A stretch of DNA of 64,000 nt from Permianibacter fluminis. Its GTDB lineage: Bacteria > Pseudomonadota > Gammaproteobacteria > Enterobacterales > Permianibacteraceae. A program made the translations under genes and the position numbers. Location: NCBI RefSeq assembly GCF_013179735.1, contig NZ_JABMEG010000001.1, positions 992,001-1,056,000 of the forward strand, given 5' to 3'. Every line of letters starts with the position of its first letter. Position 1 is the stretch's first letter. A model generated the notes under the pieces. That model was given only the letters and a program-made list of their open reading frames with translations, had not been told where the DNA came from and did no database searches. Positions 1 through 64,000 of the stretch are shown in pieces.

Positions 1-1
1 G

Positions 2-229
2 CTCGCGATTGAACTGGATGGCAGCCAACATGCGACTGTCAACGATAGCTCCAGCCGACGCGCGGCCTTTCTGGCTGGGCATGGTATTCGGGTGTTGCGG
101 TTCTGGGATAACAAGGTTCTGCGCGATATCGATGCGGTGTTGGAGGCGATTCGGTTGGCCGTTGAGGATCCTGTGCGTGCGGAGAGTTCCCTCACCCCTA
201 CCCCTCTCCCGGTGGGAGAGGGAAGTTAA
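2..229 (+). CDS. DUF559-family protein, C-terminal fragment (5' end outside window)
   Basis: Open from the window edge to TAA at 227-229. The readable part starts ELDGSQH and continues to GIRVLRFWDN and IDAVLEAI, the usual C-terminal half of the DUF559 / very-short-patch-repair-like endonuclease fold (family knowledge; no activity is shown here). The last residues, SLTPTPLPVGEGS, are encoded by a palindromic intergenic-type repeat that the reading frame runs into, so the native domain probably ends near LAVEDP. The missing N-terminus prevents any statement on start or operon. The next gene is on the opposite strand. Confidence 0.7.
   Translation, partial: LAIELDGSQHATVNDSSSRRAAFLAGHGIRVLRFWDNKVLRDIDAVLEAIRLAVEDPVRAESSLTPTPLPVGEGS
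188..226. repeat. Palindromic C/G-rich repeat overlapping the DUF559 3' end
   Basis: A perfect 9-bp inverted repeat with a 3-base loop (CCCTCTCCC at 202-210, GGGAGAGGG at 214-222) follows a CTCACCCCTA stretch. It overlaps the last codons of the DUF559 reading frame. It resembles the palindromic G-tract repeats at 52037-52090 and 63949-64000 in general design, but is not clearly the same family. Confidence 0.6.
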
Positions 230-340
230 TACGACCTTGTGCAGATTTTTCAGCCATAGGATGGTTGTCGGACTCTAGTTTCGATGATCAAAAAAGTCGG
301 TTTCAGTCCTGTAGTTTCGCAAACGCCACCATCATTTTCA

Positions 341-378
341 CCGCAACCGCAACCGCAACCGCAACCGCAACCGCAACC
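341..378. repeat. Hexanucleotide microsatellite (CCGCAA)x6
   Basis: Six exact tandem copies of CCGCAA plus two bases (341-378). They lie just beyond the stop codon of the flavoprotein gene that reads leftwards into this point. Copy number in such arrays is prone to slippage. A change here would lie in that gene's 3' untranslated region or move its stop codon. Confidence 0.9.
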
Positions 379-381
379 CTG

Positions 382-1035
382 TCACCAACGCTGTCGCCAG
401 CGCAGATCCGCCTGCAGATTCAAATCACCCACTGCGTCCGGTTCCGCAATTGCTGCGCCACTGTGAAAAGAAAACGGCAGCACACCGGCCCAGCAGGGCC
501 GGGTCAAATCTTCTTGGTCATCTTTCGGGCCGCCGCTGCGAGCTTTCAGCACGGCCTGTTCGATCGGCAGGCGCAACACGGTAGTGGCGGCGGTTTCTTT
601 GTGATTGGGTGGTCGCACTTCGGGCCAGCGGCCGGGCAGGATGACGTCGAAAAATTTCTGAAACGCTTCGGCTTTGTGGACTGCATCGGTGACGGCCTGG
701 TAGCGGCCATACAGATTGACCGAGCGGTAATTGACCGAGTGCGAGAACGCGGAGCGCGCCAGCACCATGCCATCGATCAGCGTGATGTTGGTGCAACTGT
801 CACCGTCCTGCAGCATGTTCAACATGCGGCTGCCGTTGCTGCCGTGAATGTAAACGTAATCGCCGTCGCGCCAGTACGCGGTCGGGATCACATGCGGCAA
901 CTGGTCGTGCACAAATGCGATCTGGCAGACCCAGTGAGCATCAAGCAAGGCGTCGATGGCGGCGCGATCGTAGCTTGCGCGTTCGGGGTGGCGGCGAACG
1001 CGGGTGGCGGGATGCGGGGCGAGTGTGGTGGTCAT
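382..1035 (-). CDS. Pyridoxamine 5'-phosphate oxidase-like FMN-binding protein
   Basis: 217 aa. Belongs by sequence to the flavin-nucleotide-binding, PNPOx-like split-barrel family: the N-terminal RVRRHPERASYDRAAIDALL, the HVIPTAYWRDGDYVYIHG strand pair, and SFSHSVNYRSVNLYGRYQ-like core strands are typical. These proteins bind FMN or a related cofactor and are often annotated as pyridoxamine oxidase-like without proven substrate. The gene lies near a MocR-type (PLP-sensing) regulator on the other strand, which suggests but does not prove a link to vitamin B6. The ATG at 1035 is the only sensible start. The C-terminus runs up to the hexanucleotide repeat. Confidence 0.85.
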   Translation of the reverse strand: MTTTLAPHPATRVRRHPERASYDRAAIDALLDAHWVCQIAFVHDQLPHVIPTAYWRDGDYVYIHGSNGSRMLNMLQDGDSCTNITLIDGMVLARSAFSHSVNYRSVNLYGRYQAVTDAVHKAEAFQKFFDVILPGRWPEVRPPNHKETAATTVLRLPIEQAVLKARSGGPKDDQEDLTRPCWAGVLPFSFHSGAAIAEPDAVGDLNLQADLRWRQRW

Positions 1036-1060
1036 GCGCAGATTTCCATCGTGCAGAGTG

Positions 1061-1681
1061 TCAATGAGCGCCGCTGGTCAGCGGCGCGTCGCTTTGCGCT
1101 GTAGTGGCTGTCGATGTGGTAGCCACCGGCTGATAGACCATCGGGTTGTGCAATTCCAGCCAACGCTCAGGCGCTTTCAGCGCGCTGAATCCGTATTGCT
1201 GGTAGAGCGTGTGGGCGTCGGCGGTAGCCAGAAGCAGTCGACGCAGCCCCTGCAATTCGGGTTGGGCCAGTAGCGCGCTGACCACCTGTTTGCCAAAACC
1301 ACGACCGCGCCAGGCCGGATGGACAATCACGTCGCAGATCCAGGCGAAGGTCGCGCCATCGGTGACGGCGCGGGCGAATGCCAGCAGTTGATCGCCAGCC
1401 AGCACCGCCATGCACTGCGAGCCTTGCAGCGCCCGCTCGACCGTCGGCAACGGAATGCCGCGCGCCCAATAGCTGCCCTGCAGCAAGGCGTGCAGCTGGT
1501 CGGCCGGTATGCGGCGAGGGTCGCGGGTCAGGACGGTAAGGACCCGGTCCGGTTCCGTACCGGGTTCGGACCGGGCGAGGCCGGAATGGACTGAATCGGA
1601 CCGGACAGCGCTTACCTCAGCTGTGGCCGGGCGGGTGCGGATGGCGTGGCTGAGCCAGTACATCTGGGGATCGGTTTCCAT
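1061..1681 (-). CDS. GNAT-family N-acetyltransferase
   Basis: The acetyl-CoA-binding core is clear: ICDVIVHPAWRGRGFGKQVV carries the Q/R-x-x-G-x-G/A loop, followed by LLATADAHTLYQQYGF, the usual C-terminal helix-strand. Substrate unknown. The frame is open further upstream, but those codons run into the divergent MocR gene. ATG at 1681 or 1663 are the best starts, giving about 200 aa, longer than the usual 140-150 aa core. The first 50 residues look unstructured, so the real start is uncertain. It sits 25 bp upstream of the PNPOx-like gene on the same strand and may be co-transcribed. Confidence 0.75.
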   Translation of the reverse strand: METDPQMYWLSHAIRTRPATAEVSAVRSDSVHSGLARSEPGTEPDRVLTVLTRDPRRIPADQLHALLQGSYWARGIPLPTVERALQGSQCMAVLAGDQLLAFARAVTDGATFAWICDVIVHPAWRGRGFGKQVVSALLAQPELQGLRRLLLATADAHTLYQQYGFSALKAPERWLELHNPMVYQPVATTSTATTAQSDAPLTSGAH

Positions 1682-1875
1682 GGGTTGCGGTCTGCCACGC
1701 TGGGGAACAAGGCCAATGAGCGAGTGCTTGCGTCTGTACGGTCGGCAAAACTGCCGTTGTCGAATACCGGCGACCGGCCTACGATAGTCAGCCAGTGGTT
1801 CTATCGAAAGAGCCACTGGCCGAATATGAATAGAGCCACCCCGCCCGCGATCGAGGCAGGGCAAAGGAGAGCCTG

Positions 1876-3363
1876 ATGCGGGCGCCGCTACTGGAAGAAT
1901 GGCTGGCAGCACGTCTGGACCGGACCAACGAACTGCCGCTGCAGGGCCAGCTGTATCGCGGTCTGCGCGAGGCGATTCTGGCCGGCCAGCTGAAAGCCGG
2001 CGATCAACTGCCCTCGACGCGCGCACTCGCGCCGCTGCTGGCGGTCGCCCGCAACACCGTGCTGGCGGCCTATGAGCAGTTGCAGGCCGAAGGCTATGTC
2101 GAGAGCCGGCACGGTGCCGGCAGTTTTGTCGCGGCGCATTTGCCGGAACGGTTTATCGAAACCGCTGCGCCGAGTGCCGACAAAAAAGCGGCGACGGCGG
2201 ACATCGAGTTGTCGCGTCGCTGCGTCGACTGGTTGCAGGCCTGCGAGTTGCCACCACGGCGCAATGCCGGTGCGTTTGTGCCGGCGATGCCGGATTTGCG
2301 TGGCTTCCCTTTCGATGATTTTTGGCGGCTGCTGCACAAGCATCAACGCGCGGCGCCATGGCATTGGTTTGATTACGGCGCCGGTGGCGGCTTGCCGGCA
2401 TTGCGCGAGGCCATTGCCAATCATTTGCAAGTGGCGCGCGCCGTGCGTTGCACTGCCGAACAAGTGATCGTCACCAGCAGCACCCAGAACTCACTCGATC
2501 TGTGTCTGCGCATTCTGGCCGACGTTGGCGACGCGCTGGTGCAGGAAGAGCCCGGTTATCACGGAGCCCGTGCCAGTGCCATCGCCGCCGGTTTGCAGAT
2601 GGTGCCGGTCGCGGTCGATGAGGATGGTTTGCGCACCGATGATCTGCCCGCGGTGTCGGCGCAAACGGCAGCGCCGAAACTGATTTACATCACGCCGTCG
2701 CATCAGTATCCGCTGGGCTCGGTCATGAGTTTGCCACGTCGACAGGCGCTGCTGGCCTACGCGGCACGCCACGGCAGTTACATTCTGGAAGACGATTACG
2801 ATTCGGAAATCCGGTTCAACGGCCGGCCGCTAGCATCGTTGCAAGGGCTCGATGAACACGAGCGCGTGCTCTATCTCGGTACGTTCAGCAAGGTACTGTA
2901 TCCGGCGCTACGTATTGCTTACATCGTGGTGCCGACGGCGCTGGTGCCGGCATTCCGGCGCAGTCAGGAACGTCTGCAGGGAGTCGGCAATTATCCGACT
3001 CAGGCGGCGCTGGCTGAATTCATCAGCACCGGCAAATTGGCGTCGCACATTCGCAAGATGCGGGTGCAATACGCTGAGCGAAACGCGTTGCTGCAACAGT
3101 TGCTGGCGCCGTATCTCGGTGCCGACTGGCAACTGCTGGGCGGCGATGCCGGCTTGCATTTTGTGCTACAGGCGCGCTGCGCATTCGATGATGTCGCGCT
3201 GGCCAATGCCGCCGATGCCCGCGGCATCATGATGCGGCCGCTGTCGCCGTATTATGTCGGCGCCGACAAACAGTACGGCTTCATGCTCGGATACGCAGCC
3301 GCTGATAGCCACGAACTGAAGCGAGGCATTGCCGTGCTGAGGAGTCTGCTTGGCTGGAAATAG
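1876..3363 (+). CDS. MocR/PdxR-type transcriptional regulator (GntR HTH fused to aminotransferase fold)
   Basis: 495 aa, a normal length for MocR proteins. Residues about 15-80 form the GntR winged helix (GLREAILAGQLKAGDQLPST, AYEQLQAEGYVESRHGAGSFV). From about residue 120 on is a fold-type I aminotransferase domain, with LEDDYDSEIRF and GTFSK; the lysine, about residue 339, is the expected PLP Schiff-base lysine. Family members sense PLP and control vitamin B6 or amino-acid metabolism genes. Here it is divergent from a GNAT and a PNPOx-like gene, with about 195 bp between starts, so those are its likely targets (inference). A purine-rich AAAGGAG lies before the ATG at 1876. Confidence 0.9.
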   Translation: MRAPLLEEWLAARLDRTNELPLQGQLYRGLREAILAGQLKAGDQLPSTRALAPLLAVARNTVLAAYEQLQAEGYVESRHGAGSFVAAHLPERFIETAAPSADKKAATADIELSRRCVDWLQACELPPRRNAGAFVPAMPDLRGFPFDDFWRLLHKHQRAAPWHWFDYGAGGGLPALREAIANHLQVARAVRCTAEQVIVTSSTQNSLDLCLRILADVGDALVQEEPGYHGARASAIAAGLQMVPVAVDEDGLRTDDLPAVSAQTAAPKLIYITPSHQYPLGSVMSLPRRQALLAYAARHGSYILEDDYDSEIRFNGRPLASLQGLDEHERVLYLGTFSKVLYPALRIAYIVVPTALVPAFRRSQERLQGVGNYPTQAALAEFISTGKLASHIRKMRVQYAERNALLQQLLAPYLGADWQLLGGDAGLHFVLQARCAFDDVALANAADARGIMMRPLSPYYVGADKQYGFMLGYAAADSHELKRGIAVLRSLLGWK

Positions 3364-3478
3364 CGCGGTTGCAATCGCCGAATAAAGTCGACATGTCGAA
3401 CTTGATGGCAGCTATTGACGCGTTGCGACCTACTGTCAGAGCGCGCTCGAGCTAGCCGATATACCGGTGTTGAAAAGA

Positions 3479-3504
3479 ATCGACCCGCCAGTTGGCGGGT
3501 CGAT
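3479..3504 (-). terminator. Hairpin, probable terminator of the YdcH-like gene
   Basis: Perfect 11-bp stem (3479-3489 with 3494-3504, loop AGTT). Read on the minus strand it is followed by ATTCTTTTC, so it best fits termination of the leftward gene ending at 3539. It could also stop transcription from the MocR gene. Confidence 0.6.
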
Positions 3505-3538
3505 AGCGCTCGGGAAAAGCGGTTGAAAACGGGAAACG

Positions 3539-3817
3539 TTAGCGATATTTGTAATACGAAGACGGGCTGCTGTAAGGTAGCGCAATCATGTTGTAGAGCT
3601 TGTCCTTCAACATGCAGCGGCGTTTCTTGAGTTCTTCGAAATGGAAATCCGAGGTGGGAATGCTGTTCATCTGCAGACCACGAATCTGCTTGTCGAGGGC
3701 GTGATATTCTTCGGCTGCTGACGCGAACTCATTGTCCTCCTGCCAGAGAAACTCGATCCGGTCGCTAAACTCCGGAAATTCGCGAAACAAATTGTGATCG
3801 TCAACGATCTGCGGCAT
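3539..3817 (-). CDS. YdcH/DUF465-family small helical protein
   Basis: 92 aa. FPEFSDRIEFLWQEDNEFAS, AEEYHALDKQIRGL and EELKKRRCMLKDKLYNMI match the DUF465 (YdcH) pattern, a short helical-hairpin protein of unknown function in proteobacteria. The C-terminal tail PYSSPSSYYKYR is unusual and tyrosine-rich. It is a single-gene unit with a hairpin terminator downstream. The ATG at 3817 is preceded by GGAGGACGCC, a good ribosome site. Confidence 0.85.
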   Translation of the reverse strand: MPQIVDDHNLFREFPEFSDRIEFLWQEDNEFASAAEEYHALDKQIRGLQMNSIPTSDFHFEELKKRRCMLKDKLYNMIALPYSSPSSYYKYR

Positions 3818-3920
3818 GGCGGCGTCCTCCGTATCTGGCCCCCAGTGTTGATGGTAGGCCAGTCAGCGCTGGCGAGCGCCGATACCGCTAGATCAAATGG
3901 ATATGAAAGGCACTACCAAC

Positions 3921-4181
3921 ATGACTGAGCCCACCGACCGTCCCCGCATTGCCAAGCGCGGGCCGTATCCGATTACCGTACAAACCGGCAAACGCTACTT
4001 CTGGTGCGCTTGTGGCAGAAGCGGCAATCAACCGTTCTGCGATGGCTCGCACAAAGGTACCGGTTTTAACCCGGTCGAGTTTGTCGCGGAAGAAAACGAA
4101 GTGGTGCATTTCTGTGGCTGCAAACACAGCGCTGACCAGCCGATCTGCGATGGTACGCATCATAAGGTGGGAGGTTGTTAA
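3921..4181 (+). CDS. CDGSH-type iron-sulfur protein with two CDGSH motifs
   Basis: 86 aa from the ATG at 3921, chosen because GAAAGG lies upstream; an in-frame ATG at 3897 would add eight residues. Two full cluster motifs are visible, CACGRSGNQPFCDGSH and CGCKHSADQPICDGTH, each of the C-x-C-x2-S-x3-P-x-C-D-G-S/T-H type that binds a redox-active 2Fe-2S cluster. Bacterial tandem-CDGSH proteins are small and soluble, with uncertain roles in redox or iron handling. The stop overlaps the start of the next gene (TAATG), so the two are probably translationally coupled. Confidence 0.9.
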   Translation: MTEPTDRPRIAKRGPYPITVQTGKRYFWCACGRSGNQPFCDGSHKGTGFNPVEFVAEENEVVHFCGCKHSADQPICDGTHHKVGGC

Positions 4182-4855
4182 TGCTCTGGCGAATAACAAT
4201 AGTGATGTTCCTGGCACCATTCTTTGGCAGTCGTGTCGAGGCCATGATCCGGGTGACAGCAGTTCGCGCGTTGACTGAGACAGAGGTTCATGCTGCAGAA
4301 AAAATGATATGGCATGCATATCCGAAGGCCAATATCAAGGCCGAATCCATGGTCATAGTTAGGAACGATAGGGGGAGAAAATGGGTGTCGGTGGATTACG
4401 AATCGATTCGGTTAAGAATAAATGATCGGTTCTGTGGCGCCATATCTGAAGCGTTATTCGGCGAAATTTCAGAAAATCAGGATATTTCGTGGGAGGCTAT
4501 TAAGGTGATTCAGACGCCAAACGAGTTATTCGAACAGAGAAACGATAAAACCTGTTACTCACCCGCATCTAGCCGAAGCGTTTCAGTCGATGAAAATGTC
4601 AAAACTGAAACAGTTGCTTGGGTCTTGGATAACGAAAGCAGGATTTGGAACGATTATTTGGTAATTGCGACTCGCAGTTATGGTGCTGATTTCGGTCTGC
4701 CAACACTAGTCCCGAAGCTCATTTCTGCCAATTTGGATCCAACTGGGCGCTTAAGGCTAACCTTCGTCGGAGACAGCGAAGTTTTTTTCAGCGCCGAGCT
4801 GGAGTGGGTTACCGACCGTTGGATTGTGAGCGATGCGTGTATCGGAATGCCATAA
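4181..4855 (+). CDS. Uncharacterised secreted protein, AT-rich
   Basis: 224 aa from ATG 4181, which overlaps the stop of the CDGSH gene (TAATG) and is preceded by AAGGTGGGAGG. The N-terminus MLWRITIVMFLAPFFGSRVEA looks like a signal peptide. No family recognised; the C-terminal part (LVPKLISANLDPTGRLRLTFVGDSEVFF) looks like beta strands. Base use is clearly more A+T-rich than the neighbours (many AAT, ATA and TTA codons), which suggests acquired DNA even though the gene is coupled to a conserved redox protein. Confidence 0.7.
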   Translation: MLWRITIVMFLAPFFGSRVEAMIRVTAVRALTETEVHAAEKMIWHAYPKANIKAESMVIVRNDRGRKWVSVDYESIRLRINDRFCGAISEALFGEISENQDISWEAIKVIQTPNELFEQRNDKTCYSPASSRSVSVDENVKTETVAWVLDNESRIWNDYLVIATRSYGADFGLPTLVPKLISANLDPTGRLRLTFVGDSEVFFSAELEWVTDRWIVSDACIGMP

Positions 4856-4922
4856 CGCGTTGCGTTGAAGTGATAATGGCATTGACCGTTGCTAATGCAT
4901 TCCGGTCAATGCATTGGATTAA

Positions 4923-6974
4923 TCAGTCCTCATCCTCCTTACGCTGGTATTTACCGGCCAACTCTTTCTGTATCGCCGGCGGCACCGTTTCGTAGTGGCT
5001 CAGTTCCATGCTGAACGTGCCATCACCGCCACTGATCGATTTCAGTCGCAATTGAAACGCCGGCAGTTCGGCAATCGGTAGCAGCGAGCTGATCAGGGCA
5101 CGGCCGCCGTGGCCGCTGTCGGTGCCGGTGATCAGGCCGCGCCGGCCGGTCAATTCACCGGTGATATCGCCGACACAGGGGCCGCTGACATCGATGGTCA
5201 GCCGGACGATGGGTTCCAATACCACGGGCTTGGCTTTGTCGATGGCGTCGAGCATGGCTTTCTTGCCGGCGGTGATGAACGCCACTTCTTTCGAATCCAC
5301 CGTGTGGTATTTGCCGTCGTACACGCTGACCTGAATGTCCTGCAGCGGATGGCCGGCGATGGCGCCGGATTGCAACACCTCACGCACGCCCTTCTCCACC
5401 GCAGGAATGAACTGGCCGGGAATGGCGCCGCCAACGACATCGTCAACAAATTCAAAACCGGCACCGCGCTCCAGTGGTTTGACGCGCAGATGCACTTCGC
5501 CAAACTGGCCGGCGCCACCGGTTTGCTTTTTGTGTCGGGCATGACCTTCAGCGGCCAGCGTAATGGTTTCGCGGTAGGCGACCGACGGAATATGGGTTTC
5601 CACCTCGATGTTCGAGCGCTCTTTCATTTTCCGCAGCGCGATTTTCAGATGCAGTTCACCGAGGCCCATCAGCACCGTTTCATTGAGGCTGGCGCGATGT
5701 TCGATGTGCAGGCTGGGATCTTCGGCGGCAAGTTTGTGCAAGGCATCGGACAGCTTCGGTTCATCGCCGTGTTTGACCGGCTTCAGCGCCAGACCGTGCA
5801 GCGGCGTGGGCAAGGCGATGGCTTTCAGGTGGTGGTGATCTTCATCATGTGAATCGTGAATGACAGCACCGTAATGCAGTTCATCGATCTTGCTGATCGC
5901 GACAATGTCGCCGGGGCCGGCCTTGTTGATTTCTTTTTGCTGCTTTCCCTGTACCGACAGCAAATGGCCGAGCTTGAACGCCTTGCGAGCATCGCCGGCA
6001 AATAATTGCTGACCGACCTGCAAGCTGCCCTGATGCACGCGGGCATAAGCGATACGGCCAACATACGGATCTATCGCCACTTTGAATACGTGCGCCAGCA
6101 CATGCTTGTCGGCATCGTGACTGACCGCAATCGGTTTGGCCTGACTGCCCTCGCCTTTCAGGAACGGTGGCGGATTGCCTTCGGTCGGGTTGGGCGCGAG
6201 CTCAACCAGTACGCGCAACAGCTCCTTGATACCGACACCGGTGCGACTGGAAACAAAGCAGACCGGCACGACATGGCCTTCACGCAATGCCTGTTCGAAC
6301 GGCCCGTGCAATTGCTCGGGGTTCAGGCTTTCACCTTGTTCGAGATAGCGCGCCATCAGCGCTTCATCGAGCTCGACGATTTGATCGACGATGGCATCAT
6401 GAGCACTGCTGACATCGCCAAAATCGCAGCTGCCGCGCACCGGTTCGAAATAGCAATCGCGCACCGCCGTGGCATGCGCCGCTGGCAGATTGATCGGCAG
6501 GCATTCCTTGCCCAGTCGCTGCTGAATCTGGCTGAGCACATACGCGCAATCGACGCCGGCGGCGTCGATTTTGTTGACCACGATAAAGCAATCCAGACCG
6601 CGTTCGCGCACGGCCGTGAACAAGCGTTCGCTGAGCCGCTCGATGCCGTTGCTGGCGTTGATGACCAGCACGGCAGTCTCCACTGCCGGCAGTACCGACA
6701 GCGTGCGGCCGAGAAAATCGGGATAACCGGGGGTATCGAGAATATTGATGTCATGCCCGGCCAGTTCGCCGTGACAGAGCGCGACTTCCAGCGAATGGCC
6801 GAGCTCTTTTTCGAGCGGTTCAAAATCGCAGACGGTGCTGCCGCGTTCGATGCTGCCGGCGCTGGCGACCGCGCTCATTTGCACCAGCAGTTGTTCGGCG
6901 AGAGTGGTTTTGCCGGCGCCGGCGGCGCCAACCAGGGCGAGATTGCGGATCTGGTGAATGCTTTTGCCGGGCAT
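4923..6974 (-). CDS. Elongation factor G-like GTPase (EF-G paralogue)
   Basis: 683 aa from ATG 6974, chosen for the AAGGAGG six to seven bases upstream; the frame extends to a TTG at 6995 without a ribosome site. The P-loop is GAAGAGKTT (G1), the G3 motif is DTPGY, and NKID is G4. Domain II (VGRIAYARVHQGSLQVGQQL) and EF-G domains III-V (PSLHIEHRASLNETVLMGLGELHL; GGAIPGQFIPAVEKGV; GDITGELTGRRGLI) are all present. Canonical EF-G has DTPGH; here the histidine is Tyr and switch I reads RGSTVCDF rather than RGITI. These mark the EF-G2-like subfamily, whose ribosomal role is not settled. No str operon genes are nearby, so it is not the housekeeping fusA. Confidence 0.88.
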   Translation of the reverse strand: MPGKSIHQIRNLALVGAAGAGKTTLAEQLLVQMSAVASAGSIERGSTVCDFEPLEKELGHSLEVALCHGELAGHDINILDTPGYPDFLGRTLSVLPAVETAVLVINASNGIERLSERLFTAVRERGLDCFIVVNKIDAAGVDCAYVLSQIQQRLGKECLPINLPAAHATAVRDCYFEPVRGSCDFGDVSSAHDAIVDQIVELDEALMARYLEQGESLNPEQLHGPFEQALREGHVVPVCFVSSRTGVGIKELLRVLVELAPNPTEGNPPPFLKGEGSQAKPIAVSHDADKHVLAHVFKVAIDPYVGRIAYARVHQGSLQVGQQLFAGDARKAFKLGHLLSVQGKQQKEINKAGPGDIVAISKIDELHYGAVIHDSHDEDHHHLKAIALPTPLHGLALKPVKHGDEPKLSDALHKLAAEDPSLHIEHRASLNETVLMGLGELHLKIALRKMKERSNIEVETHIPSVAYRETITLAAEGHARHKKQTGGAGQFGEVHLRVKPLERGAGFEFVDDVVGGAIPGQFIPAVEKGVREVLQSGAIAGHPLQDIQVSVYDGKYHTVDSKEVAFITAGKKAMLDAIDKAKPVVLEPIVRLTIDVSGPCVGDITGELTGRRGLITGTDSGHGGRALISSLLPIAELPAFQLRLKSISGGDGTFSMELSHYETVPPAIQKELAGKYQRKEDED

Positions 6975-7236
6975 GGCAGGGTCCTCCTTCGGCAATGCGA
7001 AGCGGGGACGGCAGATGGACCCGGTGTTCTGGGTATCTCACCCGGATAGGGCGAGTATAGCCAGCGAACGCTGGCGGGTTTGGTGCTAGCTAGGGTTTTT
7101 CTTTGCCAGTGTGGTGAGTCGAACGGAGTGGTCTCGGCTGCGAGCATTGCCGGGTTTCGGTATTTGCTACCGCATAGTTCTACCACCGGCTTTTGTGCCA
7201 GCGTCCCCATGGTGGCTTCAAGATGTGTCTTGGTTT

Positions 7237-7515
7237 TTGCCGTTGCGCGTAGCGTGCCTTTGACTCTGTGGTCCGTTCGACGAGTCGAGCAGCGCAGCGG
7301 AGACCGGGTTAACAGCCCGCAGGGGCGAGGCATGGATGCCGAAGCCTTTTCCGACTGTACAGGGAGGTACTGTCGGAAAAGCCCCGGGTGGAGCGAGCAG
7401 CACAGAGAACCGCTAAAACGTCTTTATCGTTTTAGCGGCGAGGAGCCGGGACATGTTCTTTGGGTACTTTCTTGCGCCAAGAAAGTACCTCGCCCGCCGG
7501 GGCGAAACCCGGCAA
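7237..7515 (+). repeat. Dispersed structured repeat, copy A
   Basis: About 279 bp of a repeat family also seen at 49231-49517 and 51752-51995. Shared landmarks in order: CGACGAG-CGAGCA; a small GGG/CCC hairpin (7306-7318); the block GCCGAAGCCTTTTC; hairpin H1 (7346-7381); hairpin H2 (7410-7438, perfect 11-bp arms); hairpin H3 (7463-7489, 11-bp arms, loop GCGCC); hairpin H4 GCCGGG/CCCGGC (7496-7513). It fills most of the gap between the rpmG 3' end and the EF-G-like gene, both of which read leftwards. No convincing coding content. Confidence 0.85.
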
Positions 7516-7660
7516 TCCCCGCGTTGAGGTGATTGCGGGAATAGGCGAAAGCCACGGAGCGGCAAAAGCCACCCAGCCATTACTCTGGCCGCTGAGCGAA
7601 CACCCTGCGCAACGAACTCTAACCGGCAACAAAGCGAGATCGCGGGAAAATCAAAAGCAA

Positions 7661-7690
7661 AACAAAAAGCCCGCCAAAGCGGGCTTTTCT
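7661..7690 (-). terminator. Rho-independent terminator of rpmB-rpmG
   Basis: On the minus strand the stem AGCCCGC/GCGGGCT (7668-7685) is followed by TTTTTGTTTTG, a classic terminator about 45 bp past the rpmG stop. Confidence 0.9.
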
Positions 7691-7731
7691 GCGGGAGGCG
7701 CTGCAAGTCTGGCTGCCGAAGCAGCCACGGC

Positions 7732-7887
7732 TTACTTGATCTTGGCTTCCTTGAACTCGACATGCTTGCGCACAACCGGATCGTACTTTTTCAGTGCGAG
7801 CTTTTCCGGGGTGGTGCGCTTGTTTTTGTCGGTCGTGTAGTAATAGCCGGTGCCAGCGGTCGATACCAGTTTGATCTTGTCACGCAT
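7732..7887 (-). CDS. rpmG: 50S ribosomal protein L33
   Basis: 51 aa beginning [20 protein letters not shown] and ending EFKEAKIK, the standard L33 of the large ribosomal subunit. The zinc-type cysteine pairs are absent, so this is the cysteine-free form. It follows rpmB by 12 bp on the same strand and ends at a strong terminator, the usual rpmB-rpmG operon. Confidence 0.98.
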
Positions 7888-7899
7888 GGTCAGGGCTCC

Positions 7900-8136
7900 T
7901 TAAACCTTGATGCCTTGGGCACGGACATCAACCAGCACGGCGTCGATGCCGTTCTTGTCGATGATACGCATGCCCTTGGACGAGACGCGCAGGCGCACGA
8001 AGCGCTTTTCGCTCTCGACCCAGAAACGGTGCCAGTGCAGATTGGGCAGGAAACGGCGACGGGTGTGCCGATTCGAGTGAGAAATGTTGTTGCCGGTGAT
8101 TGTTGCCTTACCGGTAACCATGCAAACGCGGGACAT
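7900..8136 (-). CDS. rpmB: 50S ribosomal protein L28
   Basis: 78 aa, the normal proteobacterial length: [30 protein letters not shown] and [18 protein letters not shown] are L28 hallmarks. A structural component of the large subunit. First gene of the rpmB-rpmG pair, upstream of radC on the same strand but with about 280 bp between, so its promoter probably lies within 8137-8414. GGAGGCTTTGCA precedes the start. Confidence 0.98.
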
Positions 8137-8414
8137 TGCAAAGCCTCCAAAACTTCAAAAATCGGTCCAGGGTCAGGTCAAACCGGATGCGGCGCCGACA
8201 CAAGGGCGCGGGATCTTACTTGACCAGTCCCGGCCCTGCAAGCTGATCACCCGCACGAAATTGATCATTTGCTGATCAGCCAGCGCTGGGCTGATGGCGG
8301 TTCCGCCGCGCTTGAACCGCCCTACGCGGGTTGGTGGGCCGGCGTAGCGGGTCCGCCGTCCCGGCGCTTCCTGCGTCCGCAACATGACTCCATGCCTGTA
8401 CAGCATGACCCGTC

Positions 8415-9089
8415 CTACATCAGGCCCCGTTCGGCCAGACTGACCGTGCTGCCTTGGCTGACCACGATATGGTCGAGCAGCCGGACATCAACCAGTGCCA
8501 GCGCCTCTTTCAGGGTTCGGGTCAGCGCCTCGTCGGCGGCTGACGGCTCGGCCACTCCGGACGGGTGGTTGTGGGCCACGATCAGGGCGGCGGCGTTGTG
8601 CAGCATGGCCTTTTGCACCAGCACCCGAGGGTAGACGCTGGCACCGTCGATGCTGCCCTGAAACAGCCGTTCGCTGGCGATCAGCCGGTGCCGGGTATCG
8701 AGAAACAACGCCAGAAAGACTTCATTGCGCTCGCCGGCAAGCTCGGCCTGCAGATAGCGCCGGACCTGCGCCGGCTGGCTGAAGGCCGGGCCGCGTTGCA
8801 GTTCGGCCGCCAAGCCGCGCCGGGACAGCTCTAGTGCCGCCAGCAGGCCGGCCGATTTGGCCGGACCGAGTCCCGGCAGCTTCAGCCGGGCCGCGCTGTC
8901 CGCTTGCAGCAGCCCGGGCAGGCCGCCGCATTGCTCGAGCAATTGCTGGCCGAGTTCGATGGCGCTTTTGCCGCGCACACCCACACGCAGCAGCACCGCC
9001 AGCAATTCGGCATCGGTCAGGGCATCGGGGCCGCGGGCGAGCAGTTTTTCGCGCGGGCGGGCATCCAGAGGCAGATCGGTAATGGCCAT
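8415..9089 (-). CDS. radC: RadC-family JAMM-domain protein
   Basis: 224 aa, matching the family. The N-terminal UPF0758 helix-hairpin-helix region ([21 protein letters not shown]) is followed by the MPN/JAMM metal site [16 protein letters not shown] (H-x-H and downstream S/D). Historically called a DNA repair protein; its real function is unresolved. It is divergent from coaBC with about 155 bp between, the same arrangement as in E. coli (rpmG-rpmB-radC / coaBC). AAAGGATTGTC precedes the ATG. Confidence 0.93.
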
Positions 9090-9245
9090 GACAATCCTTT
9101 GTCCAGTGCCGGTTTGCGCGCTTTTGCCAAGCCGGCATTCCAGCAGAACCCATTCGACTAAACGTCAGTGAGCGGTCACCTTTCCTGGGACCGGGTTTCG
9201 GCTATGATGCCCACTTTCGGCACCGAAACCGGACGGGAGTTTAGC

Positions 9246-10496
9246 GTGGCCGAGCTTTGTACAACAGTGTCGCCGGCGTCCCTGCAGGGCAAACGGATTC
9301 TGCTTGGCGTCACCGGCGGCATCGCTGCCTATAAATCGGCCGAGCTGACTCGCCGGCTGAAAGATGAAGGCGCCGAGGTCCGGGTCGTGATGACCAAGGG
9401 CGCCCGCGAATTCGTCACCCCACTGACGTTTCAGGCGGTGTCCGGCAATCCGGTTGGTACCGATCTGCTGGATCCGGCAGCTGAAGCCGCGATGGGTCAT
9501 ATCGAGCTGGCGCGATGGGCGGATCTGGTGCTGATCGCGCCGGCCAGTGCCGATGTCATTGCCAAGATGGCGGCCGGCCTTGCCGATGATCTGCTGACCA
9601 CGCTGGTGCTGGCGACCGCCGCGCCGATGCTGGTGGCGCCAGCCATGAACCAGCAGATGTACGCGCACCCGGCGACCCAGGCCAATCTGGCGACCCTGAA
9701 AACGCGCGGCGTGCTGCTGCTCGGCCCGGCGTCCGGCAATCAGGCCTGTGGCGAAGTCGGCCCCGGCCGCTTGCTCGAACCGCTGGAACTGGTTGCCATG
9801 GTCAGCGCTTACTTCGTGCCGAAGTCACTGCTGGGCAAGAAAATAGTCATCACGGCCGGGCCAACCCGGGAGCCGATCGACCCGGTCCGTTACCTGTCCA
9901 ATCACAGCTCCGGCAAGATGGGCTATGCCCTGGCCGAAGCGGCCGTTGCCGCCGGCGCCGAAACGGTGCTGGTGTCCGGCCAGGTCAGTTTGCCGGTGCC
10001 GCCCGGCGTGCGCCGTCTCAGCGTCGAAAGCGCCGCCGAGATGCATGCCGCGGTGCTGGCTGAAATCGGCAACAGCGCCATTTTTATCGGCTGTGCCGCC
10101 GTGGCCGATTACCGGTTGGCCAGCGTGGCCGCGCAGAAAATCAAGAAAACCAGCGATGAGCTGGAGCTCAAGCTCATCAAGAATCCGGACATTCTGGCCG
10201 ACGTCTCGGCACGCCCGGACCGGCCTTTCTGCGTCGGCTTCGCGGCTGAAACGGAGCAGGTGCTTACTCACGCTGAAAGCAAGCTACAGCGCAAAAAACT
10301 GGATATGATTTGCGCCAATGATGTGTCGCAGAGCGGGCTGGGCTTTGGCTGCGACGACAATGCCGTCACGGTCCTGATGCGGACCGACGCCGGTGCCGGT
10401 GTGCGCCAGCAGGCGTTGCCGGCGCAGAACAAACGCCTGCTGGCGCGGGCGCTGATTTCGCTGATTGCTTCGGAGTACCTGAGCCGCCATGGCTGA
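9246..10496 (+). CDS. coaBC: Bifunctional phosphopantothenoylcysteine decarboxylase / phosphopantothenate-cysteine ligase
   Basis: 416 aa from a GTG at 9246, chosen for CGGGAG seven bases upstream; in-frame ATGs at 9204/9207 would extend it. The N-terminal flavodoxin-like CoaC domain starts [22 protein letters not shown] and contains APAMNQQMY and [16 protein letters not shown]. The C-terminal CoaB domain starts [22 protein letters not shown] and carries [20 protein letters not shown]. It converts 4'-phosphopantothenate and cysteine to 4'-phosphopantetheine in CoA synthesis; coaD is also in this window (54751). It overlaps dut by 8 bp. Confidence 0.96.
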
Positions 10497-10959
10497 CGTG
10501 TCTGTTAAAGAAGTCCAACTGAAAATCCTGAACCCGAAAGTCGGCAGCGAGTTTCCGCTGCCGGCCTATGCCACCGACGGCTCGGCCGGCATGGATCTGC
10601 GCGCCTGCCTCGACGCGCCGCTTGTGGTCGAGCCGGGCCAGAGCGTGCTGATCCCGACCGGCCTCGCCCTTTATATTGGTGACCCCGGTCTGGCCGCGAC
10701 CATCCTGCCGCGTTCGGGGCTGGGCCATAAACATGGCATCGTGCTCGGCAATCTGGTTGGCCTCATCGATTCCGACTACCAGGGCGAGCTGCTCATCTCC
10801 TGTTGGAACCGCAGCCAGCATGCCTATACTGTCCAGCCGGGCGAGCGCATTGCCCAGCTGGTGATTGTGCCGGTGGTCCAGCCCCGCTTGCGGGTGGTTG
10901 AGACCTTCACCGCCACCGCGCGTGGAAGCGGTGGCTTCGGCCATTCCGGTCAGCACTGA
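10489..10959 (+). CDS. dut: dUTP diphosphatase (dUTPase)
   Basis: 156 aa. The conserved trimeric dUTPase motifs are all present: [14 protein letters not shown] (motif 1), [11 protein letters not shown] (2), [11 protein letters not shown] (3), [13 protein letters not shown] (4) and [10 protein letters not shown] (5). It hydrolyses dUTP to dUMP and pyrophosphate, supplying dTMP precursor and keeping uracil out of DNA. The start overlaps the coaBC end by 8 bp, so translation is likely coupled. Confidence 0.98.
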
Positions 10960-11021
10960 CGCCGTCTGCCAGATTCGCTGGAACCAGGAACAACTTAGAA
11001 AGAGAAAAGGAAGCGCTGAGC

Positions 11022-13550
11022 GTGAAAAAACGCGAGAAACCCGTTGCCGTCAAGGCCCGTCCCGAGAACAAGAAAGAAGGCGCTGCCGCCAGCCCGGCCA
11101 GCGGTGTGGCCAAAAGTGCGCTGGCACTCGGTGGCAAATGGCTGGGCTTGTCGCTGCTGGCCGTGATGGCGGTCGGGGCGGCGCTGTATTTCCTGACCGT
11201 GTCCGGACCGGCCACCCTGCGCGCCGGCCAATACACCGAAACCCTGCTGGGCAATGCTGCCGACCGCATCGAGCAGCAGCTGACCTTTATCCGTTCGCGA
11301 CTAACGGTTGCCGCTGGCGACAGCACCATCGCCGCCGCCTTTACTGCTGCCGATCCGGCGACCCTGATGGCGACCGAGCAAACCCTGGCCCGGCAATTCC
11401 CGGAAGTGCTCGGCATCCGCTTGCTGGCGGCCGACTGGCATGAGCTGGATATGAATAGCTCGCTGCCCATCAGCAACGTCACCCTGGATCTGCTGCGCCA
11501 GGCCCGGCAGAAAAAGCCGGTGCAGGTTGAGTTGGTGCTGCCGGGCAAGCCGCGCCAGCACATCGCGCTGATTGAACCGGTCAAGGTCAACAACGAGATC
11601 GTCGGTTTTGTCCTGGCCGGCATGAAGCTGGAAGTGCTGCAGCAAGCGCTGGCCGGTACCCAAGGCTCGCCGGGTTACCTTGAACTGTCGCAAGATTTCT
11701 CCGATGCCGCCCAAACCGTTGCCAGCCGTGGTGACAACAGTTTGAAGAGCGGTGTCGCGGCGCCGTACAGCCGCGATTTGGCCGGTGCGCCGTGGAAACT
11801 GGCGTACTGGCCGACAGCCGAAGAAGGCGCGACCAACAGCACGCTGGAAATCACCTATTGGGGATCATTGGCGCTGCTGCTGCTTGCCGTCGGCGGTGCC
11901 GGCGTCATGCTGATCCGGACGCTTGATCAGGCTCAGCATCAGGATGCCGCGCGTTTGCTGAAAGCCCTGCTCGATGCCCGCAGCAGCGACGGCAAGCTGG
12001 CGCCGGAGCGTTACGATCTGGCCGTGTTCAAGGACATGGCGGTGACGCTGGCCCGGCACGAATGGGCGGGCAAAGCCCAGGCGGCGGCGAACGCGGCAGC
12101 AGCGGCTGCCGCACCGGTCAACGCCTTGCCAGCAACCGGCAGCCAGCCGGTGCTGGCCGCGCCGGAAGCGGGCCGCATCCGGCTCAATGCGGAAATTTTC
12201 CGCGCTTACGATATTCGCGGCGTGGTCGGCGACTCGCTGACCGCCGAAGTGGTCAAGCAAATCGGTCGCGCCATTGGTTCGGAAGCATTTGATCGCGGCG
12301 AGCAGAAAATTGTCATCGCCCGCGATGGTCGCCTGTCCGGGCCGGAATTGCTGACCGCGTTGAAGCAAGGCCTGCTGGAAAGCGGCCGCGATGTGGTCGA
12401 TCTCGGTGCCGTACCGACCCCGCTGCTGTATTTCGCCACCCATTACCTGTCGACCCGTTCTGGCGTGATGCTGACCGGCAGCCACAATCCGTCCGAATAC
12501 AACGGTCTGAAAATTGTCATCGCGGGCGAAACGCTGGCCGGTGACGATATCCAGCGGCTGCGTGAGCGCATCGAAAACGGCAACCTGCTGTCCGGTCGCG
12601 GCAGCAGCGAAAGCCTGTCGATCAACGAAGATTACATCGCGCAAATCACCGGCGACATTGCGCTCGCCCAGCCGCTGAAAGTCGTGATCGATTGCGGCAA
12701 CGGCATTGCCGGCGCGGTGGCACCGACGCTATACAAAGCGCTCGGCTGTGAAGTTGTCGAATTGTTCTGTGATGTCGATGGCCGCTTCCCGAATCACCAT
12801 CCGGATCCGTCCAAGCCGGAAAACCTGAAGAAGCTAATTGCCACCGTGCTGGAAACTGGCGCCGACATCGGCCTGGCATTCGATGGCGATGGTGATCGCC
12901 TCGGTGTGATCGATTCGACCGGCAAGATCATCTGGGCCGATCGTCAGCTGATGCTGTACTCGATGGATGTGCTGTCACGTCACCCCGGCACCGACATCAT
13001 TTACGACGTCAAATGCTCACGCCATCTGGCGCGCGTGATCACCGGCCACGGCGGCCGGCCGCTGATGTGGCGCACCGGGCACTCGTTCATCAAAGCCAAA
13101 ATGCGGGAAACGGGGGCGTTGCTCGCCGGTGAACAAAGCGGCCACATTTTCTTCAAGGAACGCTGGTTCGGTTTTGATGACGCCATTTACACCGGCGCCC
13201 GCCTGCTGGAAATTCTGGCCGCGGATTTCCGCAAGTCGGCCGATATTTTCAAGAGCTTGCCGGAAGGCGTGTCAACGCCAGAATTGAACATGACGATCAG
13301 CGAACAGCGCAAATTCGCTTTTGTTGATCGCTTGGCCAAGCAGGGCCAGTTTGCCGGTGGTCAGATCAACACGACCGACGGCATCCGGGTCGACTTTTCC
13401 GATGGCTGGGGTCTGGTCCGGGCATCGAATACCACACCGAGTCTGGTGATCCGCTTTGAAGCCGATACCGACGCGGCGCTGATCCGCATTCAGGAGTTGT
13501 TCCGCGGACAGATGCTGGCGATTGATCCGGCTGTGCAGCTGCCGTTTTGA
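11022..13550 (+). CDS. algC: Phosphomannomutase/phosphoglucomutase with N-terminal membrane-anchored sensor-like domain (AlgC type)
   Basis: 842 aa from GTG 11022 (AAAAGGAAG upstream). The N-terminus is a basic tail followed by a membrane segment at about 38-60 (WLGLSLLAVMAVGAALYFLTV), an extracytoplasmic region of about 220 aa, a second segment at about 280-300 (SLALLLLAVGGAGVMLI), and an Ala-rich linker. The catalytic part starts near NAEIFRAYDIRGVVG and has the phosphoserine loop TGSHNP (Ser about 487) and the metal loop DGDGDR (about 621-626). It makes mannose-1-P and glucose-1-P for LPS or exopolysaccharide. Position between dut and slmA matches the Pseudomonas-type dut-algC order. Confidence 0.93.
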   Translation: MKKREKPVAVKARPENKKEGAAASPASGVAKSALALGGKWLGLSLLAVMAVGAALYFLTVSGPATLRAGQYTETLLGNAADRIEQQLTFIRSRLTVAAGDSTIAAAFTAADPATLMATEQTLARQFPEVLGIRLLAADWHELDMNSSLPISNVTLDLLRQARQKKPVQVELVLPGKPRQHIALIEPVKVNNEIVGFVLAGMKLEVLQQALAGTQGSPGYLELSQDFSDAAQTVASRGDNSLKSGVAAPYSRDLAGAPWKLAYWPTAEEGATNSTLEITYWGSLALLLLAVGGAGVMLIRTLDQAQHQDAARLLKALLDARSSDGKLAPERYDLAVFKDMAVTLARHEWAGKAQAAANAAAAAAAPVNALPATGSQPVLAAPEAGRIRLNAEIFRAYDIRGVVGDSLTAEVVKQIGRAIGSEAFDRGEQKIVIARDGRLSGPELLTALKQGLLESGRDVVDLGAVPTPLLYFATHYLSTRSGVMLTGSHNPSEYNGLKIVIAGETLAGDDIQRLRERIENGNLLSGRGSSESLSINEDYIAQITGDIALAQPLKVVIDCGNGIAGAVAPTLYKALGCEVVELFCDVDGRFPNHHPDPSKPENLKKLIATVLETGADIGLAFDGDGDRLGVIDSTGKIIWADRQLMLYSMDVLSRHPGTDIIYDVKCSRHLARVITGHGGRPLMWRTGHSFIKAKMRETGALLAGEQSGHIFFKERWFGFDDAIYTGARLLEILAADFRKSADIFKSLPEGVSTPELNMTISEQRKFAFVDRLAKQGQFAGGQINTTDGIRVDFSDGWGLVRASNTTPSLVIRFEADTDAALIRIQELFRGQMLAIDPAVQLPF

Positions 13551-13576
13551 CGGCGCGGTCCCGACAGGAGAATGCC

Positions 13577-14197
13577 ATGACGACTCGTACGGAAGGTTCG
13601 CGCAAACAGCAGATTCTGGAAACCCTGGCCCGCATGCTGGAGCAAAGTCCCGGCGAGCGGATCACTACCGCGCAGTTGGCGGCAGCGCTCGGCGTTTCCG
13701 AAGCGGCGTTGTATCGGCAGTTTCCGAGCAAGGCCAGAATGTTCGAAGGCCTGCTCGATTTCATCGAAGAAGTGGTGTTCACCCGGGTTCGGGTGATTCT
13801 GGATGAAGAGCCGGATGCCATCGCCCGCTGCGGCAAAATCATAAGCCTGGTGCTGACGTTTTCCGCGCGCAATCCCGGCATGTCGCGCTTGCTGACCGGC
13901 GATGCTTTGATCGGTGAAGACGAGCGCCTGCCCGCCCGGGTGTCGCAACTGTTTGATCGGTTGGAAATGCAGCTGCGGCAAGTGCTGCGCGAAGGCGTGC
14001 TTAATGCCAATGCGCCGCTGGTGGTCGATGTCAACGCCGCCGCCAACTTGATGCTGGCGGTTCTGGAAGGCCGGGTGCGGCAGTTTGTTCGCAGCAATTT
14101 CAAACAGGCGCCGACCGCGCAGTGGGATGCGCAATGGAGCCTGTTGCAGGATGCCATGGCCAATGGCGTGCGGCGGCCCAAGGCGGCACTGGCTTGA
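13577..14197 (+). CDS. slmA: Nucleoid occlusion factor SlmA (TetR family)
   Basis: 206 aa from ATG 13577 (CAGGAG six bases upstream). The HTH reads ITTAQLAAALGVSEAALYRQFPSKARMFEGLLDFIEE, as in SlmA, and the C-terminal ligand-like domain is typical in length. SlmA binds specific chromosomal sites and blocks FtsZ ring formation over the nucleoid. The dut-to-pyrE neighbourhood is the conserved slmA locus of gammaproteobacteria. Confidence 0.93.
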   Translation: MTTRTEGSRKQQILETLARMLEQSPGERITTAQLAAALGVSEAALYRQFPSKARMFEGLLDFIEEVVFTRVRVILDEEPDAIARCGKIISLVLTFSARNPGMSRLLTGDALIGEDERLPARVSQLFDRLEMQLRQVLREGVLNANAPLVVDVNAAANLMLAVLEGRVRQFVRSNFKQAPTAQWDAQWSLLQDAMANGVRRPKAALA

Positions 14198-14233
14198 GCC
14201 CGGACAGATAAGAAAACGCACAGTTAACAACGG

Positions 14234-14278
14234 GCCAAATAAAAAAAGCCGCGCGATGCGCGGCTTTTTTTATTTGGC
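14234..14278. terminator. Bidirectional rho-independent terminator (slmA / leftward secreted-protein gene)
   Basis: A perfect 21-bp stem (14234-14254 with 14258-14278, loop GAT) that includes A7 and T7 tracts within the arms. It therefore works as a GC hairpin plus U-run on either strand, between the convergent slmA and the gene ending at 14304. Confidence 0.95.
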
Positions 14279-14303
14279 GAAATACGCCGGCCCGACAGTC
14301 GGT

Positions 14304-15335
14304 TCAGTTGAGCCGGCTGTTCAGATAGTTCTCGAAACCGGCGACGATATTGCGCACCCGCTCGCTGGCACACAAGGCCGCACCCTGATCGCTTTTCTCG
14401 CAGCTGACTTCCAGCACCAGCTGGGCGCCTTGATCGCGTTCCGGGACAAACGAGAACGCCAGCGAGACATCGCGCTCGTTCATCGGCTTGCCGGTCAGGA
14501 TCAAGGTGTCGGTGACGATTTCCAACGACCGGGTGCCATTGTCACGGGCGTAAATCTGTGCCAGCTGCCAGGCCTTCCGGCATTCTTCATTGTTGCGGCA
14601 CAAAACGACGGCGGTGGTGCCTTCAGTGCCTTCCACGCCGCTTTCATCACGTTTGCGCAGCAGCCGCTGGGTCTGCAATTCCTTGAACCGGATGATGTCG
14701 TTCTTGAAGCGCTCGGCGATTTTGTTTTTCTCGCCGTTCTGGGCATCGACGAAACCTTTGTTGTCGTCAATCTGCCGCTGCGATTCCTGAATGTCCTTCA
14801 ACAATTGCGACGGCACCGACTGACCGCGACGCTCGTAATCGGCGGCATGGCGCTGCATTTCTTCCAGCTGAGTAGTCAGCAGATTGGTTTGCCCGTTACG
14901 GATGCTGATCTGGACATCGAGTGCGGACAGCTGGGTATCGCGCGCGCGCATGATGTCTTCGACCGAGGCAAACTGGCGGATCAATTCGGCATCGCGTCGG
15001 ATCGCTTCTTTGCGTGCCCGCTCATCGGCCGCTTCCTGCAGTTTCCGGCGCTTTTCTTCCGCCTGCTCGGCCTTGCTCAGTACCGGCGGCACCACTTGTA
15101 GTGTTTGTCCGGCGAGATTCAGGATGCTGTAGCCCTTCGGCACGATTTCCGGTGGCAGGTAGTCCTTGACCACGGTACTGCCCGTTTCATCCACGAAGCG
15201 GTACATCACACCCGGCGGCGTGGACGAGGTTTTGGTTTTGCCCGGCTTCGGTTTGTTTTGGGCGGCGTCCAGCGCAGGGGCGCTGATCAGCAACGCTGCC
15301 ACGATCAGCAGCAGAAATTTAGACACGGATGCCAT
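14304..15335 (-). CDS. Secreted coiled-coil protein with DUF4124-like N-terminus
   Basis: 343 aa from ATG 15335; an upstream ATG at 15374 would overlap pyrE further. Signal peptide [18 protein letters not shown], then a short beta region ([20 protein letters not shown]) like DUF4124. A long charged coiled coil (about residues 80-215, rich in K, E, R and Q) follows, then a C-terminal domain with four cysteines ([17 protein letters not shown]). Function unknown. It overlaps the pyrE 3' end by 17 bp on the same strand and is probably co-transcribed with it. Confidence 0.75.
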
Positions 15336-15966
15336 AGCGTTGACGATAATCCTCGATATGGGCGGCGTGAACACGGAACGCCGGGGCTTCCTGCAAAAAG
15401 CTTATCAGATCGCGCAGCCGGACAATGGCTGCAACCGGAATGCCATACTCCCGTTCGATCTCCTGAATGGCTGACAGTTCCCCCTGGCCGCGTTCCTCGC
15501 GGTCCAGCGCGACCACGACCCCGGCCGGGGTCGCGCCATGGCGCTGCAGCAGTTGCATGGTCTCACGGATGGCCGTGCCGGCCGTGATAACGTCGTCAAT
15601 GATCAGCACTCTGCCCTGCAAGGGCGCGCCAACAATCAGGCCGCCTTCGCCGTGGTCCTTGGCCTCCTTGCGGTTGAAGCTCCACGGCATGTCGACATTG
15701 TGGTGCTCAGCCAGTGCAATGGCGGTTGCGGAGACCAGCGGAATGCCTTTGTAGGCCGGACCGAACAGCAGGTCGGCGGCAATGTGCGAGGTCTGGATGG
15801 CCTGCGCATAGAACTGGCCCAGCTTGGCCAGATCGCGACCGCGCTGGAACAGCCCGGCATTGAAAAAATACGGGCTTTTGCGGCCGGACTTCAGTTCAAA
15901 CTCGCCAAATTTCAGGACCTGGCGGGACAGGGCAAATTCGATGAACTCGCGCTGGAATGACAACAT
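15319..15966 (-). CDS. pyrE: Orotate phosphoribosyltransferase
   Basis: 215 aa. The PRPP-binding motif [16 protein letters not shown] and the N-terminal [19 protein letters not shown] are diagnostic. Converts orotate and PRPP to OMP in pyrimidine synthesis. Divergent from the Crc/exonuclease III homologue with 161 bp between, as in Pseudomonas (crc-pyrE). It overlaps the downstream secreted-protein gene. Confidence 0.98.
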
Positions 15967-16127
15967 CGGATAACTCTCGTGGCGGGCTAGCGGGCAAGAA
16001 CAGCTGCTTATGATAGCCTGCCGCGCACATCCGACCCAGTAGTGATGCGGCGAATATCGGCTGGCGCGTCAAGCTGCACAGGTCGGCGCAGTGGGCCAAC
16101 CGCGGCCATCAGAGGAGAACCTTGCCC

Positions 16128-16904
16128 ATGCTCAGCGTGGCTTCCATCAACGTCAATGGCCTGCGTTCGGCGGCCAAGAAAGGCCTGTTTGCCTGGCTGA
16201 CCAAACGCCAGCTCGATGTCATCTGCATTCAGGAACTGAAAGCGCAGGACCATCAGCTCGACGAGCCGGACTTTCATCTCGACGGCTATCACCGTTACCT
16301 GTTCCCGGCCGAGCGGCCCGGTTACTCCGGCGTGGCGCTGTACAGCAAGATCAAACCGAAGTCGGTCAAGACCGGACTCGGCTTTGCCCAGGCCGATACC
16401 GAAGGCCGCTACATCGAAGCCGATTACGGCAGCGTCAAAATCGCCTCGCTGTATTTGCCATCCGGTTCCTCCGGTCCGGAACGGCAAGCCTGCAAAGACG
16501 AGTTTCTTGAGCTGTATATGCCCATCCTGAAGAAAAAGGCCAAGGAAGCAACGCCCTACATCGTGGTTGGCGATTACAACATCGCGCACAAGGAAATCGA
16601 TCTGAAAAACTGGAAATCGAACCAGAAAAATTCCGGCTTTCTGCCGCACGAGCGGGCCTGGCTGGATGAGCTGTTCGACCATGTCGGTTTTGTCGACGCC
16701 TTTCGCGTGGTTGATCAACGTCCGGACCAGTACACCTGGTGGAGCAACCGCGGTCAGGCCTACGCCAAGAACGTTGGCTGGCGGATTGATTACCATATCG
16801 TCTCGCCGGCGCTAAAAAGCAAAATCAAACGCGCCGAGATTTACAAAGACGAGAAGTTCTCCGATCACGCGCCGCTGATTCTCGACTACGATCTGAAACT
16901 GTAA
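16128..16904 (+). CDS. Exonuclease III / Crc-family protein with nuclease residues kept
   Basis: 258 aa from ATG 16128; a TTG six bases upstream sits closer to the AGGAG and is an alternative start. Full endonuclease/exonuclease/phosphatase fold: SINVNGLRSA, IQELKAQ (metal-binding Glu), YSGVALYSK, GDYNIAHKEIDL (Asp and Asn), GWRIDY, and SDHAPL (Asp-His). Position next to pyrE and parts of the sequence (GFLPHERAWLDELF, GLGFAQADTEGRYIEADY) match the Pseudomonas crc locus, but Crc has lost QE and SDH (QD, SQH). I therefore call an active AP endonuclease/3'-5' exonuclease likely, with a Crc-like role possible. A CGGCCG hairpin follows the stop. Confidence 0.88.
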   Translation: MLSVASINVNGLRSAAKKGLFAWLTKRQLDVICIQELKAQDHQLDEPDFHLDGYHRYLFPAERPGYSGVALYSKIKPKSVKTGLGFAQADTEGRYIEADYGSVKIASLYLPSGSSGPERQACKDEFLELYMPILKKKAKEATPYIVVGDYNIAHKEIDLKNWKSNQKNSGFLPHERAWLDELFDHVGFVDAFRVVDQRPDQYTWWSNRGQAYAKNVGWRIDYHIVSPALKSKIKRAEIYKDEKFSDHAPLILDYDLKL

Positions 16905-17095
16905 CGCACTTGCAATGACCCGGCCGAGGACGGCCGGGCGCGCTGTTGGTGCTAGAGCTGCTGTTAAAGCCACTGCTGACGCAGACGCTGACATCGACGC
17001 GAATGTCAGCGCCGATTTCCGCACCAGCAGCAAGCCGCCAGACCGGGGATTCGCACCGGCCGCTTGGGTCATCACGTCACTGCCGAGGTTTCGCC

Positions 17096-17596
17096 ATGCC
17101 CATCAACGAGCCCGCCAACTACCTCGATCAACTGATCCGGCAAACCCGCGCCCACCACGTGACGCTGTCGACCATGGCCGATCAGAAAGCCAACATGCTG
17201 CTGACCATGTCATCGGTGGTGCTGACGCTGTCGTTGCCACAGCTGAACAATCCGGGCCTGCGACACGCGGTCATGGCGCTGATGGCGGCGTGCCTGCTTA
17301 CCCTGATTCTGGCCTGCTATGTGGTCATGCCGAAACTGCTGTTCGGTAAAGACAAACGCCCGATCGCCGATCGCAACCTGCTGTTCTTCGCCGACTTTGA
17401 GGATATGAGCTTCGAGCAATACCGACAGGAAATGGCCACGCTGCTCAACAACCCGGCCAGCGCCTACGATCTGCAACTGCAGGAAATCTATCGCATGGGC
17501 CAGTATCTGGCCTGGAAGAAATACCGGTTTCTGCGCTGGGCTTATGTGACGTTTCTGGCCGGATTTGTCATTGCTGGCGTGTTACTGTTCTTCTGA
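17096..17596 (+). CDS. Pycsar-effector-like (PycTM / DUF5706) membrane protein, no cyclase nearby
   Basis: 166 aa from ATG 17096 (CCGAGG upstream). The region YLDQLIRQTRAHHVTLSTMA then DQKANMLLTMSSVVLTLSL is the signature of the DUF5706/Pycsar-effector membrane domain, as I remember it. Membrane segments: about 30-46, 57-77 (LRHAVMALMAACLLTLILACYV) and the C-terminal RWAYVTFLAGFVIAGVLLFF. In Pycsar systems such proteins damage the membrane after a pyrimidine cyclase makes cCMP or cUMP. No cyclase gene lies on either side, so this is either an orphan effector or a family member with another role. About 190 bp after the Crc-like gene. Confidence 0.7.
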   Translation: MPINEPANYLDQLIRQTRAHHVTLSTMADQKANMLLTMSSVVLTLSLPQLNNPGLRHAVMALMAACLLTLILACYVVMPKLLFGKDKRPIADRNLLFFADFEDMSFEQYRQEMATLLNNPASAYDLQLQEIYRMGQYLAWKKYRFLRWAYVTFLAGFVIAGVLLFF

Positions 17597-17720
17597 GACT
17601 CTCTATTCGATGAGCTCAGCTGCCGCAAAGACACATGGAAGTTTGACAATGCAAGCGCATTTCCCGGTGAAATATACAAAGCCGCCAATCGCTTTCGATT
17701 CCGCCGCAAAACCGAATCCG

Positions 17721-18277
17721 TCATGTCCTGTTTGGAAACAGTCGCCGTAAAAATGAAGTCGGAACCGGAGCGCTCTGCGCCGAAAATGCAATCTTATCGC
17801 CGAGCTTTTCCTGCAAGATCATTTTGACGACATCGAAATCAGTCTTGCCGGGTAGCGCAATGCGCTCGGCAGAATTCAGCCGAAAATTCAGCACAAGCTC
17901 ACCACCGTTGCGGTCGGTATAGCGAATGAGCTTTGCGCCCTGTACGAGTTTCCAGACGATGTAACGGGAGCTTATGCCGGCGCGGAGAATGCCTTTTTCC
18001 TTAAAGGCAATCGCGGGCTTCGAAAAGTGAATGACAGGGTAATACACGACCCACAGAAAAGGGCCTATAAAGGCGGCGCCCCAAAGGATCTGAGCCTGTG
18101 GCAGCAGCGCGCCCCATTTTGTCAGCAGGTGCAAGGTCGAGCCACCAGCAGCAGCCCAATCGGAATCGTGCGCAACAAGGCAGGCAACAGTGCCCGAAAC
18201 GCGGCGACTTCCCGTTCGCGCTCTTGTGAGGTCCATTCCACCTGATAAAGCGTCTTTCCAGCAAAGAGGTACAGCAC
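17721..18277 (-). pseudogene. Frameshifted membrane protein (TM pair plus PH-like C-terminal domain)
   Basis: Two overlapping minus-strand frames appear to make one protein. Frame 1, from a GTG at 18277 (start VLYLFAGKTLYQVEW), reads through REREVAAFRALLPALL and a membrane segment (IPIGLLLVA), then stops at 18122. The other frame, open across this point to 17721, continues with ILWGAAFIGPFLWVVYY and a domain of about 100 aa (GILRAGISSRYIVWKLVQGAKLIRYTD and onwards) resembling bacterial PH-like membrane proteins. A single-base indel between about 18125 and 18180 would join them. Either a real mutation or an assembly error. Family not identified with certainty. Confidence 0.6.
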
Positions 18278-18419
18278 GGATATTCCCTATCTCGCACAAG
18301 GCTGCATGCGTCCTCGTGCAGATGCTGGCAATAGACGCAGCGTCAGCGATGCGCCTCACTGCGCTGGCGGCTCAGTCCGACTGACCAATGCCGACGACGC
18401 AACTTTTCACAGCGGCAAA

Positions 18420-18896
18420 TTACAGCGCTGCCAAAATCGCTTCTGCCGAGCTGACCTTGAATTCCTTCGGTTGCTCCACCGCGACATGTTTGACCACGCC
18501 GTCCTGAAGAATCAGCGCGAACCGGCGCGAGCGTTGGCCCATGCCGAAGCCGCTGGCATCGGCGTCGAGACCGAGTTTCTTGCTGAATTCGGCGTTGCCG
18601 TCGGCCACCATCAGGATGTGTTCGGCGTTACTGACTTTGCCCCAGGCACTCATGACGAACGCATCGTTGACTGCCATGCAGGCGATGGTGCTGACGCCTT
18701 TGGCCTTGATGGCGTCGGCGTGGACAACATAGCCCGGCAAGTGTGCCTGCGAGCAGGTCGGGGTGAAGGCGCCTGGCACCGCAAACAGCACGACTTTGCC
18801 TTTGCCGAACAATTCCAGACTGGATTTGGCTTCCGGGCCTTTTTCGCCCATCACATGCAACGTGGCTTCCGGAATTTTGTCACCGACATTGATCAT
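18420..18896 (-). CDS. Peroxiredoxin, Prx5 subfamily
   Basis: 158 aa from ATG 18896, supported by AAGGAG five bases upstream. An ATG at 18917 overlaps the stop of the phosphatase gene (ATGA) but lacks a ribosome site. VPGAFTPTCSQAHLPGYV holds the peroxidatic Cys in the Prx5-type context; GLDADASGFGMGQRSRRFALI is the conserved C-terminal region. Reduces hydroperoxides using a thiol donor. Directly downstream of the alkaline phosphatase gene and probably in the same transcript. Confidence 0.93.
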   Translation of the reverse strand: MINVGDKIPEATLHVMGEKGPEAKSSLELFGKGKVVLFAVPGAFTPTCSQAHLPGYVVHADAIKAKGVSTIACMAVNDAFVMSAWGKVSNAEHILMVADGNAEFSKKLGLDADASGFGMGQRSRRFALILQDGVVKHVAVEQPKEFKVSSAEAILAAL

Positions 18897-18913
18897 GGCT
18901 TGCTCCTTGGTGG

Positions 18914-20317
18914 TCATGGCTTAGCGGTTGTTGAATGGTCTGTTTGCGACCGGCCTGTTTTCGAACGGTCTGTCATCGACCGGTTTGCTGCCGACGGCGC
19001 TGGTCCGCCGGCCTGAACAAACTCCATCAGGCGTTGACCCAGCCAGTGGTTGTCGTGGTGGCCACGCAGGCTGGCACTGCCGGGACCGAAAGCATACAGC
19101 GGAACATCGGCGCCGGTGTGACCGCGCGTGGTCCAGCCGGTCAGGCTGTGCTTGGCAATGATGTCGGCAAAGGCTTCTTCCAGTCGATCGGCGTCGCGCT
19201 CGGAGGCGTTCAGCCGGGCGCGGTCAGCGTCATCAGCGATGATCGGGCTCAAAGCCTGCAAGGTGGCAACGGCGTCTTCGCCCGCCAGCACGCGCGCAGC
19301 CATGCCGGCCGCACTGGCGCGAATCTGGTGCAGCAACGTCGCCCGCCACTGCCATTGTTTGTCGCGGCCGAGGCTCAGGCCGCCGGTTTCGTGATCGGCC
19401 GTGATCACCAGCAGCGTATCCGGATGCTGGTCGGCATAGCGGCGCGCGCTTGCAATGGCGGTGGCAAAGTCCTGCATTTCGCTGAGCACACCAACGATGT
19501 CATTGCCGTGACTGGCCCAATCGATCTGCGAGCCTTCGACCATCAGGAAAAAACCGCGCGGATTCGCATCGAGCAGCGCCAGCGCCTTGTCGGTCATGCT
19601 GGCCAGACTGGGCGTGTTGGCATCACGGTCGATGGCCATCGGCAAACCGGCAGCGGCAAACGTGCCGAACGTTGGCGGCTGTTTCAGTGCCGCCAGTTGT
19701 GCCGGCGTTGTCACCAACTGCACGCCGGACTGCTGCAATTGCTGGCGCTGGCTGGCAGAAAAATCGTCAGCGCCGCCACCGAACGCGACATCCACTTTCC
19801 GAGCACCGGTGCCGGTAAAAAACTGTTCGGCAATCTCGGCAATGTTCTTGCGGCTGCTGACATGGGCGTAGAACGCTGCCGGTGTGGCGTGCGTCAGCTG
19901 CGAGGTGACAACCACGCCCGTACTCTTGCCGCGTTGCCCGGCGCGCTCCAGCACCGTTTCGCAAGGCTTGTTATCGGCGTCGACGCCAATGGCGCCGTTG
20001 AAGGATTTCACGCCGCAAGCGTAAGCGGTGGCGCCGGCGGCGGAATCGGTGATCAGATCGCTGTCGCCCGAGGGCCGGGTGGCGATGGTGCCGATCAGCA
20101 AGTCATCGAACACCGTACTTTCCAGCGCCGGCGTCGCCGGGTTGTCGGCGTATTGCCGGTAGGCACTGACCTGACCAAAGCCCATGCCGTCGCCAATCAT
20201 CAGGATGATGCGGCGCGGTGTGCTCACCGCGGCTTCTTTCGCGGTCGTGAGTGCCGGCATGACGCCGACGGTGAGCGTGCAAAGGCCGAGGACGACAACA
20301 AGGCGTGCGGTTTTCAT
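18914..20317 (-). CDS. Alkaline phosphatase, secreted
   Basis: 467 aa. Signal peptide LVVVLGLCTLTVGVMPALTTA, metal site LMIGDGMGFGQ, nucleophile serine in ITDSAAGATAYACG, and ligands in EGSQIDWASHGND, TADHETGGLSLG and TRGHTGADVP, all as in the PhoA superfamily. It is the shorter class, not E. coli PhoA itself. It hydrolyses phosphomonoesters in the periplasm. The last 25 residues are a repetitive S/T/D/R tail (SMTDRSKTGRSQTDHS) encoded by imperfect tandem DNA repeats. Its stop overlaps an ATG of the peroxiredoxin frame. Confidence 0.9.
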   Translation of the reverse strand: MKTARLVVVLGLCTLTVGVMPALTTAKEAAVSTPRRIILMIGDGMGFGQVSAYRQYADNPATPALESTVFDDLLIGTIATRPSGDSDLITDSAAGATAYACGVKSFNGAIGVDADNKPCETVLERAGQRGKSTGVVVTSQLTHATPAAFYAHVSSRKNIAEIAEQFFTGTGARKVDVAFGGGADDFSASQRQQLQQSGVQLVTTPAQLAALKQPPTFGTFAAAGLPMAIDRDANTPSLASMTDKALALLDANPRGFFLMVEGSQIDWASHGNDIVGVLSEMQDFATAIASARRYADQHPDTLLVITADHETGGLSLGRDKQWQWRATLLHQIRASAAGMAARVLAGEDAVATLQALSPIIADDADRARLNASERDADRLEEAFADIIAKHSLTGWTTRGHTGADVPLYAFGPGSASLRGHHDNHWLGQRLMEFVQAGGPAPSAANRSMTDRSKTGRSQTDHSTTAKP

Positions 20318-20429
20318 CGGAATTTTTTCTCGCAGAAACAGAAAGCGTTATACCGACCATCGACTGACGGCCAAGAGCCAAACCAGTCAAACGAAACGAT
20401 TGCTGGCAGCGGCTCGCGCAGAAAGCGGT

Positions 20430-21248
20430 TCAGGGATACAGCAAGCGGGTCAGCCGCAGATAATCGTCGAGCGCGAGATTTTCCGGCCGCAAGATCGGAT
20501 CAATCGCCGCCTCAGCAAATTGCGCCTCACTGACCACGTCGCGCCAGACATTGCGCAGCGTTTTGCGACGGGCATTGAATGCCAGGCTGACCAGCTCGGC
20601 GAAACGCGGCTCCTGATCCGGGCGCAGCGCCCGTTGCCGGTGCGGCAACAACCGGACAATGGCCGACTGCACTTTCGGCGCTGGCCGGAACGCACCGGGC
20701 GGTACGGTAAACAGATAACTGACGTCGCAGTAATACTGCAGCATCACTGACAGCCGGCCGTAGGCGTCGTCTTCCGGCCCGGCCGCCATCCGTTCCACCA
20801 CTTCCTTTTGCAGCATGAACAGCATGTCGGTGATGGCCGGCAGGTAGTCGCACAAATGGAAAATCAGTGGCGTCGAAATGTTGTACGGCAAATTGCCGAA
20901 TACCCGCAATGACCGGCCTGCGGCCAGCTCGGCGAAGTCCACTTTCAGGACATCGCGATTGAGGATGGTGAGCTCGCCAAGCCCGGCCAGCTCGTGCTGC
21001 AAAATGGGAATGACATCGCGATCCAGCTCGATGCAGGTCAGCTTGCCGGCGCGTTGCAACACCGGCTTGCTGAGTGCGCCAAGACCGGGGCCGATTTCGA
21101 TCAGATGATCGTCCGGTTTTGGATTCAGCGACTGAACAATCTTGCCGATGATGTTCTGGTCATGCAGAAAATTCTGGCCAAAACGTTTGCGCGCTTTGTG
21201 GTTGTTGGCCAGCTCGCTCGCCATTGGCGTTGGGCTATCACTACTCAT
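20430..21248 (-). CDS. rsmA: 16S rRNA (adenine1518-N6/adenine1519-N6)-dimethyltransferase
   Basis: 272 aa. RKRFGQNFLHD, IEIGPGLGALS (SAM motif I), FGNLPYNISTPLIF (the N-L-P-Y catalytic motif) and FNARRKTLRN are diagnostic for RsmA/KsgA. It dimethylates two adjacent adenines in helix 45 of 16S rRNA late in 30S assembly. The ATG overlaps the pdxA stop by 4 bases (ATGA), so translation is coupled in the lptD-surA-pdxA-rsmA operon. Confidence 0.98.
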   Translation of the reverse strand: MSSDSPTPMASELANNHKARKRFGQNFLHDQNIIGKIVQSLNPKPDDHLIEIGPGLGALSKPVLQRAGKLTCIELDRDVIPILQHELAGLGELTILNRDVLKVDFAELAAGRSLRVFGNLPYNISTPLIFHLCDYLPAITDMLFMLQKEVVERMAAGPEDDAYGRLSVMLQYYCDVSYLFTVPPGAFRPAPKVQSAIVRLLPHRQRALRPDQEPRFAELVSLAFNARRKTLRNVWRDVVSEAQFAEAAIDPILRPENLALDDYLRLTRLLYP

Positions 21249-22282
21249 GGCGTGGTTCGCTTTGCAATCAAATCGAGCGCCACTTCGGTGGCGTAACAGA
21301 GGCTGCCGGCATCCGCGACCCCGCGGCCAGCCAGATCCAGCGCGGTGCCGTGATCGACCGAGGTTCTAATAAACGGCAAGCCCAGCGTGATGTTGACGCT
21401 GCGGTGAAACCCGCGAGCTTTCAACACCGGCAGGCCCTGATCGTGATACATCGCCAGATAGGCATCAAACTGCGGCAGCTTGTCGGCATTAAAGGCCGTG
21501 TCGGCTGACAGCGGCCCGATCAGGTTCAGGCCCTGTGCCTGCAACTCGCGAATGACGGGCTCGATCACGCGAATTTCCTCATCGCCCAGATGGCCGCCTT
21601 CACCGGCATGCGGATTCAATCCCAGCACGGCGATGCGTGGCGCCGACAAGGCAAAGCGCTGGCGCAATTCGCGCGCCAGCAGCTGCAGCACATGGCGCAG
21701 TCGCGCGGCGGTGATGGCATCGGCGACGGCGCGCAGCGGCAGATGCGTGGTCGCCAGCGCAACCCGCAAGCCTTCGGTTGCCAGCAGCATCAACACCGGG
21801 ACGGGTTCTGCATCGGCGCCGGCAACAGCGCCCGTAACACGGCGCGCCGCGGCAACACCGGCACAAGCGGCGAAGAATTCGGTGTGACCGGTAAATGGCA
21901 AACCGCTGTCGTTGATGATGCCCTTGTGTACCGGATTGGTGACGATGGCGTCGATGTCGCCAGCCAGCGCCGCATCAGCGGCTTGCTGCAATTGCGCGAC
22001 TACAAACGGGGCATTGGCGACCGCGAGTTGCCCCGGCACAACCGCCGTTGTCAGTGGCACCGGAATGCACAGCAAATGGCCCGGCTGATGCACGGGCCAT
22101 TCGACTTTGCTGTCCGTGCGCTGCAGTTGCAGCGGCACCTGCAAACGCGCGGCGGTTTGCTGCAGCAGATCGGCATCACCGATCGCGGCAAGGGCGCAAG
22201 GCCACTGCCGCTGGGCCAGTCGCACCAGCAGCTCCGGGCCAATGCCGGCCGGCTCGCCGGTGGTGACCAGCACGCGGCTCAC
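21245..22282 (-). CDS. pdxA: 4-hydroxythreonine-4-phosphate dehydrogenase
   Basis: 345 aa. TTGEPAGIGPELLV, TNPVHKGIINDSGLPFTGHTEFFA, GLNPHAGEGGHLGDEE and AMYHDQGLPVLK match PdxA, including the metal-binding histidines. It oxidises 4-phosphohydroxythreonine in PLP synthesis. Third in the lptD-surA-pdxA-rsmA operon; 3 bp after surA and overlapping rsmA. Confidence 0.98.
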   Translation of the reverse strand: MSRVLVTTGEPAGIGPELLVRLAQRQWPCALAAIGDADLLQQTAARLQVPLQLQRTDSKVEWPVHQPGHLLCIPVPLTTAVVPGQLAVANAPFVVAQLQQAADAALAGDIDAIVTNPVHKGIINDSGLPFTGHTEFFAACAGVAAARRVTGAVAGADAEPVPVLMLLATEGLRVALATTHLPLRAVADAITAARLRHVLQLLARELRQRFALSAPRIAVLGLNPHAGEGGHLGDEEIRVIEPVIRELQAQGLNLIGPLSADTAFNADKLPQFDAYLAMYHDQGLPVLKARGFHRSVNITLGLPFIRTSVDHGTALDLAGRGVADAGSLCYATEVALDLIAKRTTP

Positions 22283-22285
22283 GAT

Positions 22286-23599
22286 TTAGCTGGCCTTGGG
22301 TTTTTCGATAATCTTGATGAAAGCCTGATCGCGAATTTCGCGCACCCAGGACTCGACTTCTTCGTCGTATTTGCGCGACTGCAACACCCGGTAGGCTTGC
22401 TGACGCTTGCGCTCTTCGGTCTGGTCGTCATCACGGCGCTCCAGCACCTGCATCACGTGCCAGCCAAATTCGCTGCGGAACGGTTCCGAAATCTGGTTCG
22501 GTTGCAGGCCGGCCATGGTCTTCTCGAATACCGGTACAAACATGCCCGGATTGGCCCAGCCCAGATCGCCGCCCTGATTGGCCGAGCCCGGATCTTCGGA
22601 ATTTTTCTTGGCAAGTTCGGCGAAATCGGCACCAGCTTTTAATTGTTCATACAGACCACGAATTTTTTTCTCGGCGTCTTCTTCGCTGAGAATCGTCGAT
22701 GGCTTGACCAGAATGTGGCGCGCATGAGTTTGCTGCACGACCACGCGCTCGTTGCCGCGGCTGTCGAACAATTTCAGGATGTGCAAACCGGAGGCCGAAC
22801 GCAGCGGCTCCGACACTTCGCCAGGCTTCAAGGTCTTGGCGGCGGTGGCAAACAGACCGGGCAATTGGTTGATGGTCTTCCAGCCGAAATCGCCGCCTTG
22901 CAACGCTTCCTGTCCAGCCGAATTGGCGATGGCGAGTTCAGCAAAATCGCCGCCATCACGCAGCTTGCTCACCAGCTTCTGGGCGCGCTCTGCTGTCTCA
23001 CGCACCTCTTCGGTGCTGGCGCTTTCGGCAATCGGCAACAGGATGTGGCCGAGGTGGTACTCGGTGTGGCTTTCGCCTTCGCTGGCCAGCGTTTCCATCA
23101 TCGTCTGCACTTCCTGCTCGCTGATGAACACGCGGCGGGCCACAGCACCCTGACGGACCCGGCTGATCAGCACTTCGTTGCGCAGATCTTCGCGGAACAG
23201 TTCATAACTCAGCCCTTCGCTGGCCAGTTTCAGCCGGAACTGTTCCGGCGACAGCTGGTTTTCCTTGGCAATGTTTTCGATGATCTGGGCCAGTTCCTGA
23301 TCGGACACCCGAACCCCGGCCCGGCGTGCCATCTGCAATTGCACATTGTCGGTAATCAGGCGGTCCAGCACTTGTTGGCGCAGCACGGTTTCACTCGGCA
23401 GTTTGACCTTTCGGGCGGCCAGATCCTGACGGACGCTGGCGACGCGACGGTCGAGTTCGCTCTTCAGCACGACGTCGTCATCGACCAGCGCAACCGCCTC
23501 GTCAAGCGATTCGCCGGCACGGGCGGTCAAGCTGCTGCACAGGGTCAGCGTCAGCGCCGCGACCAACACCGTGGCGGATTTGTTCAGAAACTTCATCAT
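22286..23599 (-). CDS. surA: Periplasmic chaperone / peptidyl-prolyl isomerase SurA
   Basis: 437 aa, normal for SurA. Signal peptide (SATVLVAALTLTLCSSLTARA), N-terminal chaperone core (LDEAVALVDDDVVLKSELDRR), then two parvulin domains (about 180-280 and 290-390; HILLPIAES and HILVKPSTIL open each) and a C-terminal helix. It escorts unfolded beta-barrel proteins such as LptD, encoded just upstream, to the BAM complex. The ATG overlaps the lptD stop. Confidence 0.97.
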   Translation of the reverse strand: MMKFLNKSATVLVAALTLTLCSSLTARAGESLDEAVALVDDDVVLKSELDRRVASVRQDLAARKVKLPSETVLRQQVLDRLITDNVQLQMARRAGVRVSDQELAQIIENIAKENQLSPEQFRLKLASEGLSYELFREDLRNEVLISRVRQGAVARRVFISEQEVQTMMETLASEGESHTEYHLGHILLPIAESASTEEVRETAERAQKLVSKLRDGGDFAELAIANSAGQEALQGGDFGWKTINQLPGLFATAAKTLKPGEVSEPLRSASGLHILKLFDSRGNERVVVQQTHARHILVKPSTILSEEDAEKKIRGLYEQLKAGADFAELAKKNSEDPGSANQGGDLGWANPGMFVPVFEKTMAGLQPNQISEPFRSEFGWHVMQVLERRDDDQTEERKRQQAYRVLQSRKYDEEVESWVREIRDQAFIKIIEKPKAS

Positions 23600-25950
23600 C
23601 GTGGACTCAACCTGTCTTCGTAACCATCAATGCTTTCGGTCAGCAAACTGCGCAGGCTGTTGCTGCCGGCGCCGCCGAGACCTTTGAACACAAACTGGAA
23701 ATACACACTATTGTCGTACTCATTGGCGTCACCAATGATGTTGCCTTCATTGTCGAGCTCGACATTCAAGTAGCGCCGACCGACCAGACGTACCGCCCAG
23801 CAGCAGGATTCGTATTCAAACCCGAGAAAGCTGTCGATATCGGTCGCTTCCGCCAGATCATGCTGCCAGCGGCCAACCATCTGCCAGTTGCCGGACAGTG
23901 GCCAGGCAAAAGAAAAATCGGTCTGTTCGGCATTGCGATCGCGGTACTCGCGATAACGGTGCTCGATATTGACCACGCGGCGCTCGTCCGGTTCATAGTG
24001 CAGGGCAAAACTGCCCCGCACGGTGTTGTTTTTTTGGTCATCCCAGCCGGTCAGGCCGCGCAATTCCAGCTTTTGATTCAGCCGAATCGCCGCTTCGCCG
24101 AACACCGGCGAGCGATCGCTGGTGTCGGCGGGCTCGCCGGCCAACAACGTGACCTCCCGGTCATGCTGATAACGGGCCTGGCCGAGCGACAAACGCAGCA
24201 ATTCATCGCCACCGTCGGCGCTGAGGAAGCGGGTGGTCAGGCCGACGCTGACTTGCCTGGTGTCACCTTGCCGATCGGTACCAACGAAGCGATTGTCGCG
24301 AAACAGTTGATTGAAGCTCGGCGTGGGTTCAGTGGTGTCGAACAGCGGAATCGCATCCTGATCCTTGTACGGCACATACAGACCATAAATGCGCGGTTCC
24401 ACGGTCTGCACCAGATCCCGATCAAAGGCCTGCAATTCGCGCTCAAAGAACAAACCGGTGTCGAGCGAATAAATCGGCAGCTCGCGTTTGACGGTGGTGA
24501 CGTCGTCGGTCAGCTGATTGGTCAATTCGTATTTGCTGTAGCGGTATTTCACTGCCGGGGTCAGGTAGCCCCACATGGTTTCCATCGGCAACTTCAGTTG
24601 CGGCGCGATATCACTGCGGTCGGCGAGATCGCGGCTCGGGTCCGGATGGTCAAACCGGGTGGCGCTGCCTTCGACGCTGAACGCCAGCGGCCCGAGCAGG
24701 CGGGGAAACTGGCCAAGAAAGCGCAGCTCCGGCAATTTCCGGTACGGCTCGTCCGCGGACGCGGTTTGCAGCACCTGGGCGCGATAGGCCTGCAAGCTCA
24801 TCTGCCAATATTGATCGCGGTAGCCGAGCACGCCGGTGCGGGTCAGCGTGTTGGCATTGGCGACCGCAACGTTGCGGCCGAGATCCTGGAAATAGTCATC
24901 GTCGCTGACGCCGGCGGCTTTGATCAGGCCATACAAGTGCGGCGAAATCTGGGTCCGGTGATCAACATCATAGGCCCAGCGATCGGTGGCCTTTTCCTGC
25001 GAGGCATTGCGATCGTTCGCCAGCCCTTCCGCATAGATTTTGCCAGTGCTGGCCTCGGTCAAATAGCGCAACTCCGAGCCGAGTTGGAAACCGCGATTTT
25101 CGATCCAGCGCGGGGTCAGCGTGGCATCGTAGTTCTCGGCAAGATTCAGGTAATACGGCAGCGCGATGTCGAGGCCGTTTTCCTGATCATTGCTGAAGGT
25201 CGGCATCAGCAAACCGGAGCGGCGCCGATCGTCAATCGGAAAGGTCAGCCACGGCAGATACACCGCCGGCACACCGAACAGATCGATGCTCATGTTCCAG
25301 GCTTCGCCCCAGCCTTCGGTGCGATCGAGCGCCATTTCATCGGCGCTTAGCAGCCAGCTTTCATCGCCTTCCGGGCAACTGGTGAAGGTGGCGTCCTTGA
25401 GCGTGATGAAGCCGTCTTCTCGGACGGCGAATTCGCTGGCCGAGCCGTGCATGCCGCGATCGGTCAGCCGGTATTCGGTGTCGCGCACGGTGGCGCTTTC
25501 GCGATTCATGTCGGCACTGAGCGAGCTGCCGCGCATTTCGATATTGCGATCGGTCAGCACGACGTTGCCGGTCGCTTCCATCTGGCTGCTGCCGTTGTCG
25601 AGCCGGGCGTCGTCCGCGCGCAACGAGCGACTGCCGTGTTGCAGCTGCACGTTGCCGTGCAACAGCGTTTCATTTTCGGAACGGTTTTCCGTCCAGTCGG
25701 CCTTGGCGTTCAGCGGTTCGCTGAGCAAATCCTGGCTGGCCTCGGTTTGCCGGGCCAGCGGTTTGCCAACCGGGCAGCTGGCCTGAATGAAACCGCTGTC
25801 GCTGCGGTTCGCGTCCGGCGCTTTGCGTTCGGTCCCGGTTTCGGTCGCAGTTTCAGTCGCGGCTTCGGTGCTGGAATCGGCCACGGCCGGATGCACCACC
25901 CCGAACAGGACCAGCGCTAGCGCGCAGGCAATCGGATGGCGACGGGGCAT
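23596..25950 (-). CDS. lptD: LPS-assembly outer-membrane protein LptD
   Basis: 784 aa from ATG 25950, which gives a signal peptide (IACALALVLFGVVHPAVA); the frame extends upstream to 26043. OstA/LptA-like N-terminal jellyroll (LLHGNVQLQHGSRSLRADDA, VVLTDRNIEMRG), then a large C-terminal barrel. The conserved cysteines for rearranged disulphides are present: ASCPVG near the mature N-terminus, FTSCPEGDESW, and the CC pair in YESCCWAVRLVGRR. With LptE it inserts LPS into the outer leaflet. First gene of the operon with surA, pdxA and rsmA. Confidence 0.97.
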   Translation of the reverse strand: MPRRHPIACALALVLFGVVHPAVADSSTEAATETATETGTERKAPDANRSDSGFIQASCPVGKPLARQTEASQDLLSEPLNAKADWTENRSENETLLHGNVQLQHGSRSLRADDARLDNGSSQMEATGNVVLTDRNIEMRGSSLSADMNRESATVRDTEYRLTDRGMHGSASEFAVREDGFITLKDATFTSCPEGDESWLLSADEMALDRTEGWGEAWNMSIDLFGVPAVYLPWLTFPIDDRRRSGLLMPTFSNDQENGLDIALPYYLNLAENYDATLTPRWIENRGFQLGSELRYLTEASTGKIYAEGLANDRNASQEKATDRWAYDVDHRTQISPHLYGLIKAAGVSDDDYFQDLGRNVAVANANTLTRTGVLGYRDQYWQMSLQAYRAQVLQTASADEPYRKLPELRFLGQFPRLLGPLAFSVEGSATRFDHPDPSRDLADRSDIAPQLKLPMETMWGYLTPAVKYRYSKYELTNQLTDDVTTVKRELPIYSLDTGLFFERELQAFDRDLVQTVEPRIYGLYVPYKDQDAIPLFDTTEPTPSFNQLFRDNRFVGTDRQGDTRQVSVGLTTRFLSADGGDELLRLSLGQARYQHDREVTLLAGEPADTSDRSPVFGEAAIRLNQKLELRGLTGWDDQKNNTVRGSFALHYEPDERRVVNIEHRYREYRDRNAEQTDFSFAWPLSGNWQMVGRWQHDLAEATDIDSFLGFEYESCCWAVRLVGRRYLNVELDNEGNIIGDANEYDNSVYFQFVFKGLGGAGSNSLRSLLTESIDGYEDRLSPR

Positions 25951-26113
25951 GACGGTGTGGGCAGTGGCAGGAACGAAGGGCACCGGTAGTAACAATGGGC
26001 TGGCAACAGGCGGGCCATCATACCCGAGCCTCGGTCGGCTCACGACAACGGCGTGCGGGTTCGGGTCGCGAGTGTCCCGGCCGGTTTTGTTTGCCGTGGC
26101 GGATCGGCTCGGC

Positions 26114-26782
26114 TCAAATCCGGTAGGCGGTGCGGGTCATCACTTTGGCAGCGGCTTGCATGGCGAGTTTGATGGCGGCTGGCAGTTCGCGGGCACCGAG
26201 GGCCAGCGCGGCGTCGGCATGGGCCACTTCGTCGCGCTTCATTTGCTCGACGATGGCGCGGCTGCCGTGATCGGCCGCCGGCAGGCTATGGTCCGGATCG
26301 GACAGGTGCCCATCCAGATGCGCTTCGACCTGCCGTTCGGTTTCGACGACAAAGCCGAGATTCCAGCCGTCGCCGGCCAGTCCGGCCGCCGCGCCCAGTG
26401 CATAGGCGCCGGCAAACCAGACCGGATTGAGCCATGACAGGTGGCTGTCGAGCTGGCGAACCCGATCGGCACACCAGGCCAGATGGTCGGCTTCGTCCTT
26501 GGCCGCCGCCAGCAAATGGCAGCGCAGATTGGCATCGCGCGCCGTCAGCGCCTGACCGAGATACAGGGCCTGGGCGCAGACCTCGCCGACGTGGTTGACC
26601 CGCATCAGGCCGGCGGCATGCTGGCGTTCACTGTCGGTCAGCGTGCTGGAATCGGTGATCTGGCTGGCCGGATTGGCGCGGGCAGCTGGTGCCGGCGCCA
26701 GCAGGGTGCGCAGCAGGTGATCGGCACTGGCGCAGAGCCGGTCGAGCGGCGTGAACTGGCGTTCGGCGGTGGCGGCGGACAT
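26114..26782 (-). CDS. coq7: Ubiquinone biosynthesis di-iron hydroxylase Coq7
   Basis: 222 aa from ATG 26782 (the frame extends upstream without a better start). The COQ7 carboxylate-bridged di-iron signature is present: MRVNHVGEVCAQALYLGQAL, KDEADHLAWC (E-x-x-H) and MKRDEVAHADAAL (E-x-x-H). Catalyses the hydroxylation step that leads to demethyl-to-ubiquinone conversion. A single leftward gene, with about 165 bp to lptD. Confidence 0.95.
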   Translation of the reverse strand: MSAATAERQFTPLDRLCASADHLLRTLLAPAPAARANPASQITDSSTLTDSERQHAAGLMRVNHVGEVCAQALYLGQALTARDANLRCHLLAAAKDEADHLAWCADRVRQLDSHLSWLNPVWFAGAYALGAAAGLAGDGWNLGFVVETERQVEAHLDGHLSDPDHSLPAADHGSRAIVEQMKRDEVAHADAALALGARELPAAIKLAMQAAAKVMTRTAYRI

Positions 26783-26987
26783 GAGGCAGGCTTCAGGCAG
26801 CGGGGCGAGACCGGCATGATACGGAATTGCCGGGCCCTTGCCTGCTTGACCTGCGTCAATTCGCCGCAGCAAAGGCCAAAACGATCGTTCTGCAAACGGC
26901 TACACTTGCCGCGCACAGGTTTTTGCCCCCCCATCCCTAACCTGCCGGTCGACGCTGCCGTCACCGGTTTGTCCGCTGGAGTCCGTC

Positions 26988-27326
26988 ATGAAGCTTGTTT
27001 CACTGAAATCGAATGCTGCAGCGCTGACCGCGCTGGTCGGATCCGTGCTGCTGGCCGGTACCGCCGCTGCCAGCCCGGCCGAAGATCTGCTGAAAAAACA
27101 CGCCTGCGTTGCCTGCCACGCCATCGACAGCCAACTGGTCGGCCCGGCCTACAAAAAGGTCGCCGAGAAATACCGCGGTGATGCCAAAGCCGAAGCGATG
27201 CTGGTGCAAAAAGTGCTGAACGGTGGTGCCGGCACCTGGGGCCAGATCCCGATGCCGCCGCACAAGGGCCGGGTGCCGGATGCCGAAGTACAGACGATGA
27301 TCAAGTTCATCCTGGCACTGAAATAA
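26988..27326 (+). CDS. Class I cytochrome c (c-551/c5-like), periplasmic
   Basis: 112 aa. Signal peptide with ALTALVGSVLLAGTAAASPA, one haem motif CVACH (after LLKKHA), and the methionine ligand in GQIPMPPH. C-terminal helix VQTMIKFILALK. A small periplasmic electron carrier. Ends at a strong terminator. Divergent from coq7 by about 205 bp. Confidence 0.93.
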   Translation: MKLVSLKSNAAALTALVGSVLLAGTAAASPAEDLLKKHACVACHAIDSQLVGPAYKKVAEKYRGDAKAEAMLVQKVLNGGAGTWGQIPMPPHKGRVPDAEVQTMIKFILALK

Positions 27327-27417
27327 ACCGGCGGCGTTAGCGCCGAATTGGCTGCGGCTGATCGGCGTGCCGGTACGTAAGTGCGGTGATAACCGGACGG
27401 GTGATCGCCGCACTGGT

Positions 27418-27460
27418 GAGAAAAGGGGGCCGCAGGCAGAATAGCGGCCCCTTTTCTTTT
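27418..27460 (+). terminator. Rho-independent terminator after cytochrome c
   Basis: AAAAGGGGGCCGC pairs with GCGGCCCCTTTT (one bulged G), followed by CTTTT, about 95 bp past the cytochrome stop. Confidence 0.85.
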
Positions 27461-27521
27461 GCTCCCGGTGGTCCGGTGCCAATGGCCCTGACGCCGCGCT
27501 GCGCCGGTAACCGCCACTGCC

Positions 27522-29009
27522 ATGACCGAATCCCGCGATCTGCATGATCTGAGTTTGCTATTGCGTTGCCAGACGCCGCTCATCGTGCTGGAAACGCGCG
27601 AGGAGCAACGCGCGGTCGATTTGCTGCGGCAGGCACTGAAACAGCAGCCGAAACCGTTTTTCAGCTGGAGCGTGGTGGCGGGTCTGGCCCGTCACGATCT
27701 GTCGCTCGACAGCAGCCACAGCGAGGCCAATTCGCCTCGGCAATTGCTCGAGCACATCCGTAGCAGCCGCCATCCCGGCTGTTACGTGCTGTTTGATTTT
27801 CATCCTTACCTCGATGATCCGACCCATATCCGCTTGATCAAGGAAATCGCGCTGGCGCATGAACAGCTCGGTCGCACGCTGGTCTTTGTCTCGCATGCCG
27901 TGGCCTTGCCGGATGAGCTGAAGCGCTTGTCGGCGCGGCTGGAATTGAGCTTGCCATCGAGCACCGAACTGCGCGAAATGATCGCCGAGGAGGCGCGTCG
28001 CTACAGCAGTGAGCACGGCCAGAAAGTCCGCAGTGATCGCGACATTCTCGATCGCCTGACCCGGTTGCTCAGCGGCCTGACCCACAACGATGCCCGCCGG
28101 TTGATTCGCAATGTCATTTACGATGACGGCGCCATCAGCGAAGACGAACTGCCGGAAATCAACCGCGCCAAATTCGAGTTGCTCGACATGAACGGCGTGG
28201 TCTCGTTCGAATACGAGACGGCAAAATTTGCCGAAGTCGGCGGTCTGCGCCAGTTCAAACGTTGGCTCAGCGAGCGGGAAGTGTTTTTCACTGGCGAGCC
28301 ACCAAAAGGTCTGGAACCGCCGAAAGGCGTGCTACTGGTCGGCGTCCAGGGTGGCGGCAAAAGTCTGGCCGCGAAAGCCAGCGCCGGGTTGCTTGGTCTG
28401 CCGCTGCTGCGGGTGGATTTTGGCACGCTTTACAACAAATACCACGGTGAAACCGAACGCAATCTGCGCGAGGCACTGAAGATGGCCGAAGCGGTCGCGC
28501 CCTGCGTGCTCTGGTTCGATGAAATGGAAAAAGGGCTGGCGACCGACGACAGCGACGGTGGCACCTCGCGTCGCGTGCTCGGCACGCTGCTGACCTGGTT
28601 GGCGGAGCGGCGCAGTCCGGTCTTTGTCGTCGCCACTGCCAATGCCATCGAGCAACTGCCGCCGGAACTGATCCGCAAAGGCCGCTTTGACGAAATCTTC
28701 TTTGTCGATCTGCCAACGCCGGCCATCCGCGAAGACATTTTCCGCATTCACCTGCGCAAACGCGGCTGCAATCCAGAAGCGTTCCAGTTGCCGGAACTGG
28801 CGGCCGCCAGCGATGGCTTCTCTGGTGCGGAGATCGAACAAGCGGTGGTTGCCGGTTTGTACCGGGCCCATGCCGATGGCAAGCCGTTGCAGCAGCAAGG
28901 CGTGCTGGAAGCGTTAACCACCACACAGCCCTTGTCAGTGGTTATGGCGGAACATATCGAAGCGTTGCGGCAATGGGCCCAGGGCCGCACGGTCAGTGCC
29001 GATAACTGA
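27522..29009 (+). CDS. Ycf46-like AAA+ ATPase
   Basis: 495 aa. The N-terminal 220 residues are a degenerate ATPase-like region ([30 protein letters not shown]). An AAA+ domain follows: Walker A GVQGGGKS, pore loop [17 protein letters not shown], Walker [11 protein letters not shown], sensor [13 protein letters not shown], and arginine finger [10 protein letters not shown]. This layout matches the Ycf46 family of cyanobacteria and proteobacteria, reported to affect carbon use, with no settled mechanism. Starts 60 bp after the terminator. Two small uncharacterised genes follow on the same strand. Confidence 0.85.
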
Positions 29010-29127
29010 CCGTGCCGCCGCTGGTGAACGTGAGGGTTGAGTCTCGCGTGCTGAAATTCGCTGGCCCTAATTTATTTGCCTGAATCGACTTAACAGCATT
29101 TACTACAACAACAAAAGACCGAGAGCC

Positions 29128-29574
29128 ATGAACCCAGAGCAACTTGCCACCCAGCTGGCGCTGACCGACAGCGAATTTTTGCGCCAGTTTGAAACGGCCG
29201 TCCTGCCGAAAGACTTTTTCAGTCATGTCGGCCATCTGCGCGCCGCATTTCTGTTTCTGGAGCGGGAGTCGGTGATTCTGGCGCAGCGCCATTTCGCCAG
29301 CGCCATTCAGCGCTACGCCAGTTCGCTCGGCGCCAGTGAGAAATTCCACACCACGATCACCTACGCATTGCTGGCGGTGATGGCAGCGCGGCAAGGCGTG
29401 CAGCGGCAAGCGAATTGGCAGGCATTCATCGCCGGCAATCCGGATCTGCTGACCGATGCCCGCGGCCTGCTGTTGAAGTACTACCACGCCGACACCCTCG
29501 ACAGCGAACAAGCCAAGCGTCAGTTTGTCTTGCCGGACAAAGCCTCGCTGGCCAGTTTGATGGCCGCGAGTTAA
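29128..29574 (+). CDS. Conserved uncharacterised protein (H-x-x-HLR / FHTTIT / NPDLL motifs)
   Basis: 148 aa. Visible motifs: FSHVGHLRAAFLFLERES, RYASSLGASEKFHTTITYAL, FIAGNPDLLTDARGLLLKYY and RQFVLPDKASL. I recall this pattern from many bacterial hypothetical proteins; it looks all-helical, with conserved His residues that could bind a metal (inference). Starts 118 bp after the AAA+ gene. ACCGAGAG lies upstream of the ATG. Confidence 0.8.
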   Translation: MNPEQLATQLALTDSEFLRQFETAVLPKDFFSHVGHLRAAFLFLERESVILAQRHFASAIQRYASSLGASEKFHTTITYALLAVMAARQGVQRQANWQAFIAGNPDLLTDARGLLLKYYHADTLDSEQAKRQFVLPDKASLASLMAAS

Positions 29575-29609
29575 GCGCCGCTCGTCCGCGCGGTAACCGA
29601 GGCAAGCCG

Positions 29610-29795
29610 ATGAGCAATGTGGTGTCCTTGCAGAAAGCGCGCAAAGCGCGGCAGAAAGGCATCAGCCCGCTGTGCCGGGAAGGCTTTCACAAATGGCAGC
29701 CAGTCAAGAACACCGGTTTCGATGTCAAACAGGGCAAGCTGGTAACGTTGCTGCGCTGTGTGCGTTGCGGTGCCGAAAAGACCGAAGCGCAGTAG
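29610..29795 (+). CDS. Small conserved protein with C-x-x-x-x-H / C-x-x-C zinc-like motif
   Basis: 61 aa from ATG 29610: a basic head (VVSLQKARKARQKG), then PLCREGFHKWQPV and LLRCVRCGAEKTE. The Cys/His spacing suggests a zinc ribbon. No function known. It lies 36 bp after the preceding gene, with GAGGCAAGCC upstream, so it is probably in the same transcript. Confidence 0.75.
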   Translation: MSNVVSLQKARKARQKGISPLCREGFHKWQPVKNTGFDVKQGKLVTLLRCVRCGAEKTEAQ

Positions 29796-29863
29796 CGAAG
29801 ATCACAGCAGCGCGTTACCAGAGTGAAGATGGGACGGTGCTGACCTGTTGCGCTGAGTCCGGA

Positions 29864-31966
29864 TTATTCGGCGGCCGGCGATGATTCGCTGCCAAATCGC
29901 CAGCGCAAACCAATCAACCACTGCCGCCCACGCTGTGGCAATTCCCGCACCACCTCGCCATTGCTGTCAGTACCTAAACCGCGGCCCGGTTCGGCGGCCA
30001 GCACATCCTGATCGCCGATATTGCGGACGCCGCCATACAGCTCCCATTGCGCCGCGAGCGGATAGCGCAGCTGCAGATGCCACTGACCATAGTCCCGATT
30101 GTCATCAAGTGCAGCGACGGCACGCGCCCACTGGCCCAGCAGGTCGATTCGCAATTGCTCGACTTGCCAGTGGCTGCTGAAACTCAGCACGTCTCGGCTG
30201 GCGAAATTTTCACTGAGCGCGACATCGGGCGGCGCGCCACGGGTTTCGGCGGCGAAAACGTGGCTGACGTTGAGGCGCAGCAGCCAATCGTCACGCATTT
30301 GCCGGGAATAATTCCATTCGATGCCGCGGGTGTGCAGTTCACCGCTGTTGCCCACCCGGACCCGGCCATCGCTTTGCGGAATGCGGCCGATCAGGTTGTC
30401 AATGTTCAGCGCGTACAGCGTCAGGTTGCTGTCCCAGTTTTCTTCACGATACTGCCAGCTTGCTTCCAGCGTTTGCGATTCCATGGGTTCGATCACGGTG
30501 CTGGCGGCGACGACCGGTGTTTCCTGGATAAATTGATCGGCTTGCGACGGCGGCCGATAGGCTTCGGCGTATTGCAACTCCAACTGGTTGTGCCGATCAC
30601 GCCGCCAGAGCAGCGTCGCCCGCGGCGTCACCGCACGCTCGCCCGGATGGTAATCGTCGACCCGCACGCCGAGCACGCCGCGCCAATCGGCATCGAAGCG
30701 GTGATCCCACTGCACGTAGCCGCCGCGCAATTGCCGATCGGTGTCGCTGACAATGCGATGAGCATCGTCGTCCTGCAAGACGACGTCGCCGAGATAAACG
30801 AAGCTGCGGGTATCGTAATTGCCGTAAGCGGCGGAGCGCGGAATGCTGGCGTCTTCATAGGCCAGCCCGTAATTGACGATGTTGTCGGCGTCGATTGACC
30901 AGATGGCGTCGGCGGCGAATTGCCATTCTTCATGTTTCAGCGCCGGACCGCCGATAAAATCTGCGGCAAAAAACGGCGGCACGCCTTGCGGTGCCAATTC
31001 GGTCAAACCGTCCCAGCTTGCTTGCAGCCAGGCGGCCGCCAAGGTCCAGTCCTGATTGCCGCTGTGCAGCTGCCAGGACAAGCGAGCGTTGTTCTGTTCG
31101 GTTTCGCTGTAATTGATGCCGTTGGCCATGTGGCCCAGCAGATAAAAATCGTCGCTGCGACGCCAGTGATGGCGCAATTGCAATTCCACCGCGTCATTGC
31201 CGGCGGACAACAGCGCGTCGCGGCCGCGATGCGGATCGCGGGTGCCGCTTTGGCTGCCGAGCGGATCAAACGCGTCGTCGTAGTCGTCGCCGTGATCGCG
31301 CTGCCATTCCAGCCACGCCCGCCAATGTGGTTCGCTGAGCGCGCCGGCGCCAGTTTGCACGGCGGTGCGGACGTGATCGAAATCGCCGGTTTCGATCAGC
31401 GCGGTTTGCCGTGGCGTGTCGTGCGCGGTGATCAGGTTGATCACCGCCAGCATGGCATTGCCGCCGTACAGCGCCGAGCCGGGACCGCGAATGATTTCAA
31501 CCCGTTCGATCGGCGTCAGTGACAGCCAGCGATTGGCGCCGGTGAAATTGCCGTTGTAGGCCGCCGACAAGCGCTGGCCGTCGAGCAGTAGCAGGATCAT
31601 GTGGCCGTAGGGTTCGTAAACGCCGCGGGTTTCGATGACGGTTTTGCCGGAGGTGTCCGGGCCGACGAAGTTGTAGGTGCGCATGCCCGGAACAAAGTTG
31701 AGTAACTCGTCGAGCGTGCGAACGCCGAGTGACTGGATTTCTTCCCGGGTGAACACGGTGAGGGAGCCGGGCGCTTCGTCGAGGCTTTGTTCGCGCCGGG
31801 CGGCGGTGACGATTTTGACGTTGCGCAGGCTGTCCAGATCAAGTGCGAACAGATCATCGGCGGCCAATGGCTCGGCGGCACTGGCGACGAACGCCAATGG
31901 TGGCAGCGACAATGACAAGGGCAGCAGCAGCCACAATGGCCGCCACCGCCTGCACAACAGGTCCAT
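29864..31966 (-). CDS. TonB-dependent outer-membrane receptor
   Basis: 700 aa. Signal peptide (LLPLSLSLPPLAFVASA), plug domain (SLTVFTREEIQSLGVRTLDELLNFVPG; IERVEIIRGPGSALYGGNAMLAVINLIT) and a C-terminal beta barrel ending in IGLRWRFGSESSPAAE. Takes up a ligand, not predictable here, using TonB energy. It stands alone, with no transporter or Fur-like partner adjacent. Its upstream region faces the CtlX-like gene. Confidence 0.92.
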   Translation of the reverse strand: MDLLCRRWRPLWLLLPLSLSLPPLAFVASAAEPLAADDLFALDLDSLRNVKIVTAARREQSLDEAPGSLTVFTREEIQSLGVRTLDELLNFVPGMRTYNFVGPDTSGKTVIETRGVYEPYGHMILLLLDGQRLSAAYNGNFTGANRWLSLTPIERVEIIRGPGSALYGGNAMLAVINLITAHDTPRQTALIETGDFDHVRTAVQTGAGALSEPHWRAWLEWQRDHGDDYDDAFDPLGSQSGTRDPHRGRDALLSAGNDAVELQLRHHWRRSDDFYLLGHMANGINYSETEQNNARLSWQLHSGNQDWTLAAAWLQASWDGLTELAPQGVPPFFAADFIGGPALKHEEWQFAADAIWSIDADNIVNYGLAYEDASIPRSAAYGNYDTRSFVYLGDVVLQDDDAHRIVSDTDRQLRGGYVQWDHRFDADWRGVLGVRVDDYHPGERAVTPRATLLWRRDRHNQLELQYAEAYRPPSQADQFIQETPVVAASTVIEPMESQTLEASWQYREENWDSNLTLYALNIDNLIGRIPQSDGRVRVGNSGELHTRGIEWNYSRQMRDDWLLRLNVSHVFAAETRGAPPDVALSENFASRDVLSFSSHWQVEQLRIDLLGQWARAVAALDDNRDYGQWHLQLRYPLAAQWELYGGVRNIGDQDVLAAEPGRGLGTDSNGEVVRELPQRGRQWLIGLRWRFGSESSPAAE

Positions 31967-32130
31967 GGCGAAATCAGTCCACCGGGCGGAGGGAGACCAG
32001 CGCCAAGTCTAGTACATTGGTACTTGAAGCGCTCGTCCCAGTTATTTCGGCGCGCTATTTTTTCCGCGGCACGCCGGCTTTACCATGGCCACCACCCGGT
32101 TTCATCCAGCCAATTCCGCTCTGGAAAGTC

Positions 32131-33072
32131 ATGCGCCCGCATATAACTGATACGGTGGTCATGGTACCGCCTGATGATTTTGCTTTTAACGAGCAGACTG
32201 CCCGCGACAACGATTTCCAGCATCGGGATCGCAACGCCGCGGCGGTGCGTGAGCGGGCGCTGGCGGAAGCGGCCGCAATGGTCGCGAGCTTGCGCGCTGC
32301 CGGCGTGCAGGTGCTGCTGCTTGGCAAAGGCCTGGACACGCCGCCGCTGCCGGATGCGGTCTTCCCCAATAACTGGTTCTCGACCTGGCCGGACGGTCGG
32401 CTGCAGCTGTATCCCATGCGGACCGCCAACCGACAGGCAGAAGTGCGGCCGCAAGCGCTGACCGCCTTGCTGCAGGAAGCCGGCTTTCGGGTGCAGCGCA
32501 CGACGCAGCTGGCGGCGGCGCCGGGTCAGGCGCTGGAGGGCACCGGTGCGCTGGTGTTTGATCACCTCAGCCGGCGGCTGTTTGCCGCGCGCTCCGAGCG
32601 CTGCGACAGCGAGCTGGTGCAGGTTCATGCCGCTGAGCTGGGTTACCAGCCGGTGCTGTTCGATACCCGCGCCAGCAGCGGCCGGCCGTTCTACCACAGC
32701 AATGTCATGCTCAGCATTGGCGAGCGTTTTGCGCTGATTTGCCCGGAGGCGCTGCCCAACCGGGCCGAACGGGCGGCGGTGTTGGCGGCGCTGACCGAAT
32801 CGGGTCGCGAGCTTGTCGAGCTCAGCTTGGACCAGACCGAGCAGGGCTTTTGCGCCAACCTGCTGCAGCTGCAAAGCCGCGCCGGTGAGCGCTTGCTGGT
32901 GCTGTCGCAGACGGCGTTCGATCACCTCAGCGCAGCCCAGCGCGAGCGCCTCGGCCGGCATGGCCGCTTGTTGCCGGTGGCGATTCCGACCATCGAGGCG
33001 GTCGGCGGCGGCAGCGCCCGCTGCATGCTGGCCGAGGTGTTCCTGCCGCGGGCGGACGACGTGGCCACCTGA
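32131..33072 (+). CDS. CtlX-like citrulline/arginine-type amidinohydrolase
   Basis: 313 aa from ATG 32131. VVMVPPDDFAFNEQTARDND, FPNNWFSTWPDGRLQLYPM, GTGALVFDHLSRRLFAARSERC, RPFYHSNVMLSIG and the C-terminal GGGSARCMLAEVFLP match the CtlX/DDAH-related fold; the His in FYHSN and the Cys in ARCMLAE are the expected catalytic pair. Such enzymes act on citrulline, dimethylarginine or arginine; the substrate here is not resolved. Single gene. Confidence 0.85.
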   Translation: MRPHITDTVVMVPPDDFAFNEQTARDNDFQHRDRNAAAVRERALAEAAAMVASLRAAGVQVLLLGKGLDTPPLPDAVFPNNWFSTWPDGRLQLYPMRTANRQAEVRPQALTALLQEAGFRVQRTTQLAAAPGQALEGTGALVFDHLSRRLFAARSERCDSELVQVHAAELGYQPVLFDTRASSGRPFYHSNVMLSIGERFALICPEALPNRAERAAVLAALTESGRELVELSLDQTEQGFCANLLQLQSRAGERLLVLSQTAFDHLSAAQRERLGRHGRLLPVAIPTIEAVGGGSARCMLAEVFLPRADDVAT

Positions 33073-33093
33073 AATCTGGTCAAATTTCGATCG

Positions 33094-33122
33094 TTGCAGC
33101 GTTACCGGCGCGCGGGTATGAT
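33094..33122 (+). promoter_or_regulatory. Sigma-70-type promoter for rpmE
   Basis: TTGCAG (33094-33099) and TATGAT (33117-33122) separated by 17 bp, about 125 bp before the L31 start. Between them and the gene lies a hairpin GGGATCTG/CAGATCCC near 33193-33212 in the leader. Confidence 0.7.
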
Positions 33123-33245
33123 CCGCCTCCCTTTTACAGGCGTGCGGTACCCAGCCCGGTCAGGTTTACCTGATCCAGCAGCAAGGGCGCCTGGGATCTG
33201 ATGGCAGATCCCGGCAGGTTGGGCGGCGGCATGCGGAGAAACATC

Positions 33246-33461
33246 ATGCAAGAAGGCATTCACCCGAAGTACGCGGAAATCACCGCCACCTGCTCCTGCG
33301 GCAACGTGATCAAAGTCCGTTCGACCGCTGGTCGCGATCTGAACCTCGACGTCTGCTCGGCCTGCCACCCGTTCTACACCGGCAAGCACAAGATTGTTGA
33401 CAGCGGTGGTCGTGTTGACCGTTTCCGCAAGCGTTTTGGCGCGGCCCGTCCGACCAAGTAA
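33246..33461 (+). CDS. rpmE: 50S ribosomal protein L31, zinc-binding type
   Basis: 71 aa from ATG 33246 (the frame is open further upstream). [20 protein letters not shown] and [15 protein letters not shown] carry the four cysteines of the zinc-containing type A L31. A peripheral large-subunit protein and potential zinc store. It has its own promoter and is followed within 20 bp by a terminator. Confidence 0.98.
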
Positions 33462-34321
33462 TGCTGATGTTTCGGAACAAAAAGGCGCTGAAAAGCGCCT
33501 TTTTTCTTTTTCCGCCTGGCACCGGATGGGCTCGGAAATCGCTATGGCTTGCGCGGATTTTCTGCGGGCTGCTGCTTGCGGCAGCGCGGGTCGACGCCGC
33601 CGCGCCGGAACCGCTGTGCCGGCTGCCGGGTGTGCCAGAGTTGGTCACCATTGCCGCCGTCAGCGACGGCGATACCGTGCGGCTGCAGGACGGTCGCCGG
33701 GTTCGTCTGCTGGCCTTCGGCGCCCTCGAGCTCGATCGCGACCATCCCGAACGCAGCACCGCGCTGGCGCTCGAAGCCAAGAAAAAACTGCAGTGGCTGC
33801 TGCCGAAGCACAGCCAGGTCAGCCTGCTGACCGACCACGAGAAATACGATGTCCACGGCCGCACGCTGGCGCAGCTGATCCGCGCCGATGGGCTCGATGT
33901 CGGCCAGACCCAGCTCGAACAAGGCTTGGCGCACGTCTATATCTTTCCGCCCAACGACAGCCTGTGGCGCTGCTATCAGCGCTATGAAGCCACGGCGCGA
34001 ACGGCCAAACGCGGCATCTGGGCGCTGCCGGAATTTCAGGTGCAGCCGGTGGCGTCGCTGCGTGCGGGCGCCGCGGCGTATCACTTGCTGCAAGGTCGGG
34101 TGACGGCTTACCACAAGCGCGGCGGTGCCATTACCGTGGAACTGGACCGGCGCGTGCTGGTGCATGTCCGGGCTGAAAATGCGCCGCGGTTTGCCGGTCA
34201 ATGGCAGCTGCCGGCGATCGGCGAGTCGCTCGCGGTACGCGGCATGCTCAATTGGCGTGATGGCAAAGCCCATCTCGATCTGCGTCATCCGCAAGCACTG
34301 GATGTGGTCTTGTCCCGCTGA
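33461..34321 (+). CDS. Secreted thermonuclease-family (SNase-like) protein
   Basis: 286 aa if started at ATG 33461 (overlapping the rpmE stop) or ATG 33467. Hydrophobic secretion segment (LARIFCGLLLAAARVDA) near residues 30-46, then the SNase fold: VTIAAVSDGDTVRLQDGRRVRLLAF, DVHGRTLAQLIRADGLDVGQ and GLAHVYIFPPND. The C-terminal extension (residues about 200-286) is beta-rich and OB-like. No better in-frame ATG exists downstream, though the rpmE terminator hairpin covers codons 7-18, so the start is uncertain. Likely a periplasmic or secreted nuclease or nucleic-acid binder. Confidence 0.75.
   Translation: MLMFRNKKALKSAFFLFPPGTGWARKSLWLARIFCGLLLAAARVDAAAPEPLCRLPGVPELVTIAAVSDGDTVRLQDGRRVRLLAFGALELDRDHPERSTALALEAKKKLQWLLPKHSQVSLLTDHEKYDVHGRTLAQLIRADGLDVGQTQLEQGLAHVYIFPPNDSLWRCYQRYEATARTAKRGIWALPEFQVQPVASLRAGAAAYHLLQGRVTAYHKRGGAITVELDRRVLVHVRAENAPRFAGQWQLPAIGESLAVRGMLNWRDGKAHLDLRHPQALDVVLSR
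33479..33512 (+). terminator. Rho-independent terminator of rpmE
   Basis: AAAGGCGCT/AGCGCCTTT stem (33481-33502, loop GAAA) followed by TTTCTTTT. It lies inside the first codons of the next frame as called, so that gene is either read only by readthrough or starts later. Confidence 0.9.
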
Positions 34322-34467
34322 ATGCAGCGGCCGACTTCGGCGCATTGCTGTTCATGACCGTCGCTTATAACTGGTTGGTCCATTACTGTGCCGACGCCGT
34401 AAAAACGTTACACTTGGCCCACTAAAAAAATTTTATCCTCTCTTTTTTTTCAAGGACTTACATAATC

Positions 34468-35721
34468 ATGCAAGAAGAGAAGCGGCGCGCGGCCCTGCGT
34501 TATCACGAGGAGCCACGGCCAGGCAAACTCGCCATCGCGATCACCAAACCGACCGAAAACGTAAACGATTTGTCGCTCGCCTACACCCCGGGTGTTGCCG
34601 AGCCGGTACGCGAAATTGCCAAGGATCCGGCCGCTGCCTATCGCTACACCGCCAAAGGCAATCTGGTTGCCGTGATCACTGACGGTTCGGCTGTGCTCGG
34701 CCTCGGTGATGTCGGTGCGCTGGCGGGCAAACCAGTCATGGAAGGCAAGGCGGTTCTGTTCAAGAAGTTTGCCGACATCGACGTGTTCGATATCGAAATC
34801 AATGCCGAAAGCGCCCAGACTCTTATCGAAACCGTGGTCCGCATTTCGCCGACCTTTGGTGGCATCAATCTGGAAGACATCAAAGCGCCGCAGTGTTTTG
34901 AAGTGGAAGAAGCGCTGATCGAGCGGCTTGATATTCCGGTGTTCCATGACGATCAGCACGGCACTGCGGTGGTGATCGCCGCCGGACTGCGCAATGCGCT
35001 GGAAATCGGCAAGAAAAAAATCGAAGAAGTGAAAATCGTCTGCCTCGGCGCCGGCGCAGCCGGCATTGCCTCGATGCGCCTGTTGGTCAGCATGGGCGCC
35101 CGCCGCGAGAACATTTTCATGGTCGATCGGCAAGGCGTGGTTCACGCCGGCCGCAAAGATTTGAACGCCTACAAATTCATGTTCGCCAACAACACCGACA
35201 AGCGCACGCTGGAAGATGCGCTGACCGATGCCGACGTTTTTATCGGCGTCTCGGGTCCGGATCTGGTGACCGGTGACATGATTAAAAAAATGGCGCCAAA
35301 TCCGCTGGTGTTTGCGTTGTCGAATCCGGATCCGGAAATTCGTCCGGATGTCGCCAAGGCGGCACGTCCGGATGTGATGATGGCGACCGGCCGTTCGGAT
35401 TATCCGAACCAGGTCAATAACGTGCTCGGCTTCCCGTACATTTTCCGTGGCGCGCTCGATGTCCGCGCCCGTCGCATCAATCAGGAAATGTTGATCGCCG
35501 CGGTGGATGCCATCGCCTCGATCGCGAAAGAGCCGGTGCCGGCGGAAGTGCTGGCTGCCTATCCGGATCTGAAATCATTGAAGTTCGGTCCGGAATACAT
35601 CATTCCGAAACCGATGGATTCGCGCCTGCGTGATCGGGTTGCGCCAGCGGTTGCCGCGGCGGCGGTGCGCACTGGTGTCGCCCAGTTGCCGTATCCGGAA
35701 CACTATCCGCCGCAGCCGTGA
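34468..35721 (+). CDS. Malic enzyme, short form without phosphotransacetylase domain
   Basis: 417 aa. [67 protein letters not shown] (metal site) and the Rossmann motif [13 protein letters not shown] are malic enzyme signatures. It converts malate to pyruvate, probably with NADP. MaeB of E. coli carries an extra C-terminal domain that is absent here. With pyruvate carboxylase (57359) it could cycle pyruvate, oxaloacetate and malate. Ends at a strong terminator. Confidence 0.92.
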
Positions 35722-35770
35722 TGGCGCGGCGAGTGATGCTGAGCTGACGACGGCGATATCACGATGCTGA

Positions 35771-35803
35771 AACAAAAAGGCCCGCACTGCGGGCCTTTTT
35801 GTT
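35771..35803. terminator. Bidirectional terminator between malic enzyme and PBP1A genes
   Basis: A perfect 15-bp stem (35771-35785 with 35789-35803, loop ACT) flanked by A5 and T5 tracts inside the arms, between convergent genes. Confidence 0.95.
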
Positions 35804-35850
35804 GGTGTCAAACACGGTCGCGCGTTGACGGTACCGAATGCAATGACAGC

Positions 35851-38265
35851 TCAGAACAGTGCTTCGTCACCGGTGCTTGCTGGCTGATCGGGCTCGTTCG
35901 GATTGTTGAACACGTCCGGGTTTTCATCGGCATTGGCCGGCGCGGTTTCGGTTGGTGCGTGTTCGGCCATGAACAGTTCCTGGACCGCGGTTTTGCTGGT
36001 ACTGGCGGCGAGCAGACCGGTTTCGGCATCGATACGCGCGGCGACAATACCGGGCGGCGGCAAGTCGGCGGCAATCGGCAGATTGACCAGCACCGTTTCC
36101 ATGAATTGCTGCCAAATCGGCAGCGCGGCCTTGCCACCGTATTCGATGCGGCCCAGTGCTTTGCTGTGATCATCAAAACCGACATAGGCGCTGGCGACGA
36201 TGTCCGGGTTGTAGCCGGAGAACCAGGCTTCGCGTGACTCGTTGGTGGTGCCGGTCTTGCCGGCCAGATCAGTCCTCAACAGCAGCGGTGATTTGTTGGC
36301 GACCAGGGTCGGCAAGGCGGTACCGCGATGGATGACGTCTTTCATGATGTCGGTCATCAGGTAGGCATTGCGGACATCAAGCACACGCTCACCGGCCGGT
36401 GGCAGCACCTCGCGTAAGGTATTGCCGGCGCCATCTTCCACCCGGCTGATGAACCACGGTTCCACGCGCAGGCCGCCGTTGGCCAAAATGGCGTAACCGC
36501 GCACCAATTCCCACGGCGTGATTTCCGAGGCGCCACCGAGTGCCAGCGCCGGGTACGGCGGCAGCTGCGCTTCCGGGAAACCAAATTTCTTCAGATGCGC
36601 AATGACCGTGTCAGGGCCCAGCGCCTGGAACAACCGAATCGAGACCGAGTTGGTCGACCGAGTCAGCGCGACGCGCAGCCGGATCGGACCGAGATAACGG
36701 CCAGCATCGTTTTCCGGTCGCCAAGTTTCGTCTTCGCCGTTGTCTTCGTTGATGATCGGTGCGTCGTTGATGATGGTAGCGGGTGAGAAACCGTTGTCGA
36801 GCGCGGCCGAATAGACAAATGGCTTCAGGTTCGAGCCCGGTTGCCGCCGGGCCTGAGTGACCCGATTGAACTGGCTGATTTCAAAGTCGAGGCCGCCAAC
36901 CAGCGCCAGCACGGCGCCGGTTTTCGGCGCCAGCGCGATCAGTGCGCCACCCACTTTCGGGACCTGACCGAGCGCCCAGCGCGCGGGCTTGTCCTCGCTG
37001 GCAGGCAATTGTTCGATGCGAATGACATCGCCGACATCGAGCACATCCTTGACCGACTTCAGCGCCGGCCCCATCCGGTTCTCATCGATGTACTGCCGCG
37101 CCCAAGCCATGTCGGCCAAGGCGAGGCTGGCTTCACTGCCGTCTGCCAGCAGCATTTTGGCGTCTTGTTCGGTTAGCTGGGTGACGACCGCCACCGGCTC
37201 GTTGGCCAGCACCGGCAGTTTGGCCAGTCGGGTCAGCACGGTGTCGCGTTCGGCCAGCTCGGCGGCCGGCCAATGTTGCTCAGGACCGCGATAGCCATGG
37301 CGGCGGTCATAGTCGCGCAAGCCGTTCAGCAACGCCGCATTGGCCGCCAGCTGGACGTCGGCCGGCGCCGTGGTCCAGACCTTGACGCCATCTTCGTAGG
37401 CCTTCTGCTCGCCGAGTTGCTGGACCACACTCTGGCGGACCATCTCGGCCAGATACGGCGCTTCCAGCTCCACTCTCGGTCCGTGGTAACTCGAGACCAC
37501 CGGCACTGCCAGCGCCTGCTGCAGCTGTTCTTCGTTGATGAAGTTCTCGGCCCGCATCCGGTTCAGCACGTGGTTGCGTCGTGCGGTGGCCTTTTTCGGG
37601 TTGCTAATGGGGTTGTAGTCGGACTCGCCCTTCGGAATGCCGGCTAGCACGGCGATTTCATGCAGCTCCAACTGATCCAGCGTTTTGCCGTAATAAACCT
37701 GAGCCGCTGCCGCCACGCCATAGGCCTTGTGGCTGAAGTGAATCTTGTTGAGGTACATCTCCATGATGGCCTGCTTGTCGAATTCGTCTTCGATTCGCAG
37801 GGCAAGGAAGATTTCTGTGAACTTGCGCGCCAACGTCCGTTCGCGACTGAGGAAATAATTGCGGGCCACCTGCATGGTGATGGTGGACGCCCCTTCGGCC
37901 CGATCGTTGGTCAGGTTGCTGACCGCGATCCGCAGCAAGCCCCACATATCGACGCCGCCGTGCTGGAAAAATCGCTGATCCTCGACTGCAATAAAGGCGT
38001 TTACCACCAGCGGCGGAATCTGCTCATAACGCACCGGGATCCGGCGCTTGTCGCCGAACACTGCCATCAGCTTGCCGTCGCGGGTATAGACCTGCATCGG
38101 CGTGGTCAGGCGCATTTCGCGCAGCTCGGCGGCCTGCGGCAACTGCGGTGCTACCTGCAGGTAGACCGCCAGAACCGCCAGCACGGGCAGGCAAACGGCC
38201 AGCGCGATCAGCGACAGGCCAAGACGCAGCCAACGGGGCAAAGGGGGCAGGGATGGTAGGGGCAT
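35851..38265 (-). CDS. mrcA: Penicillin-binding protein 1A (glycosyltransferase/transpeptidase)
   Basis: 804 aa. N-terminal membrane anchor (LGLSLIALAVCLPVLAVLAVYL); glycosyltransferase motif EDQRFFQHGGVDMWG; OB-like insert; transpeptidase with SNLK (catalytic Ser in QPGSNLKPF), STN and KTGTTNE. It polymerises and cross-links peptidoglycan. Divergent from pilM with about 175 bp between; this mrcA/pilM pairing is the usual gammaproteobacterial order. The acidic tail (ENPDVFNNPNEPDQPASTGDE) is unstructured. Confidence 0.97.
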   Translation of the reverse strand: MPLPSLPPLPRWLRLGLSLIALAVCLPVLAVLAVYLQVAPQLPQAAELREMRLTTPMQVYTRDGKLMAVFGDKRRIPVRYEQIPPLVVNAFIAVEDQRFFQHGGVDMWGLLRIAVSNLTNDRAEGASTITMQVARNYFLSRERTLARKFTEIFLALRIEDEFDKQAIMEMYLNKIHFSHKAYGVAAAAQVYYGKTLDQLELHEIAVLAGIPKGESDYNPISNPKKATARRNHVLNRMRAENFINEEQLQQALAVPVVSSYHGPRVELEAPYLAEMVRQSVVQQLGEQKAYEDGVKVWTTAPADVQLAANAALLNGLRDYDRRHGYRGPEQHWPAAELAERDTVLTRLAKLPVLANEPVAVVTQLTEQDAKMLLADGSEASLALADMAWARQYIDENRMGPALKSVKDVLDVGDVIRIEQLPASEDKPARWALGQVPKVGGALIALAPKTGAVLALVGGLDFEISQFNRVTQARRQPGSNLKPFVYSAALDNGFSPATIINDAPIINEDNGEDETWRPENDAGRYLGPIRLRVALTRSTNSVSIRLFQALGPDTVIAHLKKFGFPEAQLPPYPALALGGASEITPWELVRGYAILANGGLRVEPWFISRVEDGAGNTLREVLPPAGERVLDVRNAYLMTDIMKDVIHRGTALPTLVANKSPLLLRTDLAGKTGTTNESREAWFSGYNPDIVASAYVGFDDHSKALGRIEYGGKAALPIWQQFMETVLVNLPIAADLPPPGIVAARIDAETGLLAASTSKTAVQELFMAEHAPTETAPANADENPDVFNNPNEPDQPASTGDEALF

Positions 38266-38429
38266 GGACGAAAAACCGGCTATTTAGTGCCTGACTGGGA
38301 CGGGCAACACAGTATATCGGTTCCCCGGGTTTTACCGGACAGAAAAACCAAAAAAAGGTGATTTAGCGCATAGTTAGGTCTATTATTTCATGTTAAAACG
38401 TATATAGTTTTCGTAAACGCGCACCCTGA

Positions 38430-39508
<1,079 letters not shown>

Positions 39509-39509
<1 letters not shown>

Positions 39510-40165
39510 TGGCCAAGATAAACCTCTTACCCTGGCGTGCCGAAGAACGGCGGGAACGTGCCCGTCAGTTCTACAGCATGTTGGTGCTGTCGATGATCCT
39601 GACTGCCTTGCTGATGGGGGTCGTTCACCTGACCTATGCCGGCATGATCAGTGATCAGGAATTGCGCAACACCTACCTTGAAAGTGAAATCAAGGTGGTC
39701 GACAAGGAAATCGAAGAGATTAACCTGCTGGAAAAGCAGCGTGCCGATCTCGAACAGCGCATGGGCATCATCCAGGAGCTGCAGCAAAGCCGGCCCCTGA
39801 ATGTGCATCTGTTTGACGAACTGCCGCGTTTGTTGCCAGAAGGGATTTTCCTGACCGAGCTGGTCCGTAAAGACAACAAGCTGACGGTCAAGGGCAAAAC
39901 TGAGTCGAGCCCGCGCGTTGCGGCGTTCATGCGCAATATCGAAAGCTCGCAGTGGATCGGCAATCCGGATCTGGACAACATCGCCGCCGATAAGAAATCG
40001 GCGACCCCGTCCAGCGACTTCCTGATGTACGCGATCCAGAAAGGCGTCAAGCCGCCAGAGCCAAAGGAAGATCCGAAAGCAAAAGGCAAGAAAGACGCCA
40101 AGGATAAAAAAGACAGCAAGAAAAAGGACGCCAAGAAAGACAATAAGAAAGGAGGCTCGAAATGA
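39509..40165 (+). CDS. pilN: Type IV pilus assembly protein PilN, with Lys-rich tail
   Basis: 218 aa. Cytoplasmic INLLPWRAEERRERARQF (the PilM-binding motif), one membrane segment (LVLSMILTALLMGVVHLTY), then coiled coil and a ferredoxin-like domain. The C-terminal 35 residues are an unusual Lys/Asp/Glu run (PKEDPKAKGKKDAKDKKD and onwards), not typical of PilN. The end overlaps pilO by 4 bases. Forms the alignment complex with PilM, PilO and PilP. Confidence 0.95.
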
Positions 40166-40773
40166 AGCTGGACTTTCGCGACCTACAAAAAATTGATTTC
40201 AACAACCTCGGTAATGCTCCGACTCTGGCCAAAGGCTTTTTGATTACGATTGCCTGTCTGGTGGTCGTTGGTTTGGCTTTGTACTTGTTCACTTCTGACC
40301 AGTGGGACCAGCTGGACGCCGCGCGCAAACAGGAAGCTACCAAGCGTTCTGAGTTTGAAGAGAAGCAGCGCAAGGCCGCCAACTTGGGTGCGTACCGGCA
40401 ACAGATGCAGCAAATGCAGGAGGCGTTCAAGGACCTGTTGCGGCAATTGCCGAAGAGCACCGAAGTGCCGGGACTGGTTGATGAAATTTCCTATGCCGCT
40501 TCTGGTTCGGGATTGTCATCGGAAAAATTGGAAAAAAATGCGGATGTAAAGCGTGAGTTTTATATCGAGACGCCGATCGAGATTTCAGTAAAAGGCGGCT
40601 ATCACCAGATTGGCGAGTTCATCAGCAAGGTATCAGCGCTACCGCGTATCGTTACGATTCATGACTTTACGTTGAAAACATCGGCCAAACCAGGTGATAT
40701 CGAAAGCTCGGACAGCTTGACACTGAGCGTGGTCGCCAAGACCTATCGCTATGAAGCGGAGGAAGGCAAATGA
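40162..40773 (+). CDS. pilO: Type IV pilus assembly protein PilO
   Basis: 203 aa. N-terminal LDFRDLQKIDFNNLGNAP, membrane segment (GFLITIACLVVVGLALYLF), coiled coil (AARKQEATKRSEFEEKQRKA), then a ferredoxin-like domain (ISVKGGYHQIGEFISKVSALPRIVTIHDF). Partner of PilN in the periplasm. Overlaps both neighbours by 4 bases. Confidence 0.96.
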   Translation: MKLDFRDLQKIDFNNLGNAPTLAKGFLITIACLVVVGLALYLFTSDQWDQLDAARKQEATKRSEFEEKQRKAANLGAYRQQMQQMQEAFKDLLRQLPKSTEVPGLVDEISYAASGSGLSSEKLEKNADVKREFYIETPIEISVKGGYHQIGEFISKVSALPRIVTIHDFTLKTSAKPGDIESSDSLTLSVVAKTYRYEAEEGK

Positions 40774-41312
40774 AGCGTGCTTTCTCGCTTGTCGTCATGG
40801 CGGCGCTGGTGCTGGCCGGGTGCGGTGGCGACAGTAACAGTGATTTGAAACAGTGGGTGCAGTCGGTCAAGGCGAAACCGCCGGGAGCGATTCCGCCGAT
40901 GCCCGAGCTGAAGCCGCAGGAAGAGTTTCGCTATGGTGCGGCTGACATGCGCAGCCCATTTGCGGCCTTCCAGATTGGTCAGATCGCCCAGCTTGCCGAA
41001 ATTGTCGAAGGTTGCCCGGAAGATGCCTTGCCGGACCCGAACCGGCGCAAGGAAGATCTGGAGCGCTACACGCTGGAGACGCTGCGCATGGTTGGTGTGC
41101 TCGGCACGCCCAACAAGTTTGAAGCCATCATCCGTGGCTCGGCTGGCGCCAATGCCGGCGTAGTGTACCGGGTTGGCGTCGGCAGTTATCTCGGCATCAA
41201 TCACGGCAAAGTCCTCAAGGTCGCTGAAGACCGGGTGACTTTGGAAGAACGCATTCCCGACGGCACCGGTTGCTGGGTCAAGCGGGAAACTTATTTGAAT
41301 CTGGGCGAGTAA
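40770..41312 (+). CDS. pilP: Type IV pilus lipoprotein PilP
   Basis: 180 aa. Lipoprotein signal with lipobox VLAGC. The C-terminal HR-like domain includes DMRSPF, EDLERYTLETLRMVGVLG, GVVYRVGVGSYLGINHGKVLKV and INHG, all typical of PilP. Connects PilNO to the secretin PilQ. Confidence 0.96.
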   Translation: MKRAFSLVVMAALVLAGCGGDSNSDLKQWVQSVKAKPPGAIPPMPELKPQEEFRYGAADMRSPFAAFQIGQIAQLAEIVEGCPEDALPDPNRRKEDLERYTLETLRMVGVLGTPNKFEAIIRGSAGANAGVVYRVGVGSYLGINHGKVLKVAEDRVTLEERIPDGTGCWVKRETYLNLGE

Positions 41313-41335
41313 AGGGGCGCGCAGGAGTCATGATC

Positions 41336-43399
41336 ATGAAGCGGAATCAGAATTACATGTTCGCAATGACGCCCGTGGGCGCGCTGCTGGCGTTGTTGGC
41401 CTCTGCGGTAGATGCAGCTGACCTGACAGCAATGAATTTCAATGCCCTCGGTGGTGACAAAGTCGAAATCCGGCTGAGCCTGACCGAGCCCGTGGCGGCG
41501 CCGAAAGCGTTCACCACGGACAACCCGGCGCGCATTTCGCTGGATTTGCCCGGTGTCGCGTTGACGCTCGACAAAAAATCCATGCCGATAGGCGCCGGCT
41601 TTGCCCGCAGCGTGTCGGTTGCCGAAGCGCAAGGCCGGACCCGGGTCGTGGTCAATCTCGAACAACAGGTGCCGTACAGCACCCGCGTCGAGGGCAATGA
41701 TCTGGTGATTCTGCTGGGCGAGGGCGGTGGTCAAACGACGGTTGCCGCCGCAGCGAGCAGCAGCCCGACAACGGTTGCCAAACCGGCAGTGGTGAAGAGC
41801 GGCGGAGGCATTCAGGCGGTCGATTTCCGCCGGGGCGAGAAAGGCGAAGGCCGCGTGGTTTTCAAGCTGGGCAACCCGAAGATCGGTGTTGATGTCCGGC
41901 AGGAAGGTCGCACGGTGATTGCCGATTTCATCGGCACCTCTATTTCCAATGATCTGATTCGCAAGCTTGATGTGCTCGATTTTGGCACGCCGGCCAAAGT
42001 GGTGGATGTCTCGCGGCGCGGTGGCAACGTCAGCGTGCGCATTGAAACCACCGGTGAGTTCGATTATCTGGCCTATCAGGCCAACGAAAACTTTACTCTT
42101 GAGCTGAAGCCGCTGACCAAGGCCGAAGTGGAAGAGCGCAAGCTGCGTGAACCGACCTATGTCGGCAACCGGCTGTCGCTGAACTTCCAGGACATTCCGG
42201 TCCGTGCGGTGCTGCAGGTCATTGCCGATTACACCGGCATCAACATGGTGACCTCGGACTCGGTTGGTGGCTCGATCACGCTGCGGCTGCAGAACGTGCC
42301 GTGGGATCAGGCGCTGGATCTGATTTTGAAAACCAAGGGTCTCGACAAGCGTCAGAACGGCAACGTGATGATGGTGGCGCCGGCCGATGAAATTGCTGCT
42401 CGTGAGCGCTTGGGTCTGGAAACCGAGAAGCAGCAGGAAGAGTTGATTCAGTTGCGTTCGGAATTCATCCAGATCAATTACGCCAAAGCGACCGATATCG
42501 CCAAGCTGCTGAAGAACAAGGACAACGTGTTGCTGTCCGAGCGCGGCCAGGTGTCGGTGGATGATCGCACCAATACCCTGCTGGTGCAGGACACGCCGCG
42601 CAAGCTGGATGAAGTGCGGGCGCTGATTCGCACGCTGGATATTCCGGTGCGTCAGGTTTTGATCGAATCACGCGTGGTTATCGCCAACGATGACTTCACC
42701 CGTGAACTGGGCGTTCGGTTTGGTTTGTCCGACAAGAACAGTCAGAGTGGTTTTGCCGGTACGCTGAATGGTGCTGCATCGATGGCCAATACCGGCACGG
42801 CGACTATTACCGATCGCTTGAACGTCAACATGCCGACCCAGAATGCGGCCGGTTCGATCGGCGTCAACCTTGGCCGTTTGACCGACGGTACGATTCTGGA
42901 TCTGGAATTGTCGGCCTTGGAGTCGGAAGGTCGTGGCGAGGTGATTTCCAGCCCGCGTCTGACTACCGCCAACCAGCGTGAGTCGTTCATCGAAACCGGT
43001 GTGGAAATTCCGTACCTGCAAGCCTCGTCGGCCGGTAACACCAACGTGACCTTCCGCAAGGCGGTGTTGAGCCTGACCGTCAAGCCGTTGATTACGCCGG
43101 ATGACAACGTCATTCTGGATTTGACCGTGACCAAGGACAGCCTGGGCGTTGATACGCCGCGCGGTCCGGCCATCAACACCAAGGAAGTGAATACCCAGGT
43201 GTTGGCGCGTACCGGTGAAACCGTGGTGCTCGGCGGCATTTACGAGGAAGAAACCTTCAACAACGTCCGCAAGGTACCGTTGCTGGGCGACATCCCGGGT
43301 CTTGGCTGGTTGTTCCGGCACAAGGAAAACCAGAACAACAAACAGGAATTGCTGATCTTCGTAACGCCGAAGATCATCAAGGACCTCAACGTTCGCTGA
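41336..43399 (+). CDS. pilQ: Type IV pilus secretin PilQ
   Basis: 687 aa from ATG 41336, eight bases after AGGAG; an ATG at 41330 is too close to it. Signal peptide (PVGALLALLASAVDA). Two AMIN domains (residues about 25-115 and 150-250), an STN/N0 region (LSLNFQDIPVRAVLQVIADYTGINMV), an N1 region, and the secretin domain (EVISSPRLTTANQRESFIETGVEIPY; GETVVLGGIYEEE; VPLLGDIPGLGWLFR). Forms the outer-membrane pore for the pilus, used for twitching and DNA uptake. Last gene of pilMNOPQ; a terminator follows. Confidence 0.97.
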   Translation: MKRNQNYMFAMTPVGALLALLASAVDAADLTAMNFNALGGDKVEIRLSLTEPVAAPKAFTTDNPARISLDLPGVALTLDKKSMPIGAGFARSVSVAEAQGRTRVVVNLEQQVPYSTRVEGNDLVILLGEGGGQTTVAAAASSSPTTVAKPAVVKSGGGIQAVDFRRGEKGEGRVVFKLGNPKIGVDVRQEGRTVIADFIGTSISNDLIRKLDVLDFGTPAKVVDVSRRGGNVSVRIETTGEFDYLAYQANENFTLELKPLTKAEVEERKLREPTYVGNRLSLNFQDIPVRAVLQVIADYTGINMVTSDSVGGSITLRLQNVPWDQALDLILKTKGLDKRQNGNVMMVAPADEIAARERLGLETEKQQEELIQLRSEFIQINYAKATDIAKLLKNKDNVLLSERGQVSVDDRTNTLLVQDTPRKLDEVRALIRTLDIPVRQVLIESRVVIANDDFTRELGVRFGLSDKNSQSGFAGTLNGAASMANTGTATITDRLNVNMPTQNAAGSIGVNLGRLTDGTILDLELSALESEGRGEVISSPRLTTANQRESFIETGVEIPYLQASSAGNTNVTFRKAVLSLTVKPLITPDDNVILDLTVTKDSLGVDTPRGPAINTKEVNTQVLARTGETVVLGGIYEEETFNNVRKVPLLGDIPGLGWLFRHKENQNNKQELLIFVTPKIIKDLNVR

Positions 43400-43436
43400 T
43401 CGGGCGGTCGGCCCGCCCGACCTGAGCCAGTCATCC

Positions 43437-43476
43437 AGCGCCCGCCCGGCTCTCTGCCGGGCGGGCGCTGTCTTTT
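43437..43476 (+). terminator. Terminator after pilQ
   Basis: A 14-bp GC-rich stem (AGCGCCCGCCCGGC with GCCGGGCGGGCGCT, loop TCTCT) followed by GTCTTTT. aroK may still be read from its own promoter in the following 135 bp. Confidence 0.85.
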
Positions 43477-43613
43477 GGCCGGGGCCGCCGGATTGGCGGT
43501 TATGGACTCTTGCAAGTTGACAGCGGGGGGCTGGCCCCCTACCCTTGCCGCCTTGCTTGCGCAAGGGCGGAGTGTTCCTTTTTCCAAGTCATTGACTTTT
43601 CAGCAGTTAATCC

Positions 43614-44135
43614 ATGAAAACCAATAAGCGAAATATCTTTTTGATTGGCCCCATGGGGGCTGGCAAGACCACGATCGGCAAACAGCTCGCCGCGATGCTG
43701 AAGATGGAGTTCATCGATGCCGATCAGGAAATCGAAGAACGGGCCGGCGTCGCAGTCGACTGGATTTTCGAAGTCGAAGGTGAAGACGGTTTTCGCCGGC
43801 GTGAGCTGAAGGTCATTGATGAGCTGACCCAGCGCCAGGGCATCGTGCTGGCGACCGGTGGTGGCGCCATTCTGGCCCGGGAAAACCGGACCGCACTGGC
43901 TGGCCGCGGCGCCGTGGTGTTCCTGGAAACCTCCATCGAACAGCAGCTTGAACGCACCCGTCGCGACAAGCGTAGGCCGTTGCTGCAAACCGATGATCCG
44001 AAAGAAACGCTGGAATCACTGGCCCGTCACCGCGATACCCTTTATCGCGAAATCGCCGACTATGTCGTCTCGACCGACCGCGGCTCAGTCAAGGCCGTCG
44101 CCAAAGACATCTGTGACATGCTGCAGGGCGATTAA
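43614..44135 (+). CDS. aroK: Shikimate kinase
   Basis: 173 aa. P-loop [29 protein letters not shown] (shikimate site), GDGGFRRRE-type [17 protein letters not shown] and the RDKRRPLL lid. Phosphorylates shikimate for aromatic amino-acid synthesis. Followed by aroB after 3 bp, the conserved aroKB pair downstream of pilQ. Confidence 0.98.
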
Positions 44136-44138
44136 CCG

Positions 44139-45212
44139 GTGACGACAGTCACGGTCGCGCTGAGCTCAGGCTCCTACCCCATCCATATCGCTGCCGGCCT
44201 GCTGGCAGACGCCGACCTGTGGTCGCGGCTGCTGGCCGGCCGGCAGGCATTTGTTTTGTCCGATGATAATGTCGCCGCGCGGTGGTTGCCGAGACTGCAG
44301 CAGGGCTTGGCCGGTGCCGATGCGCCGACGCTGATCCTGCCGCCGGGCGAAGAGCAGAAATCACTCGGCCAGTTTGCCGCCGTCATCGATGCCCTGGTGC
44401 AACACAAACGCCGGCGCAACAGCGTGCTGATTGCGCTCGGTGGTGGTGTCATCGGCGATCTCGGCGGCTTTGCCGCGGCCTGCTACCAGCGCGGCATCGC
44501 CTGCATCCAGGTGCCGACCACACTGCTGGCAATGGTCGATTCCTCGGTCGGTGGCAAAACGGCCATCAACCATCCGGCCAGCAAGAACCTCATCGGCGCC
44601 TTTCACCAGCCAGAAGCGGTGATTGCTGATCTCGCGACGCTGGCGACCTTGCCGCAACGCGAATTCCGCTCTGGCCTCGCCGAAATCATCAAATACGGCC
44701 TGATCGCCGACGCCGACTTCCTGCTCTGGCTGGAACAGCAGCTGGACGCCCTGCTCGCGCACGACGCTGAGGCACTTGCCCATGCCATCGCCCGCAGCTG
44801 CGCACACAAGGCCGCCATCGTTGCCCGCGATCCGACCGAACAGGGCGAACGGGCGCTGCTCAATCTCGGCCACACTTTCGCCCACGCCATCGAAACCGAA
44901 CTGGGTTACGGTGCCTGGCTGCATGGCGAGGCGGTTGCGGCCGGTCTGGTGCTGGCCGCCGAACTGGCGGCGGAGCTGGGCACGCTGCCGGACCGGACAC
45001 TGGCGCAGCGGACTCGGCACTGGCTGCAGCGGGCCGCCTTGCCGGTTGGCTTGCCCGCTGGCATCGATCACGAGGCCTTGCTCCGGCACATGGCGCTCGA
45101 CAAGAAAAATCTCGGCAGCACGCTGCGTTTCATTTTGCCAACCGCGGTCGGTCGATCGGCGATTGTTGACGGCATTGAAACCGGTCCGGTCCGGCGCGTG
45201 CTGGGTCGCTGA
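44139..45212 (+). CDS. aroB: 3-dehydroquinate synthase
   Basis: 357 aa from GTG 44139. NAD site LIALGGGVIGDLGGFAAA, VPTTLLAMVDSSVGGKTAIN, the metal-binding region RSGLAEIIKYGLI and LNLGHTFAHAIE are diagnostic. Converts DAHP to 3-dehydroquinate. Directly after aroK. Confidence 0.98.
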   Translation: MTTVTVALSSGSYPIHIAAGLLADADLWSRLLAGRQAFVLSDDNVAARWLPRLQQGLAGADAPTLILPPGEEQKSLGQFAAVIDALVQHKRRRNSVLIALGGGVIGDLGGFAAACYQRGIACIQVPTTLLAMVDSSVGGKTAINHPASKNLIGAFHQPEAVIADLATLATLPQREFRSGLAEIIKYGLIADADFLLWLEQQLDALLAHDAEALAHAIARSCAHKAAIVARDPTEQGERALLNLGHTFAHAIETELGYGAWLHGEAVAAGLVLAAELAAELGTLPDRTLAQRTRHWLQRAALPVGLPAGIDHEALLRHMALDKKNLGSTLRFILPTAVGRSAIVDGIETGPVRRVLGR

Positions 45213-45444
45213 CGCAGCCGTTTCGCTGGCCGTACCCAGCTTTACCGCGGCAGCCCTGCTATGGCATCGTGGCAGCCAACATCAGAACGAATAAGGCATT
45301 GCGCGGCGCCCGGCTGAAACACCGGGCTTACTCGCACCGGCGCCGGCTCGGCAACCGCAGCGTGTTATCGGTGGCAAGGTCTCAGCACGACGCAAGCAAG
45401 ACGCCAGCGCGACAAAAGCAGCACTACAAAAACAGGGATTTTTT

Positions 45445-47058
45445 GTGGCCAATGATTCCCGCTTCAGCAGTTTCCACTGTGCCACGCCGGCACTGTCCCA
45501 GCTCGAAGACGAGCTGCAGCATCTCTGTCATTACGGTCGCGGTCTGATTCTGGTATTTGGTCCGCCTGGTGCGGGCCGCAGCCACATCGCCAAGCGCTTG
45601 AAAGCGCAAGTTTCCAACACCCTGCCAGTGGCATTGATCCAGGCCCAGCCATTGATGACCAGCGCGCAGATTGATCAAGATGCGCTGCGCCAACTCGGGC
45701 TGACCCAGATCGCCATGATGGAAAGCGATTTGTCGCTGGCCATCGCCCGGGCGCCGGCCGGCCGCCGCACGCTGATCATCGATGATGCCCAGGACCTGAA
45801 CCTGCATGTATTGCGCAGTCTGCTCGAATGCGCCGTCAGCGAGCGGGAGCGTGAAGATCCGCGGCTGACGCTGGTGCTGTTTGGCGACGATATGCTGGAA
45901 ACCGCGCTGGCCGAACTCGATTTTGCCGGCTTGAGTCCGCACGACTTGCACCGTTTGATGCTGCCGGCATTCAGCGTCGATGATGCGCAACGACTGGCGA
46001 CAGTGTGGGCAGCCGCGCAAGGTGAAAACGAGCCGGAACGCAGCGTGGTGCGCGCGGCCTGGCAGCAACAACAAGGTTGGCCTGGTGCCATTCTCACTCA
46101 ATTGGCGGAGCAAGCCGTGACCAACGAACGCGACGAATACCCGGACGATGAGCAAGACGAGTTCAGCAGCGATGTGCGCGAACACAGCGTGGATGACGGC
46201 GAAGAAGCGGCCGGTTTCTGGCAACGGCACAGCTGGTTGAAACTGCCGCTGATCGGCGTTGGCGTGTTCACGCTGGCGCTGGCCTTGATGTATCAGCGCG
46301 AGTTGAACGACTGGATCAAGGGCGGCGACAAGGCCGCGACCAGCGCCAGCAAACCTGCGACCGAGCCGGGTGCCGATCTCGGTGATGCCCGCCGTCAGGA
46401 TCTCGCCATCGACGCTCAACCGGTACCGACCGGCGAGGCGCCGGCCAGCCTCGAAATCATCGAGGAACCGACCGGTGGCGCTGACAGCGTTGACGCTGCC
46501 GGCCGCGGCGATGCTGCGAACGTTGAGGCAAATAACGAAACCGATAGCCAATACGCCGCCAACGCCGGTACCGATAACACGGCGAGCGATGAGTTCGCGC
46601 CGGTCAAGCCAGAAAGCAAGACAACTGAAAGCAAACCGGCCATCAGCAAGCCGGTACCAGAGCCGGTCAAGCCGACGCCGAGCAAACCGGTCGCCGACAA
46701 GCCAGCAGAAAAACCGGTGAGCAAGCCCGTCAACAAGCCGGCCAGCAATAACGACCGCTACAGCGCCGATGAGCAAGCGCTGCTGAATGCCAGTCCCGGC
46801 TACTTTGCGGTGCAGATCATCGGTCTGCGCGATGACGACTCCATGGCCCAGTTTGTTCGTCAGCACAAACTCGATCGCGGTCTGGTCTATCACGGCGTCC
46901 GTGACGGCAAACCTTGGCAAGTGTTGGTGCTGGCGCCCTTCGCCGACCGCGCCGCTGCCGAACGTGCCCGCGATGCGCTGCCGGAAGCCGTGCGCAAAGG
47001 CGGGCCGTGGATCAAGACCATCAAGGCCATTCAGGACGAGATCAAGGCCAAACGCTGA
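45445..47058 (+). CDS. damX: DamX-like protein: AAA-type domain, membrane segment, SPOR domain
   Basis: 537 aa from GTG 45445 (AGGGA upstream). N-terminal ATPase-like domain with a degenerate Walker A (FGPPGAGRSHI, Arg instead of Lys) and RTLIIDDAQDLN as Walker B. Acidic linker, one membrane segment near 270-288 (LPLIGVGVFTLALALMY), a long Pro/Lys/Ser-rich periplasmic stretch, and a C-terminal SPOR domain (YFAVQIIGLRDDDSMAQFVRQH) that binds denuded septal glycan. Family role: division-site protein. Between aroB and hemE, as usual. Confidence 0.88.
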   Translation: MANDSRFSSFHCATPALSQLEDELQHLCHYGRGLILVFGPPGAGRSHIAKRLKAQVSNTLPVALIQAQPLMTSAQIDQDALRQLGLTQIAMMESDLSLAIARAPAGRRTLIIDDAQDLNLHVLRSLLECAVSEREREDPRLTLVLFGDDMLETALAELDFAGLSPHDLHRLMLPAFSVDDAQRLATVWAAAQGENEPERSVVRAAWQQQQGWPGAILTQLAEQAVTNERDEYPDDEQDEFSSDVREHSVDDGEEAAGFWQRHSWLKLPLIGVGVFTLALALMYQRELNDWIKGGDKAATSASKPATEPGADLGDARRQDLAIDAQPVPTGEAPASLEIIEEPTGGADSVDAAGRGDAANVEANNETDSQYAANAGTDNTASDEFAPVKPESKTTESKPAISKPVPEPVKPTPSKPVADKPAEKPVSKPVNKPASNNDRYSADEQALLNASPGYFAVQIIGLRDDDSMAQFVRQHKLDRGLVYHGVRDGKPWQVLVLAPFADRAAAERARDALPEAVRKGGPWIKTIKAIQDEIKAKR

Positions 47059-47122
47059 TCCGGATCAAGCCGGTTTCGGTCTGCCGCTTCAGCGCCAGCC
47101 CGCGCCACTGGTAAACTGGCAA

Positions 47123-47150
47123 ACGCCACCCTCGCGGTGGCGTTCTGCTT
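47123..47150 (+). terminator. Hairpin after damX, weak terminator
   Basis: An 8-bp stem ACGCCACC/GGTGGCGT (loop CTCGC) followed by TCTGCTTTCC, 65 bp past the damX stop and about 55 bp before hemE. The U-tract is poor, so it may be a partial terminator or a leader hairpin. Confidence 0.5.
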
Positions 47151-47204
47151 TCCCTGCACCGCTTCACTGTCGGTCGGCCTCACCCCATCGTTGAAGGAAT
47201 TCCC

Positions 47205-48278
47205 ATGACCAGCGCCACGCCCCTGCAAAATGACCGATACCTGCGCGCGGCATTGCGGCAGCCGGTCGATTACACGCCGGTCTGGATGATGCGTCAGGCT
47301 GGTCGCTACCTGCCGGAATACCGCGCCACGCGCGCCCAGGCCGGCAACTTCATGGCGCTGTGCCAAAACCCGGAGCTGGCCTGTGAAGTGACGCTGCAGC
47401 CGCTGCGTCGTTATCCGCTCGATGCCGCGATTCTGTTCTCCGACATCCTGACCGTGCCGGACGCCATGGGGCTCGGCCTCGAATTCGCCCAAGGCGAAGG
47501 CCCGCAATTCCGTAAACCGGTACGTAGCGCCGCCGATGTTGCGCAACTGCCAACGCCAGATATGGCAACCGAACTGCGCTATGTGATGGACGCCGTGCGC
47601 ACCATCCGACGTGAACTGCATGGCAAGGTGCCGCTGATCGGTTTTTGCGGCAGTCCGTGGACCATCGCCACGTACATGGTCGAAGGCAGCGGCTCAAAAG
47701 AATACGCCCACATCAAGGGCCTGATGTACGGCGAACCGAAAACCCTGCACGCGCTGCTCGACAAATTGGCCCGCGTGCTCACCGATTATCTGAACGCACA
47801 AGTCGCGGCCGGCGCGCAGGCGCTGATGATTTTCGATACCTGGGGCGGCGTGCTGAGCCCGGCCATTTATCGCGAGTTTTCGCTGCGCTACATGCAGCAG
47901 ATTCTTGATGGCGTGAAGCGCGAAAATGACGGTCGCCGGGTGCCGGTGTCACTGTTCACCAAAGGCGGCGGTGCCTGGCTTGATGTCATGGCCGAAACCG
48001 GTTGCGACATGCTCGGCGTTGACTGGACCACCGATCTCGCCGATGCCCGCGCTCGCGTGCAGGGCAAAGTCGCGCTGCAAGGCAATCTTGATCCGGGTGT
48101 GCTGTATGGCACGCCGGAGCGCATTCGCGAAGAAGTGGCGCGGATGTTGGCGAGTTATGGTCATGGCTCGGGCCATGTCGCCAATCTGGGCCATGGCATT
48201 CATCAGTTTGTTTCGCCGGAGAAGGCGGGGGTGTTTGTTGAGGCGGTGCATGAGTTGAGTCGGCAGTATCACGTTTGA
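47205..48278 (+). CDS. hemE: Uroporphyrinogen decarboxylase
   Basis: 357 aa. [46 protein letters not shown] and [11 protein letters not shown] are diagnostic. Converts uroporphyrinogen III to coproporphyrinogen III in haem synthesis. Ends the conserved pil-aro-damX-hemE region; the accessory stretch begins right after. Confidence 0.98.
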
Positions 48279-48326
48279 GAGCTGGGTATTTCTCAAAAAC
48301 TGAGGCATTGAGGGATTAGTGTCCAA

Positions 48327-48803
48327 ATGGCGTCTACAAAGCTCGAGCTACTACTCCAGGTGTGGCAGCGGCTGTTGCACTCATTCGAGGAAATTGACAG
48401 TGATGAACTCCGAACGCTAAGCGAATCTTGGGAAAGGTCACTGTTACAAATAAACCAACTGCTAACAGCGCCAGAAGCAAGAGGCGCTCGCTCCTCATTG
48501 ATAACGGGGCTGGAGCAAGGGTTGAGGGAAATTCCCGTTTTCCTCTCAAAGCTCAATCCTGCGATTCGTCCCGTAGCTGTTCAGACCTATAATCGCATCG
48601 TTAACGAATGCCTAGATGGGTTCTTCGAAAAAGACGCTCAATCGTTGGAAAAAATCATCAAGAGGGGGCGTTTGGTAAATGAGCGAGAATGGAGTTTGGT
48701 TCGCCATTGGATTGACTTAAGAGAAGGCGATGAAACATGTCAGGCCACCCTCTTGCTTTTCTATAAGTTGATTGACGAATACGAAGCGAAAAAATCTGTG
48801 TAG
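48327..48803 (+). CDS. Uncharacterised helical protein, AT-rich
   Basis: 158 aa. Predominantly helical sequence (KLELLLQVWQRLLHSFEEID, SLEKIIKRGRLVNEREWSLV, ATLLLFYKLIDEY); no signal peptide or known motif. Codon use is clearly more A+T-rich than hemE upstream, and the ATG has no good ribosome site (CCAA precedes it). It lies between the conserved hemE locus and a repeat-rich stretch, so it is likely acquired. It could be a soluble partner or immunity-type protein, but nothing shows this. Confidence 0.6.
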   Translation: MASTKLELLLQVWQRLLHSFEEIDSDELRTLSESWERSLLQINQLLTAPEARGARSSLITGLEQGLREIPVFLSKLNPAIRPVAVQTYNRIVNECLDGFFEKDAQSLEKIIKRGRLVNEREWSLVRHWIDLREGDETCQATLLLFYKLIDEYEAKKSV

Positions 48804-48840
48804 TGTTTCTGCAGTATCCCGAGTTATGTCTCGCAAGCAA

Positions 48841-49045
48841 GGTTTGCCGGGTCTCGCCCCGGCGGGCGACCTTCTTTCTTTGCTCGTGCAAAGAAAGAAG
48901 GCAAAGAAACACGCCCCACGCGCCAGAATCAGATTGGTTGCTTCGGAGACTCCGCCCGTCGCTTCGGCGTTATCGGCTTCGGGCACGTGCTGATGCGGCG
49001 TCCTGCCTTATCAGCACTGCGCTGGCGTCCTTGCCAGCGCACCCG
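48841..49045 (-). repeat. Dispersed structured repeat, diverged inverted copy D
   Basis: On the minus strand the 3' half matches copies A-C: a 14-bp hairpin H3 (CCTTCTTTCTTTGC/GCAAAGAAAGAAGG, 48870-48901) followed by CGCCCGCCGGGGCGAGAC and the GCCGGG/CCCGGC hairpin H4 (48846-48863). Upstream, GGCAGGACGCC is shared, but H1 and H2 are replaced by other hairpins (GTGCTGAT/ATCAGCAC near 48987-49017; TGCGCTGGC/GCCAGCGCA near 49018-49041). Confidence 0.65.
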
Positions 49046-49129
49046 ACCGCTAACGTCGAATCGCCGGCTGGCGCGAATGGGGGCCCCGGGTTCTAGCTGG
49101 GGTTGGTTGCTTCGGCATTGCATCTCAGT

Positions 49130-49212
49130 CTGTCATTCCGGCGAAGGCCGGAATCCATTGTGTTTTCCAAAACCAAATTCAAATTGGATTCCGGCTTTCG
49201 CCGGAATGACAG
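49130..49212. repeat. Long inverted repeat with 28-bp arms (GTCATTCCGGCG type)
   Basis: The arm at 49130-49157 (CTGTCATTCCGGCGAAGGCC and onwards) is repeated inverted at 49185-49212, with one or two mismatches and a 27-base AT-rich spacer. Each arm is itself a short hairpin (CCGGC/GCCGG). The motif belongs to the common GTCATTCCGGCGAAAGCCGGAATCC palindromes of proteobacteria. It lies between copies D and B of the structured repeat. Confidence 0.9.
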
Positions 49213-49230
49213 GTGTGATTTGTTTTTTTT

Positions 49231-49517
49231 TGGCGCGCAGCGTGCCTTTGCCTTTCCCGCCGTCTGACGAGCCGAGCAACGTAATGGAAGCTGGGTTAAT
49301 AGCCCGTAGCGAAGCGAAGGGGCGAGGCAGGACGCCGAAGCCTTTTCAGACTGCACAGGGATGTGCTGTCTGAAAAGCCCCAGCTGGAGTGGAGTAGCGC
49401 AGGGAACCGCTAAAACAGTTTCATCGTTTTAGCGGCGAGGAATACAGGCAATGTTCTTTTGGGTACTTTTCTTGCGCCAAGAAAAGTACCTCGCCCGCCG
49501 GGGCGAGACCCGGCAAT
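49231..49517 (+). repeat. Dispersed structured repeat, copy B
   Basis: 287 bp aligned to copy A at 7237-7515. GGG/CCC hairpin 49293-49305; H1 49342-49377 (TTTTCAGAC with GTCTGAAAA, inner GCAC/GTGC); H2 49407-49435 (CCGCTAAAAC/GTTTTAGCGG); H3 49462-49490 (12-bp arms, loop GCGCC); H4 immediately after. Sits about 135 bp before the aldehyde dehydrogenase gene in the same orientation. Confidence 0.85.
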
Positions 49518-49652
49518 GCCAGCTACTGAGCCACCTCGCCGGGCATGCCGCGAAACCATCAATAAACTGCAACTGACCCCAAGTCACTTACTTCCCAAGC
49601 CCGACTCCCAAGCGTAAGCTTCCGGCTACCCCGGCTTCCGAAGATCCCGAAC

Positions 49653-51071
49653 ATGACCGCCGCGTTGACTGTCATCAACACCCCGAATATCGATCCGCTG
49701 ACCCTGCCATTCGAGCAGCTCAAAGCCGGCTACCAGCGGCAGCTGTTTCCGAGTGAGGACGAGCGGCGGGACCGGCTGAACCGGCTGCTGAAAATGCTGA
49801 AAGCGCACCGCGCCGAATTGGCCGCGGCGATCGATCAGGACTGGAGCGGTCGGGCGCCGACCGAAACCGACATTCTCGAAGTGTTTCCGGCGATTGAGGC
49901 GATCAAGCACAACCGCAAGCACCTGCATCGGTGGATGAAGCCGCGCAAGCAGGGCGTGTCGATCTGGTTCAAGCCGGGCAAGGCCTGGATCCAGCCGCAG
50001 CCACTTGGCGTGGTCGGCATAGTCTCGCCGTGGAATTATCCGTTGTTCCTGACCCTGGCGGCGGTCGCTGGCGCGTTTGCTGCCGGCAATCGGGTCATGG
50101 TCAAGCCGAGTGAATTTACCGGCCGTTTTGGCGAGGTATTGGCGGCAGCGGTCGCGGCCCATTTTGCACCGGACGAACTGGTGGTGATCAACGGCGGCGT
50201 TGAAACCAGTCAGGCCTTTTGTGCATTGCCATTTGATCACCTGCTGTACACCGGCTCGACTGCAGTCGGCAAAGCGGTGATGCGCGCAGCGGCCGAAAAC
50301 CTGACCCCGGTGACGCTGGAGCTTGGCGGTAAATCCCCGGTGATCATCGGCACCGACAGCTCGCTGGTGTTGGCGGCCGAGCGCATCGTCAGCACCAAGC
50401 TGATGAACGCCGGCCAGATCTGCGTGACCGCCGATTACGTGCTGCTGCCGGTCGGCAGTGAAGAAAAATTTGTCAATGAAGCCAAGCGGGTGGCGCGCGC
50501 GCGCTATCCGAACTGGCCGCAGGATTTCAGCGCGCTGGCAACGCCGCGCCAGCGCGAACGCATCGCGGCCGTGATCGCCGATGCCGAAAGCAAAGGTGCG
50601 CAGCTGATCAAGCTGATCGACGCCGAAGATACCGCCACCCATTTTGTCCCGCGCATTGTCTTGCACGCCACTGACGACATGCGGGTCATGCAGGAAGAAA
50701 TTTTCGGACCGCTGCTGCCGGTGCTGTCCTATCGCGCGCTGGTGGATGCCATTGCCTACGTCAACGCCCGGCCACGGCCGCTGGCCCTGTATTACTTCGG
50801 CTACCACCGTCAGGACATCGACAAGGTGCTGCACGAAACCCACAGCGGTGGCGTCACGCTCAATGATTGTCTGCTGCACGTCGGTCAGGAAGCGCTGCCT
50901 TTTGGCGGCATCGGACCGAGTGGCATGGGCCATTACCACGGCGAATTCGGCTTCAATACCTTTTCGAAACTGAAACCGATTTTCCATCAGAGTCGCTACA
51001 ACGGCGCACCGCTTTTGTATCCGCCGTTCGGTGGTCGGGTCCGGGCGATGCTCAAATTCATGTTGGGCTGA
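49653..51071 (+). CDS. Coniferyl-aldehyde-dehydrogenase-type aldehyde dehydrogenase
   Basis: 472 aa. NAD-dependent ALDH fold: IVSPWNYPLFLTLAAVAGAFAAGN, LYTGSTAVGKAVMRAA, LELGGKSP (general base Glu), NAGQICVTADYVL (catalytic Cys) and EIFGPLLPVLSY. The long N-terminal segment and KPIFHQSRYN/GGRVRAMLKFMLG tail are the class-3-like, coniferyl aldehyde DH type. Oxidises an aldehyde to its acid; the natural substrate is unknown. Followed at 33 bp by a Tat-type protein and then a GMC oxidoreductase, so an alcohol-to-acid route is likely. Confidence 0.88.
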   Translation: MTAALTVINTPNIDPLTLPFEQLKAGYQRQLFPSEDERRDRLNRLLKMLKAHRAELAAAIDQDWSGRAPTETDILEVFPAIEAIKHNRKHLHRWMKPRKQGVSIWFKPGKAWIQPQPLGVVGIVSPWNYPLFLTLAAVAGAFAAGNRVMVKPSEFTGRFGEVLAAAVAAHFAPDELVVINGGVETSQAFCALPFDHLLYTGSTAVGKAVMRAAAENLTPVTLELGGKSPVIIGTDSSLVLAAERIVSTKLMNAGQICVTADYVLLPVGSEEKFVNEAKRVARARYPNWPQDFSALATPRQRERIAAVIADAESKGAQLIKLIDAEDTATHFVPRIVLHATDDMRVMQEEIFGPLLPVLSYRALVDAIAYVNARPRPLALYYFGYHRQDIDKVLHETHSGGVTLNDCLLHVGQEALPFGGIGPSGMGHYHGEFGFNTFSKLKPIFHQSRYNGAPLLYPPFGGRVRAMLKFMLG

Positions 51072-51104
51072 TTGCGCACAGAACACCGAACAGGAATTCT
51101 GCCG

Positions 51105-51629
51105 ATGCTGACCCGTCGCCAACTGTTGTTGAGCACGCTGATTGGCGGCGCCGCGCTGGTCGGCTTGACGCTCGCGATCGCGCCCGGTGATGACGCGCCG
51201 GCCGCTCCAGCGGAATTGAAATTTCTCAATGGCGACGATGTGCTGGTGTTGACGGCGCTGATCCCGGCGCTGCTGGACGGCGCGCTGGCAACAGAACCGA
51301 TGCAGCGTAGCCAGCAAATCCAGCAGCTGCTCATCCGGTTTGATCAAGCCCTGCTGCATCTGTATCCACGCACCCAAGCCGAACTGCGTCAGCTCCTGGA
51401 TCTCTTGACCAACAAGGCCGGCCGGGTGGCGGTGGCCGGGGTCTGGAGCAATTGGGCCAACGCCAGCCTGAATGACAAACAGCAATTTCTGAATCACTGG
51501 CGCGACAGTTTTCTGGATTTGCTGCAAACCGCCTATTCCGGTTTGCACAATCTGGTGATGGCGTCTTTTTATGGCGATCCGGCCAACTGGGCCTTGGCCG
51601 GTTATGCCGGACCACCTACGGTGCGGTGA
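51105..51629 (+). CDS. Twin-arginine signal protein, small-subunit-like partner of GMC oxidoreductase
   Basis: 174 aa from ATG 51105. The N-terminus MLTRRQLLLSTLIGGAALVGL is a twin-arginine signal. The rest is helical (DDVLVLTALIPALLDGAL; QIQQLLIRFDQALLHLYPRT; SYSGLHNLVMASFYG-like end). It resembles the small accessory subunits (gluconate dehydrogenase subunit 3 type) often paired with FAD-dependent GMC dehydrogenases. Assignment rests mainly on neighbours. Confidence 0.65.
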   Translation: MLTRRQLLLSTLIGGAALVGLTLAIAPGDDAPAAPAELKFLNGDDVLVLTALIPALLDGALATEPMQRSQQIQQLLIRFDQALLHLYPRTQAELRQLLDLLTNKAGRVAVAGVWSNWANASLNDKQQFLNHWRDSFLDLLQTAYSGLHNLVMASFYGDPANWALAGYAGPPTVR

Positions 51630-51751
51630 ATTAGACGGTATTGATAGCTATGCAGCCATTCGAACGAGAGATCACTCTGTCAATTCGAAGGCTTTCCACG
51701 TTTTACCATTCAGAATCAGCACCATGATGGATTGCTGGCAAGGTGTTTGAG

Positions 51752-51995
51752 TTCCGCCCGTTCGACGAGCCGAGCAGCGGAGTGCAGTTTGGGTTAGTAG
51801 CCCGTAACGCAGTGAAGGGGCGAGGCAGGAAGCCGAAGCCTTTTCTGACTGCACAGGGATGTGCTGTCAGAAAAGCCCCAAACGGAATGAGCAGCGCAGG
51901 GCACCGCGCGTAGCGCGGCTCGGAGCCGGGCATGTTTCTTTGGTGACTTTCTTTCGCAAAGAAAGTCACCCGCCCGCCGGGGCGGGACCCGGCAC
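51752..51995 (+). repeat. Dispersed structured repeat, copy C
   Basis: About 244 bp. GGG/CCC hairpin 51791-51803; H1 51840-51875 (TTTTCTGAC with GTCAGAAAA, inner GCAC/GTGC); H2 51904-51918, a shorter replaced stem CCGCGC/GCGCGG; H3 51942-51970 (13-bp arms GGTGACTTTCTTT/AAAGAAAGTCACC, loop CGC); H4 after it. It separates the Tat protein gene from the GMC oxidoreductase gene. Confidence 0.85.
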
Positions 51996-52036
51996 ATCAG
52001 CCGGCTGAAAAACAACGGAAATAATCAAACCAGCGG

Positions 52037-52090
52037 TGCGGCAACTACCTCACCCAAACCCACGCCCACCCTTCACAGGGGAGGTGGTTA
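52037..52090 (-). repeat. Palindromic repeat, GGTAGTTGCCG family, copy 1
   Basis: The minus strand reads CCTCCCCTGTGAAGGGTGGG, then a G-rich spacer and GGTAGTTGCCGC. The same order (CCTCCCCTGTAAAGGGGAGG, spacer, GGTAGTTGCCGC) occurs at 63949-64000 on the plus strand. It lies in the leader of the GMC gene. Confidence 0.75.
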
Positions 52091-52120
52091 AATATGCTTT
52101 GCAAGCACAGTGAAACACCG

Positions 52121-53725
52121 ATGACGAGCGACTACTTCCACCAAACCTACGCAGACGATCGCTACGACCCCAGCTGGCGCCATATCAACGGCGAAACCCT
52201 GACCGACAGTCTCACGCTCAGCGCCGATGTGGTGATCATCGGTAGCGGTGCCGGTGGCGGTGTCACAGCGGAAATTCTGGCCGAGGCGGGTCTGTCGGTT
52301 CTCATCATCGAAGAAGGGCCGCTGAAAACCGCGAAAGATTTTCGGATGCGCGAAGACGAGGCTTACGCCCAGCTGTATCAGGAGGCGGCCGCGCGCAAAA
52401 CCAAAGACAAGGCGATCAATATTTTGCAGGGCCGCAGCGTCGGCGGCTCGACCACGGTCAACTGGACCTCAAGTTTTCGCACGCCCAAACCGACCCGCGA
52501 ATACTGGCAGCATGAATTCGGCACCACCGGCGTTGATGATGCGGTGATGCAACCGTGGTTTGAGCGCGCCGAAGCGCGCTTTGGCATTGCGCCCTGGCCG
52601 GTAGCGCCCAATGCCAACAATGCCGCGCTGCGCGATGGCGCCGCGCGGATGGGCTGGCACGCTGAAGTGATTCCGCGCAATGTCCGTGGCTGCGCCAATC
52701 TCGGCTACTGTGGCACCGGCTGTCCGATGAATGCCAAGCAGTCGATGCTGATCACCACCATCCCGCATGCGCTGGCACTTGGCGCAACGCTGGTGTCGCG
52801 GGTGCGCATTGAAACGCTGAACTGGCAGGGCAGCCGCGTGCAGTCGGCGACCGGCACCGCGATGGATGCCTTTGGCCAGCATCGCGATGGCGTCCGCGTC
52901 AACGTCACCGGCAAACACTTTGTCCTGAGCGGTGGCGCGATCAATACGCCGGCCTTGCTGCTGCGTTCGCAGTTGCCCGATCCCAATCGCTTGATTGGCG
53001 CCCGTACGTTTCTGCATCCGGTGGTCATCTCGGTGGCGCTGATGCCAACGCCGGTGCATGCCGATGCCGGCGCGCCGCAAAGTATTTATTCCGATGAATT
53101 TGTCTGGAAGCACGGCGTCAGCGAGCGCTGCGGTTACAAACTGGAAGTGCCGCCGGTGCATCCGTTGATCGGATCAACCATCCTGCTGCGGCACGGACTT
53201 GAACACGCCGGGTTCATGCGCGAATTGCCGCGTGTGCAGGCAACGCTGGCGCTGATCCGCGACGGCTTTCATCCGCAGTCGGTTGGCGGCCGGGTCGAGC
53301 TTGATGCGCACGGTGACGCGCTGCTCGATTATCCGGTCACTGGCTACCTGCTCGACGGCATGCACGATGCGTATCTGCGCATGGCGGAACTGCAATTCGC
53401 CGCCGGCGCCGAGCAGGTGCTACCGCTGCACAAGGATGCGACTCCGTATCGCGCGCTCGCACAGGCCAAGACGGCCATCGCCGGCCTGGCGAAAGATCCG
53501 CTGCGCACGCAGATGGTCAGTGCGCATGTGATGGGCGGCTGCGCATTTGGTGAAGACGCGGCGAAAACCGTCTGTGACTCCCACGGTCGCCTGCGCGGTT
53601 TTGACAACCTCAGCGTGCACGACGGTTCGCTGTTCCCGACCAGTCTTGGGGTCAATCCGCAGCTGTCGATCTATGGTCTGGTGATGAAATTGGCCACTGA
53701 GCTTGCCGGCGAGTTGACCCACTGA
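52121..53725 (+). CDS. GMC-family FAD-dependent oxidoreductase
   Basis: 534 aa from ATG 52121; an ATG at 52094 would add nine residues. FAD-binding VVIIGSGAGGGVTAEILAEAG, GRSVGGSTTVNWTSSFRTP, a Cys motif GYCGTGCPMNAKQSM, and the C-terminal NPQLSIYGLVMKLA as in GMC enzymes. Oxidises an alcohol or sugar-like substrate. Together with the ALDH (49653) and the Tat protein (51105) it may form an alcohol-to-carboxylate path, although a structured repeat separates it from them. Confidence 0.87.
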   Translation: MTSDYFHQTYADDRYDPSWRHINGETLTDSLTLSADVVIIGSGAGGGVTAEILAEAGLSVLIIEEGPLKTAKDFRMREDEAYAQLYQEAAARKTKDKAINILQGRSVGGSTTVNWTSSFRTPKPTREYWQHEFGTTGVDDAVMQPWFERAEARFGIAPWPVAPNANNAALRDGAARMGWHAEVIPRNVRGCANLGYCGTGCPMNAKQSMLITTIPHALALGATLVSRVRIETLNWQGSRVQSATGTAMDAFGQHRDGVRVNVTGKHFVLSGGAINTPALLLRSQLPDPNRLIGARTFLHPVVISVALMPTPVHADAGAPQSIYSDEFVWKHGVSERCGYKLEVPPVHPLIGSTILLRHGLEHAGFMRELPRVQATLALIRDGFHPQSVGGRVELDAHGDALLDYPVTGYLLDGMHDAYLRMAELQFAAGAEQVLPLHKDATPYRALAQAKTAIAGLAKDPLRTQMVSAHVMGGCAFGEDAAKTVCDSHGRLRGFDNLSVHDGSLFPTSLGVNPQLSIYGLVMKLATELAGELTH

Positions 53726-53781
53726 ATGTCGGCCGGATGCGCGCGCTTGCCGGCGGCTGCTCGGGCGGGTACTGTGGCGAC

Positions 53782-53808
53782 ACATCGGGAGCACCTCCCG
53801 GTGTTTTC
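53782..53808 (+). terminator. Terminator after the GMC oxidoreductase gene
   Basis: A 10-bp stem ACATCGGGAG/CTCCCGGTGT (one G-U pair, loop CAC) followed by TTTC, 57 bp past the stop. Confidence 0.7.
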
Positions 53809-53868
53809 ACCAGAATGATCTACCTGAACGATCCACAGGATCGAACCACCAGAACGATAGGGACGAAC

Positions 53869-54318
53869 ATGAAGAACATTGTCAAACTGGGTATGGTTGC
53901 TGTAATTGCGATGATGGCGGTGGGCTGTGCCTCGGTGCCGATGGCCACGAAGGAAGTGGACGCGGCTTCGAAGAAATTTATCGCGCCTGCAGACAAGGCC
54001 AATTTGTATATTTACCGCAATGAGTCGATGGGCGCTGCGATCAAGATGCCGCTGACCGTTGATGGTCAACATGTTGGCGAAACTGCTGCCAATACCTTTG
54101 TCCTGCGCCAAGTGGCGCCCGGCCCGCACAAGGTTCAGTCGCTGACAGAGAACAATGCCAGCCTCGACATCACGGCCGAAGCCGGCAAGAACATCTTTGT
54201 CTGGCAAGAAGTGAAAATGGGCATGATGTCGGCCGGTTCGGCGCTGCACTTGATGAGCGAAGAAGAAGGCAAGAAAGGCGTGCTGGAAACCAAGCAAGTG
54301 CAAGGTAGCGGCAACTAA
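53869..54318 (+). CDS. DUF2846-type outer lipoprotein
   Basis: 149 aa from ATG 53869 (AGGGACGAAC upstream). Lipoprotein signal with lipobox AVGC followed by Ala-Ser. ANLYIYRNESMGAAIKMPLTVDGQHVGETAANTFVLRQVAPGPH is the DUF2846 pattern (beta-rich, envelope). Function unknown. Single gene, with its own terminators on both sides. Confidence 0.82.
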   Translation: MKNIVKLGMVAVIAMMAVGCASVPMATKEVDAASKKFIAPADKANLYIYRNESMGAAIKMPLTVDGQHVGETAANTFVLRQVAPGPHKVQSLTENNASLDITAEAGKNIFVWQEVKMGMMSAGSALHLMSEEEGKKGVLETKQVQGSGN

Positions 54319-55239
<921 letters not shown>

Positions 55240-55288
55240 TCGCCCGGCGCTGATCCGGGTCAAGGCGCGGCGCGGGTAAATCCGCCAC

Positions 55289-55346
55289 GCTGGCTGCAGC
55301 TTGTGCACGCGGGCTGCGGCTTATGCAAGCTGGCTGCGCTTTATGA
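55289..55346. repeat. Three imperfect tandem repeats of about 20 bp
   Basis: Units of about 20, 20 and 18 bases (55289-55308, 55309-55328, 55329-55346) sharing G-C-G/T-GGCTGC-G-CTT-TG-A. They lie in the leader just before the ferredoxin start at 55360. No obvious regulatory meaning. Confidence 0.65.
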
Positions 55347-55350
55347 GTGA

Positions 55351-55614
<264 letters not shown>

Positions 55615-55630
55615 ATCCCGGCAATCGCGA

Positions 55631-56308
55631 TCAGGAAAAGTACGACACGTATTCGGCCAGCGACTTCTTGCTAATCACCGGGACCTGGCAGTGTTCCGCC
55701 GGATGACCGACCACCACGATCATTTCCGCTCGCTCGCTTTCCGGTCGACCCAGTAACTCGGCGAGAAAGCCCATAGGGCTCGGTGTGTGAGTCAGTGTGG
55801 CAAGACCAGCATTGTGCAGGGCAGTCAGGAGTATGCCGGTGGCAATGCCAACAGACTCCGGCGCGTAGTAATGCTTGTGCTTGTTGCCGTCGGCATCGAG
55901 ATGCCATTTTTGGCTGAATACCACAATCAGATACGGCGCAATTTCGAGAAATGGTTTCTGCCAGTCGGTGCCGAGTGGTGCTAATGCCTGCAGCCATTCC
56001 TGGCTGGCGCGGCGGGAATAAAATTCTCGCTCTTCCTCTTCGGCCGCGGCGCGAATGCGCTGTTTGATTTCAGCGTTGCTGATCACGGCAAAATGCCAAG
56101 GTTGTTGATTGGCGCCGCTGGGTGCGCTGCCGGCAGCCCACAAGGCTTGTTCAATCACTGCTGCCGGTACCGGTTTTGCTGAAAAATCACGAACCGTGCG
56201 CCGTTGCCGCACCAGGTTGGCGAAATCAGTGCTGCGGCGCAGTCGTTCGGTGTCATCGTAATCAGGTAGTGGTGGCAGCGGGTGCAGGCGAGCGGTGGTC
56301 ATCGGCAT
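55631..56308 (-). CDS. Nitroreductase-family FMN oxidoreductase
   Basis: 225 aa from ATG 56308; ATG 56302 is a close alternative. FMN-binding RQRRTVRDFSAKPV and SAPSGANQQPWHFAVI near the N-terminus, then SVGIATGILLTALHNAGLATL. Closest in feel to the iodotyrosine-deiodinase-like branch, which has this Trp-rich N-terminus and long middle insert. Substrate unknown. Divergent from the patatin gene with a very short gap. Confidence 0.85.
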   Translation of the reverse strand: MPMTTARLHPLPPLPDYDDTERLRRSTDFANLVRQRRTVRDFSAKPVPAAVIEQALWAAGSAPSGANQQPWHFAVISNAEIKQRIRAAAEEEEREFYSRRASQEWLQALAPLGTDWQKPFLEIAPYLIVVFSQKWHLDADGNKHKHYYAPESVGIATGILLTALHNAGLATLTHTPSPMGFLAELLGRPESERAEMIVVVGHPAEHCQVPVISKKSLAEYVSYFS

Positions 56309-56358
56309 AAGTTCGGCTAACGAGAGTGTGTGTGACAACAATACCAACTTCTGCGGCA

Positions 56359-57219
56359 ATGCAAATGACTACACCGATACCTATCGCTACCGCGAAACCC
56401 GCAGCCAAGACGGCCATGGCTGGGATCACATTGCGTGATTGGCTTGCCGAGCAGCCCTATACCCTTACGCTAGGTTCCGGTTTCTTTGGCTTCTTCGGCC
56501 ATTTTGGCGTGCTCAAGGCGCTGCTCGATGCCGGTTTGCCACCGGCGCGGCTGACCGGCGCCAGTTCGGGAGCGCTGGTCGCGGCCTGTTATGCCAGCGG
56601 CATGTCGATCGAAGCGATGCAGCAGTTGCTGTTCACGATGAAGCGGCAGGATTTCTGGGATCCGGGTTGGGCGATCTGGAGGGGCGGCCTGCTCAAAGGC
56701 GAGCAGTTCCGGGCGCAAATGCGCGCGACCTTTCCCTCCACCCACTTTGATGCGCTGCAAGTCCCGCTGGCCTTGTCGGTCTACAACGCCAGCCGTCAAC
56801 GCACCGAGGTAATCGACTCCGGTGATCTGGTCGATGCCACCTATGCCAGTTGCGCCCTGCCAGTGCTGTTCCAGCCACTTCGGCGCAACGGTGAAACGCT
56901 GCTCGATGGCGGCGTCAAAGACCGGCCTGCACTGGCCGCGGTTGCCGATGACGAGCGCGTGCTGATTCACCATCTGGCTGCCAAGTCACCGTGGCGTCGG
57001 GCCGATGATCCGGCGCTGCGGCCGCCACAACGTGGCAACGGCACCACGCTGGTGTTGGTCGGGCTGACCCGCTGCAGTCCATTCAAGCTGGAACGCGGCT
57101 CGTTGGCCTTCGCTGAGGCTTATGCAACGACGACGGCGCGGTTGGCGCAGCCGTGGCAGCCACTAATGTCAGGCAACGTGCACGCTGCGGTGCCGCCAGC
57201 CAACGCGGTCGGACCGTAA
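56359..57219 (+). CDS. Patatin-like phospholipase
   Basis: 286 aa if started at ATG 56359; a GTG at 56326 or ATG 56416 are possible. Glycine-rich oxyanion region GSGFFGFFGHFG, nucleophile elbow GASSG (Ser), and catalytic Asp in LLDGGVKDRPAL, as in patatins. No signal peptide. Possible lipid acyl hydrolase. About 140 bp before pyruvate carboxylase on the same strand. Confidence 0.82.
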   Translation: MQMTTPIPIATAKPAAKTAMAGITLRDWLAEQPYTLTLGSGFFGFFGHFGVLKALLDAGLPPARLTGASSGALVAACYASGMSIEAMQQLLFTMKRQDFWDPGWAIWRGGLLKGEQFRAQMRATFPSTHFDALQVPLALSVYNASRQRTEVIDSGDLVDATYASCALPVLFQPLRRNGETLLDGGVKDRPALAAVADDERVLIHHLAAKSPWRRADDPALRPPQRGNGTTLVLVGLTRCSPFKLERGSLAFAEAYATTTARLAQPWQPLMSGNVHAAVPPANAVGP

Positions 57220-57358
57220 CTGTCGAATACGCTCATCGCCGACGCCGATTGAATACGTCTGCATCGGGCCGGCTTATGCCAGTTCGTTAGTCGGTATTGC
57301 GGTAATGGCCAGCTATGCTGCACCGTAGCAAAATCCCGGTTCAGGAAACGTACTGGTC

Positions 57359-60300
57359 ATGACCGCTTCAGCCGTAAACAGCGCCGCCGCCCGGCCCATC
57401 CGCAAACTTCTGGTTGCCAATCGCAGCGAGATCGCCATTCGGGTAATGCGCGCCGCGAATGAACTCGGCATCAAAACAGTGGCGATTTACGCCGGCGAGG
57501 ATCGCTTTTCGCTGCACCGGTTCAAGGCCGATGAAAGTTATCGGGTTGGTGAAGGCAAGAAACCGGTCGAAGCCTATCTCGATTGCGCCGACATTCTGCG
57601 CATTGCCCGCGATGCCGAAGTCGACGCCATTCACCCCGGTTATGGTTTCCTGTCCGAGAATCCGGAATTTGCCGAGGCCTGCGCGCAGGCTGGTATTGCT
57701 TTCATTGGTCCGCAGCCCAGCGTGATGCGCGGGCTTGGCAACAAAGTGGCGGCGCGCGAACTGGCGCAATTGGCCAAGGTGCCGGTGGTGCCGGCAACCG
57801 GGCCGTTGCCGCGCGATGCCGCGACCATTCAACAGCTCGCGGCTGGCATCGGCTTTCCGATCATGGTCAAGGCCAGCTGGGGCGGTGGCGGCCGTGGCAT
57901 GCGCGTCGTGGAAAACGAAAGCGAATTGCTGTCGCAGATTGACGCGGCGCGCCGCGAAGCCGGCGCGGCATTTGGCAACGACGAGGTCTATCTGGAAAAA
58001 CTGGTGCGGCGCGCGCATCACGTTGAAGTGCAGATCCTTGGCGATCGGCACGGCACTCTCGTGCACCTCGGCGAACGCGATTGCTCGGTGCAGCGCCGGC
58101 ATCAAAAAGTGGTGGAGCAAGCGCCAGCACCGTATCTGAATGCCACCCAGCGCGCCGAGCTGTACGGCTATGCGCTCGCCATCGGCAAACAGGTCAATTA
58201 CACCCACGCCGGCACCGTTGAATTTTTGATGGATGCCGACACCGGCGCGCTGTATTTCATTGAAGTCAATCCGCGCATCCAGGTTGAACATACGGTCACC
58301 GAAGAAGTGACCGGCATCGATTTGGTCAAAGCCCAGATCCGGATCACTGAGGGCGCCAAAATCGGCGTTATCGAAGGCGAGCAGGGCAGCGGAGTGCCAT
58401 TGCAACAGGATATTCAGGTGCGTGGCTATGCGCTGCAGTGCCGGATCACCACCGAAGATCCGGACAACAGCTTCCGGCCCGATTACGGTCGACTGACCGC
58501 CTATCGCAGCCCGGCTGGCTTTGGCATTCGTTTGGATGGTGGCAGTGCCTACAGCGGCGCGGTGATCACTCCGTATTACGATTCGCTGCTGGTAAAAGTG
58601 ACCGCGCGCGGGGCGACGCGTGACGAAGCGATCAGCCGAATGGATCGGGCGCTGCGCGAGTTCCGCATTCGCGGCCTTGCCACCAATCTGCAGTTCCTCG
58701 AAAACGTCATCAAGCATCCGGATTTTGTTTCCGGCAAATGCACGACTCGGTTTATTGACCAAACGCCCGAGCTGTTGCGGTCAACGCCGCGCCGCGATCG
58801 CGCGACCAAACTGCTGCGCTATCTCGGCGGCGTGGTGATTCATGGCCATCCAGAACTGAAAGGCCGGCATATAACTTCGGTACCGATTGAACCGCCAACG
58901 CCGTCGACACAGCTGTTGCAGCAGTCGATTCCGGCCGGCACACGTACCAAGTTAAAAGAGCTCGGCGCCGAGAAATTCAGCCAATGGATTCTCGATCAGA
59001 AACAGGTGCTGATCACCGACACCACGCTGCGTGATGCGCACCAGTCGCTGTTCGCGACCCGCATGCGCAGTCACGACATGCTGCGCATCGCCCCGTACTA
59101 CGCCCGGCTGGCGCCGAACCTGTTCTCACTGGAATGCTGGGGCGGTGCAACCTTCGATGTGGCGCTGCGCTTTCTGAAAGAAGATCCGTGGCTGCGGCTG
59201 GCGCGCCTGCGCGAAGCGATTCCGAATACGCTGTTCCAGATGCTGCTGCGCGGATCGAACGCGGTTGGCTACACCAATTACCCGGACAATGTCGTCCGCT
59301 ATTTCATCAGTCAGGCTGCCAGCAACGGCATCGATCTGTTCCGGGTATTCGACTCGCTGAACTGGGTCGAGAACATGCGCGTGGCCATCGACGCGGTGCG
59401 TGATACCGATGCGATCTGCGAAGGCGCCATTTGCTACACCGGCGATCTGTTCGACGCCAAACGGCCGAAATACAACCTCGCCTATTACGTCAAGCTGGCG
59501 AAAGAATTGGAAAAGGCCGGTTGCCATACCTTGGCGATCAAGGACATGGCCGGTGTCTGCCGCCCGCGCGCGGCGCGTGAACTGGTCAAGACGTTGAAAC
59601 AGGAAGTCGGCCTGCCGATTCACTTTCATACCCACGACACCAGCGGCATCGCTGCTGCCAGTGTGCTCGCGGCCATCGACGCCGGTTGCGATATCGTCGA
59701 CGGCGCGCTCGACAGCATGAGTGGGTTGACCTCACAACCCAACCTGAGTTCGATTGTGGCGGCGCTGGCCGGCACCGACAACGATCCGCAGCTCGACGCC
59801 AGCAACCTGCAAACGTTGTCGCTCTATTTCGAAGGCGTGCGCAAGCTGTACGCGCCGTTTGAACCGGACATGAAAGCCGGCACCGCGGATGTGTATCGCC
59901 ACGAAATGCCCGGCGGCCAATACACCAATCTGCGCGAGCAAGCGCGTGGCCTGGGGCTCGAAGCGCGCTGGCCGGACGTGGCCGGCGCCTATGCCGAGGT
60001 CAATCAATTGTTCGGCGATATCGTCAAAGTGACACCGACCTCGAAAGTGGTCGGCGACATGGCGCTGTTCATGGTCGGTAACGGATTGACCAGCGCCGAT
60101 GTGCTGAATCCGGACAAAGAAATCGCGTTTCCGGAATCGGTGGTTTCGCTGATGAAAGGCGAGCTTGGTTTTCCGCCGGACGGTTTCCCGCCCGCGCTGC
60201 AACAGAAAGTACTGCGTGGTGACAAGCCGCTGGCTGGCCGTGCCGGTGATTACGTCCCGGCAGCGGATCTGAAAACCGAGCGCGAGCAAGCCAGCAAGCT

Positions 60301-60844
60301 CTGCGAGCAGGAGCTGAGCGACACCGATCTGGCGTCCTATCTGATGTACCCGAAAGTGTTCGTCGAGTTCGCTAAGCATCGGGCCGAGTTCGATGACGTC
60401 TCGGTGCTGCCGACCCCGGCGTTCTTCCATGGCCTCGCCGACGGTCAGGAAGTGGTGGTCGATATCGAGCCGGGCAAATCGCTGATCATCCGGCTGCTCG
60501 GTCGCAGCGAGGTCGATGACGACGGCTTCTACAAGCTGTTCTTCGAGCTGAACGGTCAGGGCCGGCAAATCCGCATCCCGGCCGAGGTCAGCCAGGCCAA
60601 GGCCCGGCGCAAGGCCGAGGAAGGCAATCCGGCCCATCTGGGCGCGCCGATGCCGGGCCGCATCGCCCTGCTCAATGTCGTGGTCGGCCAGAAGGTCAAG
60701 CGCGGCGACCCGCTGCTGGCGCTGGAGGCGATGAAAATGGAGACCGTGTTGCGGGCCGAACTTGACGGAACTGTCACGGCCGTCCATACCAAAGTCGGGC
60801 AGGTTGTTGATGCCCGCGATCTGCTGCTGGAGCTGGTAGGCTAG
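57359..60844 (+). CDS. pyc: Pyruvate carboxylase, single-chain
   Basis: 1161 aa. Biotin carboxylase domain (residues about 14-470: KLLVANRSEIAIRVMRAANELG; KASWGGGGRGMRVV; EVNPRIQVEHTVTEE), carboxyltransferase domain (about 540-880: TLRDAHQSLFATRMRSHDML; FRVFDSLNWVENM; FHTHDTSGIAAA), PC-specific connector, and a C-terminal biotin domain with EAMKMET (Lys about 1126, 36 residues from the end). Makes oxaloacetate from pyruvate, CO2 and ATP to refill the TCA cycle. Single-chain Pyc is present instead of, or in addition to, PEP carboxylase. Confidence 0.97.
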   Translation: MTASAVNSAAARPIRKLLVANRSEIAIRVMRAANELGIKTVAIYAGEDRFSLHRFKADESYRVGEGKKPVEAYLDCADILRIARDAEVDAIHPGYGFLSENPEFAEACAQAGIAFIGPQPSVMRGLGNKVAARELAQLAKVPVVPATGPLPRDAATIQQLAAGIGFPIMVKASWGGGGRGMRVVENESELLSQIDAARREAGAAFGNDEVYLEKLVRRAHHVEVQILGDRHGTLVHLGERDCSVQRRHQKVVEQAPAPYLNATQRAELYGYALAIGKQVNYTHAGTVEFLMDADTGALYFIEVNPRIQVEHTVTEEVTGIDLVKAQIRITEGAKIGVIEGEQGSGVPLQQDIQVRGYALQCRITTEDPDNSFRPDYGRLTAYRSPAGFGIRLDGGSAYSGAVITPYYDSLLVKVTARGATRDEAISRMDRALREFRIRGLATNLQFLENVIKHPDFVSGKCTTRFIDQTPELLRSTPRRDRATKLLRYLGGVVIHGHPELKGRHITSVPIEPPTPSTQLLQQSIPAGTRTKLKELGAEKFSQWILDQKQVLITDTTLRDAHQSLFATRMRSHDMLRIAPYYARLAPNLFSLECWGGATFDVALRFLKEDPWLRLARLREAIPNTLFQMLLRGSNAVGYTNYPDNVVRYFISQAASNGIDLFRVFDSLNWVENMRVAIDAVRDTDAICEGAICYTGDLFDAKRPKYNLAYYVKLAKELEKAGCHTLAIKDMAGVCRPRAARELVKTLKQEVGLPIHFHTHDTSGIAAASVLAAIDAGCDIVDGALDSMSGLTSQPNLSSIVAALAGTDNDPQLDASNLQTLSLYFEGVRKLYAPFEPDMKAGTADVYRHEMPGGQYTNLREQARGLGLEARWPDVAGAYAEVNQLFGDIVKVTPTSKVVGDMALFMVGNGLTSADVLNPDKEIAFPESVVSLMKGELGFPPDGFPPALQQKVLRGDKPLAGRAGDYVPAADLKTEREQASKLCEQELSDTDLASYLMYPKVFVEFAKHRAEFDDVSVLPTPAFFHGLADGQEVVVDIEPGKSLIIRLLGRSEVDDDGFYKLFFELNGQGRQIRIPAEVSQAKARRKAEEGNPAHLGAPMPGRIALLNVVVGQKVKRGDPLLALEAMKMETVLRAELDGTVTAVHTKVGQVVDARDLLLELVG

Positions 60845-60954
60845 GCGCCGGGCAGGTTGCTGCCGGGGCGCCTGGGTCGTGAGACCGGTCTGGGCCGGGC
60901 CTGGCGGGTGGTTTGACCGGTTGCGGGTTAGTTCCCGGACCGCAAGGATAAACG

Positions 60955-60982
60955 TTGCGTTTGCCGTCGGGATTGGTAGTAT
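60955..60982 (+). promoter_or_regulatory. Candidate promoter of the cold-shock gene
   Basis: TTGCGT (60955-60960) and TAGTAT (60977-60982), spacer 16 bp, giving an untranslated leader of roughly 150 bases, as is usual for cspA-type genes. The rest of 60845-61140 holds no gene. Confidence 0.5.
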
Positions 60983-61140
60983 GCCCGGGCGAGATATTCA
61001 CATCGTGTGTTGCGTGTTCGCGGACACCCTTGCAAATCGGTTTATCGCCTCGTCAGTGTCACCCTGTTGAGTCTCGTAAAAAAGGGGTTTCAGCCCGCAG
61101 GGGCGCCCTGGTTCATTTAATTCTGTGAGAGATGGAAAGC

Positions 61141-61347
61141 ATGGCAACTGGTACTGTGAAGTGGTTTAACGAAACCAAGGGTTTTGGCTTCATTACTCCT
61201 GATGGCGGTGGTGAAGATCTGTTCGCGCACTTCTCGGCGATTCAGGTTCAAGGTTTCAAAGTGCTGCGCGAAGGCCAAAAAGTGTCCTTCGACGTTGTGC
61301 AAGGCCAAAAAGGCAAGCAAGCCTCGAACATCAAGCCGTTGGATTAA
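61141..61347 (+). CDS. Cold-shock-domain protein (CspA family)
   Basis: 68 aa from ATG 61141 (an upstream in-frame ATG at 61132 lacks a ribosome site). [21 protein letters not shown] and [10 protein letters not shown] contain the RNP-1 and RNP-2 RNA-binding motifs. Single-stranded nucleic-acid chaperone. Long leader suggests post-transcriptional control; a terminator follows. Confidence 0.97.
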
Positions 61348-61364
61348 TTCCAGCTGTTGATGTG

Positions 61365-61393
61365 AAAAAACCCGGCACTGCCGGGTTTTTTTT
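61365..61393 (+). terminator. Rho-independent terminator of the cold-shock gene
   Basis: AAAAAACCCGGC/GCCGGGTTTTTT stem with loop ACT, followed by T's; also usable on the minus strand for the convergent AraC gene ending at 61415. Confidence 0.95.
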
Positions 61394-61414
61394 CGCCTGC
61401 GATTCGGCCTTGGA

Positions 61415-62377
61415 TCAGAGCGGCTTGACCGGAATGCACATGTCGACGATGTGCCATTGCCGCGGGTGGCTTTTCGGGTCGTTGCGGTGATTCAGGAAGT
61501 AATCCCGATCGTCCGGTTGGAAACCGCTGGCTGGCAGCCATTCGTTGAAAGCGACGTCCCAGGCGGCGTAGCAGTCTGCCAGCGGCGCTTCTATATGCAC
61601 CACCGCGTACTGGCCGCCAGACAGGGTGCGACAGCCAATCGCGCCGCCAACCGCGGTGCCGACTGGCACCGTCAGACAGACGTCGACCCGTAGCTGCTCA
61701 GGGTCGGTGCTGTCCGGGTGGCCGCCGAAAACGGTCAGCGCTTCCGACTGCGGAAAATTGACCAGCCCGCGCGGCGCGGCCCAGGTTAGCAAGCGGCCGA
61801 ACAGTCGCTCAAACAGTTCCACATCTTGGTGATAACGACCGAAGTGACGGATATAGGCGACATTGCGTTCCACCAGCGTCTCGACCGTTACGTTCAGGGT
61901 TTGGCCATTTTGCATTTCGATTCTCCAAGCAAGGGGTTGGCTTGCCGGAGCACGATAGAGTTGCCGGATCATCGGCGCTTTGCCCGGCTTGCCGAGCAGT
62001 TTGCCAATCTTGCGATCGGCATCCGCTTGCAAACGCCAGGCGCCGGCCGTGGTCGCAAACTCCTGCCGAAAGGCCCGGGCAAACGTTGCCGGGCTGGAGA
62101 AACCACAGTCGTAGGCGATGCTGGTCACCGATCGTTCCGGCTGATTGCGCAGCAGAAAACAGGCCCGCGCCAGCCGTGTCCGGGCGATGAACTGGCTCAG
62201 CGTTTCTCCGGTCATCGCCTTGAAAATGCGGTGAAAATAAAACGGCGAAAAATGCGCGACAGCGGCGAGCGTTGGCAACGACAAATCGCCATCGAGATGG
62301 GCCGCAACATAATCGATGACCCGGTTTACCCGAGCCAGATATTCCGCCCGATGCGGATTGGCCAAATCGGAATCCAT
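61415..62377 (-). CDS. AraC-family regulator with GyrI-like effector domain
   Basis: 320 aa from ATG 62377; the frame is open to 62473. N-terminal two-HTH AraC DNA-binding domain (LARVNRVIDYVAAHLDGDLSLPTLA; FFYRIFKAMTGETLSQFIARTRL-like; SVTSIAYDCGFSSPATFARAFRQEF), then a SOUL/GyrI-like ligand domain (residues about 165-320: RNVAYIRHFGRYHQDVELFERL; YAVVHIEAPLADCYAAWDVAFNEWLP). Same architecture as Rob/SoxS-related multidrug-responsive regulators. Targets unknown. Confidence 0.9.
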   Translation of the reverse strand: MDSDLANPHRAEYLARVNRVIDYVAAHLDGDLSLPTLAAVAHFSPFYFHRIFKAMTGETLSQFIARTRLARACFLLRNQPERSVTSIAYDCGFSSPATFARAFRQEFATTAGAWRLQADADRKIGKLLGKPGKAPMIRQLYRAPASQPLAWRIEMQNGQTLNVTVETLVERNVAYIRHFGRYHQDVELFERLFGRLLTWAAPRGLVNFPQSEALTVFGGHPDSTDPEQLRVDVCLTVPVGTAVGGAIGCRTLSGGQYAVVHIEAPLADCYAAWDVAFNEWLPASGFQPDDRDYFLNHRNDPKSHPRQWHIVDMCIPVKPL

Positions 62378-62551
62378 GCCGAGATCCAGCGGTGCAGGGA
62401 GGTCGGCACGATAACGGCAGTTTCGGGTGCTGTACAGCACGCCGCCCGTTTCAACGAACGCGGCGCAAGGCATGCCGAGCGTTGATCACAGGCTGCCGCC
62501 GTAGCTATTGAATCCGTTGCCACAGCCACGCTTTCGGCAGACGTTGCCGGC

Positions 62552-63694
62552 TTACTGTGCGCTGCCGCTGAGCCAGGCTTTGCGCAGCAGGCGGCCGCAC
62601 TGCACCGAGGTGAAATAGGCTCTGCCGCTCGGGTCGGAACCACCAACTTGGCTGCTGTCGCGTCGGGCGATGACGCCGTACCAGGTTTTGCTGGCGTCAA
62701 TCCAGGGATAGAAACCAAAGGCGCCGGCACTGCTGAAGGCGCCGTCGCCAACCGTCGGATCATCCTCCACCCAATGGCCGAGTGAATAATGCCAGGCCTC
62801 ATCGCTGATATCGTTCTCGCCAAGTCCCGGTTCCGATTGATTGACCGGGCTGTAAAGGGCGCTCGGGCAGTCGCTGGAGTTGGTGTGCGTGCAAACGCTG
62901 TTGCGGCCCAGGTAATCATGCATGCGCAGCTGACCAGACAAAATTTTGCGCAGAAACCGGCTGTAGTTTTCTGCCGTCATCACGGCGCCACCGGCCAGCT
63001 GCGGATCGGAATAAAACACGCTGATATCAAGCCCAAGCTGGCTTTGCATTTCCGCCGCCAACTTGGGTTGCTCGGTCGTGGCATTGTCGAAGGTGTTGCC
63101 AAGGCCAAGCGAGTTTGTCGCATAGGCCTGAAAATGACCGCCGTTATAGAAAAAGTGACCGATATCCGCTGCGGTGGCATCGTCGTTGTGACCGCCGATA
63201 TGGGCGGCGGTAAAACAATCTCCAACGCTGTGGCTCAGCGTGCAACTGCCGGACGACAGGCTGTGATAAGCGCTGGTGAAATTCAGATAGGTCAGCTCAT
63301 CGGCCGACAGCGGATGCTCGGGCGTAACCGCCTGCTTTTCCAGCACATAGGCACCGAACAACCATTTTGATGCTGAAGCAATCGACATCAGGGTGCTTGC
63401 CGTTGGTGCTGCCGCCGACCCATCGCCACCGCTACCACTGGCCAAACTGTTGTTCTGATCGCCGATCTCCCAATAAAACGGCGTGATCGACGTGCACGCG
63501 ACATTGTGCTGAACGGTCTCAATCGCCGCTTGCTGACGCTGCTGCACGCTGGGTTCGGTCGGTGGCGGATTGCTGTCGCCATCATCACCGCCACCGCTAC
63601 CACCACCACATCCCGCCACGCTGGCCAGGCTGGCAAGCACATAAGCCGCCACCAGCCATCGCCGGGTGCTTGTCCGTTGTGAGTCGTGATGCAT
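62552..63694 (-). CDS. Serine-hydrolase lipoprotein (beta-lactamase / penicillin-binding-like)
   Basis: 380 aa from ATG 63694 (AAGGAG upstream). Lipobox AGC after VLASLASVAGC, then a Gly/Asp/Ser/Pro linker. SIASASKWLFG contains the S-x-x-K nucleophile of the beta-lactamase/DD-peptidase fold; WHYSLGHWVEDDP and FSSAGAFGFYPWID resemble later parts of class-C-like hydrolases. It has extra Cys residues (TSIT, SSGSC, GDCF, CTHTNSSDC), likely disulphides. Role unknown; an outer-membrane esterase or peptidase is possible. Confidence 0.8.
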   Translation of the reverse strand: MHHDSQRTSTRRWLVAAYVLASLASVAGCGGGSGGGDDGDSNPPPTEPSVQQRQQAAIETVQHNVACTSITPFYWEIGDQNNSLASGSGGDGSAAAPTASTLMSIASASKWLFGAYVLEKQAVTPEHPLSADELTYLNFTSAYHSLSSGSCTLSHSVGDCFTAAHIGGHNDDATAADIGHFFYNGGHFQAYATNSLGLGNTFDNATTEQPKLAAEMQSQLGLDISVFYSDPQLAGGAVMTAENYSRFLRKILSGQLRMHDYLGRNSVCTHTNSSDCPSALYSPVNQSEPGLGENDISDEAWHYSLGHWVEDDPTVGDGAFSSAGAFGFYPWIDASKTWYGVIARRDSSQVGGSDPSGRAYFTSVQCGRLLRKAWLSGSAQ

Positions 63695-63948
63695 GAAACG
63701 CTCCTTGCGGTATGAACCGCTGCGCTTGGCGCGGGTCGGCATGGTTAATCGGAATCTGGCGGTATTGGACCTGATGCCAGCCGGCCGGTTTAGGCTGGGT
63801 GAGGATTTAACGTGGTTTTCGTGATTTGGTGCACCGGCATTCGGAATTTTTTTGGCGATTGATCCGAGCGCGGCCGAGTCTGTGGGCTTTCGCGGAAATT
63901 GCTTTTGTCGCGTTGGCTTGATCAATTACCAGTCGTTGCTGGTGCGGT

Positions 63949-64000
63949 TACCTTCCCCCTCCCCTGTAAAGGGGAGGGATGGGGCGGGGTAGTTGCCGCG
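63949..64000 (+). repeat. Palindromic repeat, GGTAGTTGCCG family, copy 2 (runs to window edge)
   Basis: CCCTCCCCTGTAAAGGGGAGGG palindrome (63959-63980), G-rich spacer, GGTAGTTGCCGCG, matching the copy at 52037-52090 in the reverse direction. Region 63695-63948 before it shows no gene and no clear feature. Confidence 0.75.

Follow-up and report, generated by a model that had tools for sequence, protein, structure and literature searches.

The CsrA-sequestering small RNAs CsrB, RsmX, RsmY and RsmZ display several GGA motifs in hairpin loops, and a genome devotes one or a few genes to them. A less understood member of the same circle is TwoAYGGAY (RF01731), which Rfam places with rsmX and RsmY in clan CL00106 under the label cis-regulatory, whereas in print it is presented as a probable RNA that is probably not cis-regulatory (PMC2864571) and is proposed as a CsrA-binding RNA (PMC4333381). 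The portions of the literature searched gave no account of TwoAYGGAY as a dispersed or mobile element, and two stem-loop surveys might describe relatives (PMC2267715, PMC1590033). The CsrA site obtained by SELEX is RUACARGGAUGU, with ACA and GGA fully conserved, and the selected ligands mostly have four or fewer contiguous pairs, unlike the stems of the element considered here (PMC7652899).

Our analysis concerns a repeat in Permianibacter fluminis that was seen in a window of 64,000 nucleotides (the whole stretch of DNA that was analysed) and followed through the 4.36 Mb genome (five contigs). Its modules share with TwoAYGGAY the plan of two hairpins enclosed by a closing stem, with loops only roughly of the ANGGAY type, and TwoAYGGAY itself is multi-copy and found in inverted pairs in several other genomes; the element nevertheless extends 3' past the Rfam match (hairpin H3 and helices X and Y), and its TwoAYGGAY-like module (type 2) is here paired with another (type 1). 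With CsrB and the Rsm RNAs it shares several GGA motifs in hairpin loops, one of which (H1) fits the SELEX site, but it occurs as tens of dispersed copies and is known here from sequence alone. The REP, BIME and REPIN sequences and the GTAG- and CGTC-tagged palindromes, as described in PMC3733652, are similarly dispersed, intergenic and palindromic, occur as singles and inverted dimers and show complementary stem changes; however, REP-type elements are 20-40 bp, in contrast to modules of 230-255 nt with a multi-branched fold, and neither tag is present in the conserved end where it was inspected. The repeat is real, widespread and non-coding, its copies are dispersed and its multi-branched fold is conserved; its best reading is that of a dispersed, probably mobile element which carries a TwoAYGGAY-like RNA.

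Anatomy and copy number of the element

The sequence-only reading had placed three clear copies and a diverged one in the window; all four are where it put them, and the genome as a whole holds many more copies. Copy A is a single type-1 module on the plus strand (7273..7515; alignment and BLAST, with the type-1 core model R1 matching 7300-7391 at E 1.6e-20), with hairpins H1 (7347..7380, with GGA in the apical loop, ACAGGGAGGT), H2 (7410..7438) and H3 (7463..7489), followed by the overlapping terminal helices X and Y, which constitute the shared end sequence (7490..7513; end-pattern search and covariation). Copy C (51758..51995, plus strand; alignment, R1 core 51785-51885, E 1.5e-28) is also single, and its H1 (51841..51874) has the same loop region, GCACAGGGATGTGC, as the H1 (49343..49376) of copy B (49260..49516, plus strand; alignment, R1 core 49287-49387, E 2e-29). 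Copy B belongs to a composite unit of about 670 bp (48846..49516) that joins it tail-to-tail, with outward 3' ends, to a type-2 module on the minus strand (48846..49072; type-2 alignment), and no target-site duplication was seen at this unit. The type-2 module is what had been read as the diverged copy: it is present, but as a different kind of module and inverted with respect to B. It is matched over the full model length by TwoAYGGAY (48947..49075, minus strand; 38.1 bits against a gathering score of 43, E 2.2e-4). The variants of H1, H2 and H3 listed earlier stand as written, except for H2 of copy B, which measures 10 bp since A faces C at the following position.

Modules measure about 230-255 nt and are found as singles or as inverted pairs with outward 3' ends. 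Along one strand, type 1 consists of a closing stem P1 (for example GTCTGGG/CCCAGAC, AGCTGGG/CCCAGCT or GTTTGGG/CCCAAAC) that encloses P2, P3 and H1, and then H2, H3 and the end. The P2 region holds a small hairpin with a GNA loop (P2a), P3 takes the form GGC-AGGA-GCC or GGCA-TGGA-TGCC, and the apical sequence of H1 is ACANGGATGT in most type-1 copies, being confined within the window to B and C. At the 3' end, YCGCCCGCCGGGGCGRGACCCGGC, helices X (CTCGC/GCGAG) and Y (GCCGGG/CCCGGC) occupy the same stretch and may be alternative folds or a tight pseudoknot. The type-2 module at 48846-49072 (minus strand) follows the plan of type 1 in different letters and has the same end.

Copy A found 39 places in its own genome by BLAST, 21 of them spanning about 230 or more of the 279 bases searched, and the 24-bp end, allowing up to 3 mismatches, occurs 40 times against 0 for a reversed control pattern. 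Together with the fold of copy A (z -5.9; none of 200 shuffles as good), these counts show that the repeat is not due to chance. Type-1 cores number at least 22 by model R1, a lower bound since 24 loci of the genome were searched, while type-2 modules number 14 among the loci examined, and the tail-to-tail arrangement of type 2 with type 1 is repeated at about ten other loci. A strict pattern for the H1 region, run across genome contigs, gave no match.

Several other repeats lie in or beside the copies. A separate palindromic repeat (TGTCATTCCGGCGAAGGCCGGAATCC...) is present at 49131-49215, between the two inverted modules of the composite unit, and similar repeats occupy that position in other composites. 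Rfam matches of miRNA type at 49119-49225 (an unrelated palindrome) and at 48869-48902 (H3 of the type-2 module) fell below their gathering scores and were taken as chance. A further short repeat, with GTAGAGCAAYGCAGGAGCARTTGCCG in it, interrupts elements or composites at three loci (L002, L006 and L011), and the L002 insertion includes a GACAGGGATGTC hairpin. On the right flanks of some copies (e.g., L001, L007, L010 and L011) there is a weakly conserved stretch of about 50 nt ending in GCGGCAA, which in several copies leads to a CCCCC-rich palindromic repeat, so that several repeat types abut. Elsewhere in the window, Rfam matches the cspA thermoregulator (RF01766) at 60950-61394 on the plus strand (80.8 bits, gathering score 78), and a hairpin with the loop CAGGGAT (45426-45446), which may be a leader site of the CsrA type, runs into the beginning of an ORF of 537 codons (45445-47058).

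Covariation of the stems and a possible selected strand

Paired changes between copies had been taken by the sequence-only reading to point to selection on secondary structure, and that conclusion is now well supported. Among 21 type-1 copies of the genome, 97.9% of 1242 cells are paired and two-sided changes are seen at 24 of 62 pairs, giving a covariation score of 0.280 compared with 0.097 +/- 0.007 for shuffled alignments and at most 0.041 when partners are slid. On a tree of 18 of these 21 rows (L002, L004 and L022 left out; 58 pairs), 54 co-changes fall on the same branch where 9.0 +/- 2.5 are expected, and none of 2000 null draws was as high. Two-sided changes also occur in P1, P2a, X and Y, helices that the earlier list did not contain. 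The same behaviour is seen in the same-family genome G002 (13 copies; double changes at 16 of 29 predicted pairs) and in type 2 (21 of the 22 copies from the own genome and the same-genus genome G001, leaving out the insert-bearing L110; double changes at 18 of 50 pairs). Thirteen other genomes contributed 17 copies, which R1 matched and which were aligned by fitting to it; two-sided changes affect 24 of their 30 pairs, and the score is 0.638 compared with 0.163. These values, and the GGA count for the same copies given below, lean upward because R1 found most of the copies, its consensus contains GGA and the alignment was fitted. The type-1 core is well supported as a structured family and escaped the Rfam scans done here, no Rfam model, TwoAYGGAY included, having matched it.

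Whether the structure acts as RNA or as cruciform DNA had been left open, and the mismatches somewhat favour a single selected strand, be it RNA or single-stranded DNA. Read on the GGA strand, the mismatch cells of type 1 comprise 12 G.U and 1 A.C (p 0.003; counts omitting L004 in H3, L022 in P1 to H1 and L002 in X/Y), next to 14 cells with other mismatches, 9 of which lie at the pair that has turned into a GNA loop in short forms of H2. This lean disfavours cruciform DNA as the sole explanation. It is weaker beyond type 1, with 6 G.U to 4 A.C in G002, 19 to 11 in other genomes (5 of the 11 A.C cells being at the closing pair of the GGA loop, and removal of that pair, a post hoc choice, giving 19 to 6), and in type 2 G.U at 7 pair positions and A.C at 4 within a structure taken from a prediction program with a preference for G.U; the strand argument is therefore suggestive only.

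The TwoAYGGAY match, GGA loops and CsrA

The earlier reading knew no name for the repeat, and the TwoAYGGAY match of type 2 answers this in part. One of the four type-2 matches to TwoAYGGAY in the genome reaches the gathering score (C2:465388-465516, 45.7 bits against 43). Type 1 and type 2 are linked by model R1 (best own-genome E 9e-4), by their common ends and by their pairing. In a sample of 369 genomes of the class, TwoAYGGAY was found in 24 (16 above the cut-off, 21 family labels), and R1 matched 11, 10 of them further genomes; the counts per genome are lower bounds for both models, since scoring took in 7 and 11 candidates per genome and the filters were stricter. When R1 was run on 19 of 20 TwoAYGGAY loci, the own-genome L192 being left out, its core was found nearby on the opposite strand in 3 (L197, L195 and L180) and on the TwoAYGGAY module itself in 2 (L197 and L198), and 15 of the 19 gave nothing at E < 0.01. 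An H3-type hairpin follows the core in several of the R1 or TwoAYGGAY genomes, and a covaried X/Y end in some. A blastn search with copy C against 39 relatives besides the own genome matched G001 and G002 only, and only in its 3' part.

Both module types have two hairpins within a closing stem and carry GGA there, with any of the four bases before it and a varying base after it. GGA is present in both hairpins in 21 of 21 type-2 copies (read off the alignment) and in all 17 copies of the 13 other genomes. In H1 of type 1, counted over 20 own-genome copies with L022 left out, ACANGGA occurs in 19, RYACANGGAUGU in 17 and the exact RUACARGGAUGU in 5, and P3 has CGA instead of GGA in 3 of 20 (L006, L011 and L019).

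CsrA has one match each in the own genome, G001 and G002, and is present in 313 of the 369 sampled genomes. It accompanies the modules in 33 of 33 genomes that carry either of them (24 by TwoAYGGAY and 9 more by R1), compared with 280 of the remaining 336 (83%; p 0.003, kinship being ignored in this test). We consider capture of CsrA by the element plausible. The structure would then work as an RNA made from the GGA strand, either by read-through from neighbouring genes or from a promoter of its own, and its paired GGA hairpins may bind CsrA dimers in the manner of the RsmZ and CsrB RNAs, with the copies serving as local or collective decoys. For this RNA and CsrA-decoy reading taken as a whole we regard the chances as even.

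Probable spread of the copies and rival explanations

At the site of copy C, the flanking genes of G001 lie side by side, with an overlap between the stop of the first and the start of the second, and no element separates them, in contrast to a gap of about 460 bp in the own genome; since G001 lacks the insert at this site, copies appear to move or spread. The genes around copy A are not neighbours in G001. No coding mobile element behind the copies showed up in a search of the Y1 transposase family. A RAYT was rejected as the mobiliser, the sole Y1-type gene of the own genome having a different flanking REP: it is a solitary RAYT-like gene (L135, G000:C1:1258730) flanked by GTGGGAGCGGCTTTAGCCGC-type REP sequences. 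The phage collection gave no match to the element, one plasmid record matched part of the end only, and the viral contigs gave one exact match to the end. The shared H3-X/Y end would be the likeliest handle for a spreading agent.

The same end is joined to other bodies in Burkholderiales (Paracidovorax, Ramlibacter, Variovorax, Hydrogenophaga, Rubrivivax and another member of the Burkholderiaceae), which account for 19 of 23 stretches that bear it, the other 4 being contigs of G002. CsrA has no match in any of six Burkholderiales genomes that bear this end, which counts against CsrA capture. GGA lies in 16 of 79 hairpin loops there (14 of 31 elements), compared with 60 of 204 (47 of 64 elements) in the own genome, G001 and G002. 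Three Burkholderiales loci (L073, L077 and L087) have the same H3 and end on other bodies, with loops such as CCGAAGGA, CCGCAGGA and CGAGGA; the genomes of L073 and L087 have no CsrA match.

These observations bear on the possibility that the element is selfish, non-autonomous DNA of a REP/BIME- or MITE-like kind, in which the folded strand is a transposition substrate, the GGA loops serve as DNA contacts for protein and no RNA role exists; the stems would then covary since some single-strand transposase depends on their shape. An end joined to other bodies in genomes that lack CsrA is in keeping with this, as are the inverted pairs and singles, the outer end common to 40 copies, and the failure to find target-site duplications, there being no consistent direct repeat in 27 end pairs, contrary to what a MITE with target-site duplication would show (matches of 4-5 letters are of chance size, and some pairs are not true partners). 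Eight H2 loops of the own genome are, moreover, GNA closed by C-G, a loop that is very stable in DNA. However, the Y1 search of the own genome led only to the RAYT-like gene with its different REP, and a mechanism that concerns the ends only leaves GGA in both inner hairpins of the distant copies (a partly model-biased count) unexplained. We consider selfish DNA a real possibility, though one that will rather more probably prove wrong.

Two further alternatives are less probable. A cis-acting UTR structure for the neighbouring genes (an RNA stabiliser, terminator or attenuator) would suit window copies that sit between long likely genes, and X and Y, by sharing bases, look switch-like; yet copy A lies on the opposite strand to both of its neighbours while B and C match theirs, orientations to genes are mixed in 23 own-genome copies (from a crude look at long ORFs), no T run follows the last hairpin in the aligned copies and GGA loops would not be needed, so we think this unlikely. 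If stems were instead kept perfect by mutation, through template switching in quasi-palindromes, the many perfect stems that change in blocks, such as H2 and H3, would fit, but the covariation of P1, which pairs bases about 90 nt apart across intervening hairpins, that of both overlapping helices X and Y, the conservation of the GGA loops and the lean of type-1 mismatches to G.U on one strand all argue against it, and we regard it as very improbable.

The preferred reading, that of a dispersed and probably mobile element with a TwoAYGGAY-like RNA, connects dispersed intergenic repeats with an Rfam family that has lacked an explanation, and opens both to tests. That a mobile repeat found across many gammaproteobacterial families brings with it a CsrA-binding RNA module, so that the number of decoys per genome shifts by transposition, is a broader proposal which we put forward tentatively, in the expectation that it may well fail. 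Were the element a mobile CsrA decoy, TwoAYGGAY would be one of the two modules of a mobile element and not a cis-regulator. If CsrA does not bind, the element would be a folded DNA repeat of unusual size, mobilised by some as yet unrecognised system; if it does bind, mobile repeats would tune a global regulator by their copy number.
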